From: Blautia parvula
GTDB lineage: Bacteria; Bacillota; Clostridia; Lachnospirales; Lachnospiraceae
DNA length: 64,000 nucleotides
Assembly (NCBI RefSeq): GCF_020215665.1
Contig: NZ_CP084061.1
Coordinates: 248,001-312,000, forward strand
Reading direction: 5' to 3'
Below the pieces are notes generated by a model. It was not told where the DNA came from. It saw nothing but the letters and a program-made list of their open reading frames with translations, and ran no database searches. The stretch's first letter is position 1. Every line of letters starts with the position of its first letter. The position numbers and the translations under genes were made by a program. Below are positions 1-64,000 of this stretch, piece after piece.

Positions 1-986
1 CGCCGGGTATGGATGATGACCAGGAAGGCCTGGGCGCTCTCCGGGTAAAAAAGGCGGAGCAGGTGCTCCACAAAACAGACGTGGCAGTCCTGGTGGTGGA
101 GGCGGGAAAAGAACTGGTCCCCATGGAACTACAGCTCATAGATCTCTTTGAAAAGAGAAAGCTGCCGTATCTTGTGGTATACAATAAAATGGATCTGCTG
201 GCAGAGGAGAGAGAACCGAAGACAGACCATGAAATCTACGTGAGTGCCGGACAGGGTGTTCACATTACTGAACTGAAGGAAAAGCTGGGAAGCCTTGCAA
301 AGGAAGGGCAGGAACGTCCTCTTGTAAAAGACCTGGTGTCACCGGGGGACTTTGTGCTCCTGGTGATCCCCATTGATAAAGCGGCACCGAAAGGGAGGCT
401 GATCCTGCCTCAGCAGCAGGTGATCAGAGAACTGTTGGATACAGGTGCAGTTCCCCTTGCCGTGCAGGATGACAGGGTGGAGGATGTACTTGGACGTCTG
501 GGAGAAAAACCGCGGCTTGTCATTACAGACAGCCAGGTGTTCGGGAAGGTGGACAAAGCGGTTACGGCTGATATCCCTCTTACTTCCTTTTCCATACTGT
601 TCGCACGGTATAAAGGGATCCTGGACGGCGCGCTGGAGGGTGCCTATGCCCTTGACCGTCTGGAGGACGGGGACAAAGTGCTGATCAGTGAGGGCTGTAC
701 CCATCACCGGCAGTGCAATGATATCGGTACGGTGAAAATGCCCCGCTGGATTGAGGCGCATACCGGGAAAAAGCCTGACTTTGCATTTACCTCAGGAACC
801 GGGTTTCCGGAGGATCTGACACCATATCGGCTGGTGGTACACTGCGGAGGCTGTATGCTTAATGAGCGGGAGATGCAGTGGCGCAGGAACCAGGCTGGCC
901 TGCAGGGTGTGCCTATGACAAATTACGGTATAGCCATTGCGCATATGAACGGTATTTTGCAGCGGAGCCTGGAAATATTCCGGTGA
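1..986 (+). CDS. hydF: [FeFe]-hydrogenase maturation GTPase HydF (5' end outside window)
   Basis: This is the C-terminal part of HydF, the GTPase scaffold that carries the precursor of the hydrogenase H-cluster and delivers it to apo-hydrogenase. The reading frame is open to the first base, and the visible protein begins at the PG-x-DD part of the GTPase G3 motif, so the P-loop and start lie upstream. An NKMD G4 motif follows at about 190. The C-terminal cluster-binding domain has the family's CxH (CTHH) and later HCGGC motifs, which ligate the [4Fe-4S] cluster. It is the maturation partner for the hydrogenase encoded at 2760-6811 and perhaps for the sensory homologue at 49241. Its own upstream neighbours are not visible. 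Confidence 0.95.
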   Translation, partial: PGMDDDQEGLGALRVKKAEQVLHKTDVAVLVVEAGKELVPMELQLIDLFEKRKLPYLVVYNKMDLLAEEREPKTDHEIYVSAGQGVHITELKEKLGSLAKEGQERPLVKDLVSPGDFVLLVIPIDKAAPKGRLILPQQQVIRELLDTGAVPLAVQDDRVEDVLGRLGEKPRLVITDSQVFGKVDKAVTADIPLTSFSILFARYKGILDGALEGAYALDRLEDGDKVLISEGCTHHRQCNDIGTVKMPRWIEAHTGKKPDFAFTSGTGFPEDLTPYRLVVHCGGCMLNEREMQWRRNQAGLQGVPMTNYGIAIAHMNGILQRSLEIFR

Positions 987-1013
987 TCAGTAAATATGCG
1001 GGAGGGCAGTTTA

Positions 1014-1505
1014 ATGGAGTATGTTCCAATTGATGAGACAAACCGGGAACGCGTCAATGAATTCATAGAGAGCCAGTGGCTCACAACAGAGATGGTCATT
1101 CGCGGCAGAGTTGTGGATATGACCGGGACAGACGGCATTGTTGTCTGGGAAAAGGGAAACATTGTGGGCCTTCTCACATACCTGATCCGGGACGGTATCT
1201 GTGAGATCATATCCCTGGACAGCCGTCAGGAGGGCCGGGGGATCGGAAGAAACCTGATCGAAAAGGTAAAAGAGACAGCAGAAAAGAAAAAATGCAGAAG
1301 GCTTGTGGTGATCACCACAAATGACAACATTCAGGCCATCCGCTTTTACCAGCGCTGCGGATTTGATATGTCACATCTGTACCACAATGCCCTGAACTTT
1401 TCAAGAAAGCTGAAACCGGAGATTCCTCTGATTGGGGCAAATGGAATTTTGCTGATGCATGAGATTGAATTTGCGATGGATCTGCAGCCGGGAAGGAACA
1501 GATAA
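1014..1505 (+). CDS. GNAT family N-acetyltransferase
   Basis: A 163-residue GNAT-fold acetyltransferase. The acetyl-CoA binding motif A is visible as RQEGRGIGRNLIEK, followed by a typical GNAT segment AIRFYQRCGF, where the Tyr is the usual general acid region. I chose ATG 1014 because GGGAGG sits 8 bases upstream; the earlier in-frame ATG at 996 would overlap that site and has none of its own. It lies 27 bases after hydF and just ahead of the phosphatase-superfamily gene at 1546, so the three may be co-transcribed. The substrate cannot be read from the sequence; small-molecule or protein N-acetylation are both possible. Confidence 0.85.
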   Translation: MEYVPIDETNRERVNEFIESQWLTTEMVIRGRVVDMTGTDGIVVWEKGNIVGLLTYLIRDGICEIISLDSRQEGRGIGRNLIEKVKETAEKKKCRRLVVITTNDNIQAIRFYQRCGFDMSHLYHNALNFSRKLKPEIPLIGANGILLMHEIEFAMDLQPGRNR

Positions 1506-1545
1506 AGAATCCGGCAGCAGAAAGGAAGAAAGAGGAGGATAAAAA

Positions 1546-2640
1546 TTGTTTGCAGATTACAGCAATAGCCTGGTGAATTTATCCTGCTCTGTATTAAAAA
1601 GATTCGGCGCAGAATACGGTCATAAGACTTTGCCCTGTGCGGATGAATGGATGGGAAAGGGATTCAGGAACGTTGTTGTGGTCCTGCTGGACGGAATGGG
1701 ATGCGAGGCGATTGACTTCCATCTGAAAGAGGATGGATTCTTCAGAAGCCATTACAGATGCGGGATCTCCTCCGTCTTTCCGCCTACGACAACGGCTGCC
1801 ACCACGACTATGGAGAGCGGTCTGACACCGGCAGAGCATGGATGGCTGGGATGGAGCCTGTATTTTGGGGAAATCCATAAAGTTGTGAATGCTTTTACCA
1901 ATCAAGACCAATATGAAAGGTGCGCAGCGGAAGATTACCATGTTGCCAGCCGTTTTATCCCTTACACAAAGATATATGACAAGATAAACCGGGCGGGAGT
2001 CGGACATGGATACAGTGTGTCCCATTTCGGCACAAATAAAATAGAAACCCTGGATGAAATGTGTGAGGAGATACAGAGGCTATGCGGGCAGGAGGACGAA
2101 AAGTACATCTATGCCTATTGGGAGGAACCGGACAGCACCATGCATGACCAGGGATGCCACAGTGAATGTGTGACAAGGGAATTAGAGTATCTGGAAGGGA
2201 AAATCGCCCGGATGTCCGACAGACTGGAGGATACACTTCTGATCGTGACAGCAGACCATGGGCATATAGATCTGTCGCATTATATTCTCACAGACTATCC
2301 GGACATATTGGAAATGCTGAGGCTTCCCATATCTGTGGAGGCCAGGGCAGCGGCCTTCTATGTGAAGGAGGAATTCAGGGAAGAATTTCCAAAAAGATTC
2401 CGCAGACATTTCGGAGAGGAGTTTCTGCTTTTCTCCGCCAAGGAGATGCGGGAGAAGCAGATATTCGGTGATGGGACACCCCGTGAAAGGTTTCGTGAAC
2501 TGGCCGGTGATTTTCTGGCTGTGGCAACTGCGGATAAGGGATTTGCCTGGTCCAGAAATCTGCCCATGTTTCGATCAAACCATGCGGGCATGACAGAACA
2601 GGAAATGATGGTACCGCTCATTGTAGTGGAAAAGCAATAA
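1546..2640 (+). CDS. alkaline-phosphatase-superfamily phosphodiesterase/nucleotide pyrophosphatase-like protein
   Basis: A 364-residue enzyme of the alkaline phosphatase superfamily (type I phosphodiesterase/nucleotide pyrophosphatase group). Metal-site signatures appear in order: VLLDGMG (first metal Asp), FPPTTTAATTT (nucleophile Thr region), EEPDSTMHDQG (Asp/His pair), TADHGHID (Asp-His pair) and RSNHAGMT (last His). No signal peptide or membrane segment is evident, so it probably acts in the cytoplasm. The start is TTG, supported by AGGAGG 7 bases upstream. It is followed by a strong terminator. Its substrate is unknown. A second member of the superfamily in the window is fused to MobA at 58729. 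Confidence 0.85.
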   Translation: MFADYSNSLVNLSCSVLKRFGAEYGHKTLPCADEWMGKGFRNVVVVLLDGMGCEAIDFHLKEDGFFRSHYRCGISSVFPPTTTAATTTMESGLTPAEHGWLGWSLYFGEIHKVVNAFTNQDQYERCAAEDYHVASRFIPYTKIYDKINRAGVGHGYSVSHFGTNKIETLDEMCEEIQRLCGQEDEKYIYAYWEEPDSTMHDQGCHSECVTRELEYLEGKIARMSDRLEDTLLIVTADHGHIDLSHYILTDYPDILEMLRLPISVEARAAAFYVKEEFREEFPKRFRRHFGEEFLLFSAKEMREKQIFGDGTPRERFRELAGDFLAVATADKGFAWSRNLPMFRSNHAGMTEQEMMVPLIVVEKQ

Positions 2641-2656
2641 TTTCTGATATAACAGG

Positions 2657-2707
2657 AAAAAGGACATGCTGATGACCCAAAAAACGTTGTCAGCATGTCC
2701 TTTTTTT
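2657..2707. terminator. bidirectional terminator between the phosphatase-superfamily gene and hydA
   Basis: A 12-bp perfect stem (AGGACATGCTGA with TCAGCATGTCCT) is flanked by A-runs on the left and seven T on the right. It can end transcription in both directions between the convergent genes ending at 2640 and 2760. Confidence 0.9.
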
Positions 2708-2759
2708 GCTGCTGTGAAACCTTTCCGGATCTCACAGCAGCCATTTTTATACAGCAGCT

Positions 2760-4448
2760 TTAATAGCTGTCATTGTGCAGCAGTTCGTGCTCTTTTCCTT
2801 TTAACAGAGTATCATACAGAGACATAACCAGCGGGTTCTCATCCGCCTTGCGGATACTGGTCACATTGTCTGCTTTGTAGAGGCCGTCTTTTCTGGCCGC
2901 TTTTGTGCGGTCTCCGGCTCTCGGCGGCTGTCCGCCTCCCATGATACATCCGCGGCGGCATGCCATAATCTCCACAATGTGGTAGTGGGCTTCGCCGCTC
3001 TTGATCTTTTCCATAACCTTCTGTGCATTGGCCAGGCCGCTGGCAACACATACATTCAGCGGAATACCTTTGTAGGTGACAGAGAATTCCTTGATACCCT
3101 CTTCACCGCGGGCACCTGTCTCAGCTACGGTATCCATGGTTGCCTTGTCGTGTTTGTCTGCAAAACGGCGGAGCATGGCTTCTGTCACACCGCCGGTTAC
3201 GCCGAAGATAACACCGGCGCCGGAACCAAAGCCGAATGGCATGTCGCAGGCTTCCGGAATCAGAGTCGGGAACTCAATGCCGGAGTTTTTGATCATACGG
3301 ATCAATTCTGTTGTTGTGATGACAATATCCGTGTTCTGCTCTCCGTGGGTAAAGCTGTTTGGACGGATGGCCTCCATCTTCTTGGCTGTACACGGCATGA
3401 TGGACACAACAACGGTCTTCTTGCCCTGGTTTTTCTCATATCCCCTGTAGTATTCCTTGATGACTGCGGAGAACATTTCCTGAGGAGAACGGCAGGTAGA
3501 AAGATTGTCTTTGTATTCCGGATACTGGTCACAGAGGAATTTCACCCATGCCGGACAGCAGGAGGTGAAAAGAGGAAGCTTGGAACTGTCTCCCAGACGC
3601 TCCAGGAATTCCTTGGATTCTTCCATGATGGTTAAGTCCGCACTGAACGCGGTATCGTAAACTTCATCAAATCCCATGCGGTGCAGAACGGCTACCAGTT
3701 TGCCCATAACACTGTTTCCCTTGTCCAGGCCAAAGGCATCGCCGACTGCCACACGTACGGCAGGCGCTACCTGAGCCACAACTCTTGTATTCGGATCAGC
3801 AATCGCTTCCCATACTTCGTCCATATGGGTCTTGATGCTGATCGCGCCGGTAGGACAGTAAATACGGCACTGACCGCAGCTTACGCAGTCGGTCTCTGCC
3901 AGAGTCTTGTTAAAGGCCGGCATTGCCATGGCGTCTGTTCCTCGGAACGCGAAGCCTAAGACGCCCAGTCCCTGAATCTCGGAACAGGCACGCACACAGT
4001 CGCCGCAGAGAATACATTTGTTGGGGTCCCTGACAATGGAGGGAGAGCTGGTATCCAGCGGACGGATTTCCCTTGTGTTCTGGAAACGCACATCCGTAAT
4101 ATTCATTCTGTGGGCCAGATCCTGCAGTACGCACTCGCCGCTCTTTACACAGGTGGTACAGTCACGGCAGTGGGCGGAGAGCAGAAGCTCCACAATCAGT
4201 TTTCTGTATTTTTTGATCCTTCCGGAATTGGTATAGATGACCATTCCATCTCTGGGAACCTCTGAGCAGGAGGCAAAGGTACGTCCCCTGTCATCCTCCA
4301 CAGTACAGAGCCGGCAGGCGCCGAAGGTGGAAACCTCAGAGTGATAGCAGAGTGTCGGAAGATTGATCCCGGCTTTCCGGATGACGGAAAGCACATTTTT
4401 TTCGTCGGTAAATTCAACTTTTCTACCGTCAATCGTCATAAATCCCAT
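2760..4448 (-). CDS. hydA: [FeFe]-hydrogenase catalytic subunit HydA (NADH/ferredoxin-linked type)
   Basis: The 562-residue catalytic subunit of a multimeric [FeFe]-hydrogenase, which interconverts protons and H2. From the N terminus it has a NuoG-like [2Fe-2S] domain (TLCYHSE, GACRLC), the His-ligated cluster segment (HCRDCTTC), two ferredoxin-type [4Fe-4S] motifs (CILCGDC, CVSCGQC) and the H-domain. All three H-cluster signatures are intact: L1 TSCCPAW, L2 MPCTAKK and L3 MACRRGCIMGGGQP. The start has AGGAGGG 7 bases upstream. It is the last gene of hydCBA, with only 12 bases after hydB. By comparison with Thermotoga HydABC the complex probably couples H2 to NAD and ferredoxin together; the sequence does not prove bifurcation. 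Confidence 0.96.
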   Translation of the reverse strand: MGFMTIDGRKVEFTDEKNVLSVIRKAGINLPTLCYHSEVSTFGACRLCTVEDDRGRTFASCSEVPRDGMVIYTNSGRIKKYRKLIVELLLSAHCRDCTTCVKSGECVLQDLAHRMNITDVRFQNTREIRPLDTSSPSIVRDPNKCILCGDCVRACSEIQGLGVLGFAFRGTDAMAMPAFNKTLAETDCVSCGQCRIYCPTGAISIKTHMDEVWEAIADPNTRVVAQVAPAVRVAVGDAFGLDKGNSVMGKLVAVLHRMGFDEVYDTAFSADLTIMEESKEFLERLGDSSKLPLFTSCCPAWVKFLCDQYPEYKDNLSTCRSPQEMFSAVIKEYYRGYEKNQGKKTVVVSIMPCTAKKMEAIRPNSFTHGEQNTDIVITTTELIRMIKNSGIEFPTLIPEACDMPFGFGSGAGVIFGVTGGVTEAMLRRFADKHDKATMDTVAETGARGEEGIKEFSVTYKGIPLNVCVASGLANAQKVMEKIKSGEAHYHIVEIMACRRGCIMGGGQPPRAGDRTKAARKDGLYKADNVTSIRKADENPLVMSLYDTLLKGKEHELLHNDSY

Positions 4449-4460
4449 ATTAAAACCCTC

Positions 4461-6335
4461 CTATGCTTCCACGTAAATGGCATCAAAGGCACAGTTGTCT
4501 TTGCAGGCACCGCACTTGATACACAATTCGTTGTCAATATTATAAGCTTGCTTGCGCACACCGGTGATGGCACCAACCGGGCAGTTCTTGGCACATTTAC
4601 CGCAGCCTTTACAGAACTCAGGATTGATGACAAAGCGGCGCATAGCAGTACAGCATTTGGCAGCGCATTTGTGGTCTAAAATGTGCTCCTCATACTCATT
4701 TCGGAAGGTCTTTAATGTGCTGATAACAGGAAGCGGAGCACTCTTTCCGAGTCCGCACAGAGCCATATTCTTAACCATGGCTGCCAGCTCTTCCAGGGTA
4801 TCCAGATCCTCGATGACGCCTTTGCCGTCTACGATGCGTTCCAGGATCTCCAGCATACGTTTGGTTCCTTCACGGCAGGGAACACACTTTCCGCAGGATT
4901 CCCTCTGGGTAAAGCTCATGAAGAAACGGGCAACCTCTACCATACAGGTGTTCTCGTCCATGACAACCAGTCCGCCGGAACCCATGATGGCATCGTATTT
5001 TTTTACACTGTCAAAATCCAGACCTACATCCAGATGCTCCGCCGTAAGACATCCGCCGGAGGGACCGCCGATCTGTACGGCTTTGAATTCTCCGCCTCCC
5101 TTGATGCCGCCGCCGATATCATAGATCATCTCGCGCAGGGTAGTTCCCATGGGAACCTCAATGAGGCCTGTGTTCTCAATGGAGCCGGTGATGGAGAAGG
5201 TCTTCGTTCCGGGACTTCCCTCTGTTCCGATGGTGCGGAACCAGTCAGCACCCTTCATGACGATACCGGGCACATTGGCGAAGGTCTCCACATTGTTCAG
5301 GACTGTGGGTTTGGCCCAGAGTCCCTGGTCTACGGTTCTTGGCGGTTTAACACGGGGCATACCTCTGTCACCTTCGATGGAAGCGGTCAGGGCAGAACCT
5401 TCACCGCAGACGAATGCACCGGCACCGCGGTTGATATGCATATGGAAGCAGAAATCTGTTCCCAGAATGTTATCTCCGAGCAGGCCCTTTTCCTCAGCCT
5501 GTGCAATGGCGTGGGTGAGCCGCTCTACAGAGAGGGGGTATTCCGCACGTACATAGATATAACCGTCCTGTGCATTCACTGCATAGGCGGCTATGGTCAT
5601 ACCTTCGATCAGACGGTAGGGGTCACCTTCCATAACGCTTCCATCCATGAATGCGCCCGGGTCACCCTCGTCGCCGTTACAGACAACATAGTGTTCTTTT
5701 ACATCTGTGTGGGCAGCTACCTGTTTCCATTTCTTTCCGGTGGGGAATCCGCCGCCGCCTCTTCCGCGCAGGCCGGATTTGTCCACTTCGTCGATGACAT
5801 CTCTCGGAGACATGTCAAAGATGGCTTTTGACAGGGCACTGTAACCGCCGGATGCTATGTATTCGTCCAGAGACTCCGCGTCAAAACGTCCGCAGTTTTC
5901 CAGAGTGATCCTGGTCTGCTTTGCAATGAAGGGGATGTCATCCGGTGTGGGGAAGGAGTCCTCGCCTTTTTTGTAGAACAGGCGTTCCACAGGTTCTTTG
6001 TTCAGGACTGTGCGTTTGAAGATCTCTTCACAGTCGTCCATCTGAACCTTTACATATTGATAATGCAGGGGCTCGATTCTCATCAGGGGTCCCAGTTCGC
6101 AGATACCCTGGCAGCCTGTCTTCACAACTCCGATGTGAGGAACATGGCCGTCAAATTCTACGGAAACACCGGGCATGTCTTTACAGAGTTCCTGCATTTT
6201 TTCGTAGATTTTCTGTGAGCCGGTAGCAACACAGCCGGTTCCGGCGCAGATCAGGATACGGCATTCATAAGAATCAATCTGTTTTTGTGCAGCCTCCTGC
6301 TCTCTTTTCAGAGCCTCTCTGTTTTCGATAATCAT
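4461..6335 (-). CDS. hydB: hydrogenase NADH-binding flavoprotein subunit HydB (NuoF-like)
   Basis: A 624-residue NuoF-type subunit that binds FMN and NAD(H). An N-terminal thioredoxin-like [2Fe-2S] domain (about residues 25-115: CAGTGC, TGCQGIC) precedes the NuoF core with the glycine-rich GRGGGGFPTG NADH/FMN site, GDEGDPGAF, and the [4Fe-4S] motif SCGKCVPC. Two C-terminal ferredoxin motifs follow (CKGCGKCAKNC, CIKCGACKDNC). The extra clusters on a NuoF core are typical of HydB in bifurcating hydrogenases. It overlaps hydC by 4 bases. A close paralogue (626 residues) sits in the formate dehydrogenase locus at 52729. Confidence 0.95.
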   Translation of the reverse strand: MIIENREALKREQEAAQKQIDSYECRILICAGTGCVATGSQKIYEKMQELCKDMPGVSVEFDGHVPHIGVVKTGCQGICELGPLMRIEPLHYQYVKVQMDDCEEIFKRTVLNKEPVERLFYKKGEDSFPTPDDIPFIAKQTRITLENCGRFDAESLDEYIASGGYSALSKAIFDMSPRDVIDEVDKSGLRGRGGGGFPTGKKWKQVAAHTDVKEHYVVCNGDEGDPGAFMDGSVMEGDPYRLIEGMTIAAYAVNAQDGYIYVRAEYPLSVERLTHAIAQAEEKGLLGDNILGTDFCFHMHINRGAGAFVCGEGSALTASIEGDRGMPRVKPPRTVDQGLWAKPTVLNNVETFANVPGIVMKGADWFRTIGTEGSPGTKTFSITGSIENTGLIEVPMGTTLREMIYDIGGGIKGGGEFKAVQIGGPSGGCLTAEHLDVGLDFDSVKKYDAIMGSGGLVVMDENTCMVEVARFFMSFTQRESCGKCVPCREGTKRMLEILERIVDGKGVIEDLDTLEELAAMVKNMALCGLGKSAPLPVISTLKTFRNEYEEHILDHKCAAKCCTAMRRFVINPEFCKGCGKCAKNCPVGAITGVRKQAYNIDNELCIKCGACKDNCAFDAIYVEA

Positions 6336-6811
6336 ACGCTATCACCTCTCAATTCTGTGAGTAATTCCAATGCTTTTTCCGGCGTCATAGTGGGGTGTAC
6401 TTCATTGTTCACGGTGAGTGTAGGAGCCAGCCCGCAGGCACCCAGGCAGGAAACAGTCTCCACAGTGAAAAGCATATCGTCTGTGGTATGTTTTTTCTTG
6501 CTCAGGCCCAGCTCTTTTTGAAGGGCTTCCAGAATGGGCATGGATTTGCGGACATGGCAGGCAGTTCCGTCACAGACTTTGATAATGTATTTTCCCTTGG
6601 GTTCAAAGGAAAAGTTTTCGTAAAATGTGGCAACACTGTAGGCTTTGGCCTCTTTTACCCCAATCTCTTTTGCCACGTAGGTCAGTAGTTCGCCTGGCAG
6701 ATAACGGTATTCTGCCTGAATGTCCTGCATGATGGGAATCAGTGCACTTGGCTTGCGGCCGTAATGGCTGATGATTTCGTCCGTCTTCTGGTAGTAGCTC
6801 TTGTCAAGCAT
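6332..6811 (-). CDS. hydC: hydrogenase [2Fe-2S] subunit HydC (NuoE-like)
   Basis: A 159-residue NuoE-type subunit with a helical N-terminal segment and a thioredoxin-like [2Fe-2S] domain. The four cluster cysteines are in CDGTAC and in SCLGACG further on, the normal NuoE pattern. It is the first gene of hydCBA, with an AAAGGAGG ribosome binding site just upstream and a 4-base overlap with hydB. It relays electrons next to the flavin subunit. The copy at 52253 is nearly collinear with it, differing mostly by conservative changes. Confidence 0.95.
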   Translation of the reverse strand: MLDKSYYQKTDEIISHYGRKPSALIPIMQDIQAEYRYLPGELLTYVAKEIGVKEAKAYSVATFYENFSFEPKGKYIIKVCDGTACHVRKSMPILEALQKELGLSKKKHTTDDMLFTVETVSCLGACGLAPTLTVNNEVHPTMTPEKALELLTELRGDSV

Positions 6812-6935
6812 TCAGATACCTCCTTTAGATTTAATCATTCATGACAACAGTAAATTCACCGCAGGTGATTTCTGTTGCCTACAGTACACTTCCGCATGTG
6901 CTTTGGGTATTTTTGCACATATACCTGTTCCCCTA

Positions 6936-6964
6936 ATTATATAATGCCGGGAGGAAATACACAA
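6936..6964 (-). promoter_or_regulatory. promoter of hydCBA
   Basis: Reading the minus strand, TTGTGT and TATAAT are separated by 17 bases. The leader between this site and hydC contains a hairpin with two arms, AACAG/CTGTT outside and TCACC/GGTGA inside, at about 6844-6880. I found no classic Rex operator. Confidence 0.6.
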
Positions 6965-7096
6965 TAAATATTTTGAAAAAAACACGGAAATATACAAATT
7001 GGTTAATGGTAATATCCGCGTCAGCGCATATTTTATATTTTGCAGCGGCAGGATGTTCGGATGATCCAAATACGGAATGTCTTTCAGGCTGCTCCG

Positions 7097-7648
7097 TCAG
7101 GGATTAAAAAGGATCATATGCAGTATTGCGGTCTCATTGCCGGTATTTTTATAGGAATGGACAGTATCGGCCCTAAATCGTATGCTTTCGCCCTTTTCGA
7201 CCATAAATCTCTGGCTGTCAGCATGAATTTCGATTTTGCCCGAGAAGACAGTGATAAATTCAGTGGTTCCCTTTAAGTGCGGTTCGGATTCCCAATAACT
7301 CCCCTGGTCTAATTCCAGATAATAGACTGCAAATCTACGGTTCTCGTTATCCGGGAAAAGGGAGTAGTTTTTTACTTTTCCGTCATCTTCAAGCAATGGC
7401 TGCACTTCAGATGTTTTTACGATCTCATATGGACTCTTTGGGCGAACGGTCAATGCGTCAAATGGTACTTTCATTCCATTTGAAATTTTCCATAATGTAG
7501 AAAGCGTCGGGTTTCCGTCACCGCGTTCGATCTGCGCAAGCATACTCTTACTGACACCGCTTAATTTTGCAAGCTCGTCCATGCTTAATTTCTTTTCTTC
7601 ACGCAATCGTTTAATATTTTTAGCAACTATTGTATTCATTGAATCCAT
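7097..7648 (-). CDS. XRE-family regulator with C-terminal cupin domain
   Basis: A 183-residue repressor or activator. Residues about 7-62 form a Cro/C1-type helix-turn-helix (LSMDELAKLSGVSKSMLAQIE), and the C-terminal half is a cupin sensor domain (GKIEIHADSQ, EKGESIRFRADTVHSYKN). I placed the start at 7648 because AGAGGAG lies 9 bases upstream; an upstream in-frame ATG at 7684 has no such site. It is divergent from a small peptide gene and a LysE-family exporter across a 30-bp palindrome. Regulators of this build often control amino-acid catabolism or export, so it is probably the local regulator. The ligand is unknown. Confidence 0.88.
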   Translation of the reverse strand: MDSMNTIVAKNIKRLREEKKLSMDELAKLSGVSKSMLAQIERGDGNPTLSTLWKISNGMKVPFDALTVRPKSPYEIVKTSEVQPLLEDDGKVKNYSLFPDNENRRFAVYYLELDQGSYWESEPHLKGTTEFITVFSGKIEIHADSQRFMVEKGESIRFRADTVHSYKNTGNETAILHMILFNP

Positions 7649-7690
7649 GATATGGTTCTCCTCTCTTGACAATATAATGCACATGATGTA

Positions 7691-7720
7691 TTATTATATC
7701 GTACTAGTGCGATATAATAA
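7691..7720. promoter_or_regulatory. 30-bp palindromic operator candidate between the XRE regulator and the exporter
   Basis: Arms TTATTATATCG and CGATATAATAA are exact inverted repeats of 11 bp around an 8-base centre that is itself nearly symmetric (TACTAGTG). The arms contain TATAAT-like sequence in both directions, so a bound protein would block divergent promoters. The obvious binder is the adjacent XRE-cupin protein. Confidence 0.7.
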
Positions 7721-7780
7721 CTGTTTTGTATCATTATACGATTTCAGCTTGGGCTTGTAAAGAGGAAAGGAGATATGTCT

Positions 7781-7891
7781 ATGATTCTAAATCTTGAAGA
7801 AGAAGGTGAAATGTTCAAAGAATACAACAAAGGTGACTGCTCAAAATGCTGTGAGGTTCTTCTGCGGACATACGGTAGAAATGAGCAATAG
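7781..7891 (+). CDS. 36-residue Cys-containing small protein upstream of the LysE exporter
   Basis: A short open frame starting at ATG 7781, with AAAGGAG ending 8 bases upstream, and stopping 12 bases before the exporter start. The predicted peptide is acidic at its N terminus (LNLEEEGEMF) and has a GDCSKCCEVL motif with three Cys near the C-terminal third. I do not recognise a family. It could be a small metal-binding protein, a leader peptide, or a relic of a larger gene. The good ribosome binding site and tight spacing favour translation. Confidence 0.5.
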   Translation: MILNLEEEGEMFKEYNKGDCSKCCEVLLRTYGRNEQ

Positions 7892-7903
7892 AAAGGATGC
7901 ATT

Positions 7904-8485
7904 ATGTTCCGTTTATACGATTTTCTGATTTATTGTTTTATTACGGCTTACACACCGGGTGCCAACAATCTGCTTTCCATGAGTAATGCCATACGGCTGG
8001 GATTTCGCCGAAGCATTCGCTTTAACTTGGGCATACTGGCCGGATTTGCAGTCGTTATGTCTGTTTGCACCGTCTTCAGCGCAACACTCTATTCCTTTCT
8101 TCCTAAGGTAAAGATGGTCATGCAGATCCTGGGCGCTGCTTATATGCTGTACCTTGCATGGAAGGTCTGGAAGAGTTCTGCGGAGGTAAATACGGAAGGC
8201 GGGAAGGAGGCTGGTTTTATTTCCGGCATGGTACTGCAATTTATCAATCCTAAAATTTACATTTACGCAATCACGGCAATGTCGCTTTATATCCTGCCGG
8301 TTTATCATTCCGGCACGGCACTGGCCGGATTTACTGCCGTACTGTCTCTGATCGGTGCTTCCGGTTCTTTTATATGGGCGCTTTTCGGGGCGGCATTTTG
8401 TAAATTCTTCTCCAGACATACGAAGCTGGTAAACGCTGTTATGGCTCTTTTACTTATTTACTGCGCTGTTTCTTTGTTTCTTTGA
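7904..8485 (+). CDS. LysE/RhtB-family amino-acid exporter
   Basis: A 193-residue integral membrane protein of the LysE superfamily with about six hydrophobic segments. The N-terminal TPGANNLLSMSNA segment corresponds to the family's conserved TPGPN motif, and FINPKIYIYA matches the conserved NPK region of the middle helix. The best-known relatives export cysteine/O-acetylserine, threonine or homoserine. The ribosome binding site is GAAAGGA. It follows the 36-residue Cys-containing peptide and is probably controlled by the divergent XRE-cupin protein. Substrate is not determined by sequence; the adjacent Cys-rich peptide makes a thiol amino acid an attractive but unproven guess. Confidence 0.88.
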   Translation: MFRLYDFLIYCFITAYTPGANNLLSMSNAIRLGFRRSIRFNLGILAGFAVVMSVCTVFSATLYSFLPKVKMVMQILGAAYMLYLAWKVWKSSAEVNTEGGKEAGFISGMVLQFINPKIYIYAITAMSLYILPVYHSGTALAGFTAVLSLIGASGSFIWALFGAAFCKFFSRHTKLVNAVMALLLIYCAVSLFL

Positions 8486-8613
8486 TCCTTTGTCCGTGGT
8501 CCCGATGAGCAAATATCCGTGAAGAGGAAGAGATGCGAAAAGGTTAAAACGGAGCGGCAAAATGCAGTGTGGCAGGGGCACCGGACGGAGGGAAAAGAGT
8601 GCGCCTGTTTTCA

Positions 8614-8643
8614 TTGACAAAGAAGAACTGCCTGTGCTAGTAT
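8614..8643 (+). promoter_or_regulatory. promoter of guaB
   Basis: TTGACA, an 18-base spacer and TAGTAT. The sequence TGC just before the -10 box gives a partial extended -10. It is the first good promoter in the 277-base gap between the exporter and guaB. Confidence 0.6.
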
Positions 8644-8654
8644 CAAACATAACC

Positions 8655-8713
8655 AGTTACCCTTTGGGCATTCCCAGGCGCCGGGAAGCCGCAGGATTTT
8701 TGAAAAGGTAACG
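8655..8713 (+). promoter_or_regulatory. structured 5' leader of guaB
   Basis: The transcript ahead of guaB can fold into nested stems: outer GTTACC (8656-8661) with GGTAAC (8707-8712), and inner TTCCC with GGGAA around an AGGCGCC loop. It does not match the guanine, PRPP or ppGpp riboswitch consensus as I know them. It may be a protein-binding or purely structural leader. Confidence 0.4.
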
Positions 8714-8762
8714 AAATACGAATTGCAGTCGGAAAACCAGCAGTCAGAAAAGGAGAATTGAC

Positions 8763-10256
8763 ATGGCATTTTATTATGAGGAGCCGTCCAGAACATTTAG
8801 CGAATATCTTCTGATTCCGGGGTATTCGTCCACACATTGTGTGCCGTCCAAAGTGGATCTGAAAACACCTCTGGTGAAATACAAAAAAGGGGAGGAACCG
8901 GCACTGACTATCAACATTCCCATGGTCTCTGCAATCATGCAGTCTGTCTCAGATGACAATCTGGCCGTAGCCCTTGCCCAGGAGGGCGGTATTTCCTTTA
9001 TCTACGGTTCCCAGCCGGTTGAAAAGCAGGCGGAGATGGTGGAAAAGGTAAAACGTTACCGTGCCGGTTTCGTGGTCAGTGACTCTAACGTGTCGCCGGA
9101 GATGACCCTTCAGGATGTGCTTCGTCTTACGGAACAGACGGGCCACTCTACCATAGCTGTCACGGAGGATGGTTCACCGGGGGGAAAGCTGCTCGGCATT
9201 GTCACCAATAAGGATTACCGGGTAAGCCGCATGAACCTGGACTTAAAGGTAAAAGAATTTATGACAAAACTGGACGACCTTGTATATGCAGACGAGGAGA
9301 CGACTCTGAAGGAGGCCAATGACATCATCTGGGAGCACAAGATAAACTGTCTGCCTCTTGTGAATAAGAACCGGGAACTGGTGTATCTTGTTTTCAGGAA
9401 GGATTACGATACACACAAGAAAAATGAAAATGAACTGATTGACAGCCATAAGCGCTACATGGTAGGGGCAGGAATCAACACCAGGGATTACGAGACGCGT
9501 GTTCCGGCACTGATCGGGGCGGGAGCCGATATTCTGTGTATTGACAGCTCGGAAGGCTTTTCAGAGTGGCAGAAGATCACGATTGACTATATCAGGAAAA
9601 ATTATGGAAATGATGTAAAGGTAGGTGCCGGAAATGTGGTGGACGCGGAAGGATTCCGCTTCCTGGCTGAGGCAGGGGCTGACTTTGTCAAGGTGGGAAT
9701 CGGCGGCGGTGCTATCTGTATTACCCGCGAACAGAAAGGCATCGGCAGAGGACAGGCCACTGCATTGATCGAGGTGGCAAAGGCCAGGGATGCGTATTTT
9801 GAAGAGACGGGAATCTATATTCCCATCTGCTCTGACGGCGGAATCGTCCACGATTATCATATTACCCTGGCGCTGGCTATGGGTGCTGACTTTATTATGC
9901 TGGGAAGGTATTTTGCCAGATTTGACGAAAGCCCTACCAAGAAGGTTAATATCAACGGCAGCTATATGAAGGAATACTGGGGTGAGGGCAGCGCGCGGGC
10001 CAGAAACTGGCAGCGGTATGATATGGGAGGCGAGAAAAAACTTTCTTTTGAGGAAGGTGTGGATTCTCTGGTACCCTATGCAGGAAGTCTGAAGGATAAT
10101 GTAAACCTGACTCTGAGCAAGGTCCGCTCTACTATGTGCAACTGCGGAGCGCTCACCATTCCGGAGCTTCAGGAAAAAGCTAAGATCACACTGGTTTCCG
10201 CTACAAGTATTGTTGAGGGCGGCGCACATGATGTGTTGCTGCGGGATCAGAGATAA
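8763..10256 (+). CDS. guaB: inosine-5'-monophosphate dehydrogenase
   Basis: A 497-residue IMP dehydrogenase, which oxidises IMP to XMP with NAD in the committed step of GMP synthesis. The TIM-barrel core is interrupted by a two-CBS Bateman module at about residues 95-215. The catalytic loop is visible as [12 protein letters not shown], with the active-site Cys, followed by the mobile-flap region later ([11 protein letters not shown]). SDGGI and [12 protein letters not shown] mark the phosphate-binding end of the barrel. The ATG has AAAAGGAG upstream. It is a single-gene unit with its own promoter and a strong terminator. The flap sequence differs from the E. coli type, which is common in this class of bacteria. 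Confidence 0.95.
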
Positions 10257-10265
10257 ATTTATGAG

Positions 10266-10327
10266 ACAGATTCTGTAAAAGAGGGGGTTCTGATGACGGA
10301 ACCTGCTTTTGCGGAATCTGTTTTTTT
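10266..10327 (+). terminator. rho-independent terminator after guaB
   Basis: Long interrupted hairpin: outer arms ACAGATTC and GAATCTGT, a middle AAAAG/CTTTT step and an inner GGTTC/GGAACC stem, followed by seven T. Confidence 0.85.
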
Positions 10328-10406
10328 CTGGTATCGCGCGCCGTTTTCATCCAAGGTTTACTTTTTAACGCTTTAATGATAAAATGTAACAAAAGGAGGG
10401 TGTTTT

Positions 10407-13400
10407 ATGTCTGACAAATTATATGAATTGATGGATTGGCCGGAAATAGAGGCTGTTGTATATTCTGAGGAAAGCGAACCGCGCCGTATTTTGGGACCGA
10501 GAGTGACAGAAGACGGTATTTTGATCCAGTGTTTTGTGCCGGGCGCTGTGCAGGCAAGAATTCTGCTCACAAAGGAAAAAGAGACTTACGATATGGTCAT
10601 GGAGGATGAGGCAGGCTTTTTCGCTGTGCTGATTCCGGGAAATAAAATACCGAAATATAAAGTGGAAATCCAGGATGGGGAAGGAAACAAAAAACAGTTT
10701 TATGATCCCTATGCTTTTACATCTAAAATCAGCCTTGACGAGGAACAGCAGTTCTGTGCAGGCATCTGTTATGATATCTATGAAAAACTGGGCGCGCATA
10801 CCATGACGATCAATGGTGTGTCCGGTGTGTATTTTGCAGTCTGGGCACCGAATGCGATTCGTGTTTCCGTGGTTGGTGATTTTAACCACTGGGATGGCAG
10901 GGCGCATCAGATGAACCGCCTGGCTGTGTCAGGGATTTTTGAGATATTTATACCCGGGATCAAACCGGGCGCCTTATATAAATATGAGATCAAGGCAAAA
11001 GGTTCCCTGGTATACTTAAAGGCAGATCCCTACGGAAACCAGGCGGAGCTGCGTCCGAAAACAGCCTCCATAGTAGCAGATCTGAACCATTACCGTTGGC
11101 AGGATGACCAGTGGTTAAAAGACAGGAAACGTGTCAATGACGAGAAGAAGCCCATGCTGGTCTATGAGATGCATCTCGGTTCCTGGATAAAACCTGAGGA
11201 AGAGGGAAAACTGTTCTGTAATTACCGGGATATCGCGCCAAAGCTTGCTGAGTATTTAAAGGATATGGGTTACACACATGTGGAGCTTATGCCGGTTATG
11301 GAACATCCCTTTGACGCCTCCTGGGGATATCAGGTGACAGGATATTATGCGCCTACCAGCAGATACGGCACCTGTGAGGATTTTATGTATTTCATGGATT
11401 ATCTGCATCAGCAGGGCATCGGTGTGATCCTTGACTGGGTACCGGCACATTTTCCGAAAGATACCCCGGGACTTCCGAATTTTGACGGCACCTGTCTGTA
11501 TGAGCATTTAGACCCGAGACAGGGTATGCATCCCCATTGGGGAACACTGATCTACAATTACGGAAGGCCGCAGGTTAGAAATTTCCTTATTTCCAATGCA
11601 CTTTTCTGGGTAGAGAAATTCCATGCAGATGGTATCCGTATGGACGCGGTGGCTTCCATGCTGTATCTGGATTACGGAAAGAATGACGGGGAATGGGTTC
11701 CAAACATTTACGGCGGCAATGAGAATCTGGAAGCCATAGAATTTTTAAAACATTTGAATTCCATTTTTAAGAAGAGACATCCGGATGCACTTCTCATAGC
11801 AGAGGAATCCACGGCATGGCCTAAGATCACGGGCAGCATTGAGGATGACGGCCTGGGCTTTGATATGAAGTGGAATATGGGCTGGATGAATGACTTTATT
11901 GACTATATGAAAAAGGATCCGCTGTTCAGAGGCGGTGCCCACGATGAGCTTACATTCAGTATGGTGTATGCCTACAGTGAAAAGTTCCTTTTAAGTCTGT
12001 CACACGATGAGGTGGTGCATTTAAAAGGCTCCCTTCTTATGAAAATGCCGGGTGACAAGGAGCAGAAGTTCGCGAATCTCCGTGCTGCCTATGGATTTAT
12101 GGCTGTTCATCCCGGCAAGAAGCTGTTGTTCATGGGACAGGAGTTTGCCCAGGAGAGAGAGTGGTCTGAGGAGAGAAGCCTTGACTGGGAGCTTCTGGAA
12201 CAGCCGGATCATCAGCAGTTTAAAAATTATGTGAAGGCACTCTGGAACTTCTATAAGGAACAGCCGGCTCTGTATGAGATGGATTACGATACAGAGGGAT
12301 TTGAGTGGATCAACCACATGGAATCCGAGAAAAATATGCTGACCTTTATCAGGAAGACGAAAAAGAAAGAGGAGCTGCTGGTGATCGTGTGCAATTTCTC
12401 ACCTCTTTCGTACGAAAAATACCAGATGGGCGTTCCGTATCCGGGCAAATATAAAGAAATCTTCAACAGTGATGCCGCAGAATTCGGCGGAACCGGCGTG
12501 AGAAATGCCAGAGCAAAATCCTCCAAACGGGCAGAGCATGACGAGAGAAAGAATTCTATCGTTATTGATGTTGCGCCGTTGTCTGTACAGATATTCTCCT
12601 ACATAAAAGAGGAGAAAAAGACGACAGCAAAGACCGGTGCAAAGAAAACCGTGAAGGAGACAACGTCTGCAAAATCTGCGGAAAAGGGTAAAACCAGGGC
12701 TGCCAGAGCAGAAAAGGCTGCTGAGAGCCGGGAAAATCCTGCAGTTTCAAAAGTCCGGGCAGAGTTAGAGCAGAAGATCGAAGAAGAGCGTAAAAAGGAG
12801 CTGGAGCAGCAGGCGCTGAGTATCGCGGCGGCAGCAGAGGCTGTCAAAGCGGATGCGGTATCCAAAAAGGAGACAGGAACAGGCGCCGAGGCGGAAAACA
12901 CCGGGACGAATGCAAAGAGCAGTAAGGCTGAGGCAGGAAAGAACGACAAGGCGCTGACAGCAAAAGCCGGGGCTAAAAAAACAGCATCCAAGAAGACAGC
13001 AGGAACAAGAGCAAAAAAGGCGGCAGCCAAAACGGGAACAGAGAAGGCAGCCGGGGCTAAGGCTAAAAAAGCTGCAGTCGGGACAGCGGCTGAGAAAGTA
13101 GAAGTGAAAGCGGAAGCTGAAAAAACCATGGCAAAGCCGGAGAATGAGAAGATAGAGGCAAAGCCGGAAGCTAAAAAGATAGAGGCAAAGCCAGACGCTA
13201 AAAAGATAGCGGCAAAGCCGGAAGCTGAAAAAATAGAGGCAAAGCCAGACGCTAAAAAGATAGCAGCAAAGCCGGAAGCTGAAAAAATAGAGGCAAAGCC
13301 AGACGCTAAAAAGATAGAGGCAAAGCCGGACGCGGAGAAGATAGAAGCGAGGCCGGAAGCTAAAAAGATAGAGGCAAAGCCGGACGCGGAGAAGATAGAA

Positions 13401-13631
13401 GCCAAGCCGGAAGCTAAAAAGATAGCGGCAAAGCCGGATGCAGAGAAGATAGAAGCGAAGCCGGAAGCTGAAAAGATAGCAGCAAAACCGGAAGCGGAGA
13501 AGATAGAAGCCAAGCCGGAAGCTGAAAAGATAACAGCAAAGCCAGAGGCCGAGAAAATAGCAGCAAAACCGGAAGCCGGCAAAACAGCTTCCAAAAAGGG
13601 AACAACGAGAAAGACGACCGGAAAAAAATAA
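10407..13631 (+). CDS. glgB: 1,4-alpha-glucan branching enzyme with long repetitive C-terminal tail
   Basis: A 1074-residue protein. Residues 1 to about 735 are a complete GH13 branching enzyme, which makes alpha-1,6 branches in glycogen: an N-terminal CBM48 domain (VWAPNAIRVSVVGDFNHWDG) and catalytic regions DWVPAHF, GIRMDAVASM (nucleophile Asp), IAEEST (acid Glu) and LSHDEVVH. Usual GlgB length is 620-740, so about 340 residues are extra. The tail is rich in Lys, Ala and Glu, contains a likely coiled coil (about 770-810) and then 17 copies of a 9-residue unit like AKPEAEKIE at 909-1061, ending in basic KKGTTRKTTGKK. The tail is probably disordered and highly charged. No other glycogen genes are adjacent. 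Confidence 0.93.
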   Translation: MSDKLYELMDWPEIEAVVYSEESEPRRILGPRVTEDGILIQCFVPGAVQARILLTKEKETYDMVMEDEAGFFAVLIPGNKIPKYKVEIQDGEGNKKQFYDPYAFTSKISLDEEQQFCAGICYDIYEKLGAHTMTINGVSGVYFAVWAPNAIRVSVVGDFNHWDGRAHQMNRLAVSGIFEIFIPGIKPGALYKYEIKAKGSLVYLKADPYGNQAELRPKTASIVADLNHYRWQDDQWLKDRKRVNDEKKPMLVYEMHLGSWIKPEEEGKLFCNYRDIAPKLAEYLKDMGYTHVELMPVMEHPFDASWGYQVTGYYAPTSRYGTCEDFMYFMDYLHQQGIGVILDWVPAHFPKDTPGLPNFDGTCLYEHLDPRQGMHPHWGTLIYNYGRPQVRNFLISNALFWVEKFHADGIRMDAVASMLYLDYGKNDGEWVPNIYGGNENLEAIEFLKHLNSIFKKRHPDALLIAEESTAWPKITGSIEDDGLGFDMKWNMGWMNDFIDYMKKDPLFRGGAHDELTFSMVYAYSEKFLLSLSHDEVVHLKGSLLMKMPGDKEQKFANLRAAYGFMAVHPGKKLLFMGQEFAQEREWSEERSLDWELLEQPDHQQFKNYVKALWNFYKEQPALYEMDYDTEGFEWINHMESEKNMLTFIRKTKKKEELLVIVCNFSPLSYEKYQMGVPYPGKYKEIFNSDAAEFGGTGVRNARAKSSKRAEHDERKNSIVIDVAPLSVQIFSYIKEEKKTTAKTGAKKTVKETTSAKSAEKGKTRAARAEKAAESRENPAVSKVRAELEQKIEEERKKELEQQALSIAAAAEAVKADAVSKKETGTGAEAENTGTNAKSSKAEAGKNDKALTAKAGAKKTASKKTAGTRAKKAAAKTGTEKAAGAKAKKAAVGTAAEKVEVKAEAEKTMAKPENEKIEAKPEAKKIEAKPDAKKIAAKPEAEKIEAKPDAKKIAAKPEAEKIEAKPDAKKIEAKPDAEKIEARPEAKKIEAKPDAEKIEAKPEAKKIAAKPDAEKIEAKPEAEKIAAKPEAEKIEAKPEAEKITAKPEAEKIAAKPEAGKTASKKGTTRKTTGKK
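13131..13589 (+). repeat. 17 tandem copies of a 27-bp repeat inside glgB
   Basis: Exact 27-base period, in frame, encoding AKP(E/D)A(E/K)KI(E/A/T). Neighbouring copies differ by one to a few bases, mostly GAA/GAC and GAA/AAA swaps. This is a coding minisatellite that could change copy number by slippage or recombination. Confidence 0.95.
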
Positions 13632-13642
13632 GGATGAACTAA

Positions 13643-14530
13643 ATGACAGGAATTTTGGCAAAAAGCATTAACCTAGAAAAAATCTGGAACCACATCAGTG
13701 CCCAGATTCCCGCTGTGGAAGCTTTCGCATGGAAAGTGATCCTGGCGATCGTCATCTATTTTATAGCCAGCAAGGTGATCGTCAAGATATGTGCCTTTAT
13801 ACGGGCAGCCATGAACAAAGCAGGTGCAGACACCGGCGTAATCCAGTTTTTGACTTCTTTTGTAAAAACGGCCCTGTATTTCCTGCTGATCGTAAGTATT
13901 GCGGTCCGTTTTGGAATTAAGGAATCCTCCATTGCGGCATTACTGGCATCCGGAGGTGTAGCGATTGGTCTGGCACTGCAGGGCGGTCTGTCAAACCTGG
14001 CAGGCGGAGTGATCATTATGCTTCTAAGGCCCTTTACAGTGGGAGACTACATTATAGAGAACACCAACAGCCAGGAAGGGACCGTGGTGAAAATTGATCT
14101 GTTTTATACCACACTCTCTACCGTGGACAACAGAAGGATTACCATACCAAACGGAAACATTACCAATTCCAGCATTGTGAATGTGACATCTCAGGACAAG
14201 CGGAAACTGGAGATCAAGGTGATGATCGGCTACCAGTCGGATCTGAAAAAGGCTAAAGGAATACTGGAAACGCTGCTCCATGCAGATCCTGCCATTATGT
14301 CGGAGCAGGAGATGCTGGTGTTTGTGGATGAACTGGCAGATGATGGTGTGATCCTGGGACTCCGGGCATGGGTGAAGACAGAAGACTACTGGCCTGCAAA
14401 ATGGAGGCTGAACGAGGAGATTAAACTGACATTTGACGAGGAAGACATTGATATTCCATATCCGCAGCTTGATGTGCATATCAAGTCCGGATTGCCGGAA
14501 ACTTTCGGCAGAGAGGAGCGCAGCCTATGA
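13643..14530 (+). CDS. small-conductance mechanosensitive channel, MscS family
   Basis: A 295-residue MscS-type channel that opens under membrane tension to release osmolytes. It has three transmembrane segments in the first 130 residues; the pore-lining TM3 is recognisable by its Ala/Gly pattern (ASGGVAIGLALQGGLSNLAGG). The beta domain follows (RPFTVGDYIIE, TTLSTVDNRRITIPNG), then the alpha/beta C-terminal domain. It starts 12 bases after glgB. Its stop overlaps the next gene's start by 4 bases (ATGA), so it and the GerMN lipoprotein are translationally coupled. Confidence 0.92.
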   Translation: MTGILAKSINLEKIWNHISAQIPAVEAFAWKVILAIVIYFIASKVIVKICAFIRAAMNKAGADTGVIQFLTSFVKTALYFLLIVSIAVRFGIKESSIAALLASGGVAIGLALQGGLSNLAGGVIIMLLRPFTVGDYIIENTNSQEGTVVKIDLFYTTLSTVDNRRITIPNGNITNSSIVNVTSQDKRKLEIKVMIGYQSDLKKAKGILETLLHADPAIMSEQEMLVFVDELADDGVILGLRAWVKTEDYWPAKWRLNEEIKLTFDEEDIDIPYPQLDVHIKSGLPETFGREERSL

Positions 14531-15225
14531 AACACAGAAAAATATGTCTTGCCATCCTGCTGGGCGCTGTCCTGATATTTGGCGCGGCCGGATGCAGCAA
14601 TGCCAAGGATACAGACGCGAAAACCCAGACAGAGGCAAAAGAAGAGCAAAAGGACAGCGGCCAGGAAAACAAAGAAACCTCAGATAAGGAGTCAAAAAAA
14701 GAGGACACCAAGACAGATAAGAAAGAAAATACGGAAGCAAAAGAGAATCCGGATGAGACAGCAAAGAAAGACACAGAAAAAGATGCGGATAAGAACAGTG
14801 CTGATACACAGGAACCTGAGGAGGAGAACACCCCGGTCCAGGCAGGCCAGGCTTTTATCTATGTTCCCGATGACAATGCAGAGGGCTGGAATGTCAATCA
14901 GGTAGAGATTGCACAGGTGACAGCAGATGCCCTGATTGGCCAGCTTGTGGGCGCCGGCGTTCTGACGGACAGCATTACAGTCCAGAATTTTGAGGAGACA
15001 GAGGAGGAGGGGCAGTATGTCCTGAAACTGGATCTGTCCTCCAATTTTAAAGACAGTGTCCGTTCCATGGGGACTGCCGGAGAGATTCTTACCATTGGTG
15101 CAGTGGTCAATTCTTTTCTGGACACCTTTCAGGCGGAAGCAATCCAGATTACCGTGGACGGTGGTACACTGGAGACAGGCCACGAGGTTTATGAGGGCTA
15201 TATGACACATATGGATTATCAGTAA
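14527..15225 (+). CDS. GerMN-domain lipoprotein
   Basis: A 232-residue predicted lipoprotein. The signal peptide ends in a lipobox (FGAAGC), with the lipidated Cys near residue 22. A highly charged Lys/Glu/Asp/Thr linker covers about residues 23-105. The C-terminal part (about 110-225) is a GerMN domain (AFIYVPDDNAEGW, LKLDLSSNFKD, AVVNSFLDTF). GerMN domains occur in the germination protein GerM and in other cell-envelope lipoproteins of Firmicutes. The protein should sit on the outer face of the membrane. Its precise role is not known; it is coupled to the MscS gene. Confidence 0.85.
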   Translation: MKHRKICLAILLGAVLIFGAAGCSNAKDTDAKTQTEAKEEQKDSGQENKETSDKESKKEDTKTDKKENTEAKENPDETAKKDTEKDADKNSADTQEPEEENTPVQAGQAFIYVPDDNAEGWNVNQVEIAQVTADALIGQLVGAGVLTDSITVQNFEETEEEGQYVLKLDLSSNFKDSVRSMGTAGEILTIGAVVNSFLDTFQAEAIQITVDGGTLETGHEVYEGYMTHMDYQ

Positions 15226-15290
15226 CTACAGGTGCAGCGCCGGGGATATTCCGGCTGCTGCATTTTCAGATTGGATGGGAGTGGTTGGCT

Positions 15291-16379
15291 ATGAAAAAAC
15301 TATTTGAACCATTACAGATAAAAAATGTGCAGATAAAAAACAGAATTTGTTTTCCGCCGGTGGTATGCTATGCCTGGGGTTCCCGGGACGGCTATGTGTC
15401 ACCGGAAAATGTGGAACATTACAGAAATGTGGCAAAAGGACAGACCGGCCTGATCATACAGGAGGCTACCTGTGTGGATAAGAACGGAAAGCTTGCCGAA
15501 AATCAGCTGGGCATCTGGGAGGACGGCCAGATCCAGGGACTTTCCCGGATCGTGGACGCAGTACACGGGGAAGGATGCCCCATCTTTATCCAGATCCATC
15601 ATGCCGGTGTCTCAGGTCTGGATGGTGAGCTTGCCTGTCCCAGTGACTACAGCTTCTATAAAGATGGGGTCAAAAAAACAGGAAAAGAACTGACAACCGA
15701 GGAAATACATAAGATTCAGCAGGAATTTACAGACGCGGCAGTCCGTGCCTGGAAAGCAGGCTATGACGGTGTGGAACTGCACGGATGCCATCAGTACCTG
15801 ATGTGTGAATTTTTTAACCGCTGGGTGAACCGCAGGCAGGACGCATACGGGGAACACGGAGAACGGTTCGCAGTGGAAATCCTGCGGGCCATTAGGGAAA
15901 GGGTGCCGGAGGATTTTGTGGTGGGAATCCGTCTGGGCGGATTTGAGCCAAGGCTGGAGGACGGAATCCGGCATGCCAGGATACTGGAAAAGGAGGGCAT
16001 AGATTTTATTGATGTGTCCTATGGCTTTTCCGGTGAAGATGACCCGAAAGCACCGGTGGATTTTCCATATGAAAAATGTATCTACGCGGCAGCGGAGATC
16101 AAGCGTGCCGTGTCCGTTCCTGTATTTGCGGTAAATGGTATCACAAGCCCACAGATGGCCCAGGACGTATTGGAGCGCACCGATGTGGATATGATCGACA
16201 TTGCGCGGGGGATCATTGTGAATTATAATTGGGCTAAAGATGCCATAGAAGGCCGGGATACAGGGAAATGTCTGCACTGCAGGCGCTGTCTGTGGTGCGA
16301 GAATCCGGAAACCTGTGCCGGCAGAAAAGTCCTTAAGAAAAATCTGAGAAGAAAAAAGGAATTTATAGACAATTTATAA
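15291..16379 (+). CDS. old yellow enzyme-family NADH:flavin oxidoreductase
   Basis: A 362-residue TIM-barrel FMN reductase of the old yellow enzyme/2,4-dienoyl-CoA reductase N-terminal domain type. The substrate-binding strand is HGCHQYLMCEF and the following segment is NRRQDAYGEHGERF; family members usually have HxAHGYL. A Cys cluster near the C terminus (CLHCRRCLWC) suggests a [4Fe-4S] cluster, but the C-terminal flavin/NAD domain of full dienoyl-CoA reductases is absent. ATG 15291 is preferred over the in-frame TTG at 15285 because GGGAG is 9 bases upstream of the ATG and only 3 from the TTG. A flavodoxin follows 82 bases later. The substrate is unknown. Confidence 0.85.
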   Translation: MKKLFEPLQIKNVQIKNRICFPPVVCYAWGSRDGYVSPENVEHYRNVAKGQTGLIIQEATCVDKNGKLAENQLGIWEDGQIQGLSRIVDAVHGEGCPIFIQIHHAGVSGLDGELACPSDYSFYKDGVKKTGKELTTEEIHKIQQEFTDAAVRAWKAGYDGVELHGCHQYLMCEFFNRWVNRRQDAYGEHGERFAVEILRAIRERVPEDFVVGIRLGGFEPRLEDGIRHARILEKEGIDFIDVSYGFSGEDDPKAPVDFPYEKCIYAAAEIKRAVSVPVFAVNGITSPQMAQDVLERTDVDMIDIARGIIVNYNWAKDAIEGRDTGKCLHCRRCLWCENPETCAGRKVLKKNLRRKKEFIDNL

Positions 16380-16461
16380 TTTTTAAGAGTCAGGAAATAT
16401 CTATTTGTCTGTCATCGTGCTATTATTAATATATCGTAAAAATGAGAGAGGATGATACCAC

Positions 16462-16986
16462 ATGAAGACGCAGGTATTGTATAAGAGCAGAACGGGCAAC
16501 ACGGAAAAGCTGGCAAAGGCCATATTTGCAGCAGTTCCGGGCTCGGATAAGGACATTGCCCGGCTGGACGGGCAGACAGACTATGATATGGCGGACATTT
16601 ATTTTATCGGTTTCTGGACAGACAGAGGAAGCGCCAGCGTAGAAGTGCTGGATTATCTGGGCTCCCTGCAGGGAAAGAAGATCGCATTGTTCGGCACCTG
16701 CGGAATGGGAGAAAGCCCGGAGTATTTTAAGAAGATTGAGGAGAACATCCGGGTTTTCATAGAGGATGACAATGAATATCTGGGCGCATTTATCTGCCAG
16801 GGCAAAATGCCGATTCAGGTCAGGGAAAAATACAACCGTATGAGAAACGGGGATAATGACAGGCAGATTGACACCATGATACGGAATTTTGATATGGCCA
16901 TGCTGCATCCTGATATGGATGATCTGGAGCATGCGGCACAGTTTGTGAGCAAAATATATGAATCATTAGAGAAGGATGGGAATTAA
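16462..16986 (+). CDS. flavodoxin-family protein
   Basis: A 174-residue flavodoxin-like protein. The FMN phosphate loop is at the N terminus (YKSRTGNTEKLA), with further flavin-contacting segments GFWTDRGSAS and FGTCGMGESPEYF. It is shorter in the last third than multi-domain flavodoxins and looks complete. It could feed electrons to the OYE-type reductase upstream, though an 82-base gap with AT-rich, promoter-like sequence separates them. A membrane zinc-ribbon protein follows after 5 bases. Confidence 0.85.
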   Translation: MKTQVLYKSRTGNTEKLAKAIFAAVPGSDKDIARLDGQTDYDMADIYFIGFWTDRGSASVEVLDYLGSLQGKKIALFGTCGMGESPEYFKKIEENIRVFIEDDNEYLGAFICQGKMPIQVREKYNRMRNGDNDRQIDTMIRNFDMAMLHPDMDDLEHAAQFVSKIYESLEKDGN

Positions 16987-16991
16987 GAATC

Positions 16992-17399
16992 ATGAAAGAA
17001 AAATTTGCAAGGTTTATGGCAGGACGCTACGGCACAGACAGGCTGAACCAGTTTATGCTGATCGTACTTCTGGTCTGTGCTGTCATCAATATGTTCATCA
17101 GAAATGGATATGTTTCCATGCTGCTGACTTCCTGGGAGATTCTGCTGATCGTTTTTATTTACATCAGAATGTTTTCAAGAAATCTCACGAAACGTTATGC
17201 TGAGAATCAGAAGTATCTGGCTGTGGAGAACAAGGTACGCCATTTTTTCGGACAGAAAAAATATATCCAGCAGCAGAGAAAGGATTACCACATTTATTCC
17301 TGCCCAAACTGCAAGCAGAAGATTCGTATTCCGAAGGGAAAAGGCAAGGTAAGCGTGCGCTGTCCAAAATGTGGGACAGAATTTGTAAAAAATAGTTGA
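16992..17399 (+). CDS. small membrane protein with C-terminal zinc ribbon
   Basis: A 135-residue protein with two hydrophobic segments (about residues 20-37 and 42-60), a basic linker, and a C-terminal zinc-ribbon of the CPNC...CPKC type, residues about 104-131. The membrane part anchors a cytoplasmic zinc finger. I do not recognise a functional family; similar small proteins are common in Lachnospiraceae. It is 5 bases after the flavodoxin gene and probably co-transcribed with it. Confidence 0.75.
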   Translation: MKEKFARFMAGRYGTDRLNQFMLIVLLVCAVINMFIRNGYVSMLLTSWEILLIVFIYIRMFSRNLTKRYAENQKYLAVENKVRHFFGQKKYIQQQRKDYHIYSCPNCKQKIRIPKGKGKVSVRCPKCGTEFVKNS

Positions 17400-17423
17400 A
17401 ATTTTCTCAAAATCGTGTATAAT
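17396..17423 (+). promoter_or_regulatory. promoter of tRNA-Thr
   Basis: TTGAAA, a 16-base spacer with TG just before the -10, and a perfect TATAAT, located 22 bases before the tRNA. Confidence 0.75.
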
Positions 17424-17445
17424 ATCACTTGTGTGTGAAACACAA

Positions 17446-17518
17446 GCTGGAATAGCTCAGTCGGTAGAGCACTTCACTCGTAATGAAGGGGTCGTGAGTT
17501 CGAGTCTCATTTCCAGCT
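17446..17518 (+). tRNA. tRNA-Thr (anticodon CGT)
   Basis: A 73-base cloverleaf. The acceptor stem is GCTGGAA with TTCCAGC, the anticodon stem is CTTCA/TGAAG around loop CTCGTAA, and the T loop is GTTCGAGTC. The anticodon CGT reads ACG. CCA is not encoded. Confidence 0.95.
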
Positions 17519-17522
17519 TTTC

Positions 17523-17550
17523 AGAATCCCGCAGATATGCGGGATTCTTT
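17523..17550 (+). terminator. terminator after tRNA-Thr
   Basis: Perfect 10-bp stem AGAATCCCGC / GCGGGATTCT with a 6-base loop and a short T-rich tail, directly after the tRNA. Confidence 0.85.
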
Positions 17551-17565
17551 GTCTTTTCAGAGCTA

Positions 17566-17605
17566 AAAGCGCAAGGTCCTATAGCAGGACTTTACGCTTT
17601 CTTTG
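17566..17605. terminator. second hairpin after tRNA-Thr
   Basis: Arms AAAGCG-AAGGTCCT and AGGACTT-CGCTTT form a long stem with one small bulge, followed by a T-rich run. It may be a backup terminator. Confidence 0.55.
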
Positions 17606-17708
17606 TTTTTCAGCGGGTTACACATTCGCCAATACTGCTCACAGCCAGCCGATATTTTAATAACAGAGAATAAAATGGATAAAATACATCTGAATTGCCC
17701 GCCGGGAA

Positions 17709-17737
17709 TTGACAACGCCGAACATTTGTGCCATTAT
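17709..17737 (+). promoter_or_regulatory. promoter of potABCD
   Basis: Perfect TTGACA followed after 17 bases by CATTAT within an AT-rich CATTATATA stretch, about 53 bases before the potA start. Confidence 0.55.
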
Positions 17738-17790
17738 ATACCAGAGATAGTTTAACAAATAACAATGTTAAGATTAGAAAAGGACACTAC

Positions 17791-18927
17791 ATGAACGATA
17801 TACGACACCTGCAAGAAACTCCCGCGGATTCTGCAGTGGCAGATGCGGGAAAAGAGACGTTACTGGAACTTAAGGGGATAAGCAAGAGCTTCGGGACCAC
17901 AGACGTGCTCAAAGATATTGACCTTTCGATAGAAAGAGGAGAATTCATCACATTCTTAGGCGCTTCCGGCTGCGGAAAAACCACAACTCTGCGTATCATT
18001 GCCGGGCTGGAAATGCCGGACAAAGGCCAGGTGATTCTGGAAGGCCGGGATGTGACCATGCTGGAACCCCATCAGAGGGATGTGAATACAGTGTTTCAGA
18101 ATTATGCCCTGTTTCCCCATATGAATGTGGAGGCAAACATCGGCTATGGCCTGAGAATCCGTAAGGTTCCAAAAAATGAAATCAGGGAAAAAGTAAAGAA
18201 AATGCTGGATCTGGTTCAGCTCTCCGGCTATGAAAAGCGTATGCCATCAGAACTGTCAGGCGGGCAGAAGCAGAGGGTTGCCATTGCCCGCTCCCTGATC
18301 AACAGCCCAAAACTCCTGCTTTTGGATGAGCCTCTGGGCGCCCTTGATCTGAAGCTCAGAAGGGCTATGCAGACAGAGCTGAAGCGGCTTCAGAAGAAGC
18401 TGGGCATTACCTTCCTGTACATAACACATGACCAGGAGGAGGCAATCAACATGTCAGACCGTATTGTGGTCATGCGTGACGGTCAGTTTGAACAGATCGG
18501 TACCCCGGATGAGATCTATAACCGCCCGAAGACCAGCTATGTGGCTGACTTTGTGGGCAATGCCAATATAATCTCCGGTGTTGTGGAGCATATAGGGGAG
18601 GAGCTTACGGATATCCGGGTGAACAACTGCCTTATCACAGCAGGGACGGCGGACGGCCTGAAAAAAGGCGGCAGGGCTGTGGTAGCTGTGAGAAGGGAAA
18701 ATATCAAAGTCTGCCGCGAGTGTAAAAAAGGCCTTCCTGCAGTGATAACCGATAAATCCTTTAATGCAGGACAGCTCCACATGGCCTTTAAACTGGAGGA
18801 CGGCAGGGAAGTGGTTGCCAGCCATTACGGCATAGATACAGATCTGACGGTGGACCAGAAGGTCTGTGTGGGATGGGAGCCGCAGCACGCTGTCTTTGTG
18901 GATCTGGAAGATACACAGGAGGCGTGA
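17791..18927 (+). CDS. potA: spermidine/putrescine ABC transporter ATP-binding protein
   Basis: A 378-residue ABC ATPase that powers polyamine uptake. It has Walker A GASGCGKTT, signature LSGGQKQR, Walker B LLLLDEPLGALD and the switch His in ITHDQEEA; the C-terminal 120 residues form a TOBE-type regulatory domain. I start it at ATG 17791, which has AAAAGGA upstream; an in-frame GTG at 17728 is too close to the likely promoter. It is the first gene of a four-gene operon in the usual order, with the next start 2 bases after its stop. Confidence 0.94.
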   Translation: MNDIRHLQETPADSAVADAGKETLLELKGISKSFGTTDVLKDIDLSIERGEFITFLGASGCGKTTTLRIIAGLEMPDKGQVILEGRDVTMLEPHQRDVNTVFQNYALFPHMNVEANIGYGLRIRKVPKNEIREKVKKMLDLVQLSGYEKRMPSELSGGQKQRVAIARSLINSPKLLLLDEPLGALDLKLRRAMQTELKRLQKKLGITFLYITHDQEEAINMSDRIVVMRDGQFEQIGTPDEIYNRPKTSYVADFVGNANIISGVVEHIGEELTDIRVNNCLITAGTADGLKKGGRAVVAVRRENIKVCRECKKGLPAVITDKSFNAGQLHMAFKLEDGREVVASHYGIDTDLTVDQKVCVGWEPQHAVFVDLEDTQEA

Positions 18928-18929
18928 GG

Positions 18930-19787
18930 ATGGAGAAAAAGAAAAGATCAGGACTGTTTCTGACGGTTGCACCCCTCTATATCTTCACCCTTGTCTTTGT
19001 GGCAGGACCGCTGCTCTACATGATAGCCCTGAGCTTTGCCACAAACAGTGACGGATGGGGGACCCTGTGGAAATTTACCCTGGAAAATTATAAGAAGATC
19101 GCAGATCCTGTTTACCTGAAGAGCTTTTCCCAGTCCTTCCAGCTTGCGTTTACCAGCACCATCTGTATCACGCTGCTGGGATATCCCTTTGGCTATTTTA
19201 TGGCAAAACAGTCGGCAAAATGGAAGAAGAGGATCATGCTGCTGATCATGGTGCCTTTCTGGACCAGTTCCCTGATCCGTATGTACGGATGGATCATCCT
19301 GCTCCAGGCAAAAGGCGTGTTCAATACGCTGCTTGTGAAGCTGGGCATCATTGAGGAACCGCTGAAAATCCTCTACTCCTATCCTGCAGTTGTCATTGGC
19401 ATGATTTACGCGCTGCTGCCTTTTATGGTGCTCTCCGTGTATTCCAGCGTGGAAAAAATGGACTGGTCTTTGGTGGAGGCTGCAAGAGATCTGGGGGCCA
19501 GCCGGGCCAAGGCATTTTTGACGATTACGCTGAAGCTGACGCTGCCCGGACTTTTGACGGGTGTGATCCTGTCCTTTGTGCCGTCCATGGGACTGTTTTT
19601 CATTGCGGATATTCTGGGCGGAAATAAAATCGTTCTGGTGGGCAGTGTGATCCAGGATCAGCTCACAAGAGGAAGCAACTGGCCCTTTGCGGCAGCGCTT
19701 GCCGTGGTACTTATGGTCCTGACTTCCATTATGATTTATCTGTACCGGAAAATTACCCACGTGAAAGATTTGGAGGGATTCTTTTGA
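18930..19787 (+). CDS. potB: spermidine/putrescine ABC transporter permease PotB
   Basis: A 285-residue inner-membrane permease with about six transmembrane helices. The ATPase-coupling loop has the binding-protein-dependent permease pattern EAARDLGASRAKAF. The start at ATG 18930 is supported by AGGAGG overlapping the end of potA; an upstream in-frame start at 18873 would lie inside potA. It pairs with PotC, whose TTG start overlaps its stop by 4 bases. Confidence 0.93.
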   Translation: MEKKKRSGLFLTVAPLYIFTLVFVAGPLLYMIALSFATNSDGWGTLWKFTLENYKKIADPVYLKSFSQSFQLAFTSTICITLLGYPFGYFMAKQSAKWKKRIMLLIMVPFWTSSLIRMYGWIILLQAKGVFNTLLVKLGIIEEPLKILYSYPAVVIGMIYALLPFMVLSVYSSVEKMDWSLVEAARDLGASRAKAFLTITLKLTLPGLLTGVILSFVPSMGLFFIADILGGNKIVLVGSVIQDQLTRGSNWPFAAALAVVLMVLTSIMIYLYRKITHVKDLEGFF

Positions 19788-20584
19788 GAAAAAAACATAA
19801 GCTGTCAGGCATTTATCTGGCCGTCCTGCTGCTCGTCATGTATCTCCCCATTGTGATGGTGGTGATATTTTCCTTTAATGAGTCCAAGCTCACAGCCAGC
19901 TTTACAGGATTTTCCCTGAAATGGTATGAAACACTCTGGCATGACAGAGATATTAAGGAAGCGCTGTTCAACAGCATACTTCTGGGCGTTATAAGCTGCG
20001 CCATCTCTGCAGTCATCGGAACTCTGGGTGCTGTGGGCATGGCCCGGGCGGATTATAAGACAAAAGGCATGATGGAGTATCTGTCCACAGTTCCCATCAT
20101 GATACCCGAGATCATTCTGGGCATGGTATTTCTTGCCTTTTTCTCCTTATTAAACCTGCCTTTTGGTATGACAACCCTGGTAATTGCACATACTACTTTT
20201 TGTATCCCCTATATATTTATGATGGTAAAGGCCAGGCTTGTGGGAATTGACCGGTCTTTGGAGGAGGCAGCCCGGGATTTGGGCGCATCCCAGATCAGGA
20301 CGTTCTTTGACATAACGCTGCCGCTCATTATGCCGGCGGTTCTGTCCGGAAGTCTGCTGGCGTTTGCCATGTCTTTTGATGATGTGGTCATCAGTATTTT
20401 TGTAAACGGTCCAAGGCTCAATACGCTTCCGGTAAAGGTTTACACCCAGCTTAAGACAGGGGTGACACCGGAGATCAATGCGCTTTGTACCATAATTTTA
20501 GCGGCCATCGTACTGGTTCTCGGCATTTCTTCCCTGGTGCAGAAACGGCAGGAACGCAGGCGGGGAGAACTTTCAGAAAGATGA
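19784..20584 (+). CDS. potC: spermidine/putrescine ABC transporter permease PotC
   Basis: A 266-residue permease with about six transmembrane helices and the coupling loop EAARDLGASQIRTF. It starts at TTG 19784, overlapping the potB stop (TTGA), which implies translational coupling. Together with PotB it forms the membrane channel of the polyamine importer; PotD follows after 9 bases. Confidence 0.93.
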   Translation: MRKKHKLSGIYLAVLLLVMYLPIVMVVIFSFNESKLTASFTGFSLKWYETLWHDRDIKEALFNSILLGVISCAISAVIGTLGAVGMARADYKTKGMMEYLSTVPIMIPEIILGMVFLAFFSLLNLPFGMTTLVIAHTTFCIPYIFMMVKARLVGIDRSLEEAARDLGASQIRTFFDITLPLIMPAVLSGSLLAFAMSFDDVVISIFVNGPRLNTLPVKVYTQLKTGVTPEINALCTIILAAIVLVLGISSLVQKRQERRRGELSER

Positions 20585-20593
20585 GGTAGAAAT

Positions 20594-21634
20594 ATGAAGA
20601 AAAGATTAGCAGCCCTTACACTTTGTTTTGCAATGGCAGCCTCCATGCTTGCCGGATGTGGTGAAAAAGAGGAAGATGACAACAAAGAACTGGTACTCTA
20701 CACCTGGGAGGGACTGTTCCCCCAGGAAGTGCTGGATGGCTTTGAGGAAGAGACAGGAATCAAGATCATCAGCTCCAACTTCGACACAAATGAAACCATG
20801 CTGGAAAAAATTCAGCAGACAGACGGAAAAGACTACGACATTGTTGTGGGCGATGATTATATCATTGAACAGATCGTGAAGAACGGTCTGGCAAAAAAAC
20901 TGGACAAGACACAGATCAGCAATTTCGGCAATATCAATCCTCTGTATCAGAGCCAGTTTTATGATCCGGACAATGAATATACCGTTCCGCACGGGGCAGG
21001 TATTCCTCTGATCGTGTATGACCCTGCGCAGGTTGACTTTGAGATCAAGGGATATGAGGACCTGTGGAATCCAAAGCTTGAGGATAAGATCGCCATGATC
21101 GGCAGCTACCGGGCAGTCAATGGATTTGTGCTTCAGACTATGGGAAAATCCATGAATGAGGAAGATGTACAGGTCATCGAACAGGCAGGGGAAAAATTAA
21201 AAGAGCTGGCGCCGAATATCCGTATGATCCAGGACAGTGATACACAGAACGCACTGCTGAACGGAGAGGCCAGTGTTGCCTATCTGTATACTTCCCAGGT
21301 GACAGCAGCCCTGGCAGAGAATCCGGACCTGAAGGTGGTCTATCCGGAAGAGGGACTGGGCTTTGGCATTATGAACCTGTTTATTCCCAAAAACGCACCG
21401 GATGAACTGAACGCCTATAAATTCCTGAACTATATTCTGGAGCCGGAAAACGCGGCGAAATGTTTTGATGCTCTCGGATATTACTGTACTACAAATGCGG
21501 CGGATGATCTGGTAAATCCCAACCTGGTAGTGCCGGATTCCGTGAAAAAGGGCGAGATCGTACAGAATGTAAGCGCAGAAGCCAACGAGGCATATGAGAA
21601 AAACTGGACAGAATTCAAAGCTGCATGTGACTAA
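20594..21634 (+). CDS. potD: spermidine/putrescine-binding lipoprotein PotD
   Basis: A 346-residue extracellular substrate-binding lipoprotein. The signal peptide ends in the lipobox MLAGC, with the lipidated Cys at residue 21. The mature protein has the PotD/PotF fold pattern (LVLYTWEGLFPQEVLDGFEEETG, IVVGDDYIIEQ, NGEASVAYLYTSQV). It captures polyamine and delivers it to PotBC. It ends the pot operon; an HD-domain gene follows 20 bases later with its own AGGAGG and may be read through. Confidence 0.93.
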   Translation: MKKRLAALTLCFAMAASMLAGCGEKEEDDNKELVLYTWEGLFPQEVLDGFEEETGIKIISSNFDTNETMLEKIQQTDGKDYDIVVGDDYIIEQIVKNGLAKKLDKTQISNFGNINPLYQSQFYDPDNEYTVPHGAGIPLIVYDPAQVDFEIKGYEDLWNPKLEDKIAMIGSYRAVNGFVLQTMGKSMNEEDVQVIEQAGEKLKELAPNIRMIQDSDTQNALLNGEASVAYLYTSQVTAALAENPDLKVVYPEEGLGFGIMNLFIPKNAPDELNAYKFLNYILEPENAAKCFDALGYYCTTNAADDLVNPNLVVPDSVKKGEIVQNVSAEANEAYEKNWTEFKAACD

Positions 21635-21654
21635 GGAAAAAGGAGGTACATACA

Positions 21655-22248
21655 ATGCAGACAAAAGTGACAAGAGAACAAGCGCTGGAGCTTCTGAAAA
21701 AATACAACAAAGAGGAATTCCATATCCTACACGCTCTGACCGTGGAAGGCGTTATGCGCTGGTATGCCCGGGAGATGGGATACGGCGATGAGGCAGAGTT
21801 CTGGGCAATGGCAGGCCTGCTTCACGATGTGGACTTTGAGCAGTATCCGGAGGAGCACTGCAAAAAAGCGCCGGAGCTTCTTTCTGAGATCGATGCGGAG
21901 GAGGAGCTGGTACACGCGGTTGTGAGCCACGGATACGGCCTCTGCTCTGACGTGGAGCCGGAGCACCTGATGGAGAAAATCATGTTTGCTTCCGATGAGC
22001 TTACAGGCCTTATCTGGGCAGCGGCAAAAATGCGTCCCTCCAAAAGTGTCATGGACATGGAAGTCTCCAGTGTCAAGAAAAAATTCAAGGACAAGAGATT
22101 TGCCGCAGGCTGTTCCAGAGATGTGATAAAGGACGGCGCCGAGATGCTGGGATGGGAACTGACGGAATTATTTGATAAGACGATCCAGGCTATGCGTTCC
22201 TGTGAGGCTTCTGCTGCCCGGGAATGCGGGGAACTGGCAGCACAGTGA
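21655..22248 (+). CDS. HD-domain phosphohydrolase
   Basis: A 197-residue HD-superfamily metal-dependent phosphohydrolase. The metal ligands are visible as the first His around HILHALTVEG, the HD pair in AGLLHDVDFE, and later His in VVSHGYG; the pattern fits small HDIG proteins acting on nucleotides or other phosphate esters. It starts 20 bases after potD. Its stop is followed one base later by the next start, so it may be co-expressed with the LRR protein. Substrate unknown. Confidence 0.85.
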   Translation: MQTKVTREQALELLKKYNKEEFHILHALTVEGVMRWYAREMGYGDEAEFWAMAGLLHDVDFEQYPEEHCKKAPELLSEIDAEEELVHAVVSHGYGLCSDVEPEHLMEKIMFASDELTGLIWAAAKMRPSKSVMDMEVSSVKKKFKDKRFAAGCSRDVIKDGAEMLGWELTELFDKTIQAMRSCEASAARECGELAAQ

Positions 22249-22249
22249 T

Positions 22250-23107
22250 ATGAAGGATAAATACAGTATGAATGCGGGCAAAAGGGATGCGGAAGCATCC
22301 TTTTTGCCTGCTTACCATTATTCACCCTGGAAAGAGGGAAGGACAAAAGAGGAACAGGAGGCTCTGCTTCTTGCGGAAGAGATGGAGATCGCGGATGGTG
22401 TGGAGGAGATTGGAAACTATACCTTCTACGGCTGCGGGAGGCTCAGAAGCCTCTCCTTTACAGATTCCCTGAAACGCATAGGGGGAGGCTCCTTCACGGG
22501 ATGCTCCGCCTTACGTGAGCTTCATGTGCTCATGGGGGAAGGGGCAAAAAGCTGCATAATGGATGTGGCGGCGGAGACCTTTCATGAAGTGTTTGTGACC
22601 ATCACATTCAGGGAGACAGGGGACCGGGCGAAGCTGGTGTTTCCGGAATATTATGAGGAGGGTGTGGAGAACACGCCTGCCAGGATCCTGGAGACACATT
22701 TTCACGGCTCAGGCTATCGCTACCGACAGTGTTTTACAGAAAAGCGGGTGGATTATCACCGTTATGACAGTTTGTTTGAAGTGGCAAAGGTATATGAAAA
22801 GCCGGAAATCCTCATTCCCATGGCTATGGGACGCCTGATGTATCCCCGGGAACTGGGGGAGGAGGCGGGGAACGCGTATGCCGCATATGTAAGGGAGCAT
22901 CTGAAGGAGGCAGGCGCGTATTTTCTGAAACGCCGGGAATGGCACAGTGCTCTGTGTTATCTGGCAGAGTACGCGGTGCAGAGGGCTGAGGAGATGGAAC
23001 TGCTGTTGGGTCTGGCATCCGGATGCGGGATGGCGGAGGCCGTGAGCCTGCTGATGGAGGAGAAGAGAAAACGGTTTGGCAGGGCTGTAAAGTCCTTTGA
23101 ATTTTAA
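22250..23107 (+). CDS. BspA-type leucine-rich-repeat protein
   Basis: A 285-residue protein without signal peptide or membrane segment. Residues about 45-100 contain two BspA-type LRR units (VEEIGNYTFYGCGRLRSLSF and a second ending GGSFTGCSALREL). The remaining two thirds are mixed and then helical (about 180-285), with no motif I know. I start at ATG 22250, right after the HD gene stop. The protein sits directly upstream of a VWA protein and an AAA ATPase; it may be an adaptor for them, but this is only context. Confidence 0.7.
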   Translation: MKDKYSMNAGKRDAEASFLPAYHYSPWKEGRTKEEQEALLLAEEMEIADGVEEIGNYTFYGCGRLRSLSFTDSLKRIGGGSFTGCSALRELHVLMGEGAKSCIMDVAAETFHEVFVTITFRETGDRAKLVFPEYYEEGVENTPARILETHFHGSGYRYRQCFTEKRVDYHRYDSLFEVAKVYEKPEILIPMAMGRLMYPRELGEEAGNAYAAYVREHLKEAGAYFLKRREWHSALCYLAEYAVQRAEEMELLLGLASGCGMAEAVSLLMEEKRKRFGRAVKSFEF

Positions 23108-23166
23108 GATGCGGCGGCACATGTGATAGTACCGGACGTGGATCGAAACAATAATGGAGTAAAAAA

Positions 23167-24534
23167 ATGGCACAGGAAATGGAAAAACGTATCAATGAAG
23201 TGTGTATCAGAATCCTGGCCTCGTCCAGAAGTGAGCTTTATCTGCACATGCGATTCCTGGATGTGGCCCTCTCCGCCTTTTCCTATGTACAGAATCCGGA
23301 GATGGGGACTCTGGGTACAGATGGTGTGGGACTTTATTATAACCCTTCTTATCTGGGGGGCCTTTACCGGCAGGGGCGTGTTTTTGTAAACCGGGCGTAT
23401 CTGCACATGGTGTTTCACTGCATATTTGCCCATCCGTGGAAAGATGTACGCCTGAGAAAAAAGCGGGCATCCAGACTGGTTGAAGAGGAGACGGCGGATC
23501 TTTTGTGGGAGGTCTCCTGTGATATTGCCAGTGAAGCCATGATCGACAGTATCCCTCTGCACTGTGTGCGCCGCCCGACCTCTGTATTGAGGCGGGAGAC
23601 GTATGCATCGCTTGGAAAGAAGCGCAGGGTTTTGAACGCGGAGGGGGTTTTTGGCGCCCTTCTGGAGGATAAGCCGGATTTGGAACGGCTCCGGAGGCTG
23701 AAAGAGGAGTTCTATGTGGATGACCACAGCCTGTGGAGCGGGGGAAAGAGAAGGGCACCCAGTCAGCGCCCGAAAGAAAACTGGGATGACATCCGCGATA
23801 AGATGGAAACGGAGCTGCAGAGCTTCGGCCAGGACTCTGCAGTCGGAGCTTCGGAGGGAATCTTGGAACAGATCAAGGTGGAAAACAGGGATTCCTATGA
23901 CTACCGCAGGTTCCTGCAGAAATTCGCGGTGCTGAAGGAGGAGCAGCAGATTGACCCGGATTCCTTTGACTATGGGTTCTACAGCTACGGACTTTCCCTG
24001 TACGGCAATATGCCTTTGATCGAGCCTCAGGAGAGCCGGGAGGTAAAGAAGGTGGAGGAGTTTGTCATAGCCATTGACACCTCCATGTCCTGTTCCGGTG
24101 AACTGGTGAAAGCTTTTTTGAAGGAGACCTATTCTATTCTGAGGGAGACAGAGAGCTTTTTCAGGAAGATCAATATCCATATCATCCAGTGCGATGAGGT
24201 GGTGCAAAGTGATGACAAGATCACGTCTCAGGAGGAGCTTAAGGCCTATATGGAACATCTGGAGCTTCTGGGCCAGGGAGGGACGGATTTCAGGCCTGTT
24301 TTCACCCGGGTGGAGGAGCTGCTGGCGAAAAGAGAATTTACAAGCCTGAAAGGGCTGTTATATTTTACCGACGGAAAAGGGATATTTCCGCAGAAAATGC
24401 CGCGGTACGAAACAGCATTCGTGCTGATGCAGAAAGAATATGAAGAGATAGATGTACCTGCCTGGGCCATAAAAATATATCTGGACCAGGAGGAAATGGA
24501 AGCATACAAAGAGGGAATTACAGATGAACATTAA
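23167..24534 (+). CDS. VWA-domain protein with DUF2201-like metallopeptidase-type N terminus
   Basis: A 455-residue cytoplasmic protein. The N-terminal half resembles the putative metallopeptidase domain seen in VWA-like DUF2201 proteins, with VNRAYLHMVFHCIFAH carrying a His-x(4)-His metal-site pattern. The C-terminal part (about 295-440) is a von Willebrand A-type domain with MIDAS residues in IDTSMSCSG, GGTDFRP and YFTDGKG. It overlaps the downstream AAA ATPase by 11 bases. MoxR-type ATPases and VWA proteins commonly pair as chaperone systems that insert metals or remodel protein complexes; the client is unknown. Confidence 0.82.
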   Translation: MAQEMEKRINEVCIRILASSRSELYLHMRFLDVALSAFSYVQNPEMGTLGTDGVGLYYNPSYLGGLYRQGRVFVNRAYLHMVFHCIFAHPWKDVRLRKKRASRLVEEETADLLWEVSCDIASEAMIDSIPLHCVRRPTSVLRRETYASLGKKRRVLNAEGVFGALLEDKPDLERLRRLKEEFYVDDHSLWSGGKRRAPSQRPKENWDDIRDKMETELQSFGQDSAVGASEGILEQIKVENRDSYDYRRFLQKFAVLKEEQQIDPDSFDYGFYSYGLSLYGNMPLIEPQESREVKKVEEFVIAIDTSMSCSGELVKAFLKETYSILRETESFFRKINIHIIQCDEVVQSDDKITSQEELKAYMEHLELLGQGGTDFRPVFTRVEELLAKREFTSLKGLLYFTDGKGIFPQKMPRYETAFVLMQKEYEEIDVPAWAIKIYLDQEEMEAYKEGITDEH

Positions 24535-26044
24535 ACGAGCAAAACAGGAGATCAAGGACGCTATAGAGGCATATCTGATCAAGGACGCCTATGGAGAATA
24601 CTGCATTCCTTCCATCCGGCAGCGCCCCATTCTGCTGATGGGCCCTCCGGGAATCGGAAAGACACAGATCATGGAGCAGATCGCCAGGGAATGTGAGATC
24701 AACCTGGTATCCTATACCATTACCCACCACACCAGGCAGAGTGCCGTGGGGCTGCCTTTTATCAGGGAGAAGGAATACGGCGGGAAGTCCCATTCCGTGA
24801 CAGAATATACCATGAGTGAGATCATATCCTCTGTGTATGACAGGATGGAGGAGACGAAGATAAAGGAGGGAATCCTTTTTATTGATGAGATCAACTGTGT
24901 GTCTGAGACGCTTGCGCCCACCATGCTGCAGTTTCTGCAGTGCAAGACCTTCGGCAATCAGTCTGTGCCCAAGGGCTGGATCATTGTAGCAGCAGGCAAT
25001 CCTCCGGAGTACAATAAATCTGTCCGGGAGTTTGACGTGGTGACTCTTGACCGGATCCGCAGGATTGACGTGGAAGAAGATTTCGGCGTGTGGAAAGAAT
25101 ATGCCTACAGTGCAGGTATCCATCCGGCTGTGATCTCCTATCTGGATATTCACAAAGATAATTTTTACCGCATGGAGACCAGTGTGGACGGGCGCATGTT
25201 CGCCACAGCCAGAGGATGGGAGGATCTGTCCCAGTTCCTCTATGCCTATGAAAAGCTGGGAAAAAGAGCGGACAGGGAAGTGGTGGGCCAGTATATCCAG
25301 CACGGGAAGGCGGCTAGGGATTTTGCCAACTATCTGGAACTCTTTGAAAAATACAGGACGGATTACCGGATCGAGGAGGTGCTGGCAGGCCGTTTTGAAA
25401 AATTTGCGGTGGATAAACTGAAGCTGGCGTCCTTTGATGAAAAATTCAGTGTGGTGGGACTGCTTGTGGGGCATCTGGGTACCAGATTTTACGCGTACTA
25501 TGAGATGGACCTGTATGTAACGACCCTCTATGAGAAGCTGAAGGGCTGGAAGCGGGAGATGGGGGAAGGCACATCGCCTTCCGCATCACTTGCGCTGCTT
25601 CTTGACCGGGAGCAGGCGGATTATGAGAGGAAAGAAAACGCGGGTCAGTTTACAGCTCCCGCGCGCCATGCGGCTGTGAAGACTATAGGATTTTTAAAAG
25701 CGCGGTTAAAAGAGGCTGAGGCCGGTGAGAGGGAGGGCCTGATGCCGGAGGAGATATTTACCGGTGCGGCCGGTCATTTTGGGCAGGAATCCGCCAAACG
25801 GGAGAACATGGTCCTTGAGACCGGCGGTGCCCTGCAGAATGCTTTTGATTTTCTGGAGCTGGCGTTTGGGGACAGTCAGGAGATGGTGATTTTTATCACA
25901 GAACTGAACACAAATCCCTACAGCATTCAGTTTATCAGTGAAAACGGATGTGACAGCTATTATAAATACAACAAAAAACTTCTTTTTGAAGAGGAACAGA
26001 GGAACATTTTAAAAGAGCTGGATGACATTGAGAATGACTTATAA
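24524..26044 (+). CDS. MoxR-type AAA+ ATPase
   Basis: A 506-residue AAA+ ATPase. Walker A is LLMGPPGIGKTQ (about residues 38-49), Walker B is ILFIDEIN and sensor 1 is IIVAAGNPPEYN. The AAA core takes up roughly the first 270 residues; the rest is helical and lacks known motifs. It overlaps the VWA gene, so the pair is translationally coupled and almost certainly works together as a MoxR/VWA remodelling system. Neighbours upstream are the LRR and HD genes. A repeat-bearing 286-base gap follows it. Confidence 0.88.
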   Translation: MNIKRAKQEIKDAIEAYLIKDAYGEYCIPSIRQRPILLMGPPGIGKTQIMEQIARECEINLVSYTITHHTRQSAVGLPFIREKEYGGKSHSVTEYTMSEIISSVYDRMEETKIKEGILFIDEINCVSETLAPTMLQFLQCKTFGNQSVPKGWIIVAAGNPPEYNKSVREFDVVTLDRIRRIDVEEDFGVWKEYAYSAGIHPAVISYLDIHKDNFYRMETSVDGRMFATARGWEDLSQFLYAYEKLGKRADREVVGQYIQHGKAARDFANYLELFEKYRTDYRIEEVLAGRFEKFAVDKLKLASFDEKFSVVGLLVGHLGTRFYAYYEMDLYVTTLYEKLKGWKREMGEGTSPSASLALLLDREQADYERKENAGQFTAPARHAAVKTIGFLKARLKEAEAGEREGLMPEEIFTGAAGHFGQESAKRENMVLETGGALQNAFDFLELAFGDSQEMVIFITELNTNPYSIQFISENGCDSYYKYNKKLLFEEEQRNILKELDDIENDL

Positions 26045-26086
26045 ACACCTGGCGGGACAGTGGAGTATGAACAATAACATCTTGTG
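26043..26086. repeat. 44-bp direct repeat, copy 1
   Basis: Starts at the last bases of the AAA ATPase gene. It matches 26193-26236 at 42 of 44 positions; the unit contains GGGACAGTGGAGT and ATAACATCTTGTG. The exact offset is 150 bases. Confidence 0.9.
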
Positions 26087-26192
26087 ATACTGTTCACTGC
26101 GTGCCCAGTATCACGCTTCGCGATGCACAGATATGCAGCATTCTGCTCCATATCGCGCTGGCTGTCTCGGGATTTTCATGCCTTCGGCCTGA

Positions 26193-26236
26193 AAACACCT
26201 CGCGGGACAGTGGAGTGTGAACAATAACATCTTGTG
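26193..26236. repeat. 44-bp direct repeat, copy 2
   Basis: Second copy of the repeat at 26043. Between the two lies a 106-base segment containing a hairpin (TTTTCA-GCC-TTC-GGC-TGAAAA, 26173-26195) and a Cys/Met-rich open frame on the minus strand that I consider spurious. No gene is supported between 26045 and 26330. Confidence 0.9.
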
Positions 26237-26330
26237 CACAATTTTCTGTACCCTGTGCCGCATGTATTGAGCAGAACAGAGGACAGGGCTATAATAAATA
26301 AAAGCAGATGAAGACGACAGGAGGAGAAAG

Positions 26331-27035
26331 ATGCGTATCGCAGTGTGTGATGATGACGAGACTGCAGTATCTTTTTTAAGAGAACTGATAGAGACGTATC
26401 CGAAACAGAAACTCTGCGCGGACGGATACAGCAGCGGGGAGGACCTGCTTCGGTCGGGGCATGTGTATGACCTGATTTTTCTGGATATTGATATGAGGGG
26501 CATAGATGGAATCGAGACTGCACGGAGGATTCGCGTCCATGACAGGAAGGTGAAGATCGTATATGTGACCTCCTACAAGGAATATGCAGGACGAGCTTTT
26601 TCTGTCCATGCTTTTGGCTACCTGCTGAAGCCTGTGAAGCAGGAGAAGCTTTGGAAGCAGATCGAGGATGCCATGCTCTGGCAGGAGGAAGAGACGCCGG
26701 AGGTAAAGCAGGTGGAGTTTTCCACCGTGGAAGGGCTTGTGAGGCTTCCGGTGGATGCAATCTATTATTTTGAGTATCAGAACCGGCGTATTTTCATGAA
26801 GACAAAGGAAGTTACCCATGAGATGCGGGGGAAGATATCCGACATTGCCGGTAAGATGGGAGAGTATGGATTTTCCGTTCCCCATAAAAGCTTTGTGGTG
26901 AACCTGTACCATGTGAAGAATATCAAGGGGTACGAGATCCTCATGATGAACGGGGAGTGGATTCCTCTGTCCCAGAAGCAGGCAGTGCAGTTCAAGGAAA
27001 AACTCAGTCTTTATCTGGCGGATAAGATGGGATAG
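26331..27035 (+). CDS. LytTR-family response regulator
   Basis: A 234-residue response regulator. The receiver domain (1-120) has the acidic pair in CDDDE, the phosphoacceptor Asp in LIFLDIDM and the conserved Lys in LLKPVK. The C-terminal LytTR DNA-binding domain (about 135-232) includes NRRIFMKTK and FSVPHKSFVVNLYHV. This AgrA/ComE-type architecture binds tandem imperfect repeats in promoters. It pairs with the GHKL kinase 18 bases downstream. No peptide pheromone gene is visible nearby. Confidence 0.93.
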   Translation: MRIAVCDDDETAVSFLRELIETYPKQKLCADGYSSGEDLLRSGHVYDLIFLDIDMRGIDGIETARRIRVHDRKVKIVYVTSYKEYAGRAFSVHAFGYLLKPVKQEKLWKQIEDAMLWQEEETPEVKQVEFSTVEGLVRLPVDAIYYFEYQNRRIFMKTKEVTHEMRGKISDIAGKMGEYGFSVPHKSFVVNLYHVKNIKGYEILMMNGEWIPLSQKQAVQFKEKLSLYLADKMG

Positions 27036-27053
27036 GAAGAAGGTGGTAACCGG

Positions 27054-28361
27054 GTGTTTGACTATATTCTGATGGCAGTGGATCTGTCTGTGCTGGGATT
27101 TTTGTTTTACTGGTTCATGAACAGAACCGGGGAACGGCGTATGGATAAGGCATGGGTATATCCTGCATCGTTTGCGGCTTTTGCTGTTTTTTGCCTGCTG
27201 GTCCAGTATTCCCGGAGTGAATGGGTCGTTACCTTTTCCATTGTATTGATGGTATTTTTCATGGAAACCGTATTGTATCGGCCAAACGGGGTGTCTTATT
27301 TTTACTGTCTGGTATATTGTCTGGGATTTTTTCTCTGCCAGATAACAAGTGTCTTTGTAGTGCAGTGGATCTTTACGAACATGACTGCACTGACCCTTCT
27401 GCGCGTAGGCCTGGAGAGGGTAGACAATATGCAGTTGATCCTCTTGCTGGTCAAATGGTTCACGGAATTTTTCTGGACGTATTTTATTCTCGCGATCGTA
27501 AAAAAGGACGAGGAGGAGGAGAATCGTTTTTTTCTCTATAAGCGGCAGTATTTTTTCTTCCTGCTGCTTCCGCTGTTCTCCATTGTATTTATGGTATCTA
27601 TTATCTGGATGAGTGCAGATTTCTTTGTGCTCAGGTATGGATTCGGTCCGGTGATCCTGAATATTATTCTGATATTTGCCATGAACCTGCTGCTCTTGTA
27701 TCTCTTCAGGCAGACAGGGAAGGGCAGTCGGGCACTCAGGGAGGAAAAGCTCTACAAGCAGGAGTCAGAGCTGCTTTACCAGCACTACCAGACTCTGGAG
27801 GAGAGTTATCAGGCTTCCAGAAAGGCCATACATGATGCCAAGAACCACATGCAGGCAGTGGCCCGTCTCTATGAGAGCGGGGAGACAGACAAGGCCAGGG
27901 CCTATGCGGAGGAGGTTTTCCATCTGCTGAACCAGACAGGCCATACCTGGTATACGGGCAACCGGATGCTGAATATCATATTGAATGAGAAGCTGGGGCA
28001 GGCATCCATGCGGGATGCAAGGCTGGAGCTGGATATCTGCGACGGATGCCTGGACAGAATCCGGGAGATCGATATCACCACCATATTCGCAAATCTTCTG
28101 GACAATGCGGCGGAGGCCATGGGGGAGGGGGAAAACAGATACTTTTCCCTGCAGATACAAAACATCCATTCCTTCCTTGTGATCAAAATGATGAATTCAA
28201 AAGGGAAGAAAAAGGAGAGAGCAGGACAGAAGCATCAGCGGCTGGGACTGCAGAATGTGCGGAGTGCCCTGGGCAAATATGGGGGTACCATGAAAATCTC
28301 CCAGACGGATGAGGAGTTCCAGGTGAGTATCATGATACCGGATGAGCAAAAGGAAATGTGA
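27054..28361 (+). CDS. GHKL sensor histidine kinase (AgrC-like)
   Basis: A 435-residue membrane kinase with about six transmembrane segments in the first 215 residues, then a dimerisation region with the phosphoacceptor His in RKAIHDAKNHM, and a GHKL ATPase domain (N box LLDNAAEAM, G box near RLGLQNVR). It starts at GTG 27054, with AAGGTGG upstream. The architecture is that of quorum or peptide-sensing kinases partnered with LytTR regulators. AgrB/AgrD-like genes are absent, and instead a DUF3887 lipoprotein follows 11 bases later. Confidence 0.92.
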   Translation: MFDYILMAVDLSVLGFLFYWFMNRTGERRMDKAWVYPASFAAFAVFCLLVQYSRSEWVVTFSIVLMVFFMETVLYRPNGVSYFYCLVYCLGFFLCQITSVFVVQWIFTNMTALTLLRVGLERVDNMQLILLLVKWFTEFFWTYFILAIVKKDEEEENRFFLYKRQYFFFLLLPLFSIVFMVSIIWMSADFFVLRYGFGPVILNIILIFAMNLLLLYLFRQTGKGSRALREEKLYKQESELLYQHYQTLEESYQASRKAIHDAKNHMQAVARLYESGETDKARAYAEEVFHLLNQTGHTWYTGNRMLNIILNEKLGQASMRDARLELDICDGCLDRIREIDITTIFANLLDNAAEAMGEGENRYFSLQIQNIHSFLVIKMMNSKGKKKERAGQKHQRLGLQNVRSALGKYGGTMKISQTDEEFQVSIMIPDEQKEM

Positions 28362-28372
28362 GGTGAAGAGGG

Positions 28373-28804
28373 ATGGAGATATGGCGAAAGATTCGGAAGA
28401 GATGTTTTTTGCTGGGGGTCATATGCCTGATTGGGACATCTGCGGCGGGATGCGGAAATAAGCTTTCCGACAAATTTGACGAGGAGGAAGTCAAGGAAGC
28501 CGCTGAAACCATGATTAACCAGGTAAATTCCGGTGAATTGAAGGATGTGTATGAGAATACCTTTGCCCCTGTCATGCGCCAGGGAATCGAATATGAACAG
28601 CTTCAGGAGAATCTGGATTATGTCTTTGACAAGCTGGGTGAATTTGAATCCTATGAGAAGATAAGTGTGGTGGGAGGACAGGACAAGGATACGGAGACAC
28701 CGTATGCGGTGGTGGTGCTTCTGGCCAAATATGAGGAGGGGAAGGCCCAGTATACAGTCACGTTTGATACGGGTATGAAATGTATTGGATTTTATGTGAA
28801 ATAA
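28373..28804 (+). CDS. DUF3887-domain lipoprotein
   Basis: A 143-residue predicted lipoprotein: hydrophobic signal with lipobox GTSAAGC (lipidated Cys about residue 25), then a DUF3887-type domain of the NTF2-like fold (VKEAAETMINQVNSGELKDVY, AQYTVTFDTGMKC). It is the third gene of the LytTR/GHKL operon and should be extracytoplasmic. Proteins of this type bind unknown ligands or associate with envelope enzymes; here it may modulate the kinase's sensor domain, which is an inference from position only. Confidence 0.8.
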   Translation: MEIWRKIRKRCFLLGVICLIGTSAAGCGNKLSDKFDEEEVKEAAETMINQVNSGELKDVYENTFAPVMRQGIEYEQLQENLDYVFDKLGEFESYEKISVVGGQDKDTETPYAVVVLLAKYEEGKAQYTVTFDTGMKCIGFYVK

Positions 28805-28807
28805 GTA

Positions 28808-28846
28808 AAAGAGAGTCCGGCGGAATGTGTGCGCCGGACTCTCTTT
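28808..28846. terminator. bidirectional terminator between the DUF3887 gene and trpB
   Basis: 15-bp arms AAAGAGAGTCCGGCG and CGCCGGACTCTCTTT, allowing 14-15 paired bases with an 8- to 9-base loop. A-rich on one side and T-rich on the other, it serves both convergent genes. Confidence 0.88.
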
Positions 28847-28859
28847 CGTATCTGTTGTT

Positions 28860-28871
28860 GTAACTATTCAG
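28860..28871. repeat. lone end of the GTAAC...TTCAG repeat family
   Basis: GTAACTATTCAG matches the terminal inverted repeat of the dispersed element seen at 30847, 44119 and 57329. Only the first 12 bases are present, ending next to the trpB stop. Chance occurrence is possible. Confidence 0.35.
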
Positions 28872-28872
28872 T

Positions 28873-30096
28873 TTATTTAAAGAACTGCTCTCCGTAGCCG
28901 TAATGCTCTACCACGTAGTCAATATCCTTGTCTCCGCGTCCGCTCAGATTTACGAGAATGGAGCCTTGTTTCATCTCTTTTGCTTTCCGCATGGCATAGG
29001 CAACCGCGTGGGCACTCTCAATGGCCGGAATGATGCCCTCTGTGCGGGACAGCTTGAAGAATGCGTCCATGGCCTCCTCATCGCTGACGGTGTCGTACTG
29101 CACTCTGCCCAGGTCGCGGAGGAATGCGTGCTCCGGTCCCACAGAAGGATAGTCCAGTCCGCTGGCAATGGAGTATACAGGAGCCGGCTCGCCTTTGTCG
29201 TCCTTCAGCATGATACTTTCAAATCCGTGCATAACACCTTTTTCCCCGTACTGCATGGATGCGGCGTGGTCACCCATGCCGGTGCCTCTTCCGAGAGGTT
29301 CCACACCGACAATGTCCACCGGTTCATCCACGAAGGGAACGAACATGCCGATGGAGTTGCTGCCGCCGCCTACGCTTGCGCAGACTACATCGGGAAGCAG
29401 GCCGGTCATCTCTTTAAACTGGTCTTTTGCCTCCTCGCCTACGATGTACTGGAAATCCCTGACCATGAGAGGGAAGGGATGGGGGCCCACTGCGGAGCCG
29501 ATACAGTAGATGGAGTCCTTATAGTTCTTAGCATAGGATTCAAAAGCGGAATCCACGGCCTCTTTCAGGGTCTTGTTGCCGTGTGTGACGGGAACCACCT
29601 TGGCGCCCAGGATCTTCATACGTGTCACATTGGGAGCCTGTTTGGCAATATCCACCTCACCCATGTGCACTTCACACTCTAATCCGAAGAAAGCCGCCGC
29701 TGTAGCGATGGCTACGCCGTGCTGTCCGGCACCTGTCTCTGCGATAAGACGTTTTTTGCCGATGAATTTTGCCAGCAGCCCTTCCCCCATACAGTGGTTC
29801 AGCTTGTGGGCTCCGGTGTGGTTCAGATCCTCTCTTTTCAGGTAGATCTGGCAGTTGCCGATGGTTCTTGACAGGCGCTCGCAGTGATAGACCGGTGTGG
29901 GTCTTCCCTGGAATTCCTTGCGGATGCGGCGCAGTTCACTGATGAACTGGGAGGAATGGCAGATGGTCTGGTATGCGTCTGCGATCTCCTCAAAGGCCGG
30001 AACCAGCTCTTCTGTCAGGTAGGCGCCGCCGTAAGGGCCGAAGCGTCCGTTTCTGTCCGGGTAATGTCTCAGATAAGTTCTGTAATCTACTTCCAT
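28873..30096 (-). CDS. trpB: tryptophan synthase beta chain
   Basis: A 407-residue PLP enzyme that joins indole and serine to make tryptophan. Family motifs are clear: [13 protein letters not shown], the PLP Lys in [11 protein letters not shown], the phosphate loop CVSVGGGSN-like segment ([11 protein letters not shown]), and SGRGDKD near the C terminus. The usual HKINN is HKLNH here. AAGGAG lies 9 bases upstream of the ATG. No trpA or other trp gene is next to it, so it either works with a remote TrpA or salvages indole, which gut bacteria meet in quantity. It is followed on the same strand by nothing; the Sel1 gene lies upstream. Confidence 0.93.
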
Positions 30097-30129
30097 GGTT
30101 GTTTTCTCCTTTATGTAAATGATATATTT

Positions 30130-30771
30130 TTATTCCTGCTCTCCGTGAAGGGCGTCCTTTGCCAGCTTGAAACCGTTCTGGGCGGCTTTTGTCAGCCACA
30201 GGTCGGCTTTCGCCTCGTCTTTTTCCACACCTTCGCCGTAGCGGTAGAGGATGGACAGATTGTACTGTGCGGCCGGGATGTTGGCGTTTGCCGCCTTTTC
30301 AAAGAGCTGGAATGCCCGCTCTGTGCTCTGCGGCACTGCCTGGCCGCTTAAAAAATAACCGCCCATGCAGCACATGGCCCGGTAGTCGCCCTGCTGTCCG
30401 GCTTTCTTATACCAGTCAAAGGCTTTGGAATAATCCTGTCTGGTCCCAATGCCTTCCTCATAACATCTGGCCAGATTATACTGGGCATTTTTACTGCCCG
30501 TCTCAGCCGCGCGTTTGATGTAGGAAAATGCTCTTGTTTCGTCTTTTTTTACGCCTTTTCCCTGGGCATAGAGAAATCCCAGGTGCAGCAGCGCGTCCAC
30601 ATGGTCTTTTTCGGCTGCTTTTTCATACCACTGGGCGGCCTGTGCGTAATCAGTCAGGGTGTGTATGCCGTTTTCATAGTAAAAGCCTACGGCATACTGC
30701 AGATCCTTCTGACCGTTTTCCGCCAGGATTTTCAGTTCTTCCAGGGTAAAATCCATATTTTTTGCGTCCAT
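30130..30771 (-). CDS. Sel1-repeat (TPR-like) protein
   Basis: A 213-residue protein made of about five Sel1-like repeats of 36 residues, each with the pattern A-x-x-x-L-G-x-x-Y-x-x-G-x-G-V (YAVGFYYENG, LLHLGFLYAQGKGV, YNLARCYEEGIGT, YNLSILYRYGEGV). Such alpha-solenoids mediate protein-protein contacts. No signal peptide is seen, so it is probably cytoplasmic. I prefer ATG 30771, which has GGAG 9 bases upstream, to the in-frame ATG at 30786. It lies 33 bases upstream of trpB and may share its transcript; its partner is unknown. Confidence 0.85.
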   Translation of the reverse strand: MDAKNMDFTLEELKILAENGQKDLQYAVGFYYENGIHTLTDYAQAAQWYEKAAEKDHVDALLHLGFLYAQGKGVKKDETRAFSYIKRAAETGSKNAQYNLARCYEEGIGTRQDYSKAFDWYKKAGQQGDYRAMCCMGGYFLSGQAVPQSTERAFQLFEKAANANIPAAQYNLSILYRYGEGVEKDEAKADLWLTKAAQNGFKLAKDALHGEQE

Positions 30772-30846
30772 TGAAAATATCTCCATTTTTCTTTTGACAA
30801 ATTTTGTAATATAGTGTACTGTTTTTGTAGGAATTAAACAGCTGCG

Positions 30847-30971
30847 CAGTCAGGTCTGCACATTTACTGTGCTGACCGTGTGATAGAATAGTGGCAGCAT
30901 GTATTCGCCCCATCGCACAGCGATTTTTAATGGGCGAATACCCGTAACTTTTCAGCTGGCTGAATAGTTAC
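30847..30971. repeat. dispersed MITE-like repeat, copy A
   Basis: About 125 bases in the 310-base gap between the Sel1 gene and smsC. It shares with 57329-57467 the segments AGGTCTGC-CATTTAC, GCTGACCGTGT, and the long hairpin GTATTCGCCC...GGGCGAATAC enclosing ATCGC/GCGAT. The right end (GGCTGAATAGTTAC) is the inverted repeat of copy B's left end. The remainder of the gap shows only AT-rich sequence and an smsC ribosome binding site. Confidence 0.88.
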
Positions 30972-31081
30972 GGAATTAAATCCACGGTTGAGCCATCCTT
31001 TGGCCCATTGCTGATATTATAACATAGGAACCGGGATTTATAAACATAAAAAGATGAAGATGACATCGGAGGAAATGAAAA

Positions 31082-31822
31082 ATGCTGGAACTGAGGGATG
31101 TCTCCTTTAAAGTCGAAGAGGAGACAAAGGAGAAAGGGATTCTGGAGCGTGTAAGCTTTACTCTGGAAGACAACAAATTTATTGCCATCACAGGACCAAA
31201 CGGCGGCGGAAAATCCACGCTGGCAAAGATCATTGCCGGTATTGAGAAGCCCACGGAGGGAAGGATCTACCTGGACGGTGAGGATATCACGGAACTGAAC
31301 ATTACGGAGAGGGCGAAAAAAGGCATCAGCTATGCCTTTCAGCAGCCGGTGCGTTTTAAAGGAGTGACCGTGCTTGACCTGATCCGGCTGGCATCCGGGG
31401 AAAACATTACCGTTGCCGGAGCCTGTCAGTATCTCTCTGAGGTGGGATTATGCGCAAAAGACTACATCAACCGCGAAGTCAACGCAAGCCTTTCCGGAGG
31501 GGAGATGAAGAGGATCGAGATCGCCACCGTTATGGCGAGGGGGACCAGGATGTCCGTATTTGATGAGCCTGAGGCCGGCATTGACCTGTGGAGCTTCCAG
31601 AACCTGATCCATGTGTTTGAAAATATGCACAGGGAGATTCACGGCTCCATTCTGATCATCTCACACCAGGAGAGGATCCTGAACATTGCAGATGAAATTC
31701 TGGTGATCGCAGACGGAAAACTGGTGAGCCGCGGAAGCAAAGAGGAAGTGCTTCCCGCTTTGCTGGAAGGTGTGGATGACTATTCCGGCTGCAAAATCTG
31801 GAAGGATGGGGGAGTAAAATAA
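31082..31822 (+). CDS. SufC-like ABC ATPase of a two-gene Fe-S assembly system
   Basis: A 246-residue cytoplasmic ABC ATPase of the SufC family. Walker A is GPNGGGKST, the Q-loop lies in AFQQPVRFKG, the signature is LSGGEMKR and Walker B is MSVFDEPEAG. No membrane partner exists; the partner is the SufB/D-like protein whose ATG overlaps this stop by one base. Together they match the minimal SufBC-type (SMS) machinery that assembles Fe-S clusters, rather than the full sufCBDSU operon. The window is full of Fe-S enzymes that need such a system. GGAGG lies 9 bases upstream of the ATG. Confidence 0.88.
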   Translation: MLELRDVSFKVEEETKEKGILERVSFTLEDNKFIAITGPNGGGKSTLAKIIAGIEKPTEGRIYLDGEDITELNITERAKKGISYAFQQPVRFKGVTVLDLIRLASGENITVAGACQYLSEVGLCAKDYINREVNASLSGGEMKRIEIATVMARGTRMSVFDEPEAGIDLWSFQNLIHVFENMHREIHGSILIISHQERILNIADEILVIADGKLVSRGSKEEVLPALLEGVDDYSGCKIWKDGGVK

Positions 31823-32739
31823 TGGACGCAATACAGAAACAATTACTGGAAGCAGTGGCCGGGCTGCATGAAATCCCGGTGGGAGCATACAACATCCGGG
31901 CGAACGGAAAAAGTGAAGGCAGAAACAGCACAGAGCATATCGAGATCACCACAAGAGAAGAGGGAGACGGAATCATCATCCGCATCAAGGACGGCACCAG
32001 GAAAGAGAGTGTCCATATCCCGGTGGTCATGAGCCAGGCAGGGCTTGAAGAGGTGGTCTACAATGACTTTTACGTGGGCGATGACTGTGATGTGACTATC
32101 ATCGCAGGCTGCGGCATCCACAACGGCGGGGATGCATCAAGCCGCCATGACGGCATCCACAGCTTTTTCATCGGCAAAAATTCCAGAGTGAAATATGTGG
32201 AAAAACACTATGGCAGCGGGGACGGCAAAGGCGAGCGCATCATGAACCCGGAGACGATCATAGAAATCGGGGAGAACAGCGTCATGGAGATGGATACGGT
32301 GCAGATCAAAGGCGTGGACTCCACAAAGCGCATGACAAGGGCAAAGTTAAAGGAAGGCGCCAGCTTAAAAGTGATGGAGCGTCTCATGACACACGGAACC
32401 CAGGATGCGGAGAGCCGTTTCATTGTGGATATGGACGGGGAAAATTCAGGTGCCAATATCATATCACGTTCGGTGGCAAAGGATGATTCCCGTCAGCTCT
32501 TCCAGTCCGTGCTCAACGGAAACGCGGCCTGCAGCGGCCATACGGAATGTGACGCCATCATAGTGGGCAATGCCAAGATCAGCTCCATCCCGGAGATCAC
32601 CGCGAACAGCTCCGATGCGGCGCTCATTCATGAGGCAGCCATTGGTAAGATCGCAGGGGAGCAGATCATCAAGCTCATGACCCTGGGCCTTACAGAGGAA
32701 GAGGCGGAAGCACAGATCATTAACGGTTTCCTGAAGTAA
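31822..32739 (+). CDS. SufB/SufD-like scaffold protein of a two-gene Fe-S assembly system
   Basis: A 305-residue beta-helix protein of the SufB/SufD family, about two thirds the length of classical SufB. The C-terminal region has the family's conserved core (SVLNGNAACSGHTECDAI, HEAAIGKIAGEQ), with a Cys and a His/Glu in positions used for cluster assembly in SufB/D. The N-terminal region is short and lacks the extra SufB domain. It overlaps the SufC-like gene by one base and is followed by a terminator, so this is a self-contained two-gene operon with no SufS or SufU. Confidence 0.86.
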   Translation: MDAIQKQLLEAVAGLHEIPVGAYNIRANGKSEGRNSTEHIEITTREEGDGIIIRIKDGTRKESVHIPVVMSQAGLEEVVYNDFYVGDDCDVTIIAGCGIHNGGDASSRHDGIHSFFIGKNSRVKYVEKHYGSGDGKGERIMNPETIIEIGENSVMEMDTVQIKGVDSTKRMTRAKLKEGASLKVMERLMTHGTQDAESRFIVDMDGENSGANIISRSVAKDDSRQLFQSVLNGNAACSGHTECDAIIVGNAKISSIPEITANSSDAALIHEAAIGKIAGEQIIKLMTLGLTEEEAEAQIINGFLK

Positions 32740-32762
32740 AACGACATAACACTACAGCGTCA

Positions 32763-32809
32763 GCCGGGCAGATACACGGGACAAAACCGTGTACAACTGC
32801 CCGGTTTTG
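32763..32809 (+). terminator. terminator after the SufC/SufB-like operon
   Basis: CCGGGCAG and CTGCCCGG arms enclose an ACACGG/CCGTGT inner stem; the run TTTT follows. Located 24-70 bases after the stop. Confidence 0.85.
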
Positions 32810-32880
32810 TGCTATAGTTGGGATAGTAAGAGTTACAAGCCATTGGGGAACAAAAAACATATTTATAGGGAGAGGTTTTT

Positions 32881-33819
32881 ATGATTTACAACAATGTACG
32901 CCATGAGTGCAATCTGTATAATTTTTTCTATGCACCGAGAGGAAACCGTAGAATGATGGAACTGGGAAAGAAGATTGCCCAGATGTATCTGAACCCGTTT
33001 GACCGTATTATCGGTATCATCGGTGCCAAGGACTCCGGAAAAAGCATGATGATCAAGGGTATGTTTCCGGGGATTCAGGTAGTGGACGGGGATGACGAGT
33101 ATGATATCACCAACATGCCCCTGCTGAACGCGGAGGATGTGGGATTCTATACCCCCAGGACCTTCCACGTGGATGCCAGAGCCGCGAGAAAATATGTGGA
33201 TCTGGAGACCATCGCGGAGGCCATCATACGGGTGACTTCCCAGCACAAGAGAGTGATCGTGGAGCATTTTGAGATTCTGTATCCTGTGCTGAAAAGGAAT
33301 GCGGATCTGATGGTCGGCATCGGTGAGGAGGTCATTGTGACACGTCCTTCCCTGTTCGGACCGTTGCCCCAGAATATAGCTGATATTGTGTTCAAATCCC
33401 TGATCTACAGGAAGATGGCGCACAGCGCAGAGGATTTATTCGGCTATGTGGTCAGGGACATTGAGCGTCCAAGCTATGTCCGCGCGGACATCCGCCATGG
33501 ATTTATGCTGGATTATTCCGAAAAGCCGGTGAATTTTGATCTGGTGGAGATTGAAAAGAAGATGAAAGAGCTTATCGCACAGGATCTGCCCATCACATAT
33601 TATGATGAGGAGCATGTGAAATTCGGGGATGATATCATTTCCTGTACCGGACCTCTGATGCATGTGAGCAGTACGGGAAAGATAGAAGGATTCTCCCTGG
33701 TAAAAGAGTTCTTCTATGATTCCAAGTTCGGCTACTATATTGTGGCCGGTACTGTGGGACATAAGGAAGAGGAAGACAGCGACAAGCTGAATACCATTGA
33801 TATACAGACTGAAGTATAG
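32881..33819 (+). CDS. uncharacterised P-loop NTPase (possible 'alanine-tRNA synthetase second additional domain' family)
   Basis: A 312-residue soluble protein with a Walker A motif at residues 48-55 (GAKDSGKS) inside IIGIIGAKDSGKSMM. A segment HKRVIVEHFEI is a plausible Walker B-like strand. The C-terminal part has a cluster of His and Gly (VSSTGKIEG, YIVAGTVGHKEE). It resembles proteins that databases sometimes name after an alanyl-tRNA synthetase additional domain, but no synthetase or tRNA-binding motif is evident. GGGAGAGG precedes the ATG. It is a single-gene unit between two terminators. Function unknown. Confidence 0.6.
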   Translation: MIYNNVRHECNLYNFFYAPRGNRRMMELGKKIAQMYLNPFDRIIGIIGAKDSGKSMMIKGMFPGIQVVDGDDEYDITNMPLLNAEDVGFYTPRTFHVDARAARKYVDLETIAEAIIRVTSQHKRVIVEHFEILYPVLKRNADLMVGIGEEVIVTRPSLFGPLPQNIADIVFKSLIYRKMAHSAEDLFGYVVRDIERPSYVRADIRHGFMLDYSEKPVNFDLVEIEKKMKELIAQDLPITYYDEEHVKFGDDIISCTGPLMHVSSTGKIEGFSLVKEFFYDSKFGYYIVAGTVGHKEEEDSDKLNTIDIQTEV

Positions 33820-33830
33820 AATCAGGACCA

Positions 33831-33875
33831 AAAGGCTGTCCGAAACCGGAAGACGGGGACGGACAGCCTTTTTTT
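33831..33875 (+). terminator. terminator after the P-loop protein gene
   Basis: 12-bp stem AAAGGCTGTCCG / CGGACAGCCTTT followed by a run of T. Confidence 0.88.
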
Positions 33876-33876
33876 G

Positions 33877-33905
33877 TTGACATTTTTATAGATAAGGTGT
33901 ATTAT
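33877..33905 (+). promoter_or_regulatory. promoter of the SPFH/RHH operon
   Basis: TTGACA, exactly 17 bases, TATTAT. It begins within the T-run of the preceding terminator. Confidence 0.8.
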
Positions 33906-33908
33906 GAT

Positions 33909-33925
33909 GATATCAAAAAGATATC
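33909..33925. promoter_or_regulatory. tandem GATATC operator candidate
   Basis: Two GATATC sites with starts 11 bp apart (GATATCAAAAAGATATC), just downstream of the -10 box. One helical turn spacing suits cooperative binding of ribbon-helix-helix dimers such as the one encoded at 35016. Confidence 0.5.
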
Positions 33926-33971
33926 AAATTAATTACTGCCGCGTGCGGCCTTTCAAAGAGGAGGAAGTATA

Positions 33972-34997
33972 ATGGAAGTAAAAGACGGAACCAGTCCAAT
34001 GAACAAGAACGTGGAGGAAAGGATCCTGCATCCGAAGTCAGGTATGGCGATGCTGTTTCTGCTGATCCTGGGCATTGTGGGAAGTATTGTGCTGATGATA
34101 CTCTCAGGGGCAGTGATCTCTGAGATCAGCAGTGTGCTGTCCGGTTTCTGCGTAACAGTCGGTATCCTGATCCTCTGCACAGCCAGTGTATGTCTGGCAG
34201 GCTTAAAGGTCATCAACCCCAATGAAGCGCTTGTGCTGGCTTTGTTCGGAAAATATTACGGAACCCTGAATCAGAACGGCTTTTACTGGGTCAATCCCTT
34301 TGTGACAGGAATCAATCCCACAGTGCGTGCAGCAGGAAGCGCCGGCTCCACGGTCCTGAAGGGCATGGGCATTGAAGCGGAACAGAAAAACACAGAGACA
34401 AAGTCCAATAAAAAGGTTTCCCTGAAGACCATGACCCTGGACAACAAAAAGCAGAAGGTAAACGACGAACTGGGAAATCCCATTGAGATCGGAACGGTGG
34501 TCATATGGAAAGTGGAAAATGCCACAAAAGCGGTATTCAATGTGGAGAATTACAAGGACTATCTGTCCATCCAGTGTGATGCCATCACAAGAAATGCCGC
34601 CAGAAGATATCCCTATGACACAAGCGAGGGCGGAGATGAGCGTTCCCTTCGCGGAAGCAGCCAGGAGGTAGCCAGCATCATGCAGCAGGAACTGCAGGAG
34701 AAGGTGGAGGATGCGGGGATCAAGATTCTGGAAATGCGTATCACCCATCTGGCATACGCGCCGGAGATCGCATCTGCCATGCTGCAGAGACAGCAGGCTG
34801 CTGCCATCATAGATGCCCGTCAGAAAATCGTGGAAGGTGCTGTCAGCATGGTGGAGATGGCCCTGCAGAAATTAAACGATAAAGATATCGTGGAACTGGA
34901 TGAGGAGCGGAAGGCAGCCATGGTCAGCAACCTGCTGGTTGTCCTCTGCGGCAACAAGGATGCCCAGCCCATCGTCAACAGCGGTTCCCTGTATTAG
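33972..34997 (+). CDS. SPFH/band 7 membrane protein
   Basis: A 341-residue SPFH (stomatin/prohibitin/flotillin) protein. Two hydrophobic segments lie at about residues 24-45 and 52-75, followed by the SPFH domain beginning INPNEALVLALFGKYYGTL and a helical C-terminal region (AAAIIDARQKIVEGAVSMVEMAL). Such proteins oligomerise on the cytoplasmic face of the membrane and organise membrane domains or proteases. GAGGAGG precedes the ATG. It is followed 18 bases later by a small ribbon-helix-helix protein in an operon with its own promoter and terminator. Confidence 0.9.
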   Translation: MEVKDGTSPMNKNVEERILHPKSGMAMLFLLILGIVGSIVLMILSGAVISEISSVLSGFCVTVGILILCTASVCLAGLKVINPNEALVLALFGKYYGTLNQNGFYWVNPFVTGINPTVRAAGSAGSTVLKGMGIEAEQKNTETKSNKKVSLKTMTLDNKKQKVNDELGNPIEIGTVVIWKVENATKAVFNVENYKDYLSIQCDAITRNAARRYPYDTSEGGDERSLRGSSQEVASIMQQELQEKVEDAGIKILEMRITHLAYAPEIASAMLQRQQAAAIIDARQKIVEGAVSMVEMALQKLNDKDIVELDEERKAAMVSNLLVVLCGNKDAQPIVNSGSLY

Positions 34998-35015
34998 TCA
35001 GGAGTGAAGACCTTC

Positions 35016-35213
35016 ATGGAAAACAAACCGAAGGAAAAACAAAAAAAGCAGATCCCCCTGCGGCTCTCCGCGTCTCTGTACAACGATCTGGCACAGTGGG
35101 CGGAAGATGATTTCCGCTCTGTCAATGGGCAGATCGAGTATCTGCTGACGGAATGTGTGAAGCATCGGAAGAAGACAAGGAAGAATTCCACGGAGGAATC
35201 TGAATCAGAATGA
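35016..35213 (+). CDS. Arc-type ribbon-helix-helix DNA-binding protein
   Basis: A 65-residue basic protein with the Arc-type ribbon-helix-helix pattern: short strand KQIPLRLSASLYNDL, helix AEDDFRSVNGQIEYLLTE, and a basic, acidic-ended tail. ATG 35016 is preferred because GGAG lies 11 bases upstream; a GTG at 35004 would overlap that site. It follows the SPFH gene and is the natural candidate to autoregulate the operon through the tandem GATATC sites. Proteins like this are often found next to SPFH genes in Firmicutes. Confidence 0.82.
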   Translation: MENKPKEKQKKQIPLRLSASLYNDLAQWAEDDFRSVNGQIEYLLTECVKHRKKTRKNSTEESESE

Positions 35214-35216
35214 AAG

Positions 35217-35265
35217 AAAATCCAGGCAGCGGCCGGCAGTTGGACCGTACACGCCTGGATTTTTT
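35217..35265 (+). terminator. terminator after the RHH gene (shared with the ABC permease)
   Basis: AAAATCCAGGC and GCCTGGATTTTTT arms enclose a GC-rich loop; the strand-symmetric A/T runs make it usable from both sides. Confidence 0.85.
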
Positions 35266-35272
35266 GCATTTT

Positions 35273-36079
35273 TCAGAAGTGTTTTCTGTATTTTTTCTCA
35301 GCCACATTGATCAGACTGTATAAAACAGCAGCGATGATGCATAGAATAACAATGCTCATGATCATGGTATCCAGCTTGAAGACCTGACTGGAATAGATGA
35401 TCAGGTATCCAAGGCCGCGTTTGCTGCCGATCATCTCTCCGATGACGACACCGATCAGACACAGGCCGATGTTGACCTTCATAATGCTTAAAATAAGCGG
35501 AACGGAGGAGGGCAGAACCACTTTAAAAAGGGCATCCTTTTTCGTGCCCCTCAGAGTGGAAATCAGTTTCAGTTTATCCGGGTCCGTGCCGCAGAAACCT
35601 GTGTAAAGATTCAGGATAGCCCCGAAAATAGCCACAGAAAGACCGGCAACGATGATGGTCTTGATATTGCTGCCCAGCCACACGATCAAAAGCGGTGCCA
35701 GGGCTGATTTCGGCAGACTATTTAAGACTACCAGGTACGGCTCTAAAATAGAGGAGAGCTTAGGGAAGCACCATAGAAGCACCGCGATGGCAACACCGAA
35801 CACGGTCACCAGGGCGAAGCTGGCAATGGTTTCCCAGATCGTTACGCCTGTGTGTACGGCAAGGGTTCCGTCCAGTATCATGTGATACATGGCCATAACC
35901 ACCTGGGAAGGGCTGGAAAAGATAAAGGAGTCGATGAGCCCCAGCCTTGCGCTGCCCTCCCAGAGCGCCAGAAAGACCAGAAATATAAGGATGCGGATCA
36001 GCCTCACTATCTGGGAATCACGCCTTAACTTCTGCAGATAGTTCTTTTGTCCTCTGGACATAGAAGTTATTTCAGCCAT
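35273..36079 (-). CDS. ABC transporter permease, SsuC/TauC type
   Basis: A 268-residue inner-membrane permease with about six transmembrane helices and the coupling-loop pattern of the nitrate/sulfonate/taurine family (STLRGTKKDALFKVVLPSSVP). It overlaps the ATPase gene by 8 bases. No substrate-binding protein lies in this operon, so the substrate (sulfonate, taurine, thiamine precursor or other) cannot be assigned. Gene order is ATPase then permease on the minus strand. Confidence 0.88.
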   Translation of the reverse strand: MAEITSMSRGQKNYLQKLRRDSQIVRLIRILIFLVFLALWEGSARLGLIDSFIFSSPSQVVMAMYHMILDGTLAVHTGVTIWETIASFALVTVFGVAIAVLLWCFPKLSSILEPYLVVLNSLPKSALAPLLIVWLGSNIKTIIVAGLSVAIFGAILNLYTGFCGTDPDKLKLISTLRGTKKDALFKVVLPSSVPLILSIMKVNIGLCLIGVVIGEMIGSKRGLGYLIIYSSQVFKLDTMIMSIVILCIIAAVLYSLINVAEKKYRKHF

Positions 36080-36842
36080 TATGGTTTAGCTCCTTCCATA
36101 TTTCATTAAAATAATTCTTGAACTCAGGAGCGCTTCTGGAGGTAAAAGGCGTGCGGTTGTCAATGGTGAGCACAATGGGGATGATCTTTTTGATCGCTGC
36201 CGGGCGTTTTCCGAGGATGATGACCCGGTCTGCCATACTGATGGCCTCCGAGATATCATGGGTTACCAGTATGGCGGTCTTTTCCTCCCGTTTGATGATC
36301 TTGCCAATGTCATCCCCCACGGAGAGGCGTGTCTGATAATCTAAAGCTGAAAAAGGTTCGTCTAAAAGCAGCAGATCCGGTTCCAGAGCCAGGGTGCGGA
36401 TGAGGGCGGCGCGCTGCCGCATACCGCCGGAAAGCTGGGAGGGACGTGATTCCCTGAATTTATCCAGGCCGTAATCGGCCAGAAGATGATTGACCTTTTC
36501 TCTGGCATTGGGTGAATTTTTCTTCTGGATCTCCAGGCCCAGCAGTACATTGCTGTAGATGGTGCGCCATTCAAAGAGGTGGTCCTTCTGCAGCATATAT
36601 CCGATGTTTGTCACCGATTCGCTGAGTGGTTTCCCGTTTAAAAGAATTTCTCCTTCTTCCGGGGTGAGCAGACCGCAGAGCATATCCAGCAGAGTGGATT
36701 TTCCGCAGCCCGAAGGGCCGACGATTGCCAGGAATTCTCCTTTTTCCACGGAAAAAGATATATGGGACAGAGCGGGTGTTTCACCGGATTTTGTATGATA
36801 GGCATAACTGACATCTTTTACTTCTAAAAGAGGTGTATCCAT
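36072..36842 (-). CDS. ABC transporter ATP-binding protein, SsuB/TauB type
   Basis: A 256-residue ABC ATPase. Walker A GPSGCGKST, signature LSGGMRQR, Walker B LLLLDEPFSALD and switch His in VTHDISEA are all present. It is the first gene of a two-gene minus-strand unit, with AAAGGA 10 bases upstream of its ATG. The family moves organosulfur compounds, nitrate or pyrimidine precursors. The missing binding protein must be encoded elsewhere or be shared. Confidence 0.9.
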   Translation of the reverse strand: MDTPLLEVKDVSYAYHTKSGETPALSHISFSVEKGEFLAIVGPSGCGKSTLLDMLCGLLTPEEGEILLNGKPLSESVTNIGYMLQKDHLFEWRTIYSNVLLGLEIQKKNSPNAREKVNHLLADYGLDKFRESRPSQLSGGMRQRAALIRTLALEPDLLLLDEPFSALDYQTRLSVGDDIGKIIKREEKTAILVTHDISEAISMADRVIILGKRPAAIKKIIPIVLTIDNRTPFTSRSAPEFKNYFNEIWKELNHNG

Positions 36843-37056
36843 AAGTTGTCATTCCTTTCTTTTTTCCATCGTCAGGCAGGTGTGAGACTGTCTGTTTTTT
36901 GGGTTGGTATACAGTATCATATGATGAAAAGCCGGGGGTTGACATATGGGAAAGGGAGGCACTTGTGTTTTTCTTTGATTATTGATAAAATAAGTACGGA
37001 TTGGGAAACCTATCCGGTAACGGAAACTTTGTTTGACAAGAACAGGAGGCAGAACT

Positions 37057-38055
37057 ATGAGAATTTTATTTTTTGACACCAAGAACTACGACAGGGCATC
37101 CTTTGATAAACAACTGGAACATTATCCGGGAATAGAGGTCGACTATCTGAAAACAGACCTGGCACCCAAGACTGCGCCGCTTGCAAAAGGCTTTGACGCT
37201 GTGTGCGCCTTTGTAAGCTCCGACGTGGGGGCAGAGACCATGACAGCCCTTCATGAAGCAGGCGTCAGGCTGGTGCTTATGCGCTGCGCAGGCTTCAACA
37301 ATGTGGATCTGGAGAAGGCAGCCATGTACGGCATCCGTGTTATGCGCGTGCCGGGCTATTCACCTGAGGCGGTGGCGGAGCATGCCATGGCTTTGGCCCT
37401 CACCGCAAACCGCAGGATCCATAAGGCTTATGTAAAAGTGCGGGAAAATGATTTCAGCCTCAGCGGACTTATGGGCTTTAATTTCTACCAGAAGACAGCG
37501 GGGATCGTGGGAACCGGTAAGATCGGCGCAGCCATGGCAAGAATCTGCCGCGGCTTTGGCATGAAGGTCATTGCCTATGATGTGTACCAGAATCCTGACC
37601 TGGATTTTGCGGAGTATGTCTCTTTCGATGAACTGCTTGAGAGAAGTGACCTGATCTCCCTGCACTGCCCTTTAATGGACAGCACCTACCATCTGATCAA
37701 CAGGGATACCATAGCAAAGATGAAGGACGGTGTGGTCCTGGTCAACACATCAAGAGGCGGCCTGGTAAAGACAGAGGATCTGATCGAGGGAATCCGCGCC
37801 CGCAAGTTCTTTGGGGTGGGCCTTGATGTATATGAGGAGGAGACCAAGAATGTGTTTGAGGACCGATCCGATGAAATCCTGGAGCATTCCACGACGGCAA
37901 GGCTTCTGTCCTTCCCAAATGTAATGATCACTTCCCATCAGGGATTTTTTACCCAGGAGGCTCTGGCTGCTATCTCCCGGACTACGCTGGACAATGCGGT
38001 GGCCTTTGAAAAGGGCGAGACAAACAGCAATGAAGTATTAAAAAGGGAATCTTAA
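37057..38055 (+). CDS. D-2-hydroxyacid dehydrogenase (D-lactate dehydrogenase type)
   Basis: A 332-residue NAD-dependent 2-hydroxyacid dehydrogenase, most like fermentative D-lactate dehydrogenases. The Rossmann motif is GIVGTGKIGAAMARICRGFGM; catalytic Arg lies in VNTSRGGL, Glu in GLDVYEEE and His in TSHQGFF. The start is ATG 37057, with AGGAGG upstream; the TTG at 37033 overlaps the promoter-like TTGACAAG. It would reduce pyruvate to D-lactate and regenerate NAD. queH follows one base after its stop. Confidence 0.88.
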   Translation: MRILFFDTKNYDRASFDKQLEHYPGIEVDYLKTDLAPKTAPLAKGFDAVCAFVSSDVGAETMTALHEAGVRLVLMRCAGFNNVDLEKAAMYGIRVMRVPGYSPEAVAEHAMALALTANRRIHKAYVKVRENDFSLSGLMGFNFYQKTAGIVGTGKIGAAMARICRGFGMKVIAYDVYQNPDLDFAEYVSFDELLERSDLISLHCPLMDSTYHLINRDTIAKMKDGVVLVNTSRGGLVKTEDLIEGIRARKFFGVGLDVYEEETKNVFEDRSDEILEHSTTARLLSFPNVMITSHQGFFTQEALAAISRTTLDNAVAFEKGETNSNEVLKRES

Positions 38056-38056
38056 A

Positions 38057-38695
38057 ATGAACCGGAACAGAAATTACCAAAGAGAACTGGAAAAGATACT
38101 GGAGCAGATACAAGGGGAAGAAAAAGTCCCCACCCTGTTCCTGCACAGCTGCTGCGCACCCTGCAGCAGCTATGTGCTGGAATACCTGTCCCAGTATTTT
38201 GAAATCACAGATTTTTTCTACAATCCCAATATTTCTCCCAGGGAGGAGTATGAGAAGCGGGAGGAGGAGCTTGAGCGGCTCATAGCGTCCATGCCTTTTG
38301 TACATAAGCCGAAATTTTTAAAAGGGGTGTACTGCCCTGAGAAGTTTTTTGAGATGGCAAGAGGGATGGAGGACATCCCGGAGGGCGGGGAGCGCTGCTT
38401 TGCCTGCTATGAGATGCGTATGGAGGAGGCGGCAAGGCTGGCGGCAGAGGGCGGTTATGATTATTTTACCACAACCCTGTCAATAAGCCCTCTGAAAAAT
38501 GCGGCAAAGATCAATGAGATCGGCGAAAAGCTGGAAGAAAAATATCATGTCCGCCATCTGCCCTCGGATTTCAAGAAGAAAAACGGGTATAAGCGCTCCA
38601 CAGAGCTTTCACGGGAGTACGGCCTGTACCGGCAGGATTTCTGCGGCTGTGTATTTTCCAAAAGGGAGAAAAATCTTGCACGGCCAGACAGATAA
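38057..38695 (+). CDS. queH: epoxyqueuosine reductase QueH
   Basis: A 212-residue QueH (DUF208) enzyme, which reduces epoxyqueuosine to queuosine in the tRNA wobble base without cobalamin. The Cys motifs HSCCAPCSSY at the N terminus and DFCGCVFS near the C terminus are the [4Fe-4S] and metal ligands, and CFACYEMRMEEAA is the middle Cys segment. It begins one base after the dehydrogenase stop, with GGGA as a modest ribosome binding site, so the two are probably co-transcribed. Confidence 0.93.
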   Translation: MNRNRNYQRELEKILEQIQGEEKVPTLFLHSCCAPCSSYVLEYLSQYFEITDFFYNPNISPREEYEKREEELERLIASMPFVHKPKFLKGVYCPEKFFEMARGMEDIPEGGERCFACYEMRMEEAARLAAEGGYDYFTTTLSISPLKNAAKINEIGEKLEEKYHVRHLPSDFKKKNGYKRSTELSREYGLYRQDFCGCVFSKREKNLARPDR

Positions 38696-38709
38696 TGATA
38701 AACTGTTAC

Positions 38710-38741
38710 CCATAAGCCGGATAGGGATATGCGGCTTATGG
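38710..38741 (+). other. inverted repeat upstream of argH
   Basis: CCATAAGCCG and CGGCTTATGG, 10-bp perfect arms around 12 bases, in the 84-base gap between queH and argH. There is no T-run, so termination is doubtful; it may be an operator or an RNA stability element. Confidence 0.5.
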
Positions 38742-38779
38742 CATAGGAAAAATTCAATGAAAAAGTGAGGTACGAAAAG

Positions 38780-40159
38780 ATGGCTCAGTTATGGGGCGGA
38801 CGTTTCACAAAGGAAACGGACCAGCTGGTATATAATTTCAACGCGTCATTGAGCTTTGACAACAAGCTCTACAAACAGGATATCACAGGAAGCATGGCAC
38901 ATGCTTCTATGCTTGCAAAGCAGGGCATAATCACAGAGGAGGAGAAGGAGACGATCCTGGCAGGATTGAAGGGCATTCTGACAGATATAGAGAGCGGAGC
39001 GCTTGCCTTTTCCCCTGAATATGAGGACATCCACAGCTTTGTGGAGGCTAACCTGATCGACCGCTGCGGGGATGTGGGCAAGAAACTGCACACAGGCAGA
39101 AGCCGCAATGACCAGGTAGCTCTTGATATGAAAATGTACGTAAGGGATGAGATCGGGGAGATCGATATCCTTTTAAAAGAACTGCTGGAATCCATTTACA
39201 GGATCATGGATGAAAATGTACATACTTACATGCCCGGATTCACGCACCTGCAGAAGGCGCAGCCGGTGACACTGGCACATCACTTCGGCGCGTATTTTGA
39301 GATGTTCAAACGTGACAGAAGCCGTATGGCAGACATGGGTAAGCGTCTGAACCTCTGTCCTTTAGGCAGCGGAGCACTGGCGGGAACCACGTATCCTCTT
39401 GACCGGGAATTTACGGCAGAGGCACTGGGATTTGACGGGCCTACCTTGAACAGTATGGATTCTGTGGCGGACAGGGATTATCTGATCGAGCTTTTGTCAG
39501 GCCTTTCCACCATAATGATGCATCTGAGCCGTTTCTGTGAGGAGATCATTCTCTGGAATTCCAATGAGTACCGTTTTGTGGAGATCGATGACGGCTACAG
39601 CACAGGCAGCAGCATTATGCCCCAGAAGAAAAATCCGGATATTGCGGAGCTGGTGCGCGGAAAGACAGGACGTGTCTACGGCGCCCTCATGTCCATTCTG
39701 ACGACCATGAAAGGCATTCCTCTGGCGTATAATAAAGATATGCAGGAGGATAAGGAGTTTACCTTTGATGCCATTGACACGGTAAAGGGCTGTATCGCTC
39801 TGTTTAACGGTATGATCGCCACCATGTCCTTCAATAGAGAAAATATGGAAAAGAGCGCCAAGAACGGCTTTACCAACGCCACAGACGCGGCAGACTATCT
39901 GGTGAACAACGGTGTGCCCTTTCGGGACGCACACGGCATTGTGGGACGTCTGGTGCTTGCCTGCATAGAGAAAAACATCTCTCTGGACGAGATGAGCCTG
40001 GAAGAATATCAGGAGATCAGCCCTGTATTCAAGGAGGATATCTATGAGGCCATCAGCATGAAAAACTGCGTGGAGAAGAGAAATACCATCGGTGCTCCCG
40101 GCGAGGCAGCCATGAAGCAGGTTTTGGCACTGCACAAAAAATATCTGGAAGAAAACTAA
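38780..40159 (+). CDS. argH: argininosuccinate lyase
   Basis: A 459-residue argininosuccinate lyase, which releases fumarate and arginine in the last step of arginine synthesis. The superfamily signature GSSIMPQKKNPD is intact, with the catalytic Ser region, and the N terminus AQLWGGRF is characteristic. I start at ATG 38780, preceded by GTGAGG; an in-frame GTG at 38765 is less likely. No argG lies next to it in this window. Confidence 0.95.
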   Translation: MAQLWGGRFTKETDQLVYNFNASLSFDNKLYKQDITGSMAHASMLAKQGIITEEEKETILAGLKGILTDIESGALAFSPEYEDIHSFVEANLIDRCGDVGKKLHTGRSRNDQVALDMKMYVRDEIGEIDILLKELLESIYRIMDENVHTYMPGFTHLQKAQPVTLAHHFGAYFEMFKRDRSRMADMGKRLNLCPLGSGALAGTTYPLDREFTAEALGFDGPTLNSMDSVADRDYLIELLSGLSTIMMHLSRFCEEIILWNSNEYRFVEIDDGYSTGSSIMPQKKNPDIAELVRGKTGRVYGALMSILTTMKGIPLAYNKDMQEDKEFTFDAIDTVKGCIALFNGMIATMSFNRENMEKSAKNGFTNATDAADYLVNNGVPFRDAHGIVGRLVLACIEKNISLDEMSLEEYQEISPVFKEDIYEAISMKNCVEKRNTIGAPGEAAMKQVLALHKKYLEEN

Positions 40160-40270
40160 AAAATACTTGCTTTTTTCCCGGATTTGTTATAGTATTGTTT
40201 AGGAAAAACAAATGTGCGCACAGGGAAAACAAAAGTGGGCACAGAATACATAGACGAGGAGAATTGCCGT

Positions 40271-41356
40271 ATGAGTGAGAAATTAAGAGTTGGTATATTA
40301 GGTGCAACAGGAATGGTAGGCCAGAGATTCATCTCTCTGCTTGAGAACCATCCCTGGTTTGAGGTGGTTACTGTGGCAGCCAGCGCAAGAAGCGCAGGCA
40401 AGACATATGAGGAAGCCGTGGGCGGACGCTGGAAAATGGACACTCCCATGCCGGAGGCTGTGAAAAAGCTGGAAGTCATGAATGTATCTGAGGTAGAGAA
40501 AGTGGCATCCACTGTTGACTTTGTATTCTCTGCCGTGGATATGAGCAAAGAGGAGATCAAAGCCATTGAAGAAGATTACGCTAAGACAGAGACACCGGTT
40601 GTGTCCAACAACAGCGCACACCGCTGGACTCCGGATGTACCTATGGTAGTGCCGGAAATCAATCCGGAGCACTTTGATGTGATCGAATTCCAGAAAAAAC
40701 GTCTGGGAACCACAAGAGGCTTCATCGCCGTAAAACCCAACTGTTCCATTCAGAGCTACGCACCGGTGCTCACAGCATGGAGAGAGTTTGAGCCATACGA
40801 GGTAGTGGCAACCACTTATCAGGCAATCTCCGGAGCAGGCAAGACCTTCAAAGACTGGCCGGAAATGGTAGGCAATGTAATCCCCTTCATCGGCGGAGAG
40901 GAAGAAAAAAGCGAGCAGGAACCCCTTCGTCTCTGGGGTGAGATCAAAGACGGCGTGATCGAAAAGGCAGCAGAACCTGTCATCACCACACAGTGCGTGC
41001 GTGTTCCGGTACTGAACGGACATACAGCAGCCGTATTTGTAAAGTTTAGAAAGAATCCGACCAAAGAACAGCTCATCGAAAAAATGGTGAACTTCAAGGG
41101 CATTCCCCAGGAATTAGACCTGCCAAGCGCTCCGAAGCAGTTCATCCGTTATATGGAAGAAGACAATCGTCCGCAGGTTACCCTGGATGTTGATTACGAA
41201 AAGGGAATGGGCGTGACAGTGGGACGTCTGAGAGAGGACAGTGTATATGATTACAAGTTCATCGGCCTTTCCCATAACACCGTGCGCGGCGCTGCCGGCG
41301 GTGCTGTCCTTTGCGCAGAGACACTGAAAGCCAAAGGATTTATCACAAAAAAATAA
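40271..41356 (+). CDS. asd: aspartate-semialdehyde dehydrogenase
   Basis: A 361-residue NADP-dependent aspartate-semialdehyde dehydrogenase for the lysine, methionine and threonine branch. NADP-binding motif GILGATGMVGQRF is at the N terminus and the catalytic Cys is in VKPNCSIQS. Its sequence is of the type seen in archaea and some Clostridia rather than the E. coli type. ATG 40271 has GAGGAG upstream. It is preceded by an ACTTGC...TATAGT promoter-like pair. Confidence 0.94.
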   Translation: MSEKLRVGILGATGMVGQRFISLLENHPWFEVVTVAASARSAGKTYEEAVGGRWKMDTPMPEAVKKLEVMNVSEVEKVASTVDFVFSAVDMSKEEIKAIEEDYAKTETPVVSNNSAHRWTPDVPMVVPEINPEHFDVIEFQKKRLGTTRGFIAVKPNCSIQSYAPVLTAWREFEPYEVVATTYQAISGAGKTFKDWPEMVGNVIPFIGGEEEKSEQEPLRLWGEIKDGVIEKAAEPVITTQCVRVPVLNGHTAAVFVKFRKNPTKEQLIEKMVNFKGIPQELDLPSAPKQFIRYMEEDNRPQVTLDVDYEKGMGVTVGRLREDSVYDYKFIGLSHNTVRGAAGGAVLCAETLKAKGFITKK

Positions 41357-41363
41357 AACTTAA

Positions 41364-41395
41364 AGTCAGACCGGGGAGCTCCCTCCGGTCTGATT
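41364..41395 (+). terminator. hairpin between asd and topB
   Basis: Perfect 11-bp stem AGTCAGACCGG / CCGGTCTGATT with a 10-base loop. The downstream run is TTGC rather than poly-T, so termination may be partial. Confidence 0.6.
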
Positions 41396-41414
41396 GCATG
41401 GAAGAGGAGCTTTT

Positions 41415-43436
41415 ATGAGTAAATCTTTATTTATCGCAGAAAAGCCCAGCGTGGCACAGGAATTTGCCAAGGCTCTCAAGGTCCAGACATCCCGGCATGA
41501 CGGGTATCTGGAATCTGAGAATACCATTGTCACCTGGTGTGTAGGCCATCTGGTCACCATGAGCTACCCGGAAAAATACGACATAAAATTTAAGAAATGG
41601 AGTCTGGAGACCCTGCCTTTTCTGCCTGAAGAATTCAAATACGAGGTCATACCGTCCGTATCCAAACAGTTTCAGATCGTGAGCGGACTTTTAAACCGGG
41701 AAGATGTTTCCACCATCTATGTCTGTACCGACTCCGGACGGGAGGGAGAGTATATCTACCGCCTGGTCGCCATGATGGCAGGGGTGAAAGACAAGGAACA
41801 GAAGAGAGTGTGGATCGATTCCCAGACAGAGGAAGAGATATTGAGGGGAATCCGGGAGGCAAAGGATATCACTGCCTATGACAATTTATCCGCGTCCGCG
41901 TATCTGCGGGCCAAGGAAGATTATCTCATGGGTATTAATTTCTCCCGGCTTCTTTCTTTAAAATATGGAAATGCAGTGTCCAATTACCTGGGCAGCAAAT
42001 ACCAGGCCATATCCGTGGGCCGTGTCATGACCTGCGTGCTGGGCATGGTGGTGCGCAGGGAGCGGGAGATCCGGGAATTTGTAAAAACCCCGTTTTACCG
42101 TGTACTGGGCAGCTTCTCGGCAGGCGGACACCCCTTTGACGGGGAGTGGCGCGCCATGGAGGGCAGCCGGTATTTCCAGTCTCCTTATCTCTATAAGGAG
42201 AACGGATTCAAGGAGAAAAAACACGCAGAGGAGTTAAAAGCCATTCTGTCCGCCAATCCGCCGTACAAGGCTGTGGTGGAAAGGATTGAGAAGAAAAAGG
42301 AGAATAAAAATCCTCCTCTTCTCTATAATCTGGCAGAGCTTCAGAATGACTGCTCCCGCATGTTTAAGATCAGCCCGGATGAGACCCTGAAGATTGTCCA
42401 GGAACTGTATGAGAAAAAAATGGTCACCTATCCAAGGACCGATGCCCGTGTGCTCTCCACTGCGGTGGCAAAAGAAATACATAAGAACATCAGCGGCCTT
42501 CGGGGCTATGTGCACGGAAAACCCTTTGCGGAAGAGATACTGGAAAAGGGCAGCTACAAAAATCTGGAGAAGACAAGATATGTCAATGACAAACAGATCA
42601 CAGACCATTACGCCATTGTCCCCACAGGACAGGGAATGGGTGCTCTGGGCAGCCTCCACCCCCAGGCGGCAAAGGTCTATGAGACAGTGGTGCGCAGGTT
42701 TTTAAGCATTTTTTATCCGCCTGCTGTGTATCAGAAGGTGAGTATCGTGTCTGTCATTGAGAAGGAGAGACTGTTTTCCTCCTTTAAAATACTGGTTTCA
42801 GAGGGATATCTGAAAGTGGTGCAGAACTCTTTCGCAAAAAAGAAGGATGAGAGTCCCCAGGAGGATGGGGAGCAGACAGAGGATACCGGCTTTCTGGAAA
42901 TCCTGCAGACCATCAAAAAAGGCAGTGAACTGGATATCACGGGTTTCCAGATCAAAGAGGGGGAGACCTCCCCGCCGAAACGCTATACTTCCGGTTCTAT
43001 GATCCTGGCTATGGAAAATGCGGGACAGCTCATAGAGGACGAGGAGCTGCGGGCGCAGATAAAGGGAAGCGGCATCGGCACCAGTGCCACCAGGGCGGAG
43101 ATCCTGAAAAAACTTATGACCATCAAGTACCTGGCATTAAATAAGAAGACCCAGGTCATCACCCCCACTTTGCTGGGCGAGATGATCTTTGATGTGGTCA
43201 ACGCATCCATCCGCTCTCTTTTAAATCCTGAGCTGACCGCAAGCTGGGAAAAGGGCCTTACCTATGTGGCGGAGGGGGAGATCACTCCGGAGGAATACAT
43301 GGCAAAGCTGGAGAATTTTGTGAGAAGCAGAACCCAGGGCGTACTGGGACTTAGAAATCAACTGGCCCTGAAGCAGTTTTTTGACGCAGCGGCCGTATAC
43401 TATAAAAAAGCCGGAAAAGCCGGCGGAAAGAGGTAA
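41415..43436 (+). CDS. topB: DNA topoisomerase III
   Basis: A 673-residue type IA topoisomerase that decatenates DNA. The TOPRIM domain has IAEKPSVAQEF at the N terminus and CTDSGREGEYIYR with the metal-binding acidic residues. The catalytic Tyr is in VTYPRTDARVL (about residue 340). The C-terminal zinc ribbons found in some TopB proteins are absent. Start at ATG 41415 is supported by GAGGAG. A hexapeptide acyltransferase gene follows 5 bases later. Confidence 0.93.
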   Translation: MSKSLFIAEKPSVAQEFAKALKVQTSRHDGYLESENTIVTWCVGHLVTMSYPEKYDIKFKKWSLETLPFLPEEFKYEVIPSVSKQFQIVSGLLNREDVSTIYVCTDSGREGEYIYRLVAMMAGVKDKEQKRVWIDSQTEEEILRGIREAKDITAYDNLSASAYLRAKEDYLMGINFSRLLSLKYGNAVSNYLGSKYQAISVGRVMTCVLGMVVRREREIREFVKTPFYRVLGSFSAGGHPFDGEWRAMEGSRYFQSPYLYKENGFKEKKHAEELKAILSANPPYKAVVERIEKKKENKNPPLLYNLAELQNDCSRMFKISPDETLKIVQELYEKKMVTYPRTDARVLSTAVAKEIHKNISGLRGYVHGKPFAEEILEKGSYKNLEKTRYVNDKQITDHYAIVPTGQGMGALGSLHPQAAKVYETVVRRFLSIFYPPAVYQKVSIVSVIEKERLFSSFKILVSEGYLKVVQNSFAKKKDESPQEDGEQTEDTGFLEILQTIKKGSELDITGFQIKEGETSPPKRYTSGSMILAMENAGQLIEDEELRAQIKGSGIGTSATRAEILKKLMTIKYLALNKKTQVITPTLLGEMIFDVVNASIRSLLNPELTASWEKGLTYVAEGEITPEEYMAKLENFVRSRTQGVLGLRNQLALKQFFDAAAVYYKKAGKAGGKR

Positions 43437-43441
43437 AGCAA

Positions 43442-44116
43442 ATGGAACAGCTTAAAATCAGTGAATTATACAGCGATTTAGATCAGACAATGGCAAAAGA
43501 GCTTCTGGAAAGCAGGACATATCCCTGGGAAGTGCTCCCTCTTATCAGCGAATTTATTGTAAAACTTGGCAGCACACTGTCTGAGGAGGAGTACGAGAAG
43601 AGGGGAGAGAATGTGTGGATCGCCAAATCCGCAAAGGTAGCCCCCACTGCATTCATCAACGGCCCGGCCATTATCGGTAAGGACGCCGAGGTGCGCCACT
43701 GCGCGTTTATCCGCGGCAATGCACTGGTTGGGGAAGGTGCTGTGGTAGGAAATTCCACAGAACTGAAAAACGTGATCCTGTTTAACAAAGTACAGGTTCC
43801 CCACTATAATTATGTAGGCGATTCCATTCTGGGATACAAGTCCCATATGGGAGCCGGCTCCATTACCTCCAATGTAAAATCTGATAAAAAACTGGTGGTT
43901 GTAAAAGGTGCTTCCGGAAATATAGAGACAGGACTGAAAAAATTCGGCGCTATGCTGGGCGATGAAGTGGAAGTAGGATGCGGTTCCGTGCTGAATCCGG
44001 GAACCGTGATCGGAAGCCACAGCAACATTTACCCGCTGTCCTCCGTGCGCGGAGTGGTTCCGGCGAAAAGTATTTATAAGAATAAGAATGAAGTGGTAGA
44101 GAAAACAGAAGATTGA
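43442..44116 (+). CDS. left-handed beta-helix acyltransferase/nucleotidyltransferase-like protein
   Basis: A 224-residue protein whose core is a left-handed beta helix of hexapeptide repeats (GNALVGEGAVVGNSTELKNVI, HMGAGSITSN, CGSVLNPGTVIG). The pattern resembles the C-terminal acetyltransferase half of GlmU, but there is no N-terminal nucleotidyltransferase domain. It probably transfers an acyl group to a nucleotide sugar. It lies 5 bases after topB and ends at a repeat copy and a terminator. Confidence 0.8.
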   Translation: MEQLKISELYSDLDQTMAKELLESRTYPWEVLPLISEFIVKLGSTLSEEEYEKRGENVWIAKSAKVAPTAFINGPAIIGKDAEVRHCAFIRGNALVGEGAVVGNSTELKNVILFNKVQVPHYNYVGDSILGYKSHMGAGSITSNVKSDKKLVVVKGASGNIETGLKKFGAMLGDEVEVGCGSVLNPGTVIGSHSNIYPLSSVRGVVPAKSIYKNKNEVVEKTED

Positions 44117-44118
44117 GT

Positions 44119-44165
44119 GTAACAATTCAGCCGGGGCTGTGCGTTTTAGCGCGCTGAATGGTTAT
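44119..44165. repeat. dispersed MITE-like repeat, short copy C
   Basis: About 47 bases keeping both ends of the family (GTAACAATTCAGCC at left, GCTGAATGGTTAT at right as an inverted match) but missing the interior hairpin. It starts 3 bases after the stop of the beta-helix gene. Confidence 0.7.
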
Positions 44166-44174
44166 GATTAATAG

Positions 44175-44212
44175 AAAAGAGCTGACCGGTTCGGAGTGGG
44201 TCAGCTCTTTTT
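44175..44212 (+). terminator. terminator after the beta-helix acyltransferase gene
   Basis: AAAAGAGCTGACC and GGTCAGCTCTTTTT form a 13-bp stem with a T-run. Confidence 0.9.
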
Positions 44213-44229
44213 GCGTCTGCAGATATATT

Positions 44230-44841
44230 TTAATGAAAATACATCCGGTATAAGAGAAACAGTACCATAATGGTTAAAACTGCCATACCTGCATGAAACA
44301 AGGCTTTGCTCACCAGGCCGTCCGCATGGCACAGATCCAGGCTGATACCGAATTTAAGAGGATATAAAATCCGGACATTTTTGTAATTGAGCATGTCGAT
44401 AAGCATGTGTGAGAGCATGGCAGCAGAAAAATACGGTGTGATATCCGGAAAGATTCCGTATACTATGCCGCTTAAAATGACAAGTGCGGGCAGAGAATGC
44501 ATGAAGGACCTGTGGGGCTGGTTTTTTCCAAAGGTGCATACACCCAGGAAGATAAGAAAACTTACGGTAAGTCTGTAAATGCTGCTCTCTTTTTGGAAAC
44601 GGTATCGGATTCCCACATTCCATTTCCATTCTGCAAAGGCCAGGGCGGCTATGACAAGTACAGTGATGACAGTGATTTTATTCAGTTCATCCCGGGATTC
44701 CGAGGTGGTGACATCAATATCGCTGATCACGGAGCCGATGGCGGCTGTGCCAAGACATAATAATAAGCTGCTTAAGTTTTGCGGCTGCGTCACGCAGACA
44801 GCGGCGGCTGTACCTACGGACAGATGTGTTTTTCCGGTCAT
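44230..44841 (-). CDS. YdjM/DUF457-family membrane-bound metal-dependent hydrolase
   Basis: A 203-residue membrane protein with about five hydrophobic segments. The N-terminal MTGKTHLSVGTAAAV and the middle HRSFMHSLPALV carry the His residues typical of the family formerly DUF457 (YdjM-like), which are predicted membrane hydrolases, including LexA-regulated E. coli YdjM. The ligand His in HMLIDMLNYK is also present. It lies downstream of a TraX-like gene on the same strand. Confidence 0.82.
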   Translation of the reverse strand: MTGKTHLSVGTAAAVCVTQPQNLSSLLLCLGTAAIGSVISDIDVTTSESRDELNKITVITVLVIAALAFAEWKWNVGIRYRFQKESSIYRLTVSFLIFLGVCTFGKNQPHRSFMHSLPALVILSGIVYGIFPDITPYFSAAMLSHMLIDMLNYKNVRILYPLKFGISLDLCHADGLVSKALFHAGMAVLTIMVLFLLYRMYFH

Positions 44842-44857
44842 ATGTATCTCCAGTTCC

Positions 44858-44907
44858 GGGAGACTGCAGAAAGGCGTTTCTTTTTTCCTGCCTGGATGCA
44901 GTCTCCC
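44858..44907. other. inverted repeat between the TraX-like and YdjM-like genes
   Basis: GGGAGACTGCA and TGCAGTCTCCC, an 11-bp perfect stem with a 28-base loop. No T-run follows on the minus strand, so it is likely structural or regulatory. Confidence 0.45.
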
Positions 44908-44951
44908 TGTTTCATGTAGTGTAAGTGTTTTTTATGCTGCATAGGCTGAAA

Positions 44952-45710
44952 TCAGCATTTTAGAAGGGCATAGCGGATGAGAAACAGCAGGAAAAGATGC
45001 ACCGGATAAAAGAAATAGAAAAAGTATTTGATCTTCCGGCCTCTCTGTCCGTTATACATGTTGATGGGAATAAAGGCGAAGCAGGCAGGCGGTTCCCACA
45101 GAAGAGAGAGACAGCCCGCAATGGTCTTTTCCAGGGGATAACTCTGAAACAGATATAGAAGGATGATCAGTATGACGCCTCTGTAACTGTAATCCGTTTT
45201 TAAGAGATATCCGAGGAGCAGACCGGCAGCGGCAGCCACAAGGGCCAGTGCAGGCACTCTTTTTCGGGCTTCGTCCATTGCCGTGATTGCAAGAAAACCG
45301 ACGAGGAGTGTGATCATGACATTCTGGTAAGAAAATTCCAGGAATTTGCCTCTAAAGCACAAATCGAAAGGTATTTCCGAGAGAAGAGCAAACAGAGCGA
45401 GCCGCAGCGCATATTTTTTTCTGTTTGAAGTGTGGATAAAACCCTCTACAAGCAGGAAACAGAATATGGGAAAAGCAATACGCCCTATTTTTCTGAGAAC
45501 CCAGTCAATCTTCCATATGAGAAGCGTATTTTCGTAGGACAGAGCCTGGGGCAGGTTCATCTGATAAGCATGGATAAATCCGTTTTCCAGAATGACGGCA
45601 CCGATGTGGTCGATCAGCATAGTGACTATGGCAAGGATCTTCAGGGCAGACCCCGAAAGTACGGGAGGCAGAAGCTGCCAGCGGGACGGACGAAATGTTT
45701 TTTCCTGCAT
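44952..45710 (-). CDS. TraX-family membrane acyltransferase-like protein
   Basis: A 252-residue polytopic membrane protein with about eight hydrophobic segments, matching the TraX family: LKILAIVTMLIDHIGAVI at the N terminus, GRIAFPIFCFLLVEGF, and the C-terminal YFFYPVHLFLLFLIRYA. TraX N-acetylates F-pilin in E. coli, but chromosomal homologues in Clostridia are unconnected to conjugation and probably modify another envelope substrate. No transfer genes are near. Confidence 0.85.
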   Translation of the reverse strand: MQEKTFRPSRWQLLPPVLSGSALKILAIVTMLIDHIGAVILENGFIHAYQMNLPQALSYENTLLIWKIDWVLRKIGRIAFPIFCFLLVEGFIHTSNRKKYALRLALFALLSEIPFDLCFRGKFLEFSYQNVMITLLVGFLAITAMDEARKRVPALALVAAAAGLLLGYLLKTDYSYRGVILIILLYLFQSYPLEKTIAGCLSLLWEPPACFAFIPINMYNGQRGRKIKYFFYFFYPVHLFLLFLIRYALLKC

Positions 45711-45769
45711 GTGATAACTCCTTTATTTTTTTTCGGCTCTTTGCCTTCCTATTTTGAAAAATAAAAGGG

Positions 45770-45818
45770 GCTGGAAAAATGGAGTTTAGATTCATTCCAT
45801 TTTTTCACAGCCCTTACT
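45770..45818 (-). terminator. terminator of tRNA-Ala
   Basis: Long hairpin GGGCTG...AAAAATGGA / TCCATTTTT...CAGCCC between the tRNA and the TraX-like gene, ending in a T-rich run on the minus strand (CCCCTTTTATTTTTC). Confidence 0.75.
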
Positions 45819-45826
45819 GTTTTAAA

Positions 45827-45899
45827 TGGAGCATACGGGATTCGAACCCGTGACCTCCACAATGCCATTGTGGCGCGCTCCCAGCTGCGCTAATGCCCC
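45827..45899 (-). tRNA. tRNA-Ala (anticodon GGC)
   Basis: A 73-base cloverleaf on the minus strand: acceptor GGGGCAT/ATGCTCC, anticodon stem CCACA/TGTGG around loop ATGGCAT, and T loop GTTCGAATC. GGC reads GCC and GCU. CCA is not encoded. A TATAAT box on the minus strand at 45918-45923 is its likely -10. Confidence 0.95.
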
Positions 45900-46063
45900 T
45901 CAGGATTTACAACGATGTTATTATAGCATATAGTTTTTAGAAATGGAAGTAATTCTTACAACTTTCTTTAGAAATTTTTTAAAAATCCGCCGACCATTTC
46001 TTTAAGTCTTCCGGTTAAGATAAAGTCAACCTAAGACAAGGAGAAAACAAAGGGGGACTTTTG

Positions 46064-47323
46064 ATGAAGATATTAATTACTACAGACTGGTACAAACCCA
46101 TTGTCAACGGAGTAGTCACCTCTGTTCTCAATCTGAAGAGAGAATTAGAAGAGCGCGGCCATGAGGTGAGAGTGCTGACACTTTCCGAGACCGGAGCTTC
46201 CTATAGAGATAACGAAGTTTATTATGTGAAATCCATGGATCTGGGAAGTATTTATCCCAATGCGAGAGCGGTTCTTCCCTATGGCAATCCCTTTATAGGG
46301 GAACTGATCGACTGGGAGCCGGACGTGGTGCATTCACAATGCGAATTTATGACTTTTCAATACGCGGTTAAAATCAGTAAGAAATGCGGATGCCCGCTTC
46401 TTCACACCTACCACACCATTTATGAAGATTATATGCATTATCTTCCGGGCATGCTGGGCAGATATACAGCGGGCCGCAAAGCAGGCAAAAAGGCGGTGGC
46501 CGAATTTTCCAGAACCATTCTGAACAAAACAGACCGGGTCATCGCACCGACAGGGAAAGTAAGAGACATTCTTTCCACCTATCAGGTTAAACCCGAAGTG
46601 GACGTGATCCCAAGCGGCATTGACCTTGGAAAGTTTAGGAGAATACTGACACAGGAGGAAAAAGAGCAGAGAAAAGAAGCTCTTGGGATTCCGAAAGAGA
46701 ATAAAGTTCTGGTCAGTGTGGGCAGGCTGGCAAAAGAGAAAAATCTGGAAGAGATCATGGAGTATTTCGCCAGACTTTCGGAGGAGGGTACCGAGCACCT
46801 GACACTTCTGATCGCAGGTGACGGGCCGGACAGGGAGAACCTGGAAAACCTTTCGAAAAGTCTGGGAATCGACAAAAATGTCTGTTTTACCGGAATGGTG
46901 GCTCCGGATGAAGTGTGGGCCTGCTATCAGATGGGAGATATTTTTGTGTGTGCATCCAACAGTGAGACACAGGGAATCACTTACATTGAGGCACTGGCAA
47001 GCGGTGTCCCTGCCCTGTGCAGAAAGGATGCATGTCTGGAGGGTGTCATAGCAGACGGCTGCAACGGCTTCCAGTATGAGACGTATGAGTATTTCCGCAT
47101 GCACCTTACCTATCTTCTGGAAAATGAGGAGAGAAGACAGGCAATGGGGGCAATGGCAAGAGAGATGGCGGAAGAATTTTCAACCTGGAACTTCTGTACC
47201 ATGGTGGAACGTGCTTACCGCACCGCCTGCCGGGAGAAAGAGCAGGTTTCCGTATATACAGATACAGAGCGTGCTGCCTGGGGACGGGCGATGATGAAAC
47301 GTATGATGAGGAGGGCTTCTTAA
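46064..47323 (+). CDS. GT4-family glycosyltransferase (glycolipid synthase-like)
   Basis: A 419-residue GT-B retaining glycosyltransferase. The N-terminal acceptor domain has TDWYKPIVNGVVTSV, typical of diacylglycerol glucosyltransferases and mannosyl glycolipid enzymes. The donor domain has SVGRLAKEKNLEE and the E-x7-E-like segment SETQGITYIEALASG. Start is ATG 46064, with a GGGGG site 7 bases upstream. A second GT4 and a VTT protein follow with tight spacing. By analogy with the pneumococcal glycolipid gene pair, the two enzymes may build a diglycosyl diacylglycerol; this is inference. Confidence 0.88.
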   Translation: MKILITTDWYKPIVNGVVTSVLNLKRELEERGHEVRVLTLSETGASYRDNEVYYVKSMDLGSIYPNARAVLPYGNPFIGELIDWEPDVVHSQCEFMTFQYAVKISKKCGCPLLHTYHTIYEDYMHYLPGMLGRYTAGRKAGKKAVAEFSRTILNKTDRVIAPTGKVRDILSTYQVKPEVDVIPSGIDLGKFRRILTQEEKEQRKEALGIPKENKVLVSVGRLAKEKNLEEIMEYFARLSEEGTEHLTLLIAGDGPDRENLENLSKSLGIDKNVCFTGMVAPDEVWACYQMGDIFVCASNSETQGITYIEALASGVPALCRKDACLEGVIADGCNGFQYETYEYFRMHLTYLLENEERRQAMGAMAREMAEEFSTWNFCTMVERAYRTACREKEQVSVYTDTERAAWGRAMMKRMMRRAS

Positions 47324-47324
47324 T

Positions 47325-48416
47325 ATGATGAAAATAAATATGATGTCAAAGGCAGATATGGTAAAAGGACAGGGCGTTCTTTCCGCTCATGATGAGCAGG
47401 TAGCGCTGGCGGCGCAGGTTCTGAAGGGACAGTTTGAGGTGCTGAACAATGCAAAAGAATCCTGTGAGATCACCCACTACCATTCCATCAACCCGGAATT
47501 TTACCTGGGGATAGGACACAGAAAAAGACAGGGAAAGACCGTGGGATATGTACATTTCCTTCCGGAGACAGTAGAGAACAGCATCCATCTTCCCCGGTTT
47601 ATGAAGAAGATTTTCTACCGCTATATGCTCTCCTTCTATAAAAGAATGGATAAGCTGGTGACAGTCAATCCGTATTTTATTGAGCGTCTGGCACACTACG
47701 GGATTCCAAAAGAACGGGTGACCTATATTCCAAACGTAGTGTCAGAGGAGGATTTTTATCCCCTTCCCCGTGAGGAGAGGGCGCGTATCCGCAGGGAATA
47801 TCGCATCAGCAAAGACGCATTTACCGTTCTGTGTGTAGGCCAGCTCCAGAAACGAAAAGGCGTGGTTGATTTTGTGGAGGCAGCGAAAAGAATGCCGGAC
47901 TGCATGTTTGTCTGGGCAGGCGGATTTTCCTTTGGAAGGATATCCGACGGCTACGAGGAGATCAGGAAAATGATGAAACACCTTCCCCCGAACGTACGGT
48001 TTTTGGGAATCGTGGATAGGGAGAAAATGAATGAGATCTACAACATGGCTGATGTGATGTTCCTTCCCTCCTATGAGGAACTGTTCCCCATGACCATATT
48101 GGAATCCATGAACTGCGCAGTACCGGTCCTGGTACGGAACCTGCCTATATATGACCCGATCCTTTTTGATTACGCGCTCAGGGGAGACGGTATGGATGCA
48201 TTTGTAAGTACCTTAAAACAGCTCAGGGAAGATCCTGATTTTTACCAGAGAAGTGCCCACGCCTCTTTTGCGGGACATGAATTTTACAGCAGGGAGCATG
48301 TGGGGCAGATGTGGAAAGAGTTTTATGAGAAGACAGCGGCAGAGGGAAAACGTACCGTCCCTGCCCGCCGGAGAGGAGGAAACGTATGGAGACAAAAAGA
48401 ACAGCAGTTCTCATGA
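47325..48416 (+). CDS. GT4-family glycosyltransferase, second of the pair
   Basis: A 363-residue GT-B glycosyltransferase. Donor domain motifs are VGQLQKRKGVVDFVEAA and SYEELFPMTILESMNCAVPV. The N terminus resembles CpoA-type glycolipid galactosyltransferases (ITHYHSINPEFYLG). It starts one base after the first GT gene, with GAGGAGG within that gene's end; a second ATG at 47328 is equally possible. It overlaps the VTT gene by 31 bases. Confidence 0.86.
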   Translation: MMKINMMSKADMVKGQGVLSAHDEQVALAAQVLKGQFEVLNNAKESCEITHYHSINPEFYLGIGHRKRQGKTVGYVHFLPETVENSIHLPRFMKKIFYRYMLSFYKRMDKLVTVNPYFIERLAHYGIPKERVTYIPNVVSEEDFYPLPREERARIRREYRISKDAFTVLCVGQLQKRKGVVDFVEAAKRMPDCMFVWAGGFSFGRISDGYEEIRKMMKHLPPNVRFLGIVDREKMNEIYNMADVMFLPSYEELFPMTILESMNCAVPVLVRNLPIYDPILFDYALRGDGMDAFVSTLKQLREDPDFYQRSAHASFAGHEFYSREHVGQMWKEFYEKTAAEGKRTVPARRRGGNVWRQKEQQFS

Positions 48417-48979
48417 ACCTGTGCACCATCGCGGGACTGATCGGAATGGGATTTTTCATTTTCTATGGAGTGCAGAATCGGATCTTTGTATCCAGGGATG
48501 CTCTGGAACTTTTCCTTCACAACTGCGGTGTGTGGGCTCCTGCCCTGTTTGTTCTGATTCAGATCGTACAGGTAGTGATTCCCATTCTTCCGGGTGCCAT
48601 AGGGTGCCTGGGCGGGGTGCTGATCTTCGGCCCTGTGTGGGGATTTGTATATAATTACATTGGAATCAGCATTGGTTCCATACTGGCATTTCTTCTCTCC
48701 AAACAGTACGGCAGACCTTTTGTGCGGAATATCATTGGGGAGAAGAATTACGACAAATACATCGGATGGCTGAGCAAGGGAAACGGATTTGACAAGGCAT
48801 TTGCAGTGGCGATCTTTCTCCCTGTGGCACCGGATGACCTGCTGTGCTACATTGCGGGCTTAACAAAAATGACTCTGAAGAAATTCACAGCCATCATCCT
48901 TTTGGGAAAACCGGGCTCCATCCTTTTATACAGCCTTGGACTGACCGGTATTATGGAAGTATTGAAAATGATGTTCTGA
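48386..48979 (+). CDS. VTT-domain membrane protein (TVP38/TMEM64 type)
   Basis: A 197-residue membrane protein with about five hydrophobic segments and the VTT/DedA pattern, including PGAIGCLGGVLIFGPVWGF and FLPVAPDDLLCYIAGLT. TVP38-type proteins are thought to act as lipid scramblases or undecaprenyl-phosphate transporters. Its start is inside the preceding GT gene with GGAGGA upstream. In this operon it could flip or position the glycolipid made by the two transferases. Confidence 0.86.
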   Translation: METKRTAVLMNLCTIAGLIGMGFFIFYGVQNRIFVSRDALELFLHNCGVWAPALFVLIQIVQVVIPILPGAIGCLGGVLIFGPVWGFVYNYIGISIGSILAFLLSKQYGRPFVRNIIGEKNYDKYIGWLSKGNGFDKAFAVAIFLPVAPDDLLCYIAGLTKMTLKKFTAIILLGKPGSILLYSLGLTGIMEVLKMMF

Positions 48980-48984
48980 TGCGT

Positions 48985-49034
48985 ACAGCGTCCTCTTCGT
49001 GAAGCCCCAAGCGGCTGCAGAGAGGGCGTTTTTC
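48985..49034 (+). terminator. terminator after the glycosyltransferase operon
   Basis: CGTCCTCT pairs with AGAGGGCG (one G-T), with an inner AGCC/GGCT stem, followed by TTTTT. Confidence 0.75.
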
Positions 49035-49142
49035 TATGTATATTATGTAGAGTCAGAGCAGCTACAAATATACAGTGTGCAGGATAGAACAGCATTTATT
49101 GTAGGAAAATTACAAATAAAAAGAAAAATTGTGGAATGAATA

Positions 49143-49171
49143 TTGTATAAATCCGATGATTCATGTATAAT
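49143..49171 (+). promoter_or_regulatory. promoter of the HydS-like/formate dehydrogenase locus
   Basis: TTGTAT, 17 bases, TATAAT, with TG immediately before the -10 (extended -10). Confidence 0.75.
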
Positions 49172-49240
49172 GAAATAGGTAATTCTAAGCAATATTGACG
49201 AATCTGCACAATACAGTGCGGAATGACGGAAAAGGAAACT

Positions 49241-50968
49241 ATGTGGATTCTCAAATTTAAACCGGTAGACTGTAAAAATTGTTATAAATGTGTCCGCCAT
49301 TGTCCGGTGAAGGCCATCCGGATCAGGGACCATCAGGCGCAGATCATGCAGGATGACTGTATTCTCTGTGAGAAGTGCACGATCATCTGTCCCCAGCACG
49401 CAAAAGCGGAGAAGAACGATGTGCCCAGTTTGAAGCGGATGATCGCGGAGGGATATCAGCTTGTGGCAAGTGTGAATCCAGCCTATACTGCAAAATACGG
49501 GCCGGGCAGTTTCCCGGTGCTCAGGGAGTCACTGCGGAAACTGGGATTTACGGATGCCAGAGAAGCTGCGGAAGGCACGTATCTGGTGCGAAGAGAATAT
49601 GAACGGATTCTGCAGGAAGGGCAGATGGATGTGATGATCACCTCTGTATGCCCCGCAGTTGTGCGTCTTGTGCGCAGCAAATATCCGGAGCTGGCAAAAT
49701 ACCTGCTTCCGGTGTTATCCCCCATGCAGACCCATGCCAAATATCTGAAAGAGAAAAACAGGGACTGCATTCCGGTATATATAAGCCCGTGCATCTCGCC
49801 CGTTGCGGAAATCTCCGAGAAAAACAATTATTCCGCCTATGTCATAACCTTCGAGGAACTGGATGCCTGGATGGAGGAAAACAGTATCACGGTTGACGCA
49901 GATCAGGAGGAACCGGAGCCTATGCTCTCCAGAATGCGTGCCATGAGCGGCGGCATCACACGGATTATCAGAAAAAATGAAGATTATACCTATCTGAGCA
50001 TTGATGGTGTGGAAAACTGTATGCAGATTCTGGAGGAACTGCGGGAGGGAAAGATACATAAATGCTTTCTGGAGCTGAATATCTGCGAGGGCGGCTGTAT
50101 CGGAGGCCCCTCTTTCCAGAAGGATAAGATACGCAGATTGAAAGGTTCCATGGATGTGATGAAAGCTTCCATGAAAGACCCGTTTTGTCCCGATGATGAA
50201 GCAGATTTCAATCTCCCTGCAGGTATGAACCTGGAGCGGGAATTTATTGAAAAAGAGGTCAGCCATCCAAAGCCCACAGAGGCTGAGCTTCAGGAAATCC
50301 TGAAAAAGATGGGAAAGGCCACCCACCAGAAGGAATTAAACTGCGGTGCCTGCGGATATAACACCTGCAGGGAGAAGGCCATCGCTATTTTCCAGAACAA
50401 GGCGGAGATTTCCATGTGTATTCCCTATATGCGGGAGCGTGAGGCCAGCTATGCCAACAAGATCATCAATTCCATGCCGGGTATGCTGGTGACAGTGAAT
50501 ACAGATCTGGAAGTGGTGCAGCTCAACAGGGCAGCCATGGATTTATTCGATATCCGAAGGAAAAAGGCCATTATCGGCCAGCCGGTGTCAAAGCTTATGG
50601 ATGATTACGCCTTTGTAAATATGCTGGCATTCGGTAAGGGATTTACCCAGGACAAGATTTTTGTGGAGGAATACAAGGTCTATCTGGAGCGTGTTCTCAC
50701 GTATGATAAGAGTAACGGACTGATCATCTGCATTATGAAAAATGTCACAAAAGAGGTGGCACAGCAGCAGGAGGTGCGCCGTACCAGGATCATGGCGGCA
50801 CAGATGGCGGATAAGCTGGCGGACGAACAGCTTCGCATCGTTCATCAGATCGCAGAGCTTTTAGGTGAGACGGCAGCCGACACAAAGGTGGCTGTGGAGA
50901 AGCTGAAGGAGACCATCCTCACAGAACAGGAAAAGTCCGGGACTGACAATCCGGAGGGATGGCTATGA
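49241..50968 (+). CDS. sensory-type [FeFe]-hydrogenase-like protein with PAS domain
   Basis: A 575-residue protein with two N-terminal ferredoxin [4Fe-4S] motifs (CKNCYKCVRHC, CILCEKCTIIC), a reduced H-cluster domain, a [4Fe-4S] segment (CGACGYNTC) and a PAS domain (about 405-510). The four H-cluster Cys ligands are kept (TSVCPA, SPCISP, NICEGGC), but the proton-relay Cys next to the first ligand is Val. This is the pattern of group C sensory hydrogenases (HydS/HfsB-like), thought to report H2 or redox state. ATG 49241 has AAGGA upstream; 49223 lacks one. The stop overlaps the phosphatase start. Confidence 0.9.
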   Translation: MWILKFKPVDCKNCYKCVRHCPVKAIRIRDHQAQIMQDDCILCEKCTIICPQHAKAEKNDVPSLKRMIAEGYQLVASVNPAYTAKYGPGSFPVLRESLRKLGFTDAREAAEGTYLVRREYERILQEGQMDVMITSVCPAVVRLVRSKYPELAKYLLPVLSPMQTHAKYLKEKNRDCIPVYISPCISPVAEISEKNNYSAYVITFEELDAWMEENSITVDADQEEPEPMLSRMRAMSGGITRIIRKNEDYTYLSIDGVENCMQILEELREGKIHKCFLELNICEGGCIGGPSFQKDKIRRLKGSMDVMKASMKDPFCPDDEADFNLPAGMNLEREFIEKEVSHPKPTEAELQEILKKMGKATHQKELNCGACGYNTCREKAIAIFQNKAEISMCIPYMREREASYANKIINSMPGMLVTVNTDLEVVQLNRAAMDLFDIRRKKAIIGQPVSKLMDDYAFVNMLAFGKGFTQDKIFVEEYKVYLERVLTYDKSNGLIICIMKNVTKEVAQQQEVRRTRIMAAQMADKLADEQLRIVHQIAELLGETAADTKVAVEKLKETILTEQEKSGTDNPEGWL

Positions 50969-52137
50969 AGATACATTTTGACAACCTCTTTGCGGATTTC
51001 GGACATGTCAGTCTGAATAAAAAGAAAGAATCCCTCTGCGGAGACTTTTACATTACAGAGGAACGGGGTTCCGACACGGTACTGGTTCTCTCGGACGGCC
51101 TCGGCAGCGGGGTAAAAGCCAACATTCTGGCAACGCTCACAGCAAAAATGCTCTGTACCATGATGATAAAAAAGCTTCCGCTGGACGATGCCGTGGAGGC
51201 CATTGCCAAGACACTTCCCGTGTGCCGCGTGCGGAACATGGCCTACTCCACCTTTACTGCCCTGAAGATAAGCGGCAGACAGGCCTATCTGGCCCAGTAT
51301 GATAATCCGGGTGCCATTCTTCTGAGGGATGGAAGGTCTGTGGAATATCCGGAGACCTCACACAGCATCAAGGAGAAGGAAATCCGGGAGGCAGAGCTTA
51401 CCCTGCAAAAAGACGACGTGCTCATCCTCATGTCAGACGGCGTTACCAATGCCGGTATGGGAAAGACCACCAACGGAGGATGGGGGCGGGAGGATGTAGT
51501 ACGCTTCTGCGAACAAAAATACAAAAAAGAGATGTCAGCCCAGCAGCTGGCAGCCCATATCGCCAGCGCCTGTGTAGACCTGAATTTAGATGAGACAGAT
51601 GATGATATCACGGTTCTGGTGATTAAATTATGTGAGAGGGCAGTTACGAATCTCATGATCGGGCCGCCCAGCCAGATGGAAAAAGATGAGGCATTTTTAA
51701 AACTGTTTTTTGCATCACCCGGAAAGCACATTGTGTGCGGCGGAACCACAGCTAAGTTCGTGGCAGACCATCTGGGTGAGGAATTAGTTTCGCTTGATGA
51801 CACCAGATGCGATGAGGTGCCGGCCATGTCTGCCCTGAAAGGTGTGGATCTGGTCACGGAGGGCCTTCTGACCATCCGGCGTTTGAATATATATGCCAAT
51901 CGCTATTTAAAAGACGGACTGGCAGTGCTTGGTTTCGGCAGGAAAAAGGATGCAGCCGCAAGGCTTCTGGAGGAGCTCTTTGAAAACTCCACAGACATCC
52001 GCATTTTTTTCGGAAATGCCAGAAACCCGGCGAACACAGAACTTCACATAGATGCAGGAGAAAAACTGCGTCTTACCTACCATTTAAAAGATTGTCTGGA
52101 GAAGGCGGGGAAAAAAGTGAAGATGAAAATATGGTAG
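50965..52137 (+). CDS. SpoIIE-type PP2C phosphatase
   Basis: A 390-residue protein with an N-terminal PP2C/SpoIIE serine phosphatase domain (about 1-230). Metal-binding signatures are GDFYI, VLSDGLGSG, ILMSDGVTNAG and DDDITVLVIK. The C-terminal 150 residues (LFFASPGKHIVCGGTTAKF onward) are a separate domain of unknown role. ATG 50965 overlaps the sensor stop by 4 bases and has GGAGGG upstream. Group C [FeFe]-hydrogenases commonly sit next to such phosphatases, so it is the probable signalling output of the sensor. Confidence 0.88.
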   Translation: MKIHFDNLFADFGHVSLNKKKESLCGDFYITEERGSDTVLVLSDGLGSGVKANILATLTAKMLCTMMIKKLPLDDAVEAIAKTLPVCRVRNMAYSTFTALKISGRQAYLAQYDNPGAILLRDGRSVEYPETSHSIKEKEIREAELTLQKDDVLILMSDGVTNAGMGKTTNGGWGREDVVRFCEQKYKKEMSAQQLAAHIASACVDLNLDETDDDITVLVIKLCERAVTNLMIGPPSQMEKDEAFLKLFFASPGKHIVCGGTTAKFVADHLGEELVSLDDTRCDEVPAMSALKGVDLVTEGLLTIRRLNIYANRYLKDGLAVLGFGRKKDAAARLLEELFENSTDIRIFFGNARNPANTELHIDAGEKLRLTYHLKDCLEKAGKKVKMKIW

Positions 52138-52142
52138 TCATT

Positions 52143-52220
52143 TGATACCTTGCCAGGTTGAACCGGATAAGGAAGGTTCTGCATCTGAACAAAATGTGCA
52201 GGCCGCCTTTCAAGGCATCA
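52143..52220 (+). promoter_or_regulatory. structured leader upstream of the second hydC
   Basis: The 115-base gap before hydC2 can fold into a three-way-junction-like RNA: closing stem TGATACCTTG (52143-52152) with CAAGGCATCA (52211-52220), one mismatch; arm 2 GAACC/GGTTC; arm 3 CTGCA/TGCAG. No known riboswitch consensus fits. An AT-rich stretch and AGGAGGG then lead to the start codon. Confidence 0.45.
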
Positions 52221-52252
52221 GAGGTAATATATTATATATAGGAGGGTAATAT

Positions 52253-52732
52253 ATGTTAGACCAATCTTACTACGAAAAGGCAGATGAAATCATTGGGCGG
52301 TACGGAAAGAAACCGTCATCCCTGATTCCGATCATGCAGGACATTCAGGGTGAATACCGCTATCTGCCGGGGGAACTGCTCACTTACACTGCACAGCAGA
52401 TCGGGGTGACAGAGGCAAAAGCTTACAGTGTTGCAACTTTTTATGAGAATTTCTCTTTTGAGCCAAAGGGAAAATATGTCATTAAAGTCTGTGACGGTAC
52501 GGCATGTCATGTGAGGAAATCCATGCCGATCCTGGAGGCACTCTACAAAGAGCTGGGACTGAGCAAGAAGAAACACACCACCGATGATATGATCTTTACT
52601 GTGGAAACCGTATCCTGTCTGGGTGCATGCGGCCTGGCTCCCACGCTGATGGTCAATGAGGAAGTGCATCCCAAGATGTCACCGGAAAAAGTAGTTGCGT
52701 TAGTGCAGGAATTGAGAGGTGAAGGCGCATGA
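52253..52732 (+). CDS. HydC/NuoE-like [2Fe-2S] subunit, second copy (formate dehydrogenase module)
   Basis: A 159-residue NuoE-type subunit, collinear with hydC at 6332 without gaps and differing at about 25 positions. Cluster Cys are in CDGTAC and SCLGACG. AGGAGGG precedes the ATG. It overlaps the NuoF-like gene by 4 bases, as in the hydrogenase operon. Here the third gene is a formate dehydrogenase in place of HydA, so the diaphorase module appears to have been duplicated and re-used. Confidence 0.94.
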   Translation: MLDQSYYEKADEIIGRYGKKPSSLIPIMQDIQGEYRYLPGELLTYTAQQIGVTEAKAYSVATFYENFSFEPKGKYVIKVCDGTACHVRKSMPILEALYKELGLSKKKHTTDDMIFTVETVSCLGACGLAPTLMVNEEVHPKMSPEKVVALVQELRGEGA

Positions 52733-54609
52733 TGATTTCAAACAAAGCAGAACTCGACAAGTGCAGGGAAGCGGCGGTAGAGGAGCTGCAGTCTTACGGA
52801 TGCAGGATCCTTGTCTGTTCCGGTACAGGATGTATTGCCACAGGTTCCGAGAAGATCTATCAGAAGATGATGGAAATCGTGGGGAACACCCCCAATGTCA
52901 CCATTGAATTTGCTCCCCATGACGAGAAAGAACACGTGGGTGTCAAAAGGACAGGCTGCCAGGGCTTCTGTGAATTCGGTCCTCTGGTGCGTATCCAGAA
53001 GGGTGACAAAGTGGTGCAGTACATAAAGGTCCAGCCGGATGACTGTCAGGAAATCTTTGACAATACGGTTATGGGTGACGGCCTTGTGGACAGACTGCTC
53101 TACAAGAAAGCGGAGAACACCTATGTACAGCCGGATGAGATTCCGTTCATTGCAAAACAGACACGTGTGGTTCTGGAAAACTGCGGCAGATTTGACGCGG
53201 AATCCATTGATGAATATATTGCAGCGGGCGGATTCAAAGCCCTGGAAAAAGTGCTGTTTGACATGAAGCCCGAGGATGTTGTGGAGGAAGTGGACCAGTC
53301 CGGCCTGCGCGGCAGAGGCGGCGGCGGATTCCCCACCGGAAGGAAATGGAAACAGGTTGCTGCTCAGGAAGAAAAAGAGCGCTATGTAGTCTGCAACGGT
53401 GACGAGGGTGATCCGGGAGCATTCATGGACGGATCCGTTATGGAAGGTGACCCCTTCAAGCTCATTGAGGGTATGATGATTGCCGGATACGCGGTAGGTT
53501 CCTCTGAGGGATATATCTATGTGCGTGCCGAGTACCCCAACTCTGTGGCAAGGCTGAAACACGCCATTGCAGTTATGGAGGAGAGAAATCTTCTGGGAGA
53601 TGACATTCTGGGAACAGGATTTGCGTTCCATATGCATATTAACAGAGGCGCCGGTGCCTTTGTCTGCGGCGAGGGTTCCGCTCTGACAGCCTCCATTGAG
53701 GGCAACAGAGGATTCCCGCGTACCAAACCGCCGAGAACCGTTGACCATGGTCTGTGGGCAAAACCCACGGTTCTGAACAATGTGGAGACATATGCCAATG
53801 TTCCGAAGATCATCCTGAAAGGCCATGAGTGGTTCCGCACCATCGGAACAGAGGGAAGCCCGGGTACCAAGACCTTCTCCCTGACAGGCTCCATTGAAAA
53901 TACAGGCCTGATCGAAGTTCCCATGGGAACTACCCTGCGTGAGATCATTTATGAGATTGGCGGCGGTCTTCAGGAAGGTTCTGAATTCAAGGCTGTACAG
54001 ATTGGCGGACCGTCCGGCGGATGTCTGACTACCCAGCATCTGGATGAGCCTCTTGATTTTGATTCTGTTAAGAAGTTCGGTGCCATTGTAGGCTCCGGCG
54101 GACTTGTTGTTATGAATACGGACACCTGTATGGTGGAAGTGGCAAGATTTTTCATGAGTTTTACCCAGAGAGAATCCTGCGGAAAATGTGTTCCCTGCCG
54201 TATCGGTACCAAGAGAATGCTGGAAATCCTTGAGAAGATCGTAGCAGGCAAAGGGGAAGTGGAAGACCTTGACAAATTGGAGGAGATCGCAAAGAGTGTA
54301 AAAGATCTGTCTCTGTGCGGCCTCGGAAAGAGTGCACCGCTTCCTGTACTGAGCACTATTCGTATGTTCCGTGATGAATATATGGAGCATATCGTGGATA
54401 AGAAATGTGCTTCCCATACCTGTACAGCGCTTCGGAACTATTATATCAATCCGGAAAAATGTAAGGGATGTACCAAGTGTGCAAGAAATTGTCCGGTTGG
54501 TGCTATCACCGGTGAGAAGAAAGAACCGCATACCATCGATACCGCAAAATGTATCAAATGCGGCGCATGTATAGAAAACTGCAGTTTCGATGCAATCGAG
54601 GTAAGATAG
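52729..54609 (+). CDS. HydB/NuoF-like flavoprotein subunit, second copy (formate dehydrogenase module)
   Basis: A 626-residue paralogue of HydB at 4461, with the same domain order: N-terminal [2Fe-2S] domain (CSGTGC, TGCQGFC), NuoF FMN/NAD core (GRGGGGFPTG, GDEGDPGAF), SCGKCVPC, and two C-terminal ferredoxin motifs (CKGCTKCARNC, CIKCGACIENC). It should pass electrons between NAD(H), possibly ferredoxin, and the formate dehydrogenase subunit 11 bases downstream. This matches electron-bifurcating formate dehydrogenases known in other Clostridia, though bifurcation is not shown by sequence. Confidence 0.94.
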   Translation: MMISNKAELDKCREAAVEELQSYGCRILVCSGTGCIATGSEKIYQKMMEIVGNTPNVTIEFAPHDEKEHVGVKRTGCQGFCEFGPLVRIQKGDKVVQYIKVQPDDCQEIFDNTVMGDGLVDRLLYKKAENTYVQPDEIPFIAKQTRVVLENCGRFDAESIDEYIAAGGFKALEKVLFDMKPEDVVEEVDQSGLRGRGGGGFPTGRKWKQVAAQEEKERYVVCNGDEGDPGAFMDGSVMEGDPFKLIEGMMIAGYAVGSSEGYIYVRAEYPNSVARLKHAIAVMEERNLLGDDILGTGFAFHMHINRGAGAFVCGEGSALTASIEGNRGFPRTKPPRTVDHGLWAKPTVLNNVETYANVPKIILKGHEWFRTIGTEGSPGTKTFSLTGSIENTGLIEVPMGTTLREIIYEIGGGLQEGSEFKAVQIGGPSGGCLTTQHLDEPLDFDSVKKFGAIVGSGGLVVMNTDTCMVEVARFFMSFTQRESCGKCVPCRIGTKRMLEILEKIVAGKGEVEDLDKLEEIAKSVKDLSLCGLGKSAPLPVLSTIRMFRDEYMEHIVDKKCASHTCTALRNYYINPEKCKGCTKCARNCPVGAITGEKKEPHTIDTAKCIKCGACIENCSFDAIEVR

Positions 54610-54620
54610 GAGGAGAGAGA

Positions 54621-57317
54621 ATGATTCATGTTACGATAGACGGAATTCCTGTAGAAGTTGAGAAGGGGACTACCATCTTACAGGCTGCAGAGAAAGCCGG
54701 TGTGAAAATCCCTACATTATGTTATATCAAAGACCTGCTTCCGGATGGCTCCTGCCGTATGTGTATGGTGGAGATCGAAAACAGGGGAAGAAAGAAAATG
54801 GATACCGCATGTTCCTGCCATGTAAGCGAGGGCGATGTGATCGAGACCATGAGCGAGAAGGTAGTGGATGCCAGAAAGACCATCCTGAACCTGCTTTTGT
54901 CCAATCACAAGACAGACTGCTTCTCCTGTGCACAGAACGGCAGATGTAAGCTGCAGGACTACTGCGTGGAATACGGCGTGGAGAGAACCACATACGAGGG
55001 CGAGATGACCGAGTTCCCGGTGGATGACTCCAACCCGTTCTTTACCTATGATCCGAACCTGTGTATTCTCTGCCACAGATGCGTGAATACTTGTAATAAG
55101 GTGGTAGGCCGTGGTGCCATTGACACCATGGAGAGAGGATTTGAGTCCTCCGTCGGAACACCTTTCGGCGTGCCTATCAGAAAGAGTACCTGTGAGTCCT
55201 GCGGAAACTGTGTGGAGGCATGTCCTACCGGAGCACTTTCCTCCAAGAGAAGAAAATCCTTCCGTCCGTGGCAGATCGACAAGAAAGTCCTGACTACCTG
55301 TCCGCACTGTGGTACCGGATGCCAGTTCTATCTGGTAGTCAAAGACAATAAGATCGTGGATGTGGAGCCGGCCAACGGTCCGGCCAACAAAAATCTGCTC
55401 TGTGTAAAAGGACGCAGCGGTTCCTTTGATTTTGTACACTCTGCAGACAGGGTGAAATATCCGCTCATCAAGAACAAAGAGACCGGTGAATTTGAGCGCG
55501 CAAGCTGGGACGAGGCACTGGATCTGGTGGCTTCCAAATTTATGGAGATCAAGAAACAGTATGGTTCTGAATCCCTGGCAGGTTTTGCATGTTCCCGTTC
55601 CCCGAATGAGGACATTTACATGGTTCAGAAGATGGTGAGAACCTGCTTTGGAACCAATAATACAGATAACTGTGCACGTGTATGCCATTCCGCATCCGTT
55701 GCAGGTCTTGCCATGACCCTTGGTTCAGGCGCTATGACCAACCCCATTGCAGACATCACCCAGAAACCGGACCTGATCATGATGGTAGGCTCCAACCCGG
55801 AGGAAGCGCATCCTGTTATTGGCATGCAGATCCGCCAGGCGGTACAGAGAGGCTGCAAACTGATCGTGGTTGACCCACGTGATATAGATCTGTCCAAGAA
55901 AGCAGACATTCATCTGAAATTAAGACCGGGTACCAACGTTGCGTTTGCCAACGGCATTATGCATGTGATCATTGAAGAAGGACTTCAGGATATGAAGTTC
56001 ATCGAAGAGAGAACCGAAGGCTATGAGAAGATCAAAGAGATCGTAAAAGATTATACACCGGAAAAAGTTGCGGAGATTTGCCACATTGACCCGGATGATT
56101 TGAGAAAAGCTGCCATCATGTATGCAAAAGCAGACAAAGCGCCGATCATCTACTGTCTGGGCGTTACCGAGCATTCCACCGGTACAGAGGGCGTTATGTC
56201 CATGTCCAATATGGCTCTGCTGGTAGGCAAGCTGGGACGCGAGGGCTGCGGCGTTAACCCGATCCGCGGACAGAACAACGTACAGGGTGCCTGTGATATG
56301 GGTGCCGGCCCGAAGGATTACCCGGGATACCAGAAAGTGGAGAATCCGGAAGTACGTGAGAAATTCGAGAAAGCCTGGGGCGTGAAGCTGAATCCCAACA
56401 ATGGTCTGCACTCCACAGAAGTATTCCCGGCAGCTATCGAAGGCAAGGTAAAAGGCCTGTACATTTACGGTGAAGACCCCATTGTCACAGACCCGGATAC
56501 CCATCACATTATCAAAGCACTGGAAAATCTGGACTTCTTTGTGATCCAGGAGCTGTTCATGACAGAGACCGCACAGTATGCGGATGTTATCCTTCCGGGT
56601 GTCAGCTACGCGGAAAAAGAGGGTACCTTTACCAACACGGAACGCCGTGTGCAGAGAGTACGCCCTGCTGTGAAGCTGGACGGGGATATGAGACTGGATA
56701 CAGATATCATCATTGACCTGATGAACCGTATGGGCTATCCGCAGCCGCATCTGACCTCCGCTGAGATCATGGATGAGATCGCGTCCGTAACACCAAGCTA
56801 CGGCGGCATCAGCCATGCAAGGCTTGACGCAGGTGAAACGCTGCAGTGGCCGTGCCCGACCAAGGACCACCCGGGAACTCCGATTCTGCATGTGGGCAAA
56901 TTCTCAAGAGGACTTGCCATGTTCTATCCTGCAGAGTATGTTCCGTCCGCAGAGCTTCCGGATGAGGAATATCCGATCATCATGATGACCGGCCGTATGC
57001 TGTATCACTATACAACAAGGGCCATGACCGGAAGAACACCGGGACTTATGGAAATCCAGGGTACCTCCTATATAGAGATGAACTACAAGGATGCCGAGGC
57101 ACTGGGTATCAAAAACGGTGACAAGGTAAAAGTATCCTCCAGACGTGGTCAGATTGAATCCACCGCAAGAGTAGGACGCAAGGTTTCCCAGGGCGAATCC
57201 TGGATGCCATTCCACTTCCCGGATGGAAATGCAAACTGGCTGACCAATGCAGCACTGGACAAATACGCAAGAATACCGGAATACAAGGTATGTGCAATAA
57301 AAATTGAAAAAGTATAA
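54621..57317 (+). CDS. fdhA: formate dehydrogenase catalytic subunit with NuoG-like N terminus (cysteine type)
   Basis: An 898-residue molybdenum/tungsten formate dehydrogenase that oxidises formate or reduces CO2. The N terminus is NuoG-like: [2Fe-2S] (TLCYIKD, SCRMC), the region KTDCFSC, and two ferredoxin [4Fe-4S] motifs (CILCHRC, CESCGNC). The molybdopterin [4Fe-4S] motif TCPHCGTGC starts the catalytic part. The metal ligand is Cys355 in NCARVCHSASV, where many relatives have selenocysteine. The C terminus is the molydopterin-dinucleotide-binding barrel. Start ATG 54621 has AGGAGAG upstream; earlier in-frame codons lie inside hydB2. It ends the diaphorase module, with moeA next. Confidence 0.95.
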   Translation: MIHVTIDGIPVEVEKGTTILQAAEKAGVKIPTLCYIKDLLPDGSCRMCMVEIENRGRKKMDTACSCHVSEGDVIETMSEKVVDARKTILNLLLSNHKTDCFSCAQNGRCKLQDYCVEYGVERTTYEGEMTEFPVDDSNPFFTYDPNLCILCHRCVNTCNKVVGRGAIDTMERGFESSVGTPFGVPIRKSTCESCGNCVEACPTGALSSKRRKSFRPWQIDKKVLTTCPHCGTGCQFYLVVKDNKIVDVEPANGPANKNLLCVKGRSGSFDFVHSADRVKYPLIKNKETGEFERASWDEALDLVASKFMEIKKQYGSESLAGFACSRSPNEDIYMVQKMVRTCFGTNNTDNCARVCHSASVAGLAMTLGSGAMTNPIADITQKPDLIMMVGSNPEEAHPVIGMQIRQAVQRGCKLIVVDPRDIDLSKKADIHLKLRPGTNVAFANGIMHVIIEEGLQDMKFIEERTEGYEKIKEIVKDYTPEKVAEICHIDPDDLRKAAIMYAKADKAPIIYCLGVTEHSTGTEGVMSMSNMALLVGKLGREGCGVNPIRGQNNVQGACDMGAGPKDYPGYQKVENPEVREKFEKAWGVKLNPNNGLHSTEVFPAAIEGKVKGLYIYGEDPIVTDPDTHHIIKALENLDFFVIQELFMTETAQYADVILPGVSYAEKEGTFTNTERRVQRVRPAVKLDGDMRLDTDIIIDLMNRMGYPQPHLTSAEIMDEIASVTPSYGGISHARLDAGETLQWPCPTKDHPGTPILHVGKFSRGLAMFYPAEYVPSAELPDEEYPIIMMTGRMLYHYTTRAMTGRTPGLMEIQGTSYIEMNYKDAEALGIKNGDKVKVSSRRGQIESTARVGRKVSQGESWMPFHFPDGNANWLTNAALDKYARIPEYKVCAIKIEKV

Positions 57318-57328
57318 GTAATGATTTT

Positions 57329-57467
57329 GTAACTGTTCAGCCAGGTCTGCGCATTTACCGCGCTGACCGTGTATAAGAATAGTAACGTGACAGCAGGTAT
57401 TCGCCCCATCGCAAAGCGATTTTTAATGGGCGAATACCTGTAACGATTTAGCTGGCTGAGTCGTAAC
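57329..57467. repeat. dispersed MITE-like repeat, copy B
   Basis: About 139 bases between fdhA and moeA: left end GTAACTGTTCAGCCAG, shared AGGTCTGCGCATTTACCGCGCTGACC, hairpin GTATTCGCCC...GGGCGAATAC, and right end CTGGCTGA-TCGTAAC. It matches copy A at 30847 over most of its length. No coding sequence is visible in it. Confidence 0.9.
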
Positions 57468-57489
57468 AAGTATAACGGAGACAACAGAT

Positions 57490-58725
57490 ATGGCACAAAA
57501 CTATCCAAAGAGAATTGAAATACAGGAAGGCATAGACCTGCTTCTCTCCCATACAGAGAGAATGGAGAAGGAAAAGGTAGAGATCAATAAGGCTTACGGC
57601 AGGATTCTGGCCTGCCGGGTACTGGCCAAAGAGAATATTCCGCCCTTTGACCGCTCTCCCTATGACGGCTATGCCATCCGCTCTGCGGATGTTGCAGGTG
57701 CGGGACATGATACGCCGGTGACTCTGAAAATTATTGAGGAGGTACCGGCGGGACATGCGCCCGAAAAAGCGGTAGGGCCTATGGAGGCAGTAAAAATACT
57801 GACCGGAGCGCCTATCCCTCAGGGTGCCGATGCTGTGGTGAAATATGAAGACACTTCCTTTACTGATAAGGAAGTGTGTTTCTTTTCACCCATTGCTTCG
57901 GGGAGCAACATCGTAAAAGCAGGGGAAGATGTAAAGACAGGAGAGGTCGTCATGGAGGAGGGCGGGCATTTAAGCCCTGCGTCCGTGGGACTGCTTGCAG
58001 GTCTCGGGTATGGAGAGGTGGAAGTCTTCAAAAAACCCAGAGTCAGGATCATCAGCACAGGGGATGAGCTTCTGCCCGTATCGGAGGAGCTGAAACCCGG
58101 TAAAATAAGAAACAGCAGTGCCTACATGCTGCAGGGGTTTCTGCGGCAGTGGGGAATCACAGCAGATATCTACGGAATTGTCAGAGATGACGAGGACGCC
58201 ATCAAGGATGCGCTCACCGCGTGTCTGGCCGATGCGGACTGTGTCATAACAACCGGAGGCGCATCTGTGGGGGATTATGACCTGGCCCTTTCCTCTATGG
58301 AGGGAATCGGAGCAGAGGTGCTCTTCTGGCAGGTGAGAATGAAGCCGGGAATGGCAACTCTGGCAGCGGTAAAGGACGGCAGGCTTTTATTGGGCCTTTC
58401 CGGCAATCCATCTGCAGCGGCGGCTGCTTTATTTTTGCTGGGGCTTCCCGCATTCCGCAAAATGTGCGGTAAAAAAGAATACAAAGTGCCCAGTATTCCG
58501 GTATGTCTGCCGGAGGGATTTCCAAAGAAAAGCCCGGGAGGAAGGATCATCCCCGGTATTCTGGAATTCCATCAGGGAAGAGTGTGCTTAAACACCAGGA
58601 AGAATCAGGCAAACGGTATGGTCAGCCCCTGGGGCGGCTGTAATCTCATCGGCATGATTCCAAAAGGCTCGGACGCACTTTTGCCGGGCAGCACCATTGA
58701 TGCCCTTTATCTGGGGGAGGATTAG
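57490..58725 (+). CDS. moeA: molybdopterin molybdenumtransferase
   Basis: A 411-residue MoeA, which inserts molybdate into adenylated molybdopterin. Motifs include PPFDRSPYDGYAIRS at the N terminus, GAPIPQGADAVV, and the MoCo-binding domain with TGDEL, TTGGASVGDYD and LLGLSGNPSAA. It lies next to a molybdoenzyme (fdhA) and begins the cofactor-finishing cluster. The mobA-fusion gene starts 3 bases after its stop, so translation is probably coupled. Confidence 0.94.
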   Translation: MAQNYPKRIEIQEGIDLLLSHTERMEKEKVEINKAYGRILACRVLAKENIPPFDRSPYDGYAIRSADVAGAGHDTPVTLKIIEEVPAGHAPEKAVGPMEAVKILTGAPIPQGADAVVKYEDTSFTDKEVCFFSPIASGSNIVKAGEDVKTGEVVMEEGGHLSPASVGLLAGLGYGEVEVFKKPRVRIISTGDELLPVSEELKPGKIRNSSAYMLQGFLRQWGITADIYGIVRDDEDAIKDALTACLADADCVITTGGASVGDYDLALSSMEGIGAEVLFWQVRMKPGMATLAAVKDGRLLLGLSGNPSAAAAALFLLGLPAFRKMCGKKEYKVPSIPVCLPEGFPKKSPGGRIIPGILEFHQGRVCLNTRKNQANGMVSPWGGCNLIGMIPKGSDALLPGSTIDALYLGED

Positions 58726-58728
58726 GAT

Positions 58729-60003
58729 ATGGTGAAGACAGCAGCAGGGATTCTGGCAGGAGGAAAGAGCAGCAGAATGGGAAAAAACAAGGCTTCCCTT
58801 ACATGGAACGGTGACACCTTTCTGCATACGCTTATAGATGCCTGCCGGGATTTCCCTGAAATCTATGTCTCAGTGGATGACAGGGAAAAATACCGGGATC
58901 TGTCCTGTACACTGGTGGAGGATGAGGAAAAAGAATACGGACCGCTGGAGGGCATTTATCAGGTATTAAAGCAGATGGATGCACCGTATGCGGTGATGCT
59001 TGCCACAGACATGCCCATGATAAGCCGGGAATTTTTAAAGGCTCTGGTGTCAAACATTACCGGTGAGGAGGACTGCCTGGTGCTCAGAAGAGAGGGCAGG
59101 CCTCAGCCGCTGTGCAGTGTGTATGCAAAAAGTATTCTGCCTGTTGTGGAGCATATGCGCAGAAACCGGGAGCACAAGCCCGGACTTTTGTTTCAGCGGG
59201 TCAATACACGGTATCTGGATTTGGAGGAGCTGGGATTCGGAGAGGCGGTCATTGCAAATGTAAATACGCCTGAAGAATATGAACAGCTCTGTTTTCATTA
59301 CGGCAGAAAGCTGCAGGAATTTGCGCCCCGTGTCAGGGAAAAACTGACACACGGAAAGGTAATGGTCTGTTACCTGGACGGATTGGGTTACCGTATGTAC
59401 AAAAATGCGGCGGACAATGGCAGTGTGCCTTTTATCAGCCGTAATTTTTCCGTGCTCCCTGTGAGGACTGTGGAGCCGCCGGTGACGAATCCGGCTATGG
59501 CTACCATGATAACAGGGGAACTGCCGTATGTGCACGGGATACACTCCAGAAAGGACAGGGAAGTTCTGGTCCCCACCCTGTTTGCCGGCAGGAGTGGGGA
59601 AAATACAGCATTTTTAGAGGGGGATACCAGGATTTTGAAGACAGAACTTCTGCCCAGGCTTCATGCTGCGGCAAAGGGAAAAGGCTGCGATTATTGGATT
59701 TACCGGGATGCGTGCAAAGCGGCTTCGGAGGAAAAAGAATTTATTTTTGCCCATTTTCATGAGATTGATGATGCGGCCCATGCAGACGGCCCCTTTAGCT
59801 CTGCGTGTATGGAAAAATTAAAAGAGACAGACGGATATATAGAAGCGCTCTCCGGGATTTTTAAGGGAGAAATCTTGTTGATCAGCGATCATGGCGTGCA
59901 TGAGACCGGTGACGGAGGGACCCATGGGGAGGATCCGTGTTCCAATGGTGTGTACTCCTATAACATAGAGGATATGCTGGCAGTCTGGGGTGAGCATATA
60001 TGA
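58729..60003 (+). CDS. mobA: MobA guanylyltransferase fused to an alkaline-phosphatase-superfamily domain
   Basis: A 424-residue two-domain protein. Residues 1 to about 195 are MobA, which attaches GMP to molybdopterin: LAGGKSSRMGKNK at 9-21 and the Mg-binding LATDMPMIS. Normal MobA is about 190-210 residues. The extra C-terminal domain (about 205-424) has the metal-ligand set of the alkaline phosphatase/NPP superfamily: D217 in YLDGLG, T253 in VTNPAM as likely nucleophile, D347/H351 in EIDDAAH, D387-H388 in ISDHG and H399 in GTHGE. The gene is 3 bases after moeA and overlaps the next gene by 4. The purpose of the second domain is unknown; cofactor hydrolysis or pyrophosphate-related work are guesses. 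Confidence 0.88.
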   Translation: MVKTAAGILAGGKSSRMGKNKASLTWNGDTFLHTLIDACRDFPEIYVSVDDREKYRDLSCTLVEDEEKEYGPLEGIYQVLKQMDAPYAVMLATDMPMISREFLKALVSNITGEEDCLVLRREGRPQPLCSVYAKSILPVVEHMRRNREHKPGLLFQRVNTRYLDLEELGFGEAVIANVNTPEEYEQLCFHYGRKLQEFAPRVREKLTHGKVMVCYLDGLGYRMYKNAADNGSVPFISRNFSVLPVRTVEPPVTNPAMATMITGELPYVHGIHSRKDREVLVPTLFAGRSGENTAFLEGDTRILKTELLPRLHAAAKGKGCDYWIYRDACKAASEEKEFIFAHFHEIDDAAHADGPFSSACMEKLKETDGYIEALSGIFKGEILLISDHGVHETGDGGTHGEDPCSNGVYSYNIEDMLAVWGEHI

Positions 60004-60311
60004 AGATAGAAGATGGTTTGTTTGAAGGCATGACCCCTGTGAAACTCAAGGGGAAGTGTGCTGACGGAGCTGAATATTCCTATCAGGCTTTTTCGGTGAG
60101 TGAGGTACTGGGCAGTGTGACTGCGGACAGCCTTGTGGAGTTTGTGAGCGGGGACGGCAGGGATACGCTTGTTTCCGGTGAAGAAATCCTCGCGGGGGAT
60201 GTATACCTTGCGCAGGATGGAGAGACATACCGTCTCGTGATTCCAAAGGATACACACCGAAGGCGCTGGTGTAAACATATAACAGAAATAGAGAGTGAGC
60301 AGGGAGGGTGA
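60000..60311 (+). CDS. 103-residue protein resembling the C-terminal part of the sulfite-oxidase molybdopterin domain
   Basis: A 103-residue protein starting at ATG 60000, overlapping the mobA-fusion stop. It reads like a shortened oxidoreductase-molybdopterin-binding (SUOX-fold) domain: VEFVSGDG, DVYLAQDGETYRLVIPKDTHRRRW and KHITEIE match the end of that fold, where the typical segment is RLVVPG...RWVKWxTRIEV. The cofactor-ligand Cys and its surrounding loop, expected earlier in the fold, are absent. It could bind a molybdopterin without acting as an oxidoreductase, for example as a carrier. This assignment rests on a short similarity. Confidence 0.5.
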   Translation: MKIEDGLFEGMTPVKLKGKCADGAEYSYQAFSVSEVLGSVTADSLVEFVSGDGRDTLVSGEEILAGDVYLAQDGETYRLVIPKDTHRRRWCKHITEIESEQGG

Positions 60312-60314
60312 CAG

Positions 60315-61445
60315 TTGAAAATCTGTACGATCGTAGGTGTGAGAAAGTCCGGCAAGACCACAACGGTTACCGGACTCATCAAAGAACTGAAAAAACGGGG
60401 ATACCGGGTGGGAACCATAAAGAGTGTGTTCTGTCCCGAATTTACCCTGGACACTTCTGACAGTAATACGTGGAGACACAGGGAGGCGGGCGCTGATCTT
60501 GTCTGTGTAAAAGGGAAAAAAGAGACCGATATTTTACTTCCGGCGGACATAAGCGGGGATTTCTATGAGAAACTGCCTGTGGATTACCTCATACTGGAAG
60601 GAGAGTATGAACTTTGTGTGCCCAGAATCATCTGTGCACATAAGGATGCGGAGGTTTCGGAACGTTTGACAGAGGAGACGATTGCCATAGCAGGGAGACT
60701 TGCCGGGGATAAAAAAACCTATGGGGAGTTCAGAGTCTATCACTCTGTGGAAGAGATATCCGCTCTGGCAGATCTGCTGGAAACACTTCCGGATGCGGAA
60801 TTTCCTTTAAAAAAGCGTCCCATGCTCCAAAAGGCAGCGGCTTTTTGCCAGTGTGGCTGCCATAAGGCAGAGAAAAAGCTGGCCGGAAAGAAAAAACTCA
60901 CGGCCCATCCCTCAGAAGCACATAGAAAACATATCTTCCTGACAGGGGAAAAAGGGGCTGGCAAGAGCACACTTTTAAACCGTATTGTGGAAGAACTGGG
61001 AACAGAGCCGGTGGGTTACAGAACACTACCCTATGAGATCGGCGGTGTCCAGAAGGGATTTTACCTGCACAGCCTGGTACCTGTGGGAGAATACGAAAAT
61101 GACAGTCCGATCCTAATACGGGCCGGTAAGGGAAAGAAGATATCCATACCGGAAACCTTTGAGACACTGGGCGCAGCCGTGATGAAAAAGGTGAAGGAAA
61201 TGCCTGAAAAAACAGCCGTGATAGATGAACTCGGAAAGGCTGAGGCAGATGCCCCCGCCTTTCAGGAAGCATTGTTCTCCTGTCTGGATACCCAGAGTCT
61301 TGTCATCGGTGTCCTGCAGAAGAATACAGGTGCGTTTACACAGGCAGTGGCAGAACGCCCCGACGTGGAAGTGATTGAAGTTACGGAAAAGAACAGAGAC
61401 GGTCTTCTGGAAGAAATCTGTAAAAAAATCAAAAATATGGAATGA
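60315..61445 (+). CDS. mobB: MobB adaptor fused to a THEP1-like nucleoside-triphosphatase
   Basis: A 376-residue fusion. Residues 1-165 are MobB, the GTP-binding partner of MobA (P-loop GVRKSGKTT at 8-16, DTSDSNTWRHREAGA). A short Cys segment C178-Q-C-G-C-H183 follows. From about 205 there is a second P-loop (GEKGAGKST, 211-219) with the THEP1/NTPase family pattern, including DELGKAE as Walker B and the conserved N-terminal GYRT. Both halves look complete. Start is TTG 60315 with GGGAGGG upstream; it is 3 bases after the 103-residue gene. It completes the cofactor cluster; the NTPase's job is unknown. Confidence 0.85.
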   Translation: MKICTIVGVRKSGKTTTVTGLIKELKKRGYRVGTIKSVFCPEFTLDTSDSNTWRHREAGADLVCVKGKKETDILLPADISGDFYEKLPVDYLILEGEYELCVPRIICAHKDAEVSERLTEETIAIAGRLAGDKKTYGEFRVYHSVEEISALADLLETLPDAEFPLKKRPMLQKAAAFCQCGCHKAEKKLAGKKKLTAHPSEAHRKHIFLTGEKGAGKSTLLNRIVEELGTEPVGYRTLPYEIGGVQKGFYLHSLVPVGEYENDSPILIRAGKGKKISIPETFETLGAAVMKKVKEMPEKTAVIDELGKAEADAPAFQEALFSCLDTQSLVIGVLQKNTGAFTQAVAERPDVEVIEVTEKNRDGLLEEICKKIKNME

Positions 61446-61461
61446 AAAGACTTGACTAAAA

Positions 61462-61489
61462 TTGTCAAAATTGATATTCTTAATATAGT
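61462..61489 (+). promoter_or_regulatory. promoter of the riboswitch transcript
   Basis: TTGTCA, 16 bases, TATAGT, about 50 bases upstream of the riboswitch. Confidence 0.6.
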
Positions 61490-61540
61490 GATCCTGTTTA
61501 ATACATGAACAGAGTCAGAAAACGGAAATATAAAAAAAAT

Positions 61541-61610
61541 AAAGGGGCAAAACTGTCGTAAGGCAGTGACGCAAAGCCACGGGTCCCAAGGGAGGGACAG
61601 CCGGGCTGCA
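61541..61610 (+). promoter_or_regulatory. cyclic di-GMP-I (GEMM) riboswitch
   Basis: The conserved core is unmistakable: GGGGCAAAACTG, GGCAGTGACGCAAAGCCACGGG and GCCGGGCTGC, the GEMM-I consensus with the GNRA-like tetraloop GCAAAG and the receptor helix. It precedes a terminator and a secreted-protein gene, so c-di-GMP should set expression of that protein. Confidence 0.95.
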
Positions 61611-61654
61611 GACAGTGATGGACAGGGATATTCTGTCCGTCTGTTGTCTTTAAG

Positions 61655-61685
61655 AAAAACGATATCCCTGGGTATCGTTTTTTTT
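61655..61685 (+). terminator. riboswitch-controlled terminator
   Basis: AAAACGATA and TATCGTTTT arms with eight T. Its 5' arm ATATCCCTG (61662-61670) is complementary over 9 bp to CAGGGATAT (61623-61631), which lies in an upstream hairpin (GGACAG/CTGTCC). This gives two mutually exclusive folds. Confidence 0.85.
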
Positions 61686-61713
61686 GGCCCTGAAAGGGGA
61701 AGGAGAATAAAAA

Positions 61714-64000
61714 TTGAAAATGAAAAAGTTATGCGCCTGGCTTCTTGTATCCGGTATGCTCCTGCAGACACCGGGGACTACTGCATCTGCCGCTATTCAG
61801 GGGCAGGATGTGGAGTCTTTTAAATCCGGTGCGCAGGCAGCATCCATGGATGTGGACAGCAGCCAGAAGATGGATGCCGGGAAGCAGAGCGAGACGCCCG
61901 GATGGCAGGCGGAAACGTTGAGGAACAGGAGCCTGCAGCAACCTGCAGAAGTGCCTGAGGGCCAGATGAAAATGCAGGGTGAACAGGCGGGAGCGCCAAA
62001 GAACGCAGAGGCTGCAGAGGAACAGATGGGAGAATCCGGAAAAGAAGGTACTACAGGAATACTGTCGGGAGAATCCGGGAAAGAGGATACTACAGGGATA
62101 CTGGCAGGAGAATCCGGGAAAAAAGAGACCGCAGAGGAACAGACGGGAGAGTCCGGAAAAGCAGGGACCGCAGAGAAACAGACGGAAGAGTCCGGAAAAG
62201 CAGGGACCGCAGAGGAACAGACGGAAGCGTCCGGAAAAGAAGGGGCTGCAGGAGAACAGATGGCAGGTGATCCGGATGCGCAGAAAGGAGAAGGAGCACT
62301 GCTCTCTGAGACCGGAGCGGTGGTACAGAAAGGCCGGCTGCATCTAAGCCTGCTTTACACACTCCCATACAGTGACCCGGAAGCGCTGAACAGAGGACTG
62401 CAGGCAGTTTTAACAGGTGGCGGCCGGCAGCTTACAGCATCCTTTTCCATGCAGGAGGGTGAGGGCGTTTCTAAAAAGGCGGAGGCATCTTTTACAGATT
62501 TGGAACCCGGGCAGTACCATCTCAGTATAAGCGGAGACAGCTTTGCCTCGTATGACCAGGATGTGGAGATACAGGCCATGGAGCAGAAGATGCAGTTTCT
62601 GGATGTCTATACAGGAATGGATTTTTCTGATATGGAAAAACATCCCGGTGTTATGGGATACGGTGACGTGAACAGGGACGGCGTGATTGATGAGCAGGAC
62701 AAATCGGGATTGGTCTTGGCAGTTCATCAGGAAAGTACGGACAGTATCTATGATCTGAATCAGGATCAGAGTGTTGACCTTGTGGATCTGCAGTGGCTTT
62801 CATACAGCTACGGATTTGAGAAAACGGAAGCTTATGTGTCAAGAAGTTATCTGATGGATGAAATCACAGCAGATGTGGGAGCGTCCACCCGGGTGTCGGA
62901 TGGCAGTATTGAGAGTATTTTGGGCGACGGGGGAAGCGTTTCCCTGGAGCCTGCAGACGGCGGGGAGATATCAGAGGAAAATCCGGTGGAACTGCAGCTT
63001 GATCTGGAAAAACGTTCCGATATAACAGCAGGCGCGTTGGTTCTGACACCGCCGAGAGATTCCGCCAATGTCATCCGGGCAGGGTCCGTGACCGTGGAAT
63101 ACGATGATGAAAACGGGCAGCGGCAGACCATGGAGATTCCCATAAGCGGAGTGTCCATGTTTGCCCTCACAGCGGCACAGGCGGTCATGGAACCGGACGG
63201 TACCATAATCATCAATCTGGGAAAACAGGTTGCGATCAAGAAGGTAGTCATCAAGGTGACAGATGCCGGAGGAAGCAGTCTGGCAGATATCTCCAGGGTG
63301 GAATTTTTAAACGGAATGGAGGACAGGATTCCTGCCCCCGTGATGAATATTCCCGACAATGTAAGTACAGAGCCGGGCGATAAGAAATTCACAGTGACCT
63401 GGAACGCGCAGACAAATGTAGCCGGCTATGAAGTTATGGTGAAAAAGGACGGGAAGAGCAAAGTATATCCAACCGCTGAGAACAGTATCCTTATCACAAG
63501 CTTTGGCACAGAGAAGATGAAAAACAATGAGGAGTACACAGTTCTGGTACGTTCAGTGAACGGCGACTGGAGCAGTGCCTATTCAGAGCCGGTGACCGTG
63601 GTACCCAAGCCCTCAAAGGCGCCTGACGCTCCGGAGAATGTGAACATTTCCGGAGGATACAGAAAACTGGACATCGCCTGGAAGATGATGGAGGACACAG
63701 ATTTCTACACCCTCTACTACAGGGAACAGGGCACAGAAGAATTTGAAAAGAAAGAGAATATCAAACAGAACAAATATCAGCTTACAGACTTAAAAGACGG
63801 CACAACCTATGAGATATGCCTTACGGGAACAAATGAAATGGGAACCGGCGGCAAGTCAAAAATATACGCAGGAGAGACAACGGATATCAATCCTGCAGTC
63901 ACTTCCAATTACAGGCTGATCAATACGCCAAAGGAGGGCGGAGGACTGACCGCGCATATTAAATCTATTGAATATCCTTCCTCAAAACCGGAGACAGATG
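61714..64000 (+). CDS. c-di-GMP-regulated secreted protein with dockerin-like and fibronectin type III domains (3' end outside window)
   Basis: At least 762 residues are visible. A Sec signal peptide occupies about residues 1-28. A low-complexity region (about 85-190) repeats units like GESGKAGTAEEQT. After about 80 unassigned residues comes a dockerin-like pair of EF-hand loops (DVNRDGVIDEQD, DLNQDQSVDLVD, about residues 320-365). Two fibronectin type III domains follow (from about 550 and about 630). Start is taken as TTG 61714, with GGAG 8 bases upstream; the ATG at 61720 is an alternative. It is probably an adhesin or cell-surface scaffold, switched by the riboswitch. No anchor is visible before the window ends. 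Confidence 0.85.
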   Translation, partial: MKMKKLCAWLLVSGMLLQTPGTTASAAIQGQDVESFKSGAQAASMDVDSSQKMDAGKQSETPGWQAETLRNRSLQQPAEVPEGQMKMQGEQAGAPKNAEAAEEQMGESGKEGTTGILSGESGKEDTTGILAGESGKKETAEEQTGESGKAGTAEKQTEESGKAGTAEEQTEASGKEGAAGEQMAGDPDAQKGEGALLSETGAVVQKGRLHLSLLYTLPYSDPEALNRGLQAVLTGGGRQLTASFSMQEGEGVSKKAEASFTDLEPGQYHLSISGDSFASYDQDVEIQAMEQKMQFLDVYTGMDFSDMEKHPGVMGYGDVNRDGVIDEQDKSGLVLAVHQESTDSIYDLNQDQSVDLVDLQWLSYSYGFEKTEAYVSRSYLMDEITADVGASTRVSDGSIESILGDGGSVSLEPADGGEISEENPVELQLDLEKRSDITAGALVLTPPRDSANVIRAGSVTVEYDDENGQRQTMEIPISGVSMFALTAAQAVMEPDGTIIINLGKQVAIKKVVIKVTDAGGSSLADISRVEFLNGMEDRIPAPVMNIPDNVSTEPGDKKFTVTWNAQTNVAGYEVMVKKDGKSKVYPTAENSILITSFGTEKMKNNEEYTVLVRSVNGDWSSAYSEPVTVVPKPSKAPDAPENVNISGGYRKLDIAWKMMEDTDFYTLYYREQGTEEFEKKENIKQNKYQLTDLKDGTTYEICLTGTNEMGTGGKSKIYAGETTDINPAVTSNYRLINTPKEGGGLTAHIKSIEYPSSKPETD

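What the first reader, a model, noticed from the sequence alone, without database searches (positions are those of the whole stretch)
58729..60003. MobA fused to an alkaline-phosphatase-superfamily hydrolase domain
Sequence shows a normal-length MobA (1-195) followed by about 220 residues with a full set of superfamily metal ligands (D217, T253, D347/H351, D387/H388, H399). MobA is normally a single-domain protein that makes a pyrophosphate-linked dinucleotide cofactor. Fusing it to a hydrolase whose relatives cut phosphodiester or pyrophosphate bonds suggests cofactor editing, salvage or turnover in the same polypeptide. I know of no described system of this kind.
Basis: partly seen in the sequence, partly recalled or inferred. 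Interest (0 to 1): 0.75.

Follow-up and report, generated by a model that had tools for sequence, protein, structure and literature searches.

The report
MobA fused to a cofactor-clipping hydrolase
A bacterium of the Blautia genus carries one protein that joins the enzyme that puts a nucleotide on the molybdenum cofactor to one that looks built to take it off, and relatives of the second half sit in what looks like an undescribed bacterial system for importing this cofactor.

Summary
Four of 20 genomes of the genus carry it; L028 has the two parts as adjacent genes.

Homologues of the hydrolase are mostly exported proteins in a conserved operon: ECF transporter, sulfite-oxidase-like domains, MobB, APH/Bud32-like kinase. 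A Moco riboswitch lies 5' of the hydrolase gene in 20 of 30 scanned exported-type loci, within 3.3 kb in 16. Eight of 19 exported-type genomes lack MoaA and MoaC, yet all eight encode an aldehyde ferredoxin oxidoreductase: a signature of cofactor salvage.

I read the window protein as a cytoplasmic branch: the NPP-like half strips GMP/CMP from molybdopterin dinucleotides, and MobA re-adds GMP. The cofactor link is strong; the bond cut is inferred. The four fusion genomes have MoaA and MoaC, so they do not depend on salvage. No description turned up in the held library.

The parts
58729..60003 (+). MobA-NPP-like fusion protein, 424 aa
58729..59298 (+). MobA-type nucleotidyltransferase half (residues 1-190): LAGGKSSRMGKNKA, ATDMP, NVNTPEE motifs (motif names recalled)
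   Evidence: PF12804 E 3.2e-35; best NCBIfam hit MobA NF001457 E 1.8e-33, below its cut-off; all 9 PDB sequences matched are MobA-type; fold E. coli MobA
59302..60000 (+). NPP-like alkaline-phosphatase-superfamily half (residues 192-424)
   Evidence: PF01663; profile vs PDB best Xac NPP 2gsn E 2.9e-10; Foldseek Xac NPP / ENPP1
59377..59379 (+). D217, metal ligand (LDG motif)
   Evidence: invariant in the 9 rows
59485..59487 (+). T253, nucleophile, aligns with the Xac NPP threonine of PSLTFPN
59548..59559 (+). R274 and R277 (SRKDR motif); R274 aligns with the NPP phosphate-contact Asn (N111, number and role recalled)
   Evidence: invariant in the 9 rows; alignment
59767..59781 (+). D347 and H351 (HFHEIDDAAH motif)
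59887..59892 (+). D387-H388 (SDHG motif)
59923..59925 (+). H399 (GGTHG motif); low-confidence stretch of the model
60000..60311 (+). 103-aa protein, ATGA overlap with the fusion gene; homologous to the small sulfite-oxidase-like exported domain of the ECF operons
   Evidence: overlap; hhalign prob 98.4, E 5.5e-15; no Pfam match of its own
60315..61445 (+). MobB fused to an NTPase_1 (THEP1-type) domain
   Evidence: PF03205 E 2.7e-22, PF03266 E 2e-24; TIGR00176 over cut-off
57490..58725 (+). MoeA (molybdenum insertase)
   Evidence: PF03453, PF00994
54549..57317 (+). Formate dehydrogenase alpha subunit (a bis-MGD enzyme class, recalled)
   Evidence: TIGR01591 856.9 bits, cut-off 666
52729..54609 (+). 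NuoF-like diaphorase subunit
52253..52732 (+). NuoE-like subunit
   Evidence: PF01257
49223..50968 (+). [FeFe]-hydrogenase-like protein with PAS domain; same kind of gene precedes MobA in L028
50959..52137 (+). SpoIIE-type phosphatase; same kind of gene precedes MobA in L028

Best explanation
The protein is a molybdenum/tungsten-pterin cofactor remodelling enzyme. Shown: a MobA and an NPP-like hydrolase with complete active-site residues in one chain, inside a formate dehydrogenase / MoeA / MobB operon, and a hydrolase family tied to this cofactor elsewhere. Inferred: the NPP-like half cuts the pyrophosphate of molybdopterin dinucleotides (MGD, MCD, or the bis-forms), giving molybdopterin plus a nucleotide monophosphate. 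The MobA half then attaches GMP from GTP. Together they would turn recycled or wrongly nucleotidylated cofactor into the bis-MGD that formate dehydrogenase needs, and could release nucleotide-free MPT for aldehyde oxidoreductases. The 103-aa partner would bind the pterin. The exported relatives would do the outside version: strip cofactor, import it through a dedicated ECF transporter, re-phosphorylate with the operon kinase if needed, and pass it to MoeA/MobB.
For: (1) Ligands and nucleophile kept, fold and profile NPP-like. (2) Homologues sit with cofactor genes: MobA beside the hydrolase in L028; MoaA, MoaC, a MoCF_biosynth protein and AOR around L031; MobB in 27 and the kinase in 27 of 29 loci that show S, A and T genes. 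(3) RF01055 Moco riboswitch 5' of the hydrolase on the same strand in 20 of 30 exported-type loci scanned: 16 within 3.3 kb, 4 at 6.1-7.8 kb with other genes between; also in front of both halves of the split system in G220. (4) MoaA and MoaC are missing together from 8 of 25 hydrolase-bearing genomes; all 8 are exported-type and all 8 have AOR; G049, G105, G167 and G226 of them are listed as 99-100% complete, the other four have no completeness given. (5) The 103-aa neighbour is homologous to the ECF-operon sulfite-oxidase-like domain. (6) Published in vitro chemistry (PMC9103625, passages): snake venom phosphodiesterase I turns bis-MGD into bis-MPT (99%) and MobA plus GTP turns bis-MPT into bis-MGD (66%); snake venom PDE structures are among the profile and fold hits of this family. 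(7) Cytoplasmic copies form one group in a 38-row tree (support 93/83; without L031 97/96).
Against: No activity data. R274 replaces the NPP Asn, so phosphomonoester preference cannot be excluded. The four fusion genomes have MoaA and MoaC, so they do not depend on salvage. AOR is found in 3 of the 4 (not in G015, 93% complete), so supply of bare MPT is not a general reason. The window has no Moco riboswitch. Hydrolysis and synthesis in one chain risks a futile cycle unless regulated. MobA scores below NCBIfam equivalog cut-offs, so GTP specificity is likely but untested.
Confidence: 0.55

Rival explanations
1. The hydrolase is a phosphomonoesterase: it removes the terminal phosphate of molybdopterin (or of an oxidised or damaged MPT), making dephospho-MPT. 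Outside the cell this lets the ECF transporter take it up and the kinase re-phosphorylates it inside; in the fusion it disposes of damaged cofactor.
For: A kinase of the APH/Bud32/thiamine-kinase type accompanies the exported form; Arg at the NPP Asn position; alkaline phosphatase dephosphorylates bis-MPT in vitro, 95% (PMC9103625 passages).
Against: Closest class by profile and fold is NPP; the alkaline phosphatase PafA scores far lower (E 0.0023); in the fusion a phosphatase would destroy the MobA substrate.
Confidence: 0.2
2. It hydrolyses another nucleotide species of the pathway, such as adenylated MPT or GTP/GDP, as housecleaning or to drive MobA.
For: NPPs are broad on nucleotide pyrophosphates (recalled); adjacent MobB carries a second NTPase domain.
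Against: Most relatives have a hydrophobic export-type N-terminus (32 of 38) and many lie under Moco riboswitches, where cytosolic MPT-AMP or GTP is no substrate.
Confidence: 0.12
3. The ECF operons import a molybdate or tungstate complex rather than the pterin, and the hydrolase frees the metal.
For: The S component matches PF09819 ABC_cobalt; Moco RNA motifs also lie upstream of molybdate transporters (PMC2408646 abstract passage).
Against: Eight genomes with AOR but no MoaA or MoaC need pterin, not metal; a small-molecule-type kinase is in the operon.
Confidence: 0.1
4. The hydrolase half is a binding scaffold without catalysis.
For: None direct.
Against: Catalytic positions are kept across exported and cytoplasmic members.
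Confidence: 0.03

Closest known systems
MobA, molybdenum cofactor guanylyltransferase (E. coli 1h4d/1e5k)
   Same: Fold and motifs of the first half, Moco operon
   Different: NCBIfam models show MobA alone or fused to MobB, MoaC or DUF3305; here fused to a hydrolase
Nucleotide pyrophosphatase/phosphodiesterase (Xac NPP, ENPP1-7, snake venom PDE)
   Same: Fold, ligand and nucleophile positions, order of motifs
   Different: About 225 residues against about 380 or more; only 10 residues between D387-H388 and H399; Arg where Xac NPP has Asn
ECF vitamin transporters, with salvage by outside hydrolase and inside kinase (recalled)
   Same: S, A, A', T modules; salvage logic (for the exported relatives, not the window)
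   Different: Moco riboswitch, MobB, sometimes MoeA, and sulfite-oxidase-like domains; no such substrate in the papers I could search
Cobamide remodelling (CbiZ; recalled)
   Same: Works alike: hydrolyse the wrong nucleotide end, rebuild the right one
   Different: Unrelated enzymes and cofactor (recalled)

Membership tests
MobA (molybdenum cofactor guanylyltransferase) | MobA-like NTP transferase domain and fold | tested here: met
   PF12804 122 bits, cut-off 27; fold E. coli MobA TM 0.84 by target
MobA (molybdenum cofactor guanylyltransferase) | Curated equivalog score | tested here: inconclusive
   Best hit is MobA NF001457 at 115.7 bits against a cut-off of 164; cytidylyltransferase MocA scores lower, 52.6
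MobA (molybdenum cofactor guanylyltransferase) | GTP-specific transfer to Mo-MPT | not testable with these tools
   needs assay
NPP branch of the alkaline phosphatase superfamily | Bimetal ligands D, D/H, D/H, H in order | tested here: met
   D217, D347, H351, D387, H388, H399
NPP branch of the alkaline phosphatase superfamily | Thr nucleophile | tested here: met
   T253 aligned to the Xac NPP Thr; Ser in the relative L038
NPP branch of the alkaline phosphatase superfamily | Phosphate-contact Asn (N111 in Xac NPP, recalled) | tested here: not met
   Arg R274 at that position, invariant in 9 rows
NPP branch of the alkaline phosphatase superfamily | Fold and Pfam score | tested here: met
   PF01663 44.7 bits, cut-off 23; Foldseek
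NPP branch of the alkaline phosphatase superfamily | Cleaves nucleotide pyrophosphates | not testable with these tools
   needs assay; because the Asn is not met I call it NPP-like, not an NPP
PglZ / Metalloenzyme (iPGM-type) branches | Curated Pfam score | tested here: not met
   Window protein: PglZ 13.9 bits, cut-off 25; Metalloenzyme 18.6, cut-off 24.3. The exported relative L034 does pass Metalloenzyme (40.5 bits), below its PF01663 score of 52.6
ECF cofactor importer (exported relatives, not the window) | S, A, A' and T components in one operon | tested here: met
   15 of 17 class-survey loci; S component in 6 of 6 exported-type genomes tested and 0 of 6 cytoplasmic-type
ECF cofactor importer (exported relatives, not the window) | Transports Moco or MPT | not testable with these tools
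   inferred from riboswitch, gene content and missing MoaA/MoaC

The most novel reading that the evidence does not exclude
The hydrolase half belongs to an undescribed bacterial molybdenum/tungsten-pterin cofactor salvage and remodelling system: exported NPP-like hydrolase, pterin-binding sulfite-oxidase-like lipoproteins, a dedicated Moco-riboswitch-controlled ECF importer, a pterin kinase and MobB. It lets bacteria that have lost MoaA/MoaC run tungsten aldehyde oxidoreductases on cofactor scavenged from neighbours. The window fusion is a cytoplasmic spin-off that swaps nucleotides on the cofactor.
Probability: 0.6. Interest if true: 0.92.

Novelty: new variant of a known kind. Interest (0 to 1): 0.78.

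Why it matters
The 2022 abstract of PMC9793310 states the prevailing view that cells needing Moco must make it de novo, with C. elegans an apparent exception. A 2018 survey counted 292 (plus 13 nitrogenase-bearing) bacteria with molybdoenzymes but without a complete Moco pathway, noting that unsequenced genes could not be fully excluded (PMC6147048 section 5). A Moco importer with its own processing enzymes could explain some of these, would make Moco a shared good in anaerobic communities, and gives a testable enzyme that interconverts the MPT and MGD forms used by different enzyme families.

Tried and rejected
MoaE: absent from 24 of 25 hydrolase-bearing genomes. I first took this as a link and rejected it: in 96 genomes of the order MoaE is in only 2, both among the 24 with MoaC, so its absence is general there; PMC4751268 (passages) reports missing MoaD and MoaE in Dehalobacter.

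Assembly artefact or frameshift: rejected (four genomes, three of them on single contigs).

Window riboswitch: none for Moco.

PF00384 alone as a Moco marker was given little weight because NuoG-like proteins can match it (my inference); AOR was used instead.

More fusions: among the matches I examined there was none beyond the four of this genus in 392 genomes of the order (11 matches, read), 391 of the class (17 strong matches besides our own) or the genome-contig scan (15 loci; L027 is the G015 contig). These samples overlap.

Left out of counts: matches under 90 bits and L014-L017, as other AP-superfamily families. 'Exported-type' means hydrolase copies outside the group window/L010/L011/L012(L027)/L028/L031; of 38 such ORFs 32 have a hydrophobic segment before the domain (0 of 6 cytoplasmic), L032 is just under the cut, L030, L037 and L124 are broken or cut short, L025 is cut at its 5' side, and L125 is unclear; 18 of 38 show a lipobox-like motif. 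Riboswitch scans did not cover L010, L011, L012, L022, L024, L025, L026, L027, L036, L037, L039, L040, L041. Of the 10 exported-type loci without a 5' riboswitch, L035, L112, L113 and L118 have the operon start at or near a contig or fetched-stretch end; L117, L121 and L124 have one 3' on the same strand; L126 has one on the other strand; L029 and L125 have none. The tree left out L037, L040, L041, L124, L126 (fragments) and L027; L012 was never entered, so the G015 copy is not in it.

Full report
1. The observation. The ORF at 58729-60003 encodes 424 residues without interruption. Pfam finds a MobA-like nucleotidyltransferase at residues 8-148 and a type I phosphodiesterase/nucleotide pyrophosphatase domain from residue 216. 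The window is part of a 6.25-Mb single-contig genome, in the same genus as G015, whose contig appears by length and content as Blautia sp. SUG660 (L027). AlphaFold2 on a 14-row alignment gives mean pLDDT 87.2 and pTM 0.66; residues 391-420, with H399, are weak. Foldseek places the N-terminal part on E. coli MobA (TM 0.84 by target) and the C-terminal part on Xac NPP, ENPP1 and PorX.

2. Gene context. Upstream lie an FeFe-hydrogenase-PAS gene, a SpoIIE gene, NuoE-like and NuoF-like genes, a formate dehydrogenase alpha subunit and MoeA; downstream, overlapping by ATGA, a 103-aa gene, then MobB fused to an NTPase_1 domain. Three more genomes of the genus keep MoeA, the fusion, the small protein and MobB-NTPase in order (L010, L011, L012). 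In L028 hydrogenase-PAS and SpoIIE genes directly precede MobA and the hydrolase as two separate genes, the MobA stop at 8943-8945 and the next ATG at 8965. So the fusion joins two genes that sit together elsewhere.

3. The family of the hydrolase. In 392 genomes of the order (11 matches with our own), 391 of the class and a named-genome scan (15 loci) the domain recurs mainly in proteins with an export-type N-terminus: 32 of 38 non-cytoplasmic copies have a hydrophobic segment before it, 0 of 6 cytoplasmic copies do. Their operon is constant: sulfite-oxidase-like lipoproteins, ECF S component, hydrolase, a 170-aa sulfite-oxidase-like domain, ECF A, A' and T, MobB with a Cys-rich tail, and a small APH/Bud32-type kinase; MoeA follows in L032 and L033. 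Of 29 loci with S, A and T genes, 27 show MobB and 27 the kinase. In the class survey 17 genomes other than our own have a strong match (at least 171 bits): 15 of the 17 loci carry ECF, MobB and kinase genes, L125 has MobB and kinase without ECF, and L126 ends at a contig edge. The 170-aa domain matches PF00174 (Oxidored_molyb) only just under its cut-off (22.1 bits, cut-off 24), while the 371-aa upstream protein passes it. The window's 103-aa protein is homologous to the 170-aa domain (hhalign probability 98.4, E 5.5e-15), so the window keeps two members of the set, plus MobB.

4. Regulation. The Moco/Tuco riboswitch RF01055 lies 5' of the hydrolase gene on the same strand in 20 of 30 exported-type loci scanned (E-values 5e-9 to 2e-16). 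In 16 it is within 3.3 kb; in L115, L116, L120 and L123 it is 6.1-7.8 kb away with other genes between. Several loci are close relatives (L074/L075, L127/L128). In G220 the system is split into two loci and each has its own riboswitch (L077, L078). None was found in the window or in L028; in L031 there is one on the opposite strand, about 0.8 kb 5' of AOR.

5. Genome content. Of 25 genomes with the hydrolase, 17 have MoaC and the same 17 have MoaA. The other eight (G049, G105, G167, G226, G426, G428, G429, G430) are all exported-type (8 of 19 such genomes; 0 of the 6 cytoplasmic-type), and all eight encode an AOR, a class that needs a pterin-metal cofactor (established knowledge). G049, G105, G167 and G226 are listed as 99-100% complete; the others have no figure. 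In G105, G167 and G226 the AOR gene lies upstream of the operon behind its own riboswitch. All 25 have AOR and/or a PF00384 protein. Against my first idea, MoaE absence means nothing here: only 2 of 96 genomes of the order have it.

6. Localisation and descent. The S component is in 6 of 6 exported-type genomes tested and 0 of 6 with a cytoplasmic hydrolase. Among 38 hydrolase domains, window, L010, L011, L028 and L031 form one side of a branch (93/83; 97/96 without L031); L031 is a long branch with unusual composition, so its place is unsure, and the tree is rooted at the midpoint only. I infer one move of the domain into the cytoplasm, next to Moco genes, then a fusion.

7. Mechanism. By profile and fold the nearest solved class is NPP. 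An enzyme of this kind has the proposed activity in vitro: phosphodiesterase I from snake venom converts bis-MGD to bis-MPT with 99% conversion, and MobA plus GTP does the reverse (66%); [quoted passage not shown] The window protein thus unites the two halves of that experiment. I therefore propose remodelling of MPT dinucleotides. Shown: the parts, the context, the regulation of the relatives. Inferred: substrate, bond and direction. R274, at the place of the NPP Asn, is the main sequence reason for doubt, and for the kinase-bearing exported form removal of the last phosphate may well be part of the job.

8. Prior work. Searches of the held library for ECF with molybdopterin or Moco, for MobA with alkaline phosphatase, for Moco uptake, salvage, auxotrophy and for Moco riboswitch with ECF returned nothing that, from listings and opened passages, describes such a system. 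Most listed papers were seen only as listings, and subscription papers are mostly outside the library. PMC2408646, PMC3766115, PMC4751268, PMC6147048 and PMC9103625 were seen in passages (PMC6147048 also section 5); of PMC9793310 I saw the abstract, opening and outline.

9. Verdict. The fusion is real, rare and conserved within part of its genus. It is best read as the cytoplasmic branch of a hydrolase family bound to Moco/Tuco metabolism, whose exported members mark a probable cofactor salvage system. Membership: MobA by domain and fold, NPP-like (the Asn feature is not met), activities untested.

Noticed in passing
L034:6108-13737 (Anaerovirgula multivorans), L074:5945-13978, L076:7161-15029: Moco-riboswitch-led operon of ECF transporter, exported NPP-like hydrolase, sulfite-oxidase-like domains, MobB and kinase; likely Moco/tungsten-cofactor importer.
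   Followed up: partly
G000 and 96 genomes of the order: MoaC-bearing genomes of this order rarely have MoaE (2 of 24), so the second step of Moco synthesis must use something else.
   Followed up: partly
60315-61445: MobB fused to a THEP1-type NTPase_1 domain; possibly a stand-in for the APH-like kinase of the ECF operons.
   Followed up: no
61537-61614: c-di-GMP-I-GGC riboswitch (RF03167) just downstream of the Moco operon.
   Followed up: no
49223-52137 and L028:5305-8227: FeFe-hydrogenase-PAS plus SpoIIE phosphatase gene pair near the MobA/hydrolase genes in both; looks like a redox-sensing pair.
   Followed up: no
L014, L015, L016, L017: Another minimal (about 270 aa) AP-superfamily family in four genomes of the genus, beside an RNase H-like gene and, in L015-L017, an HPr-like gene (named by eye).
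   Followed up: no
L118:4360-8159: Operon copy next to a xanthine-dehydrogenase-type molybdenum hydroxylase and a MoCF_biosynth protein, suggesting use beyond AOR.
   Followed up: no
L080:3580-6045, L081:9949-12504, L122:2-3442: Very large proteins with sulfite-oxidase-like matches in or next to the ECF operons; possible pterin-capture surface proteins.
   Followed up: no
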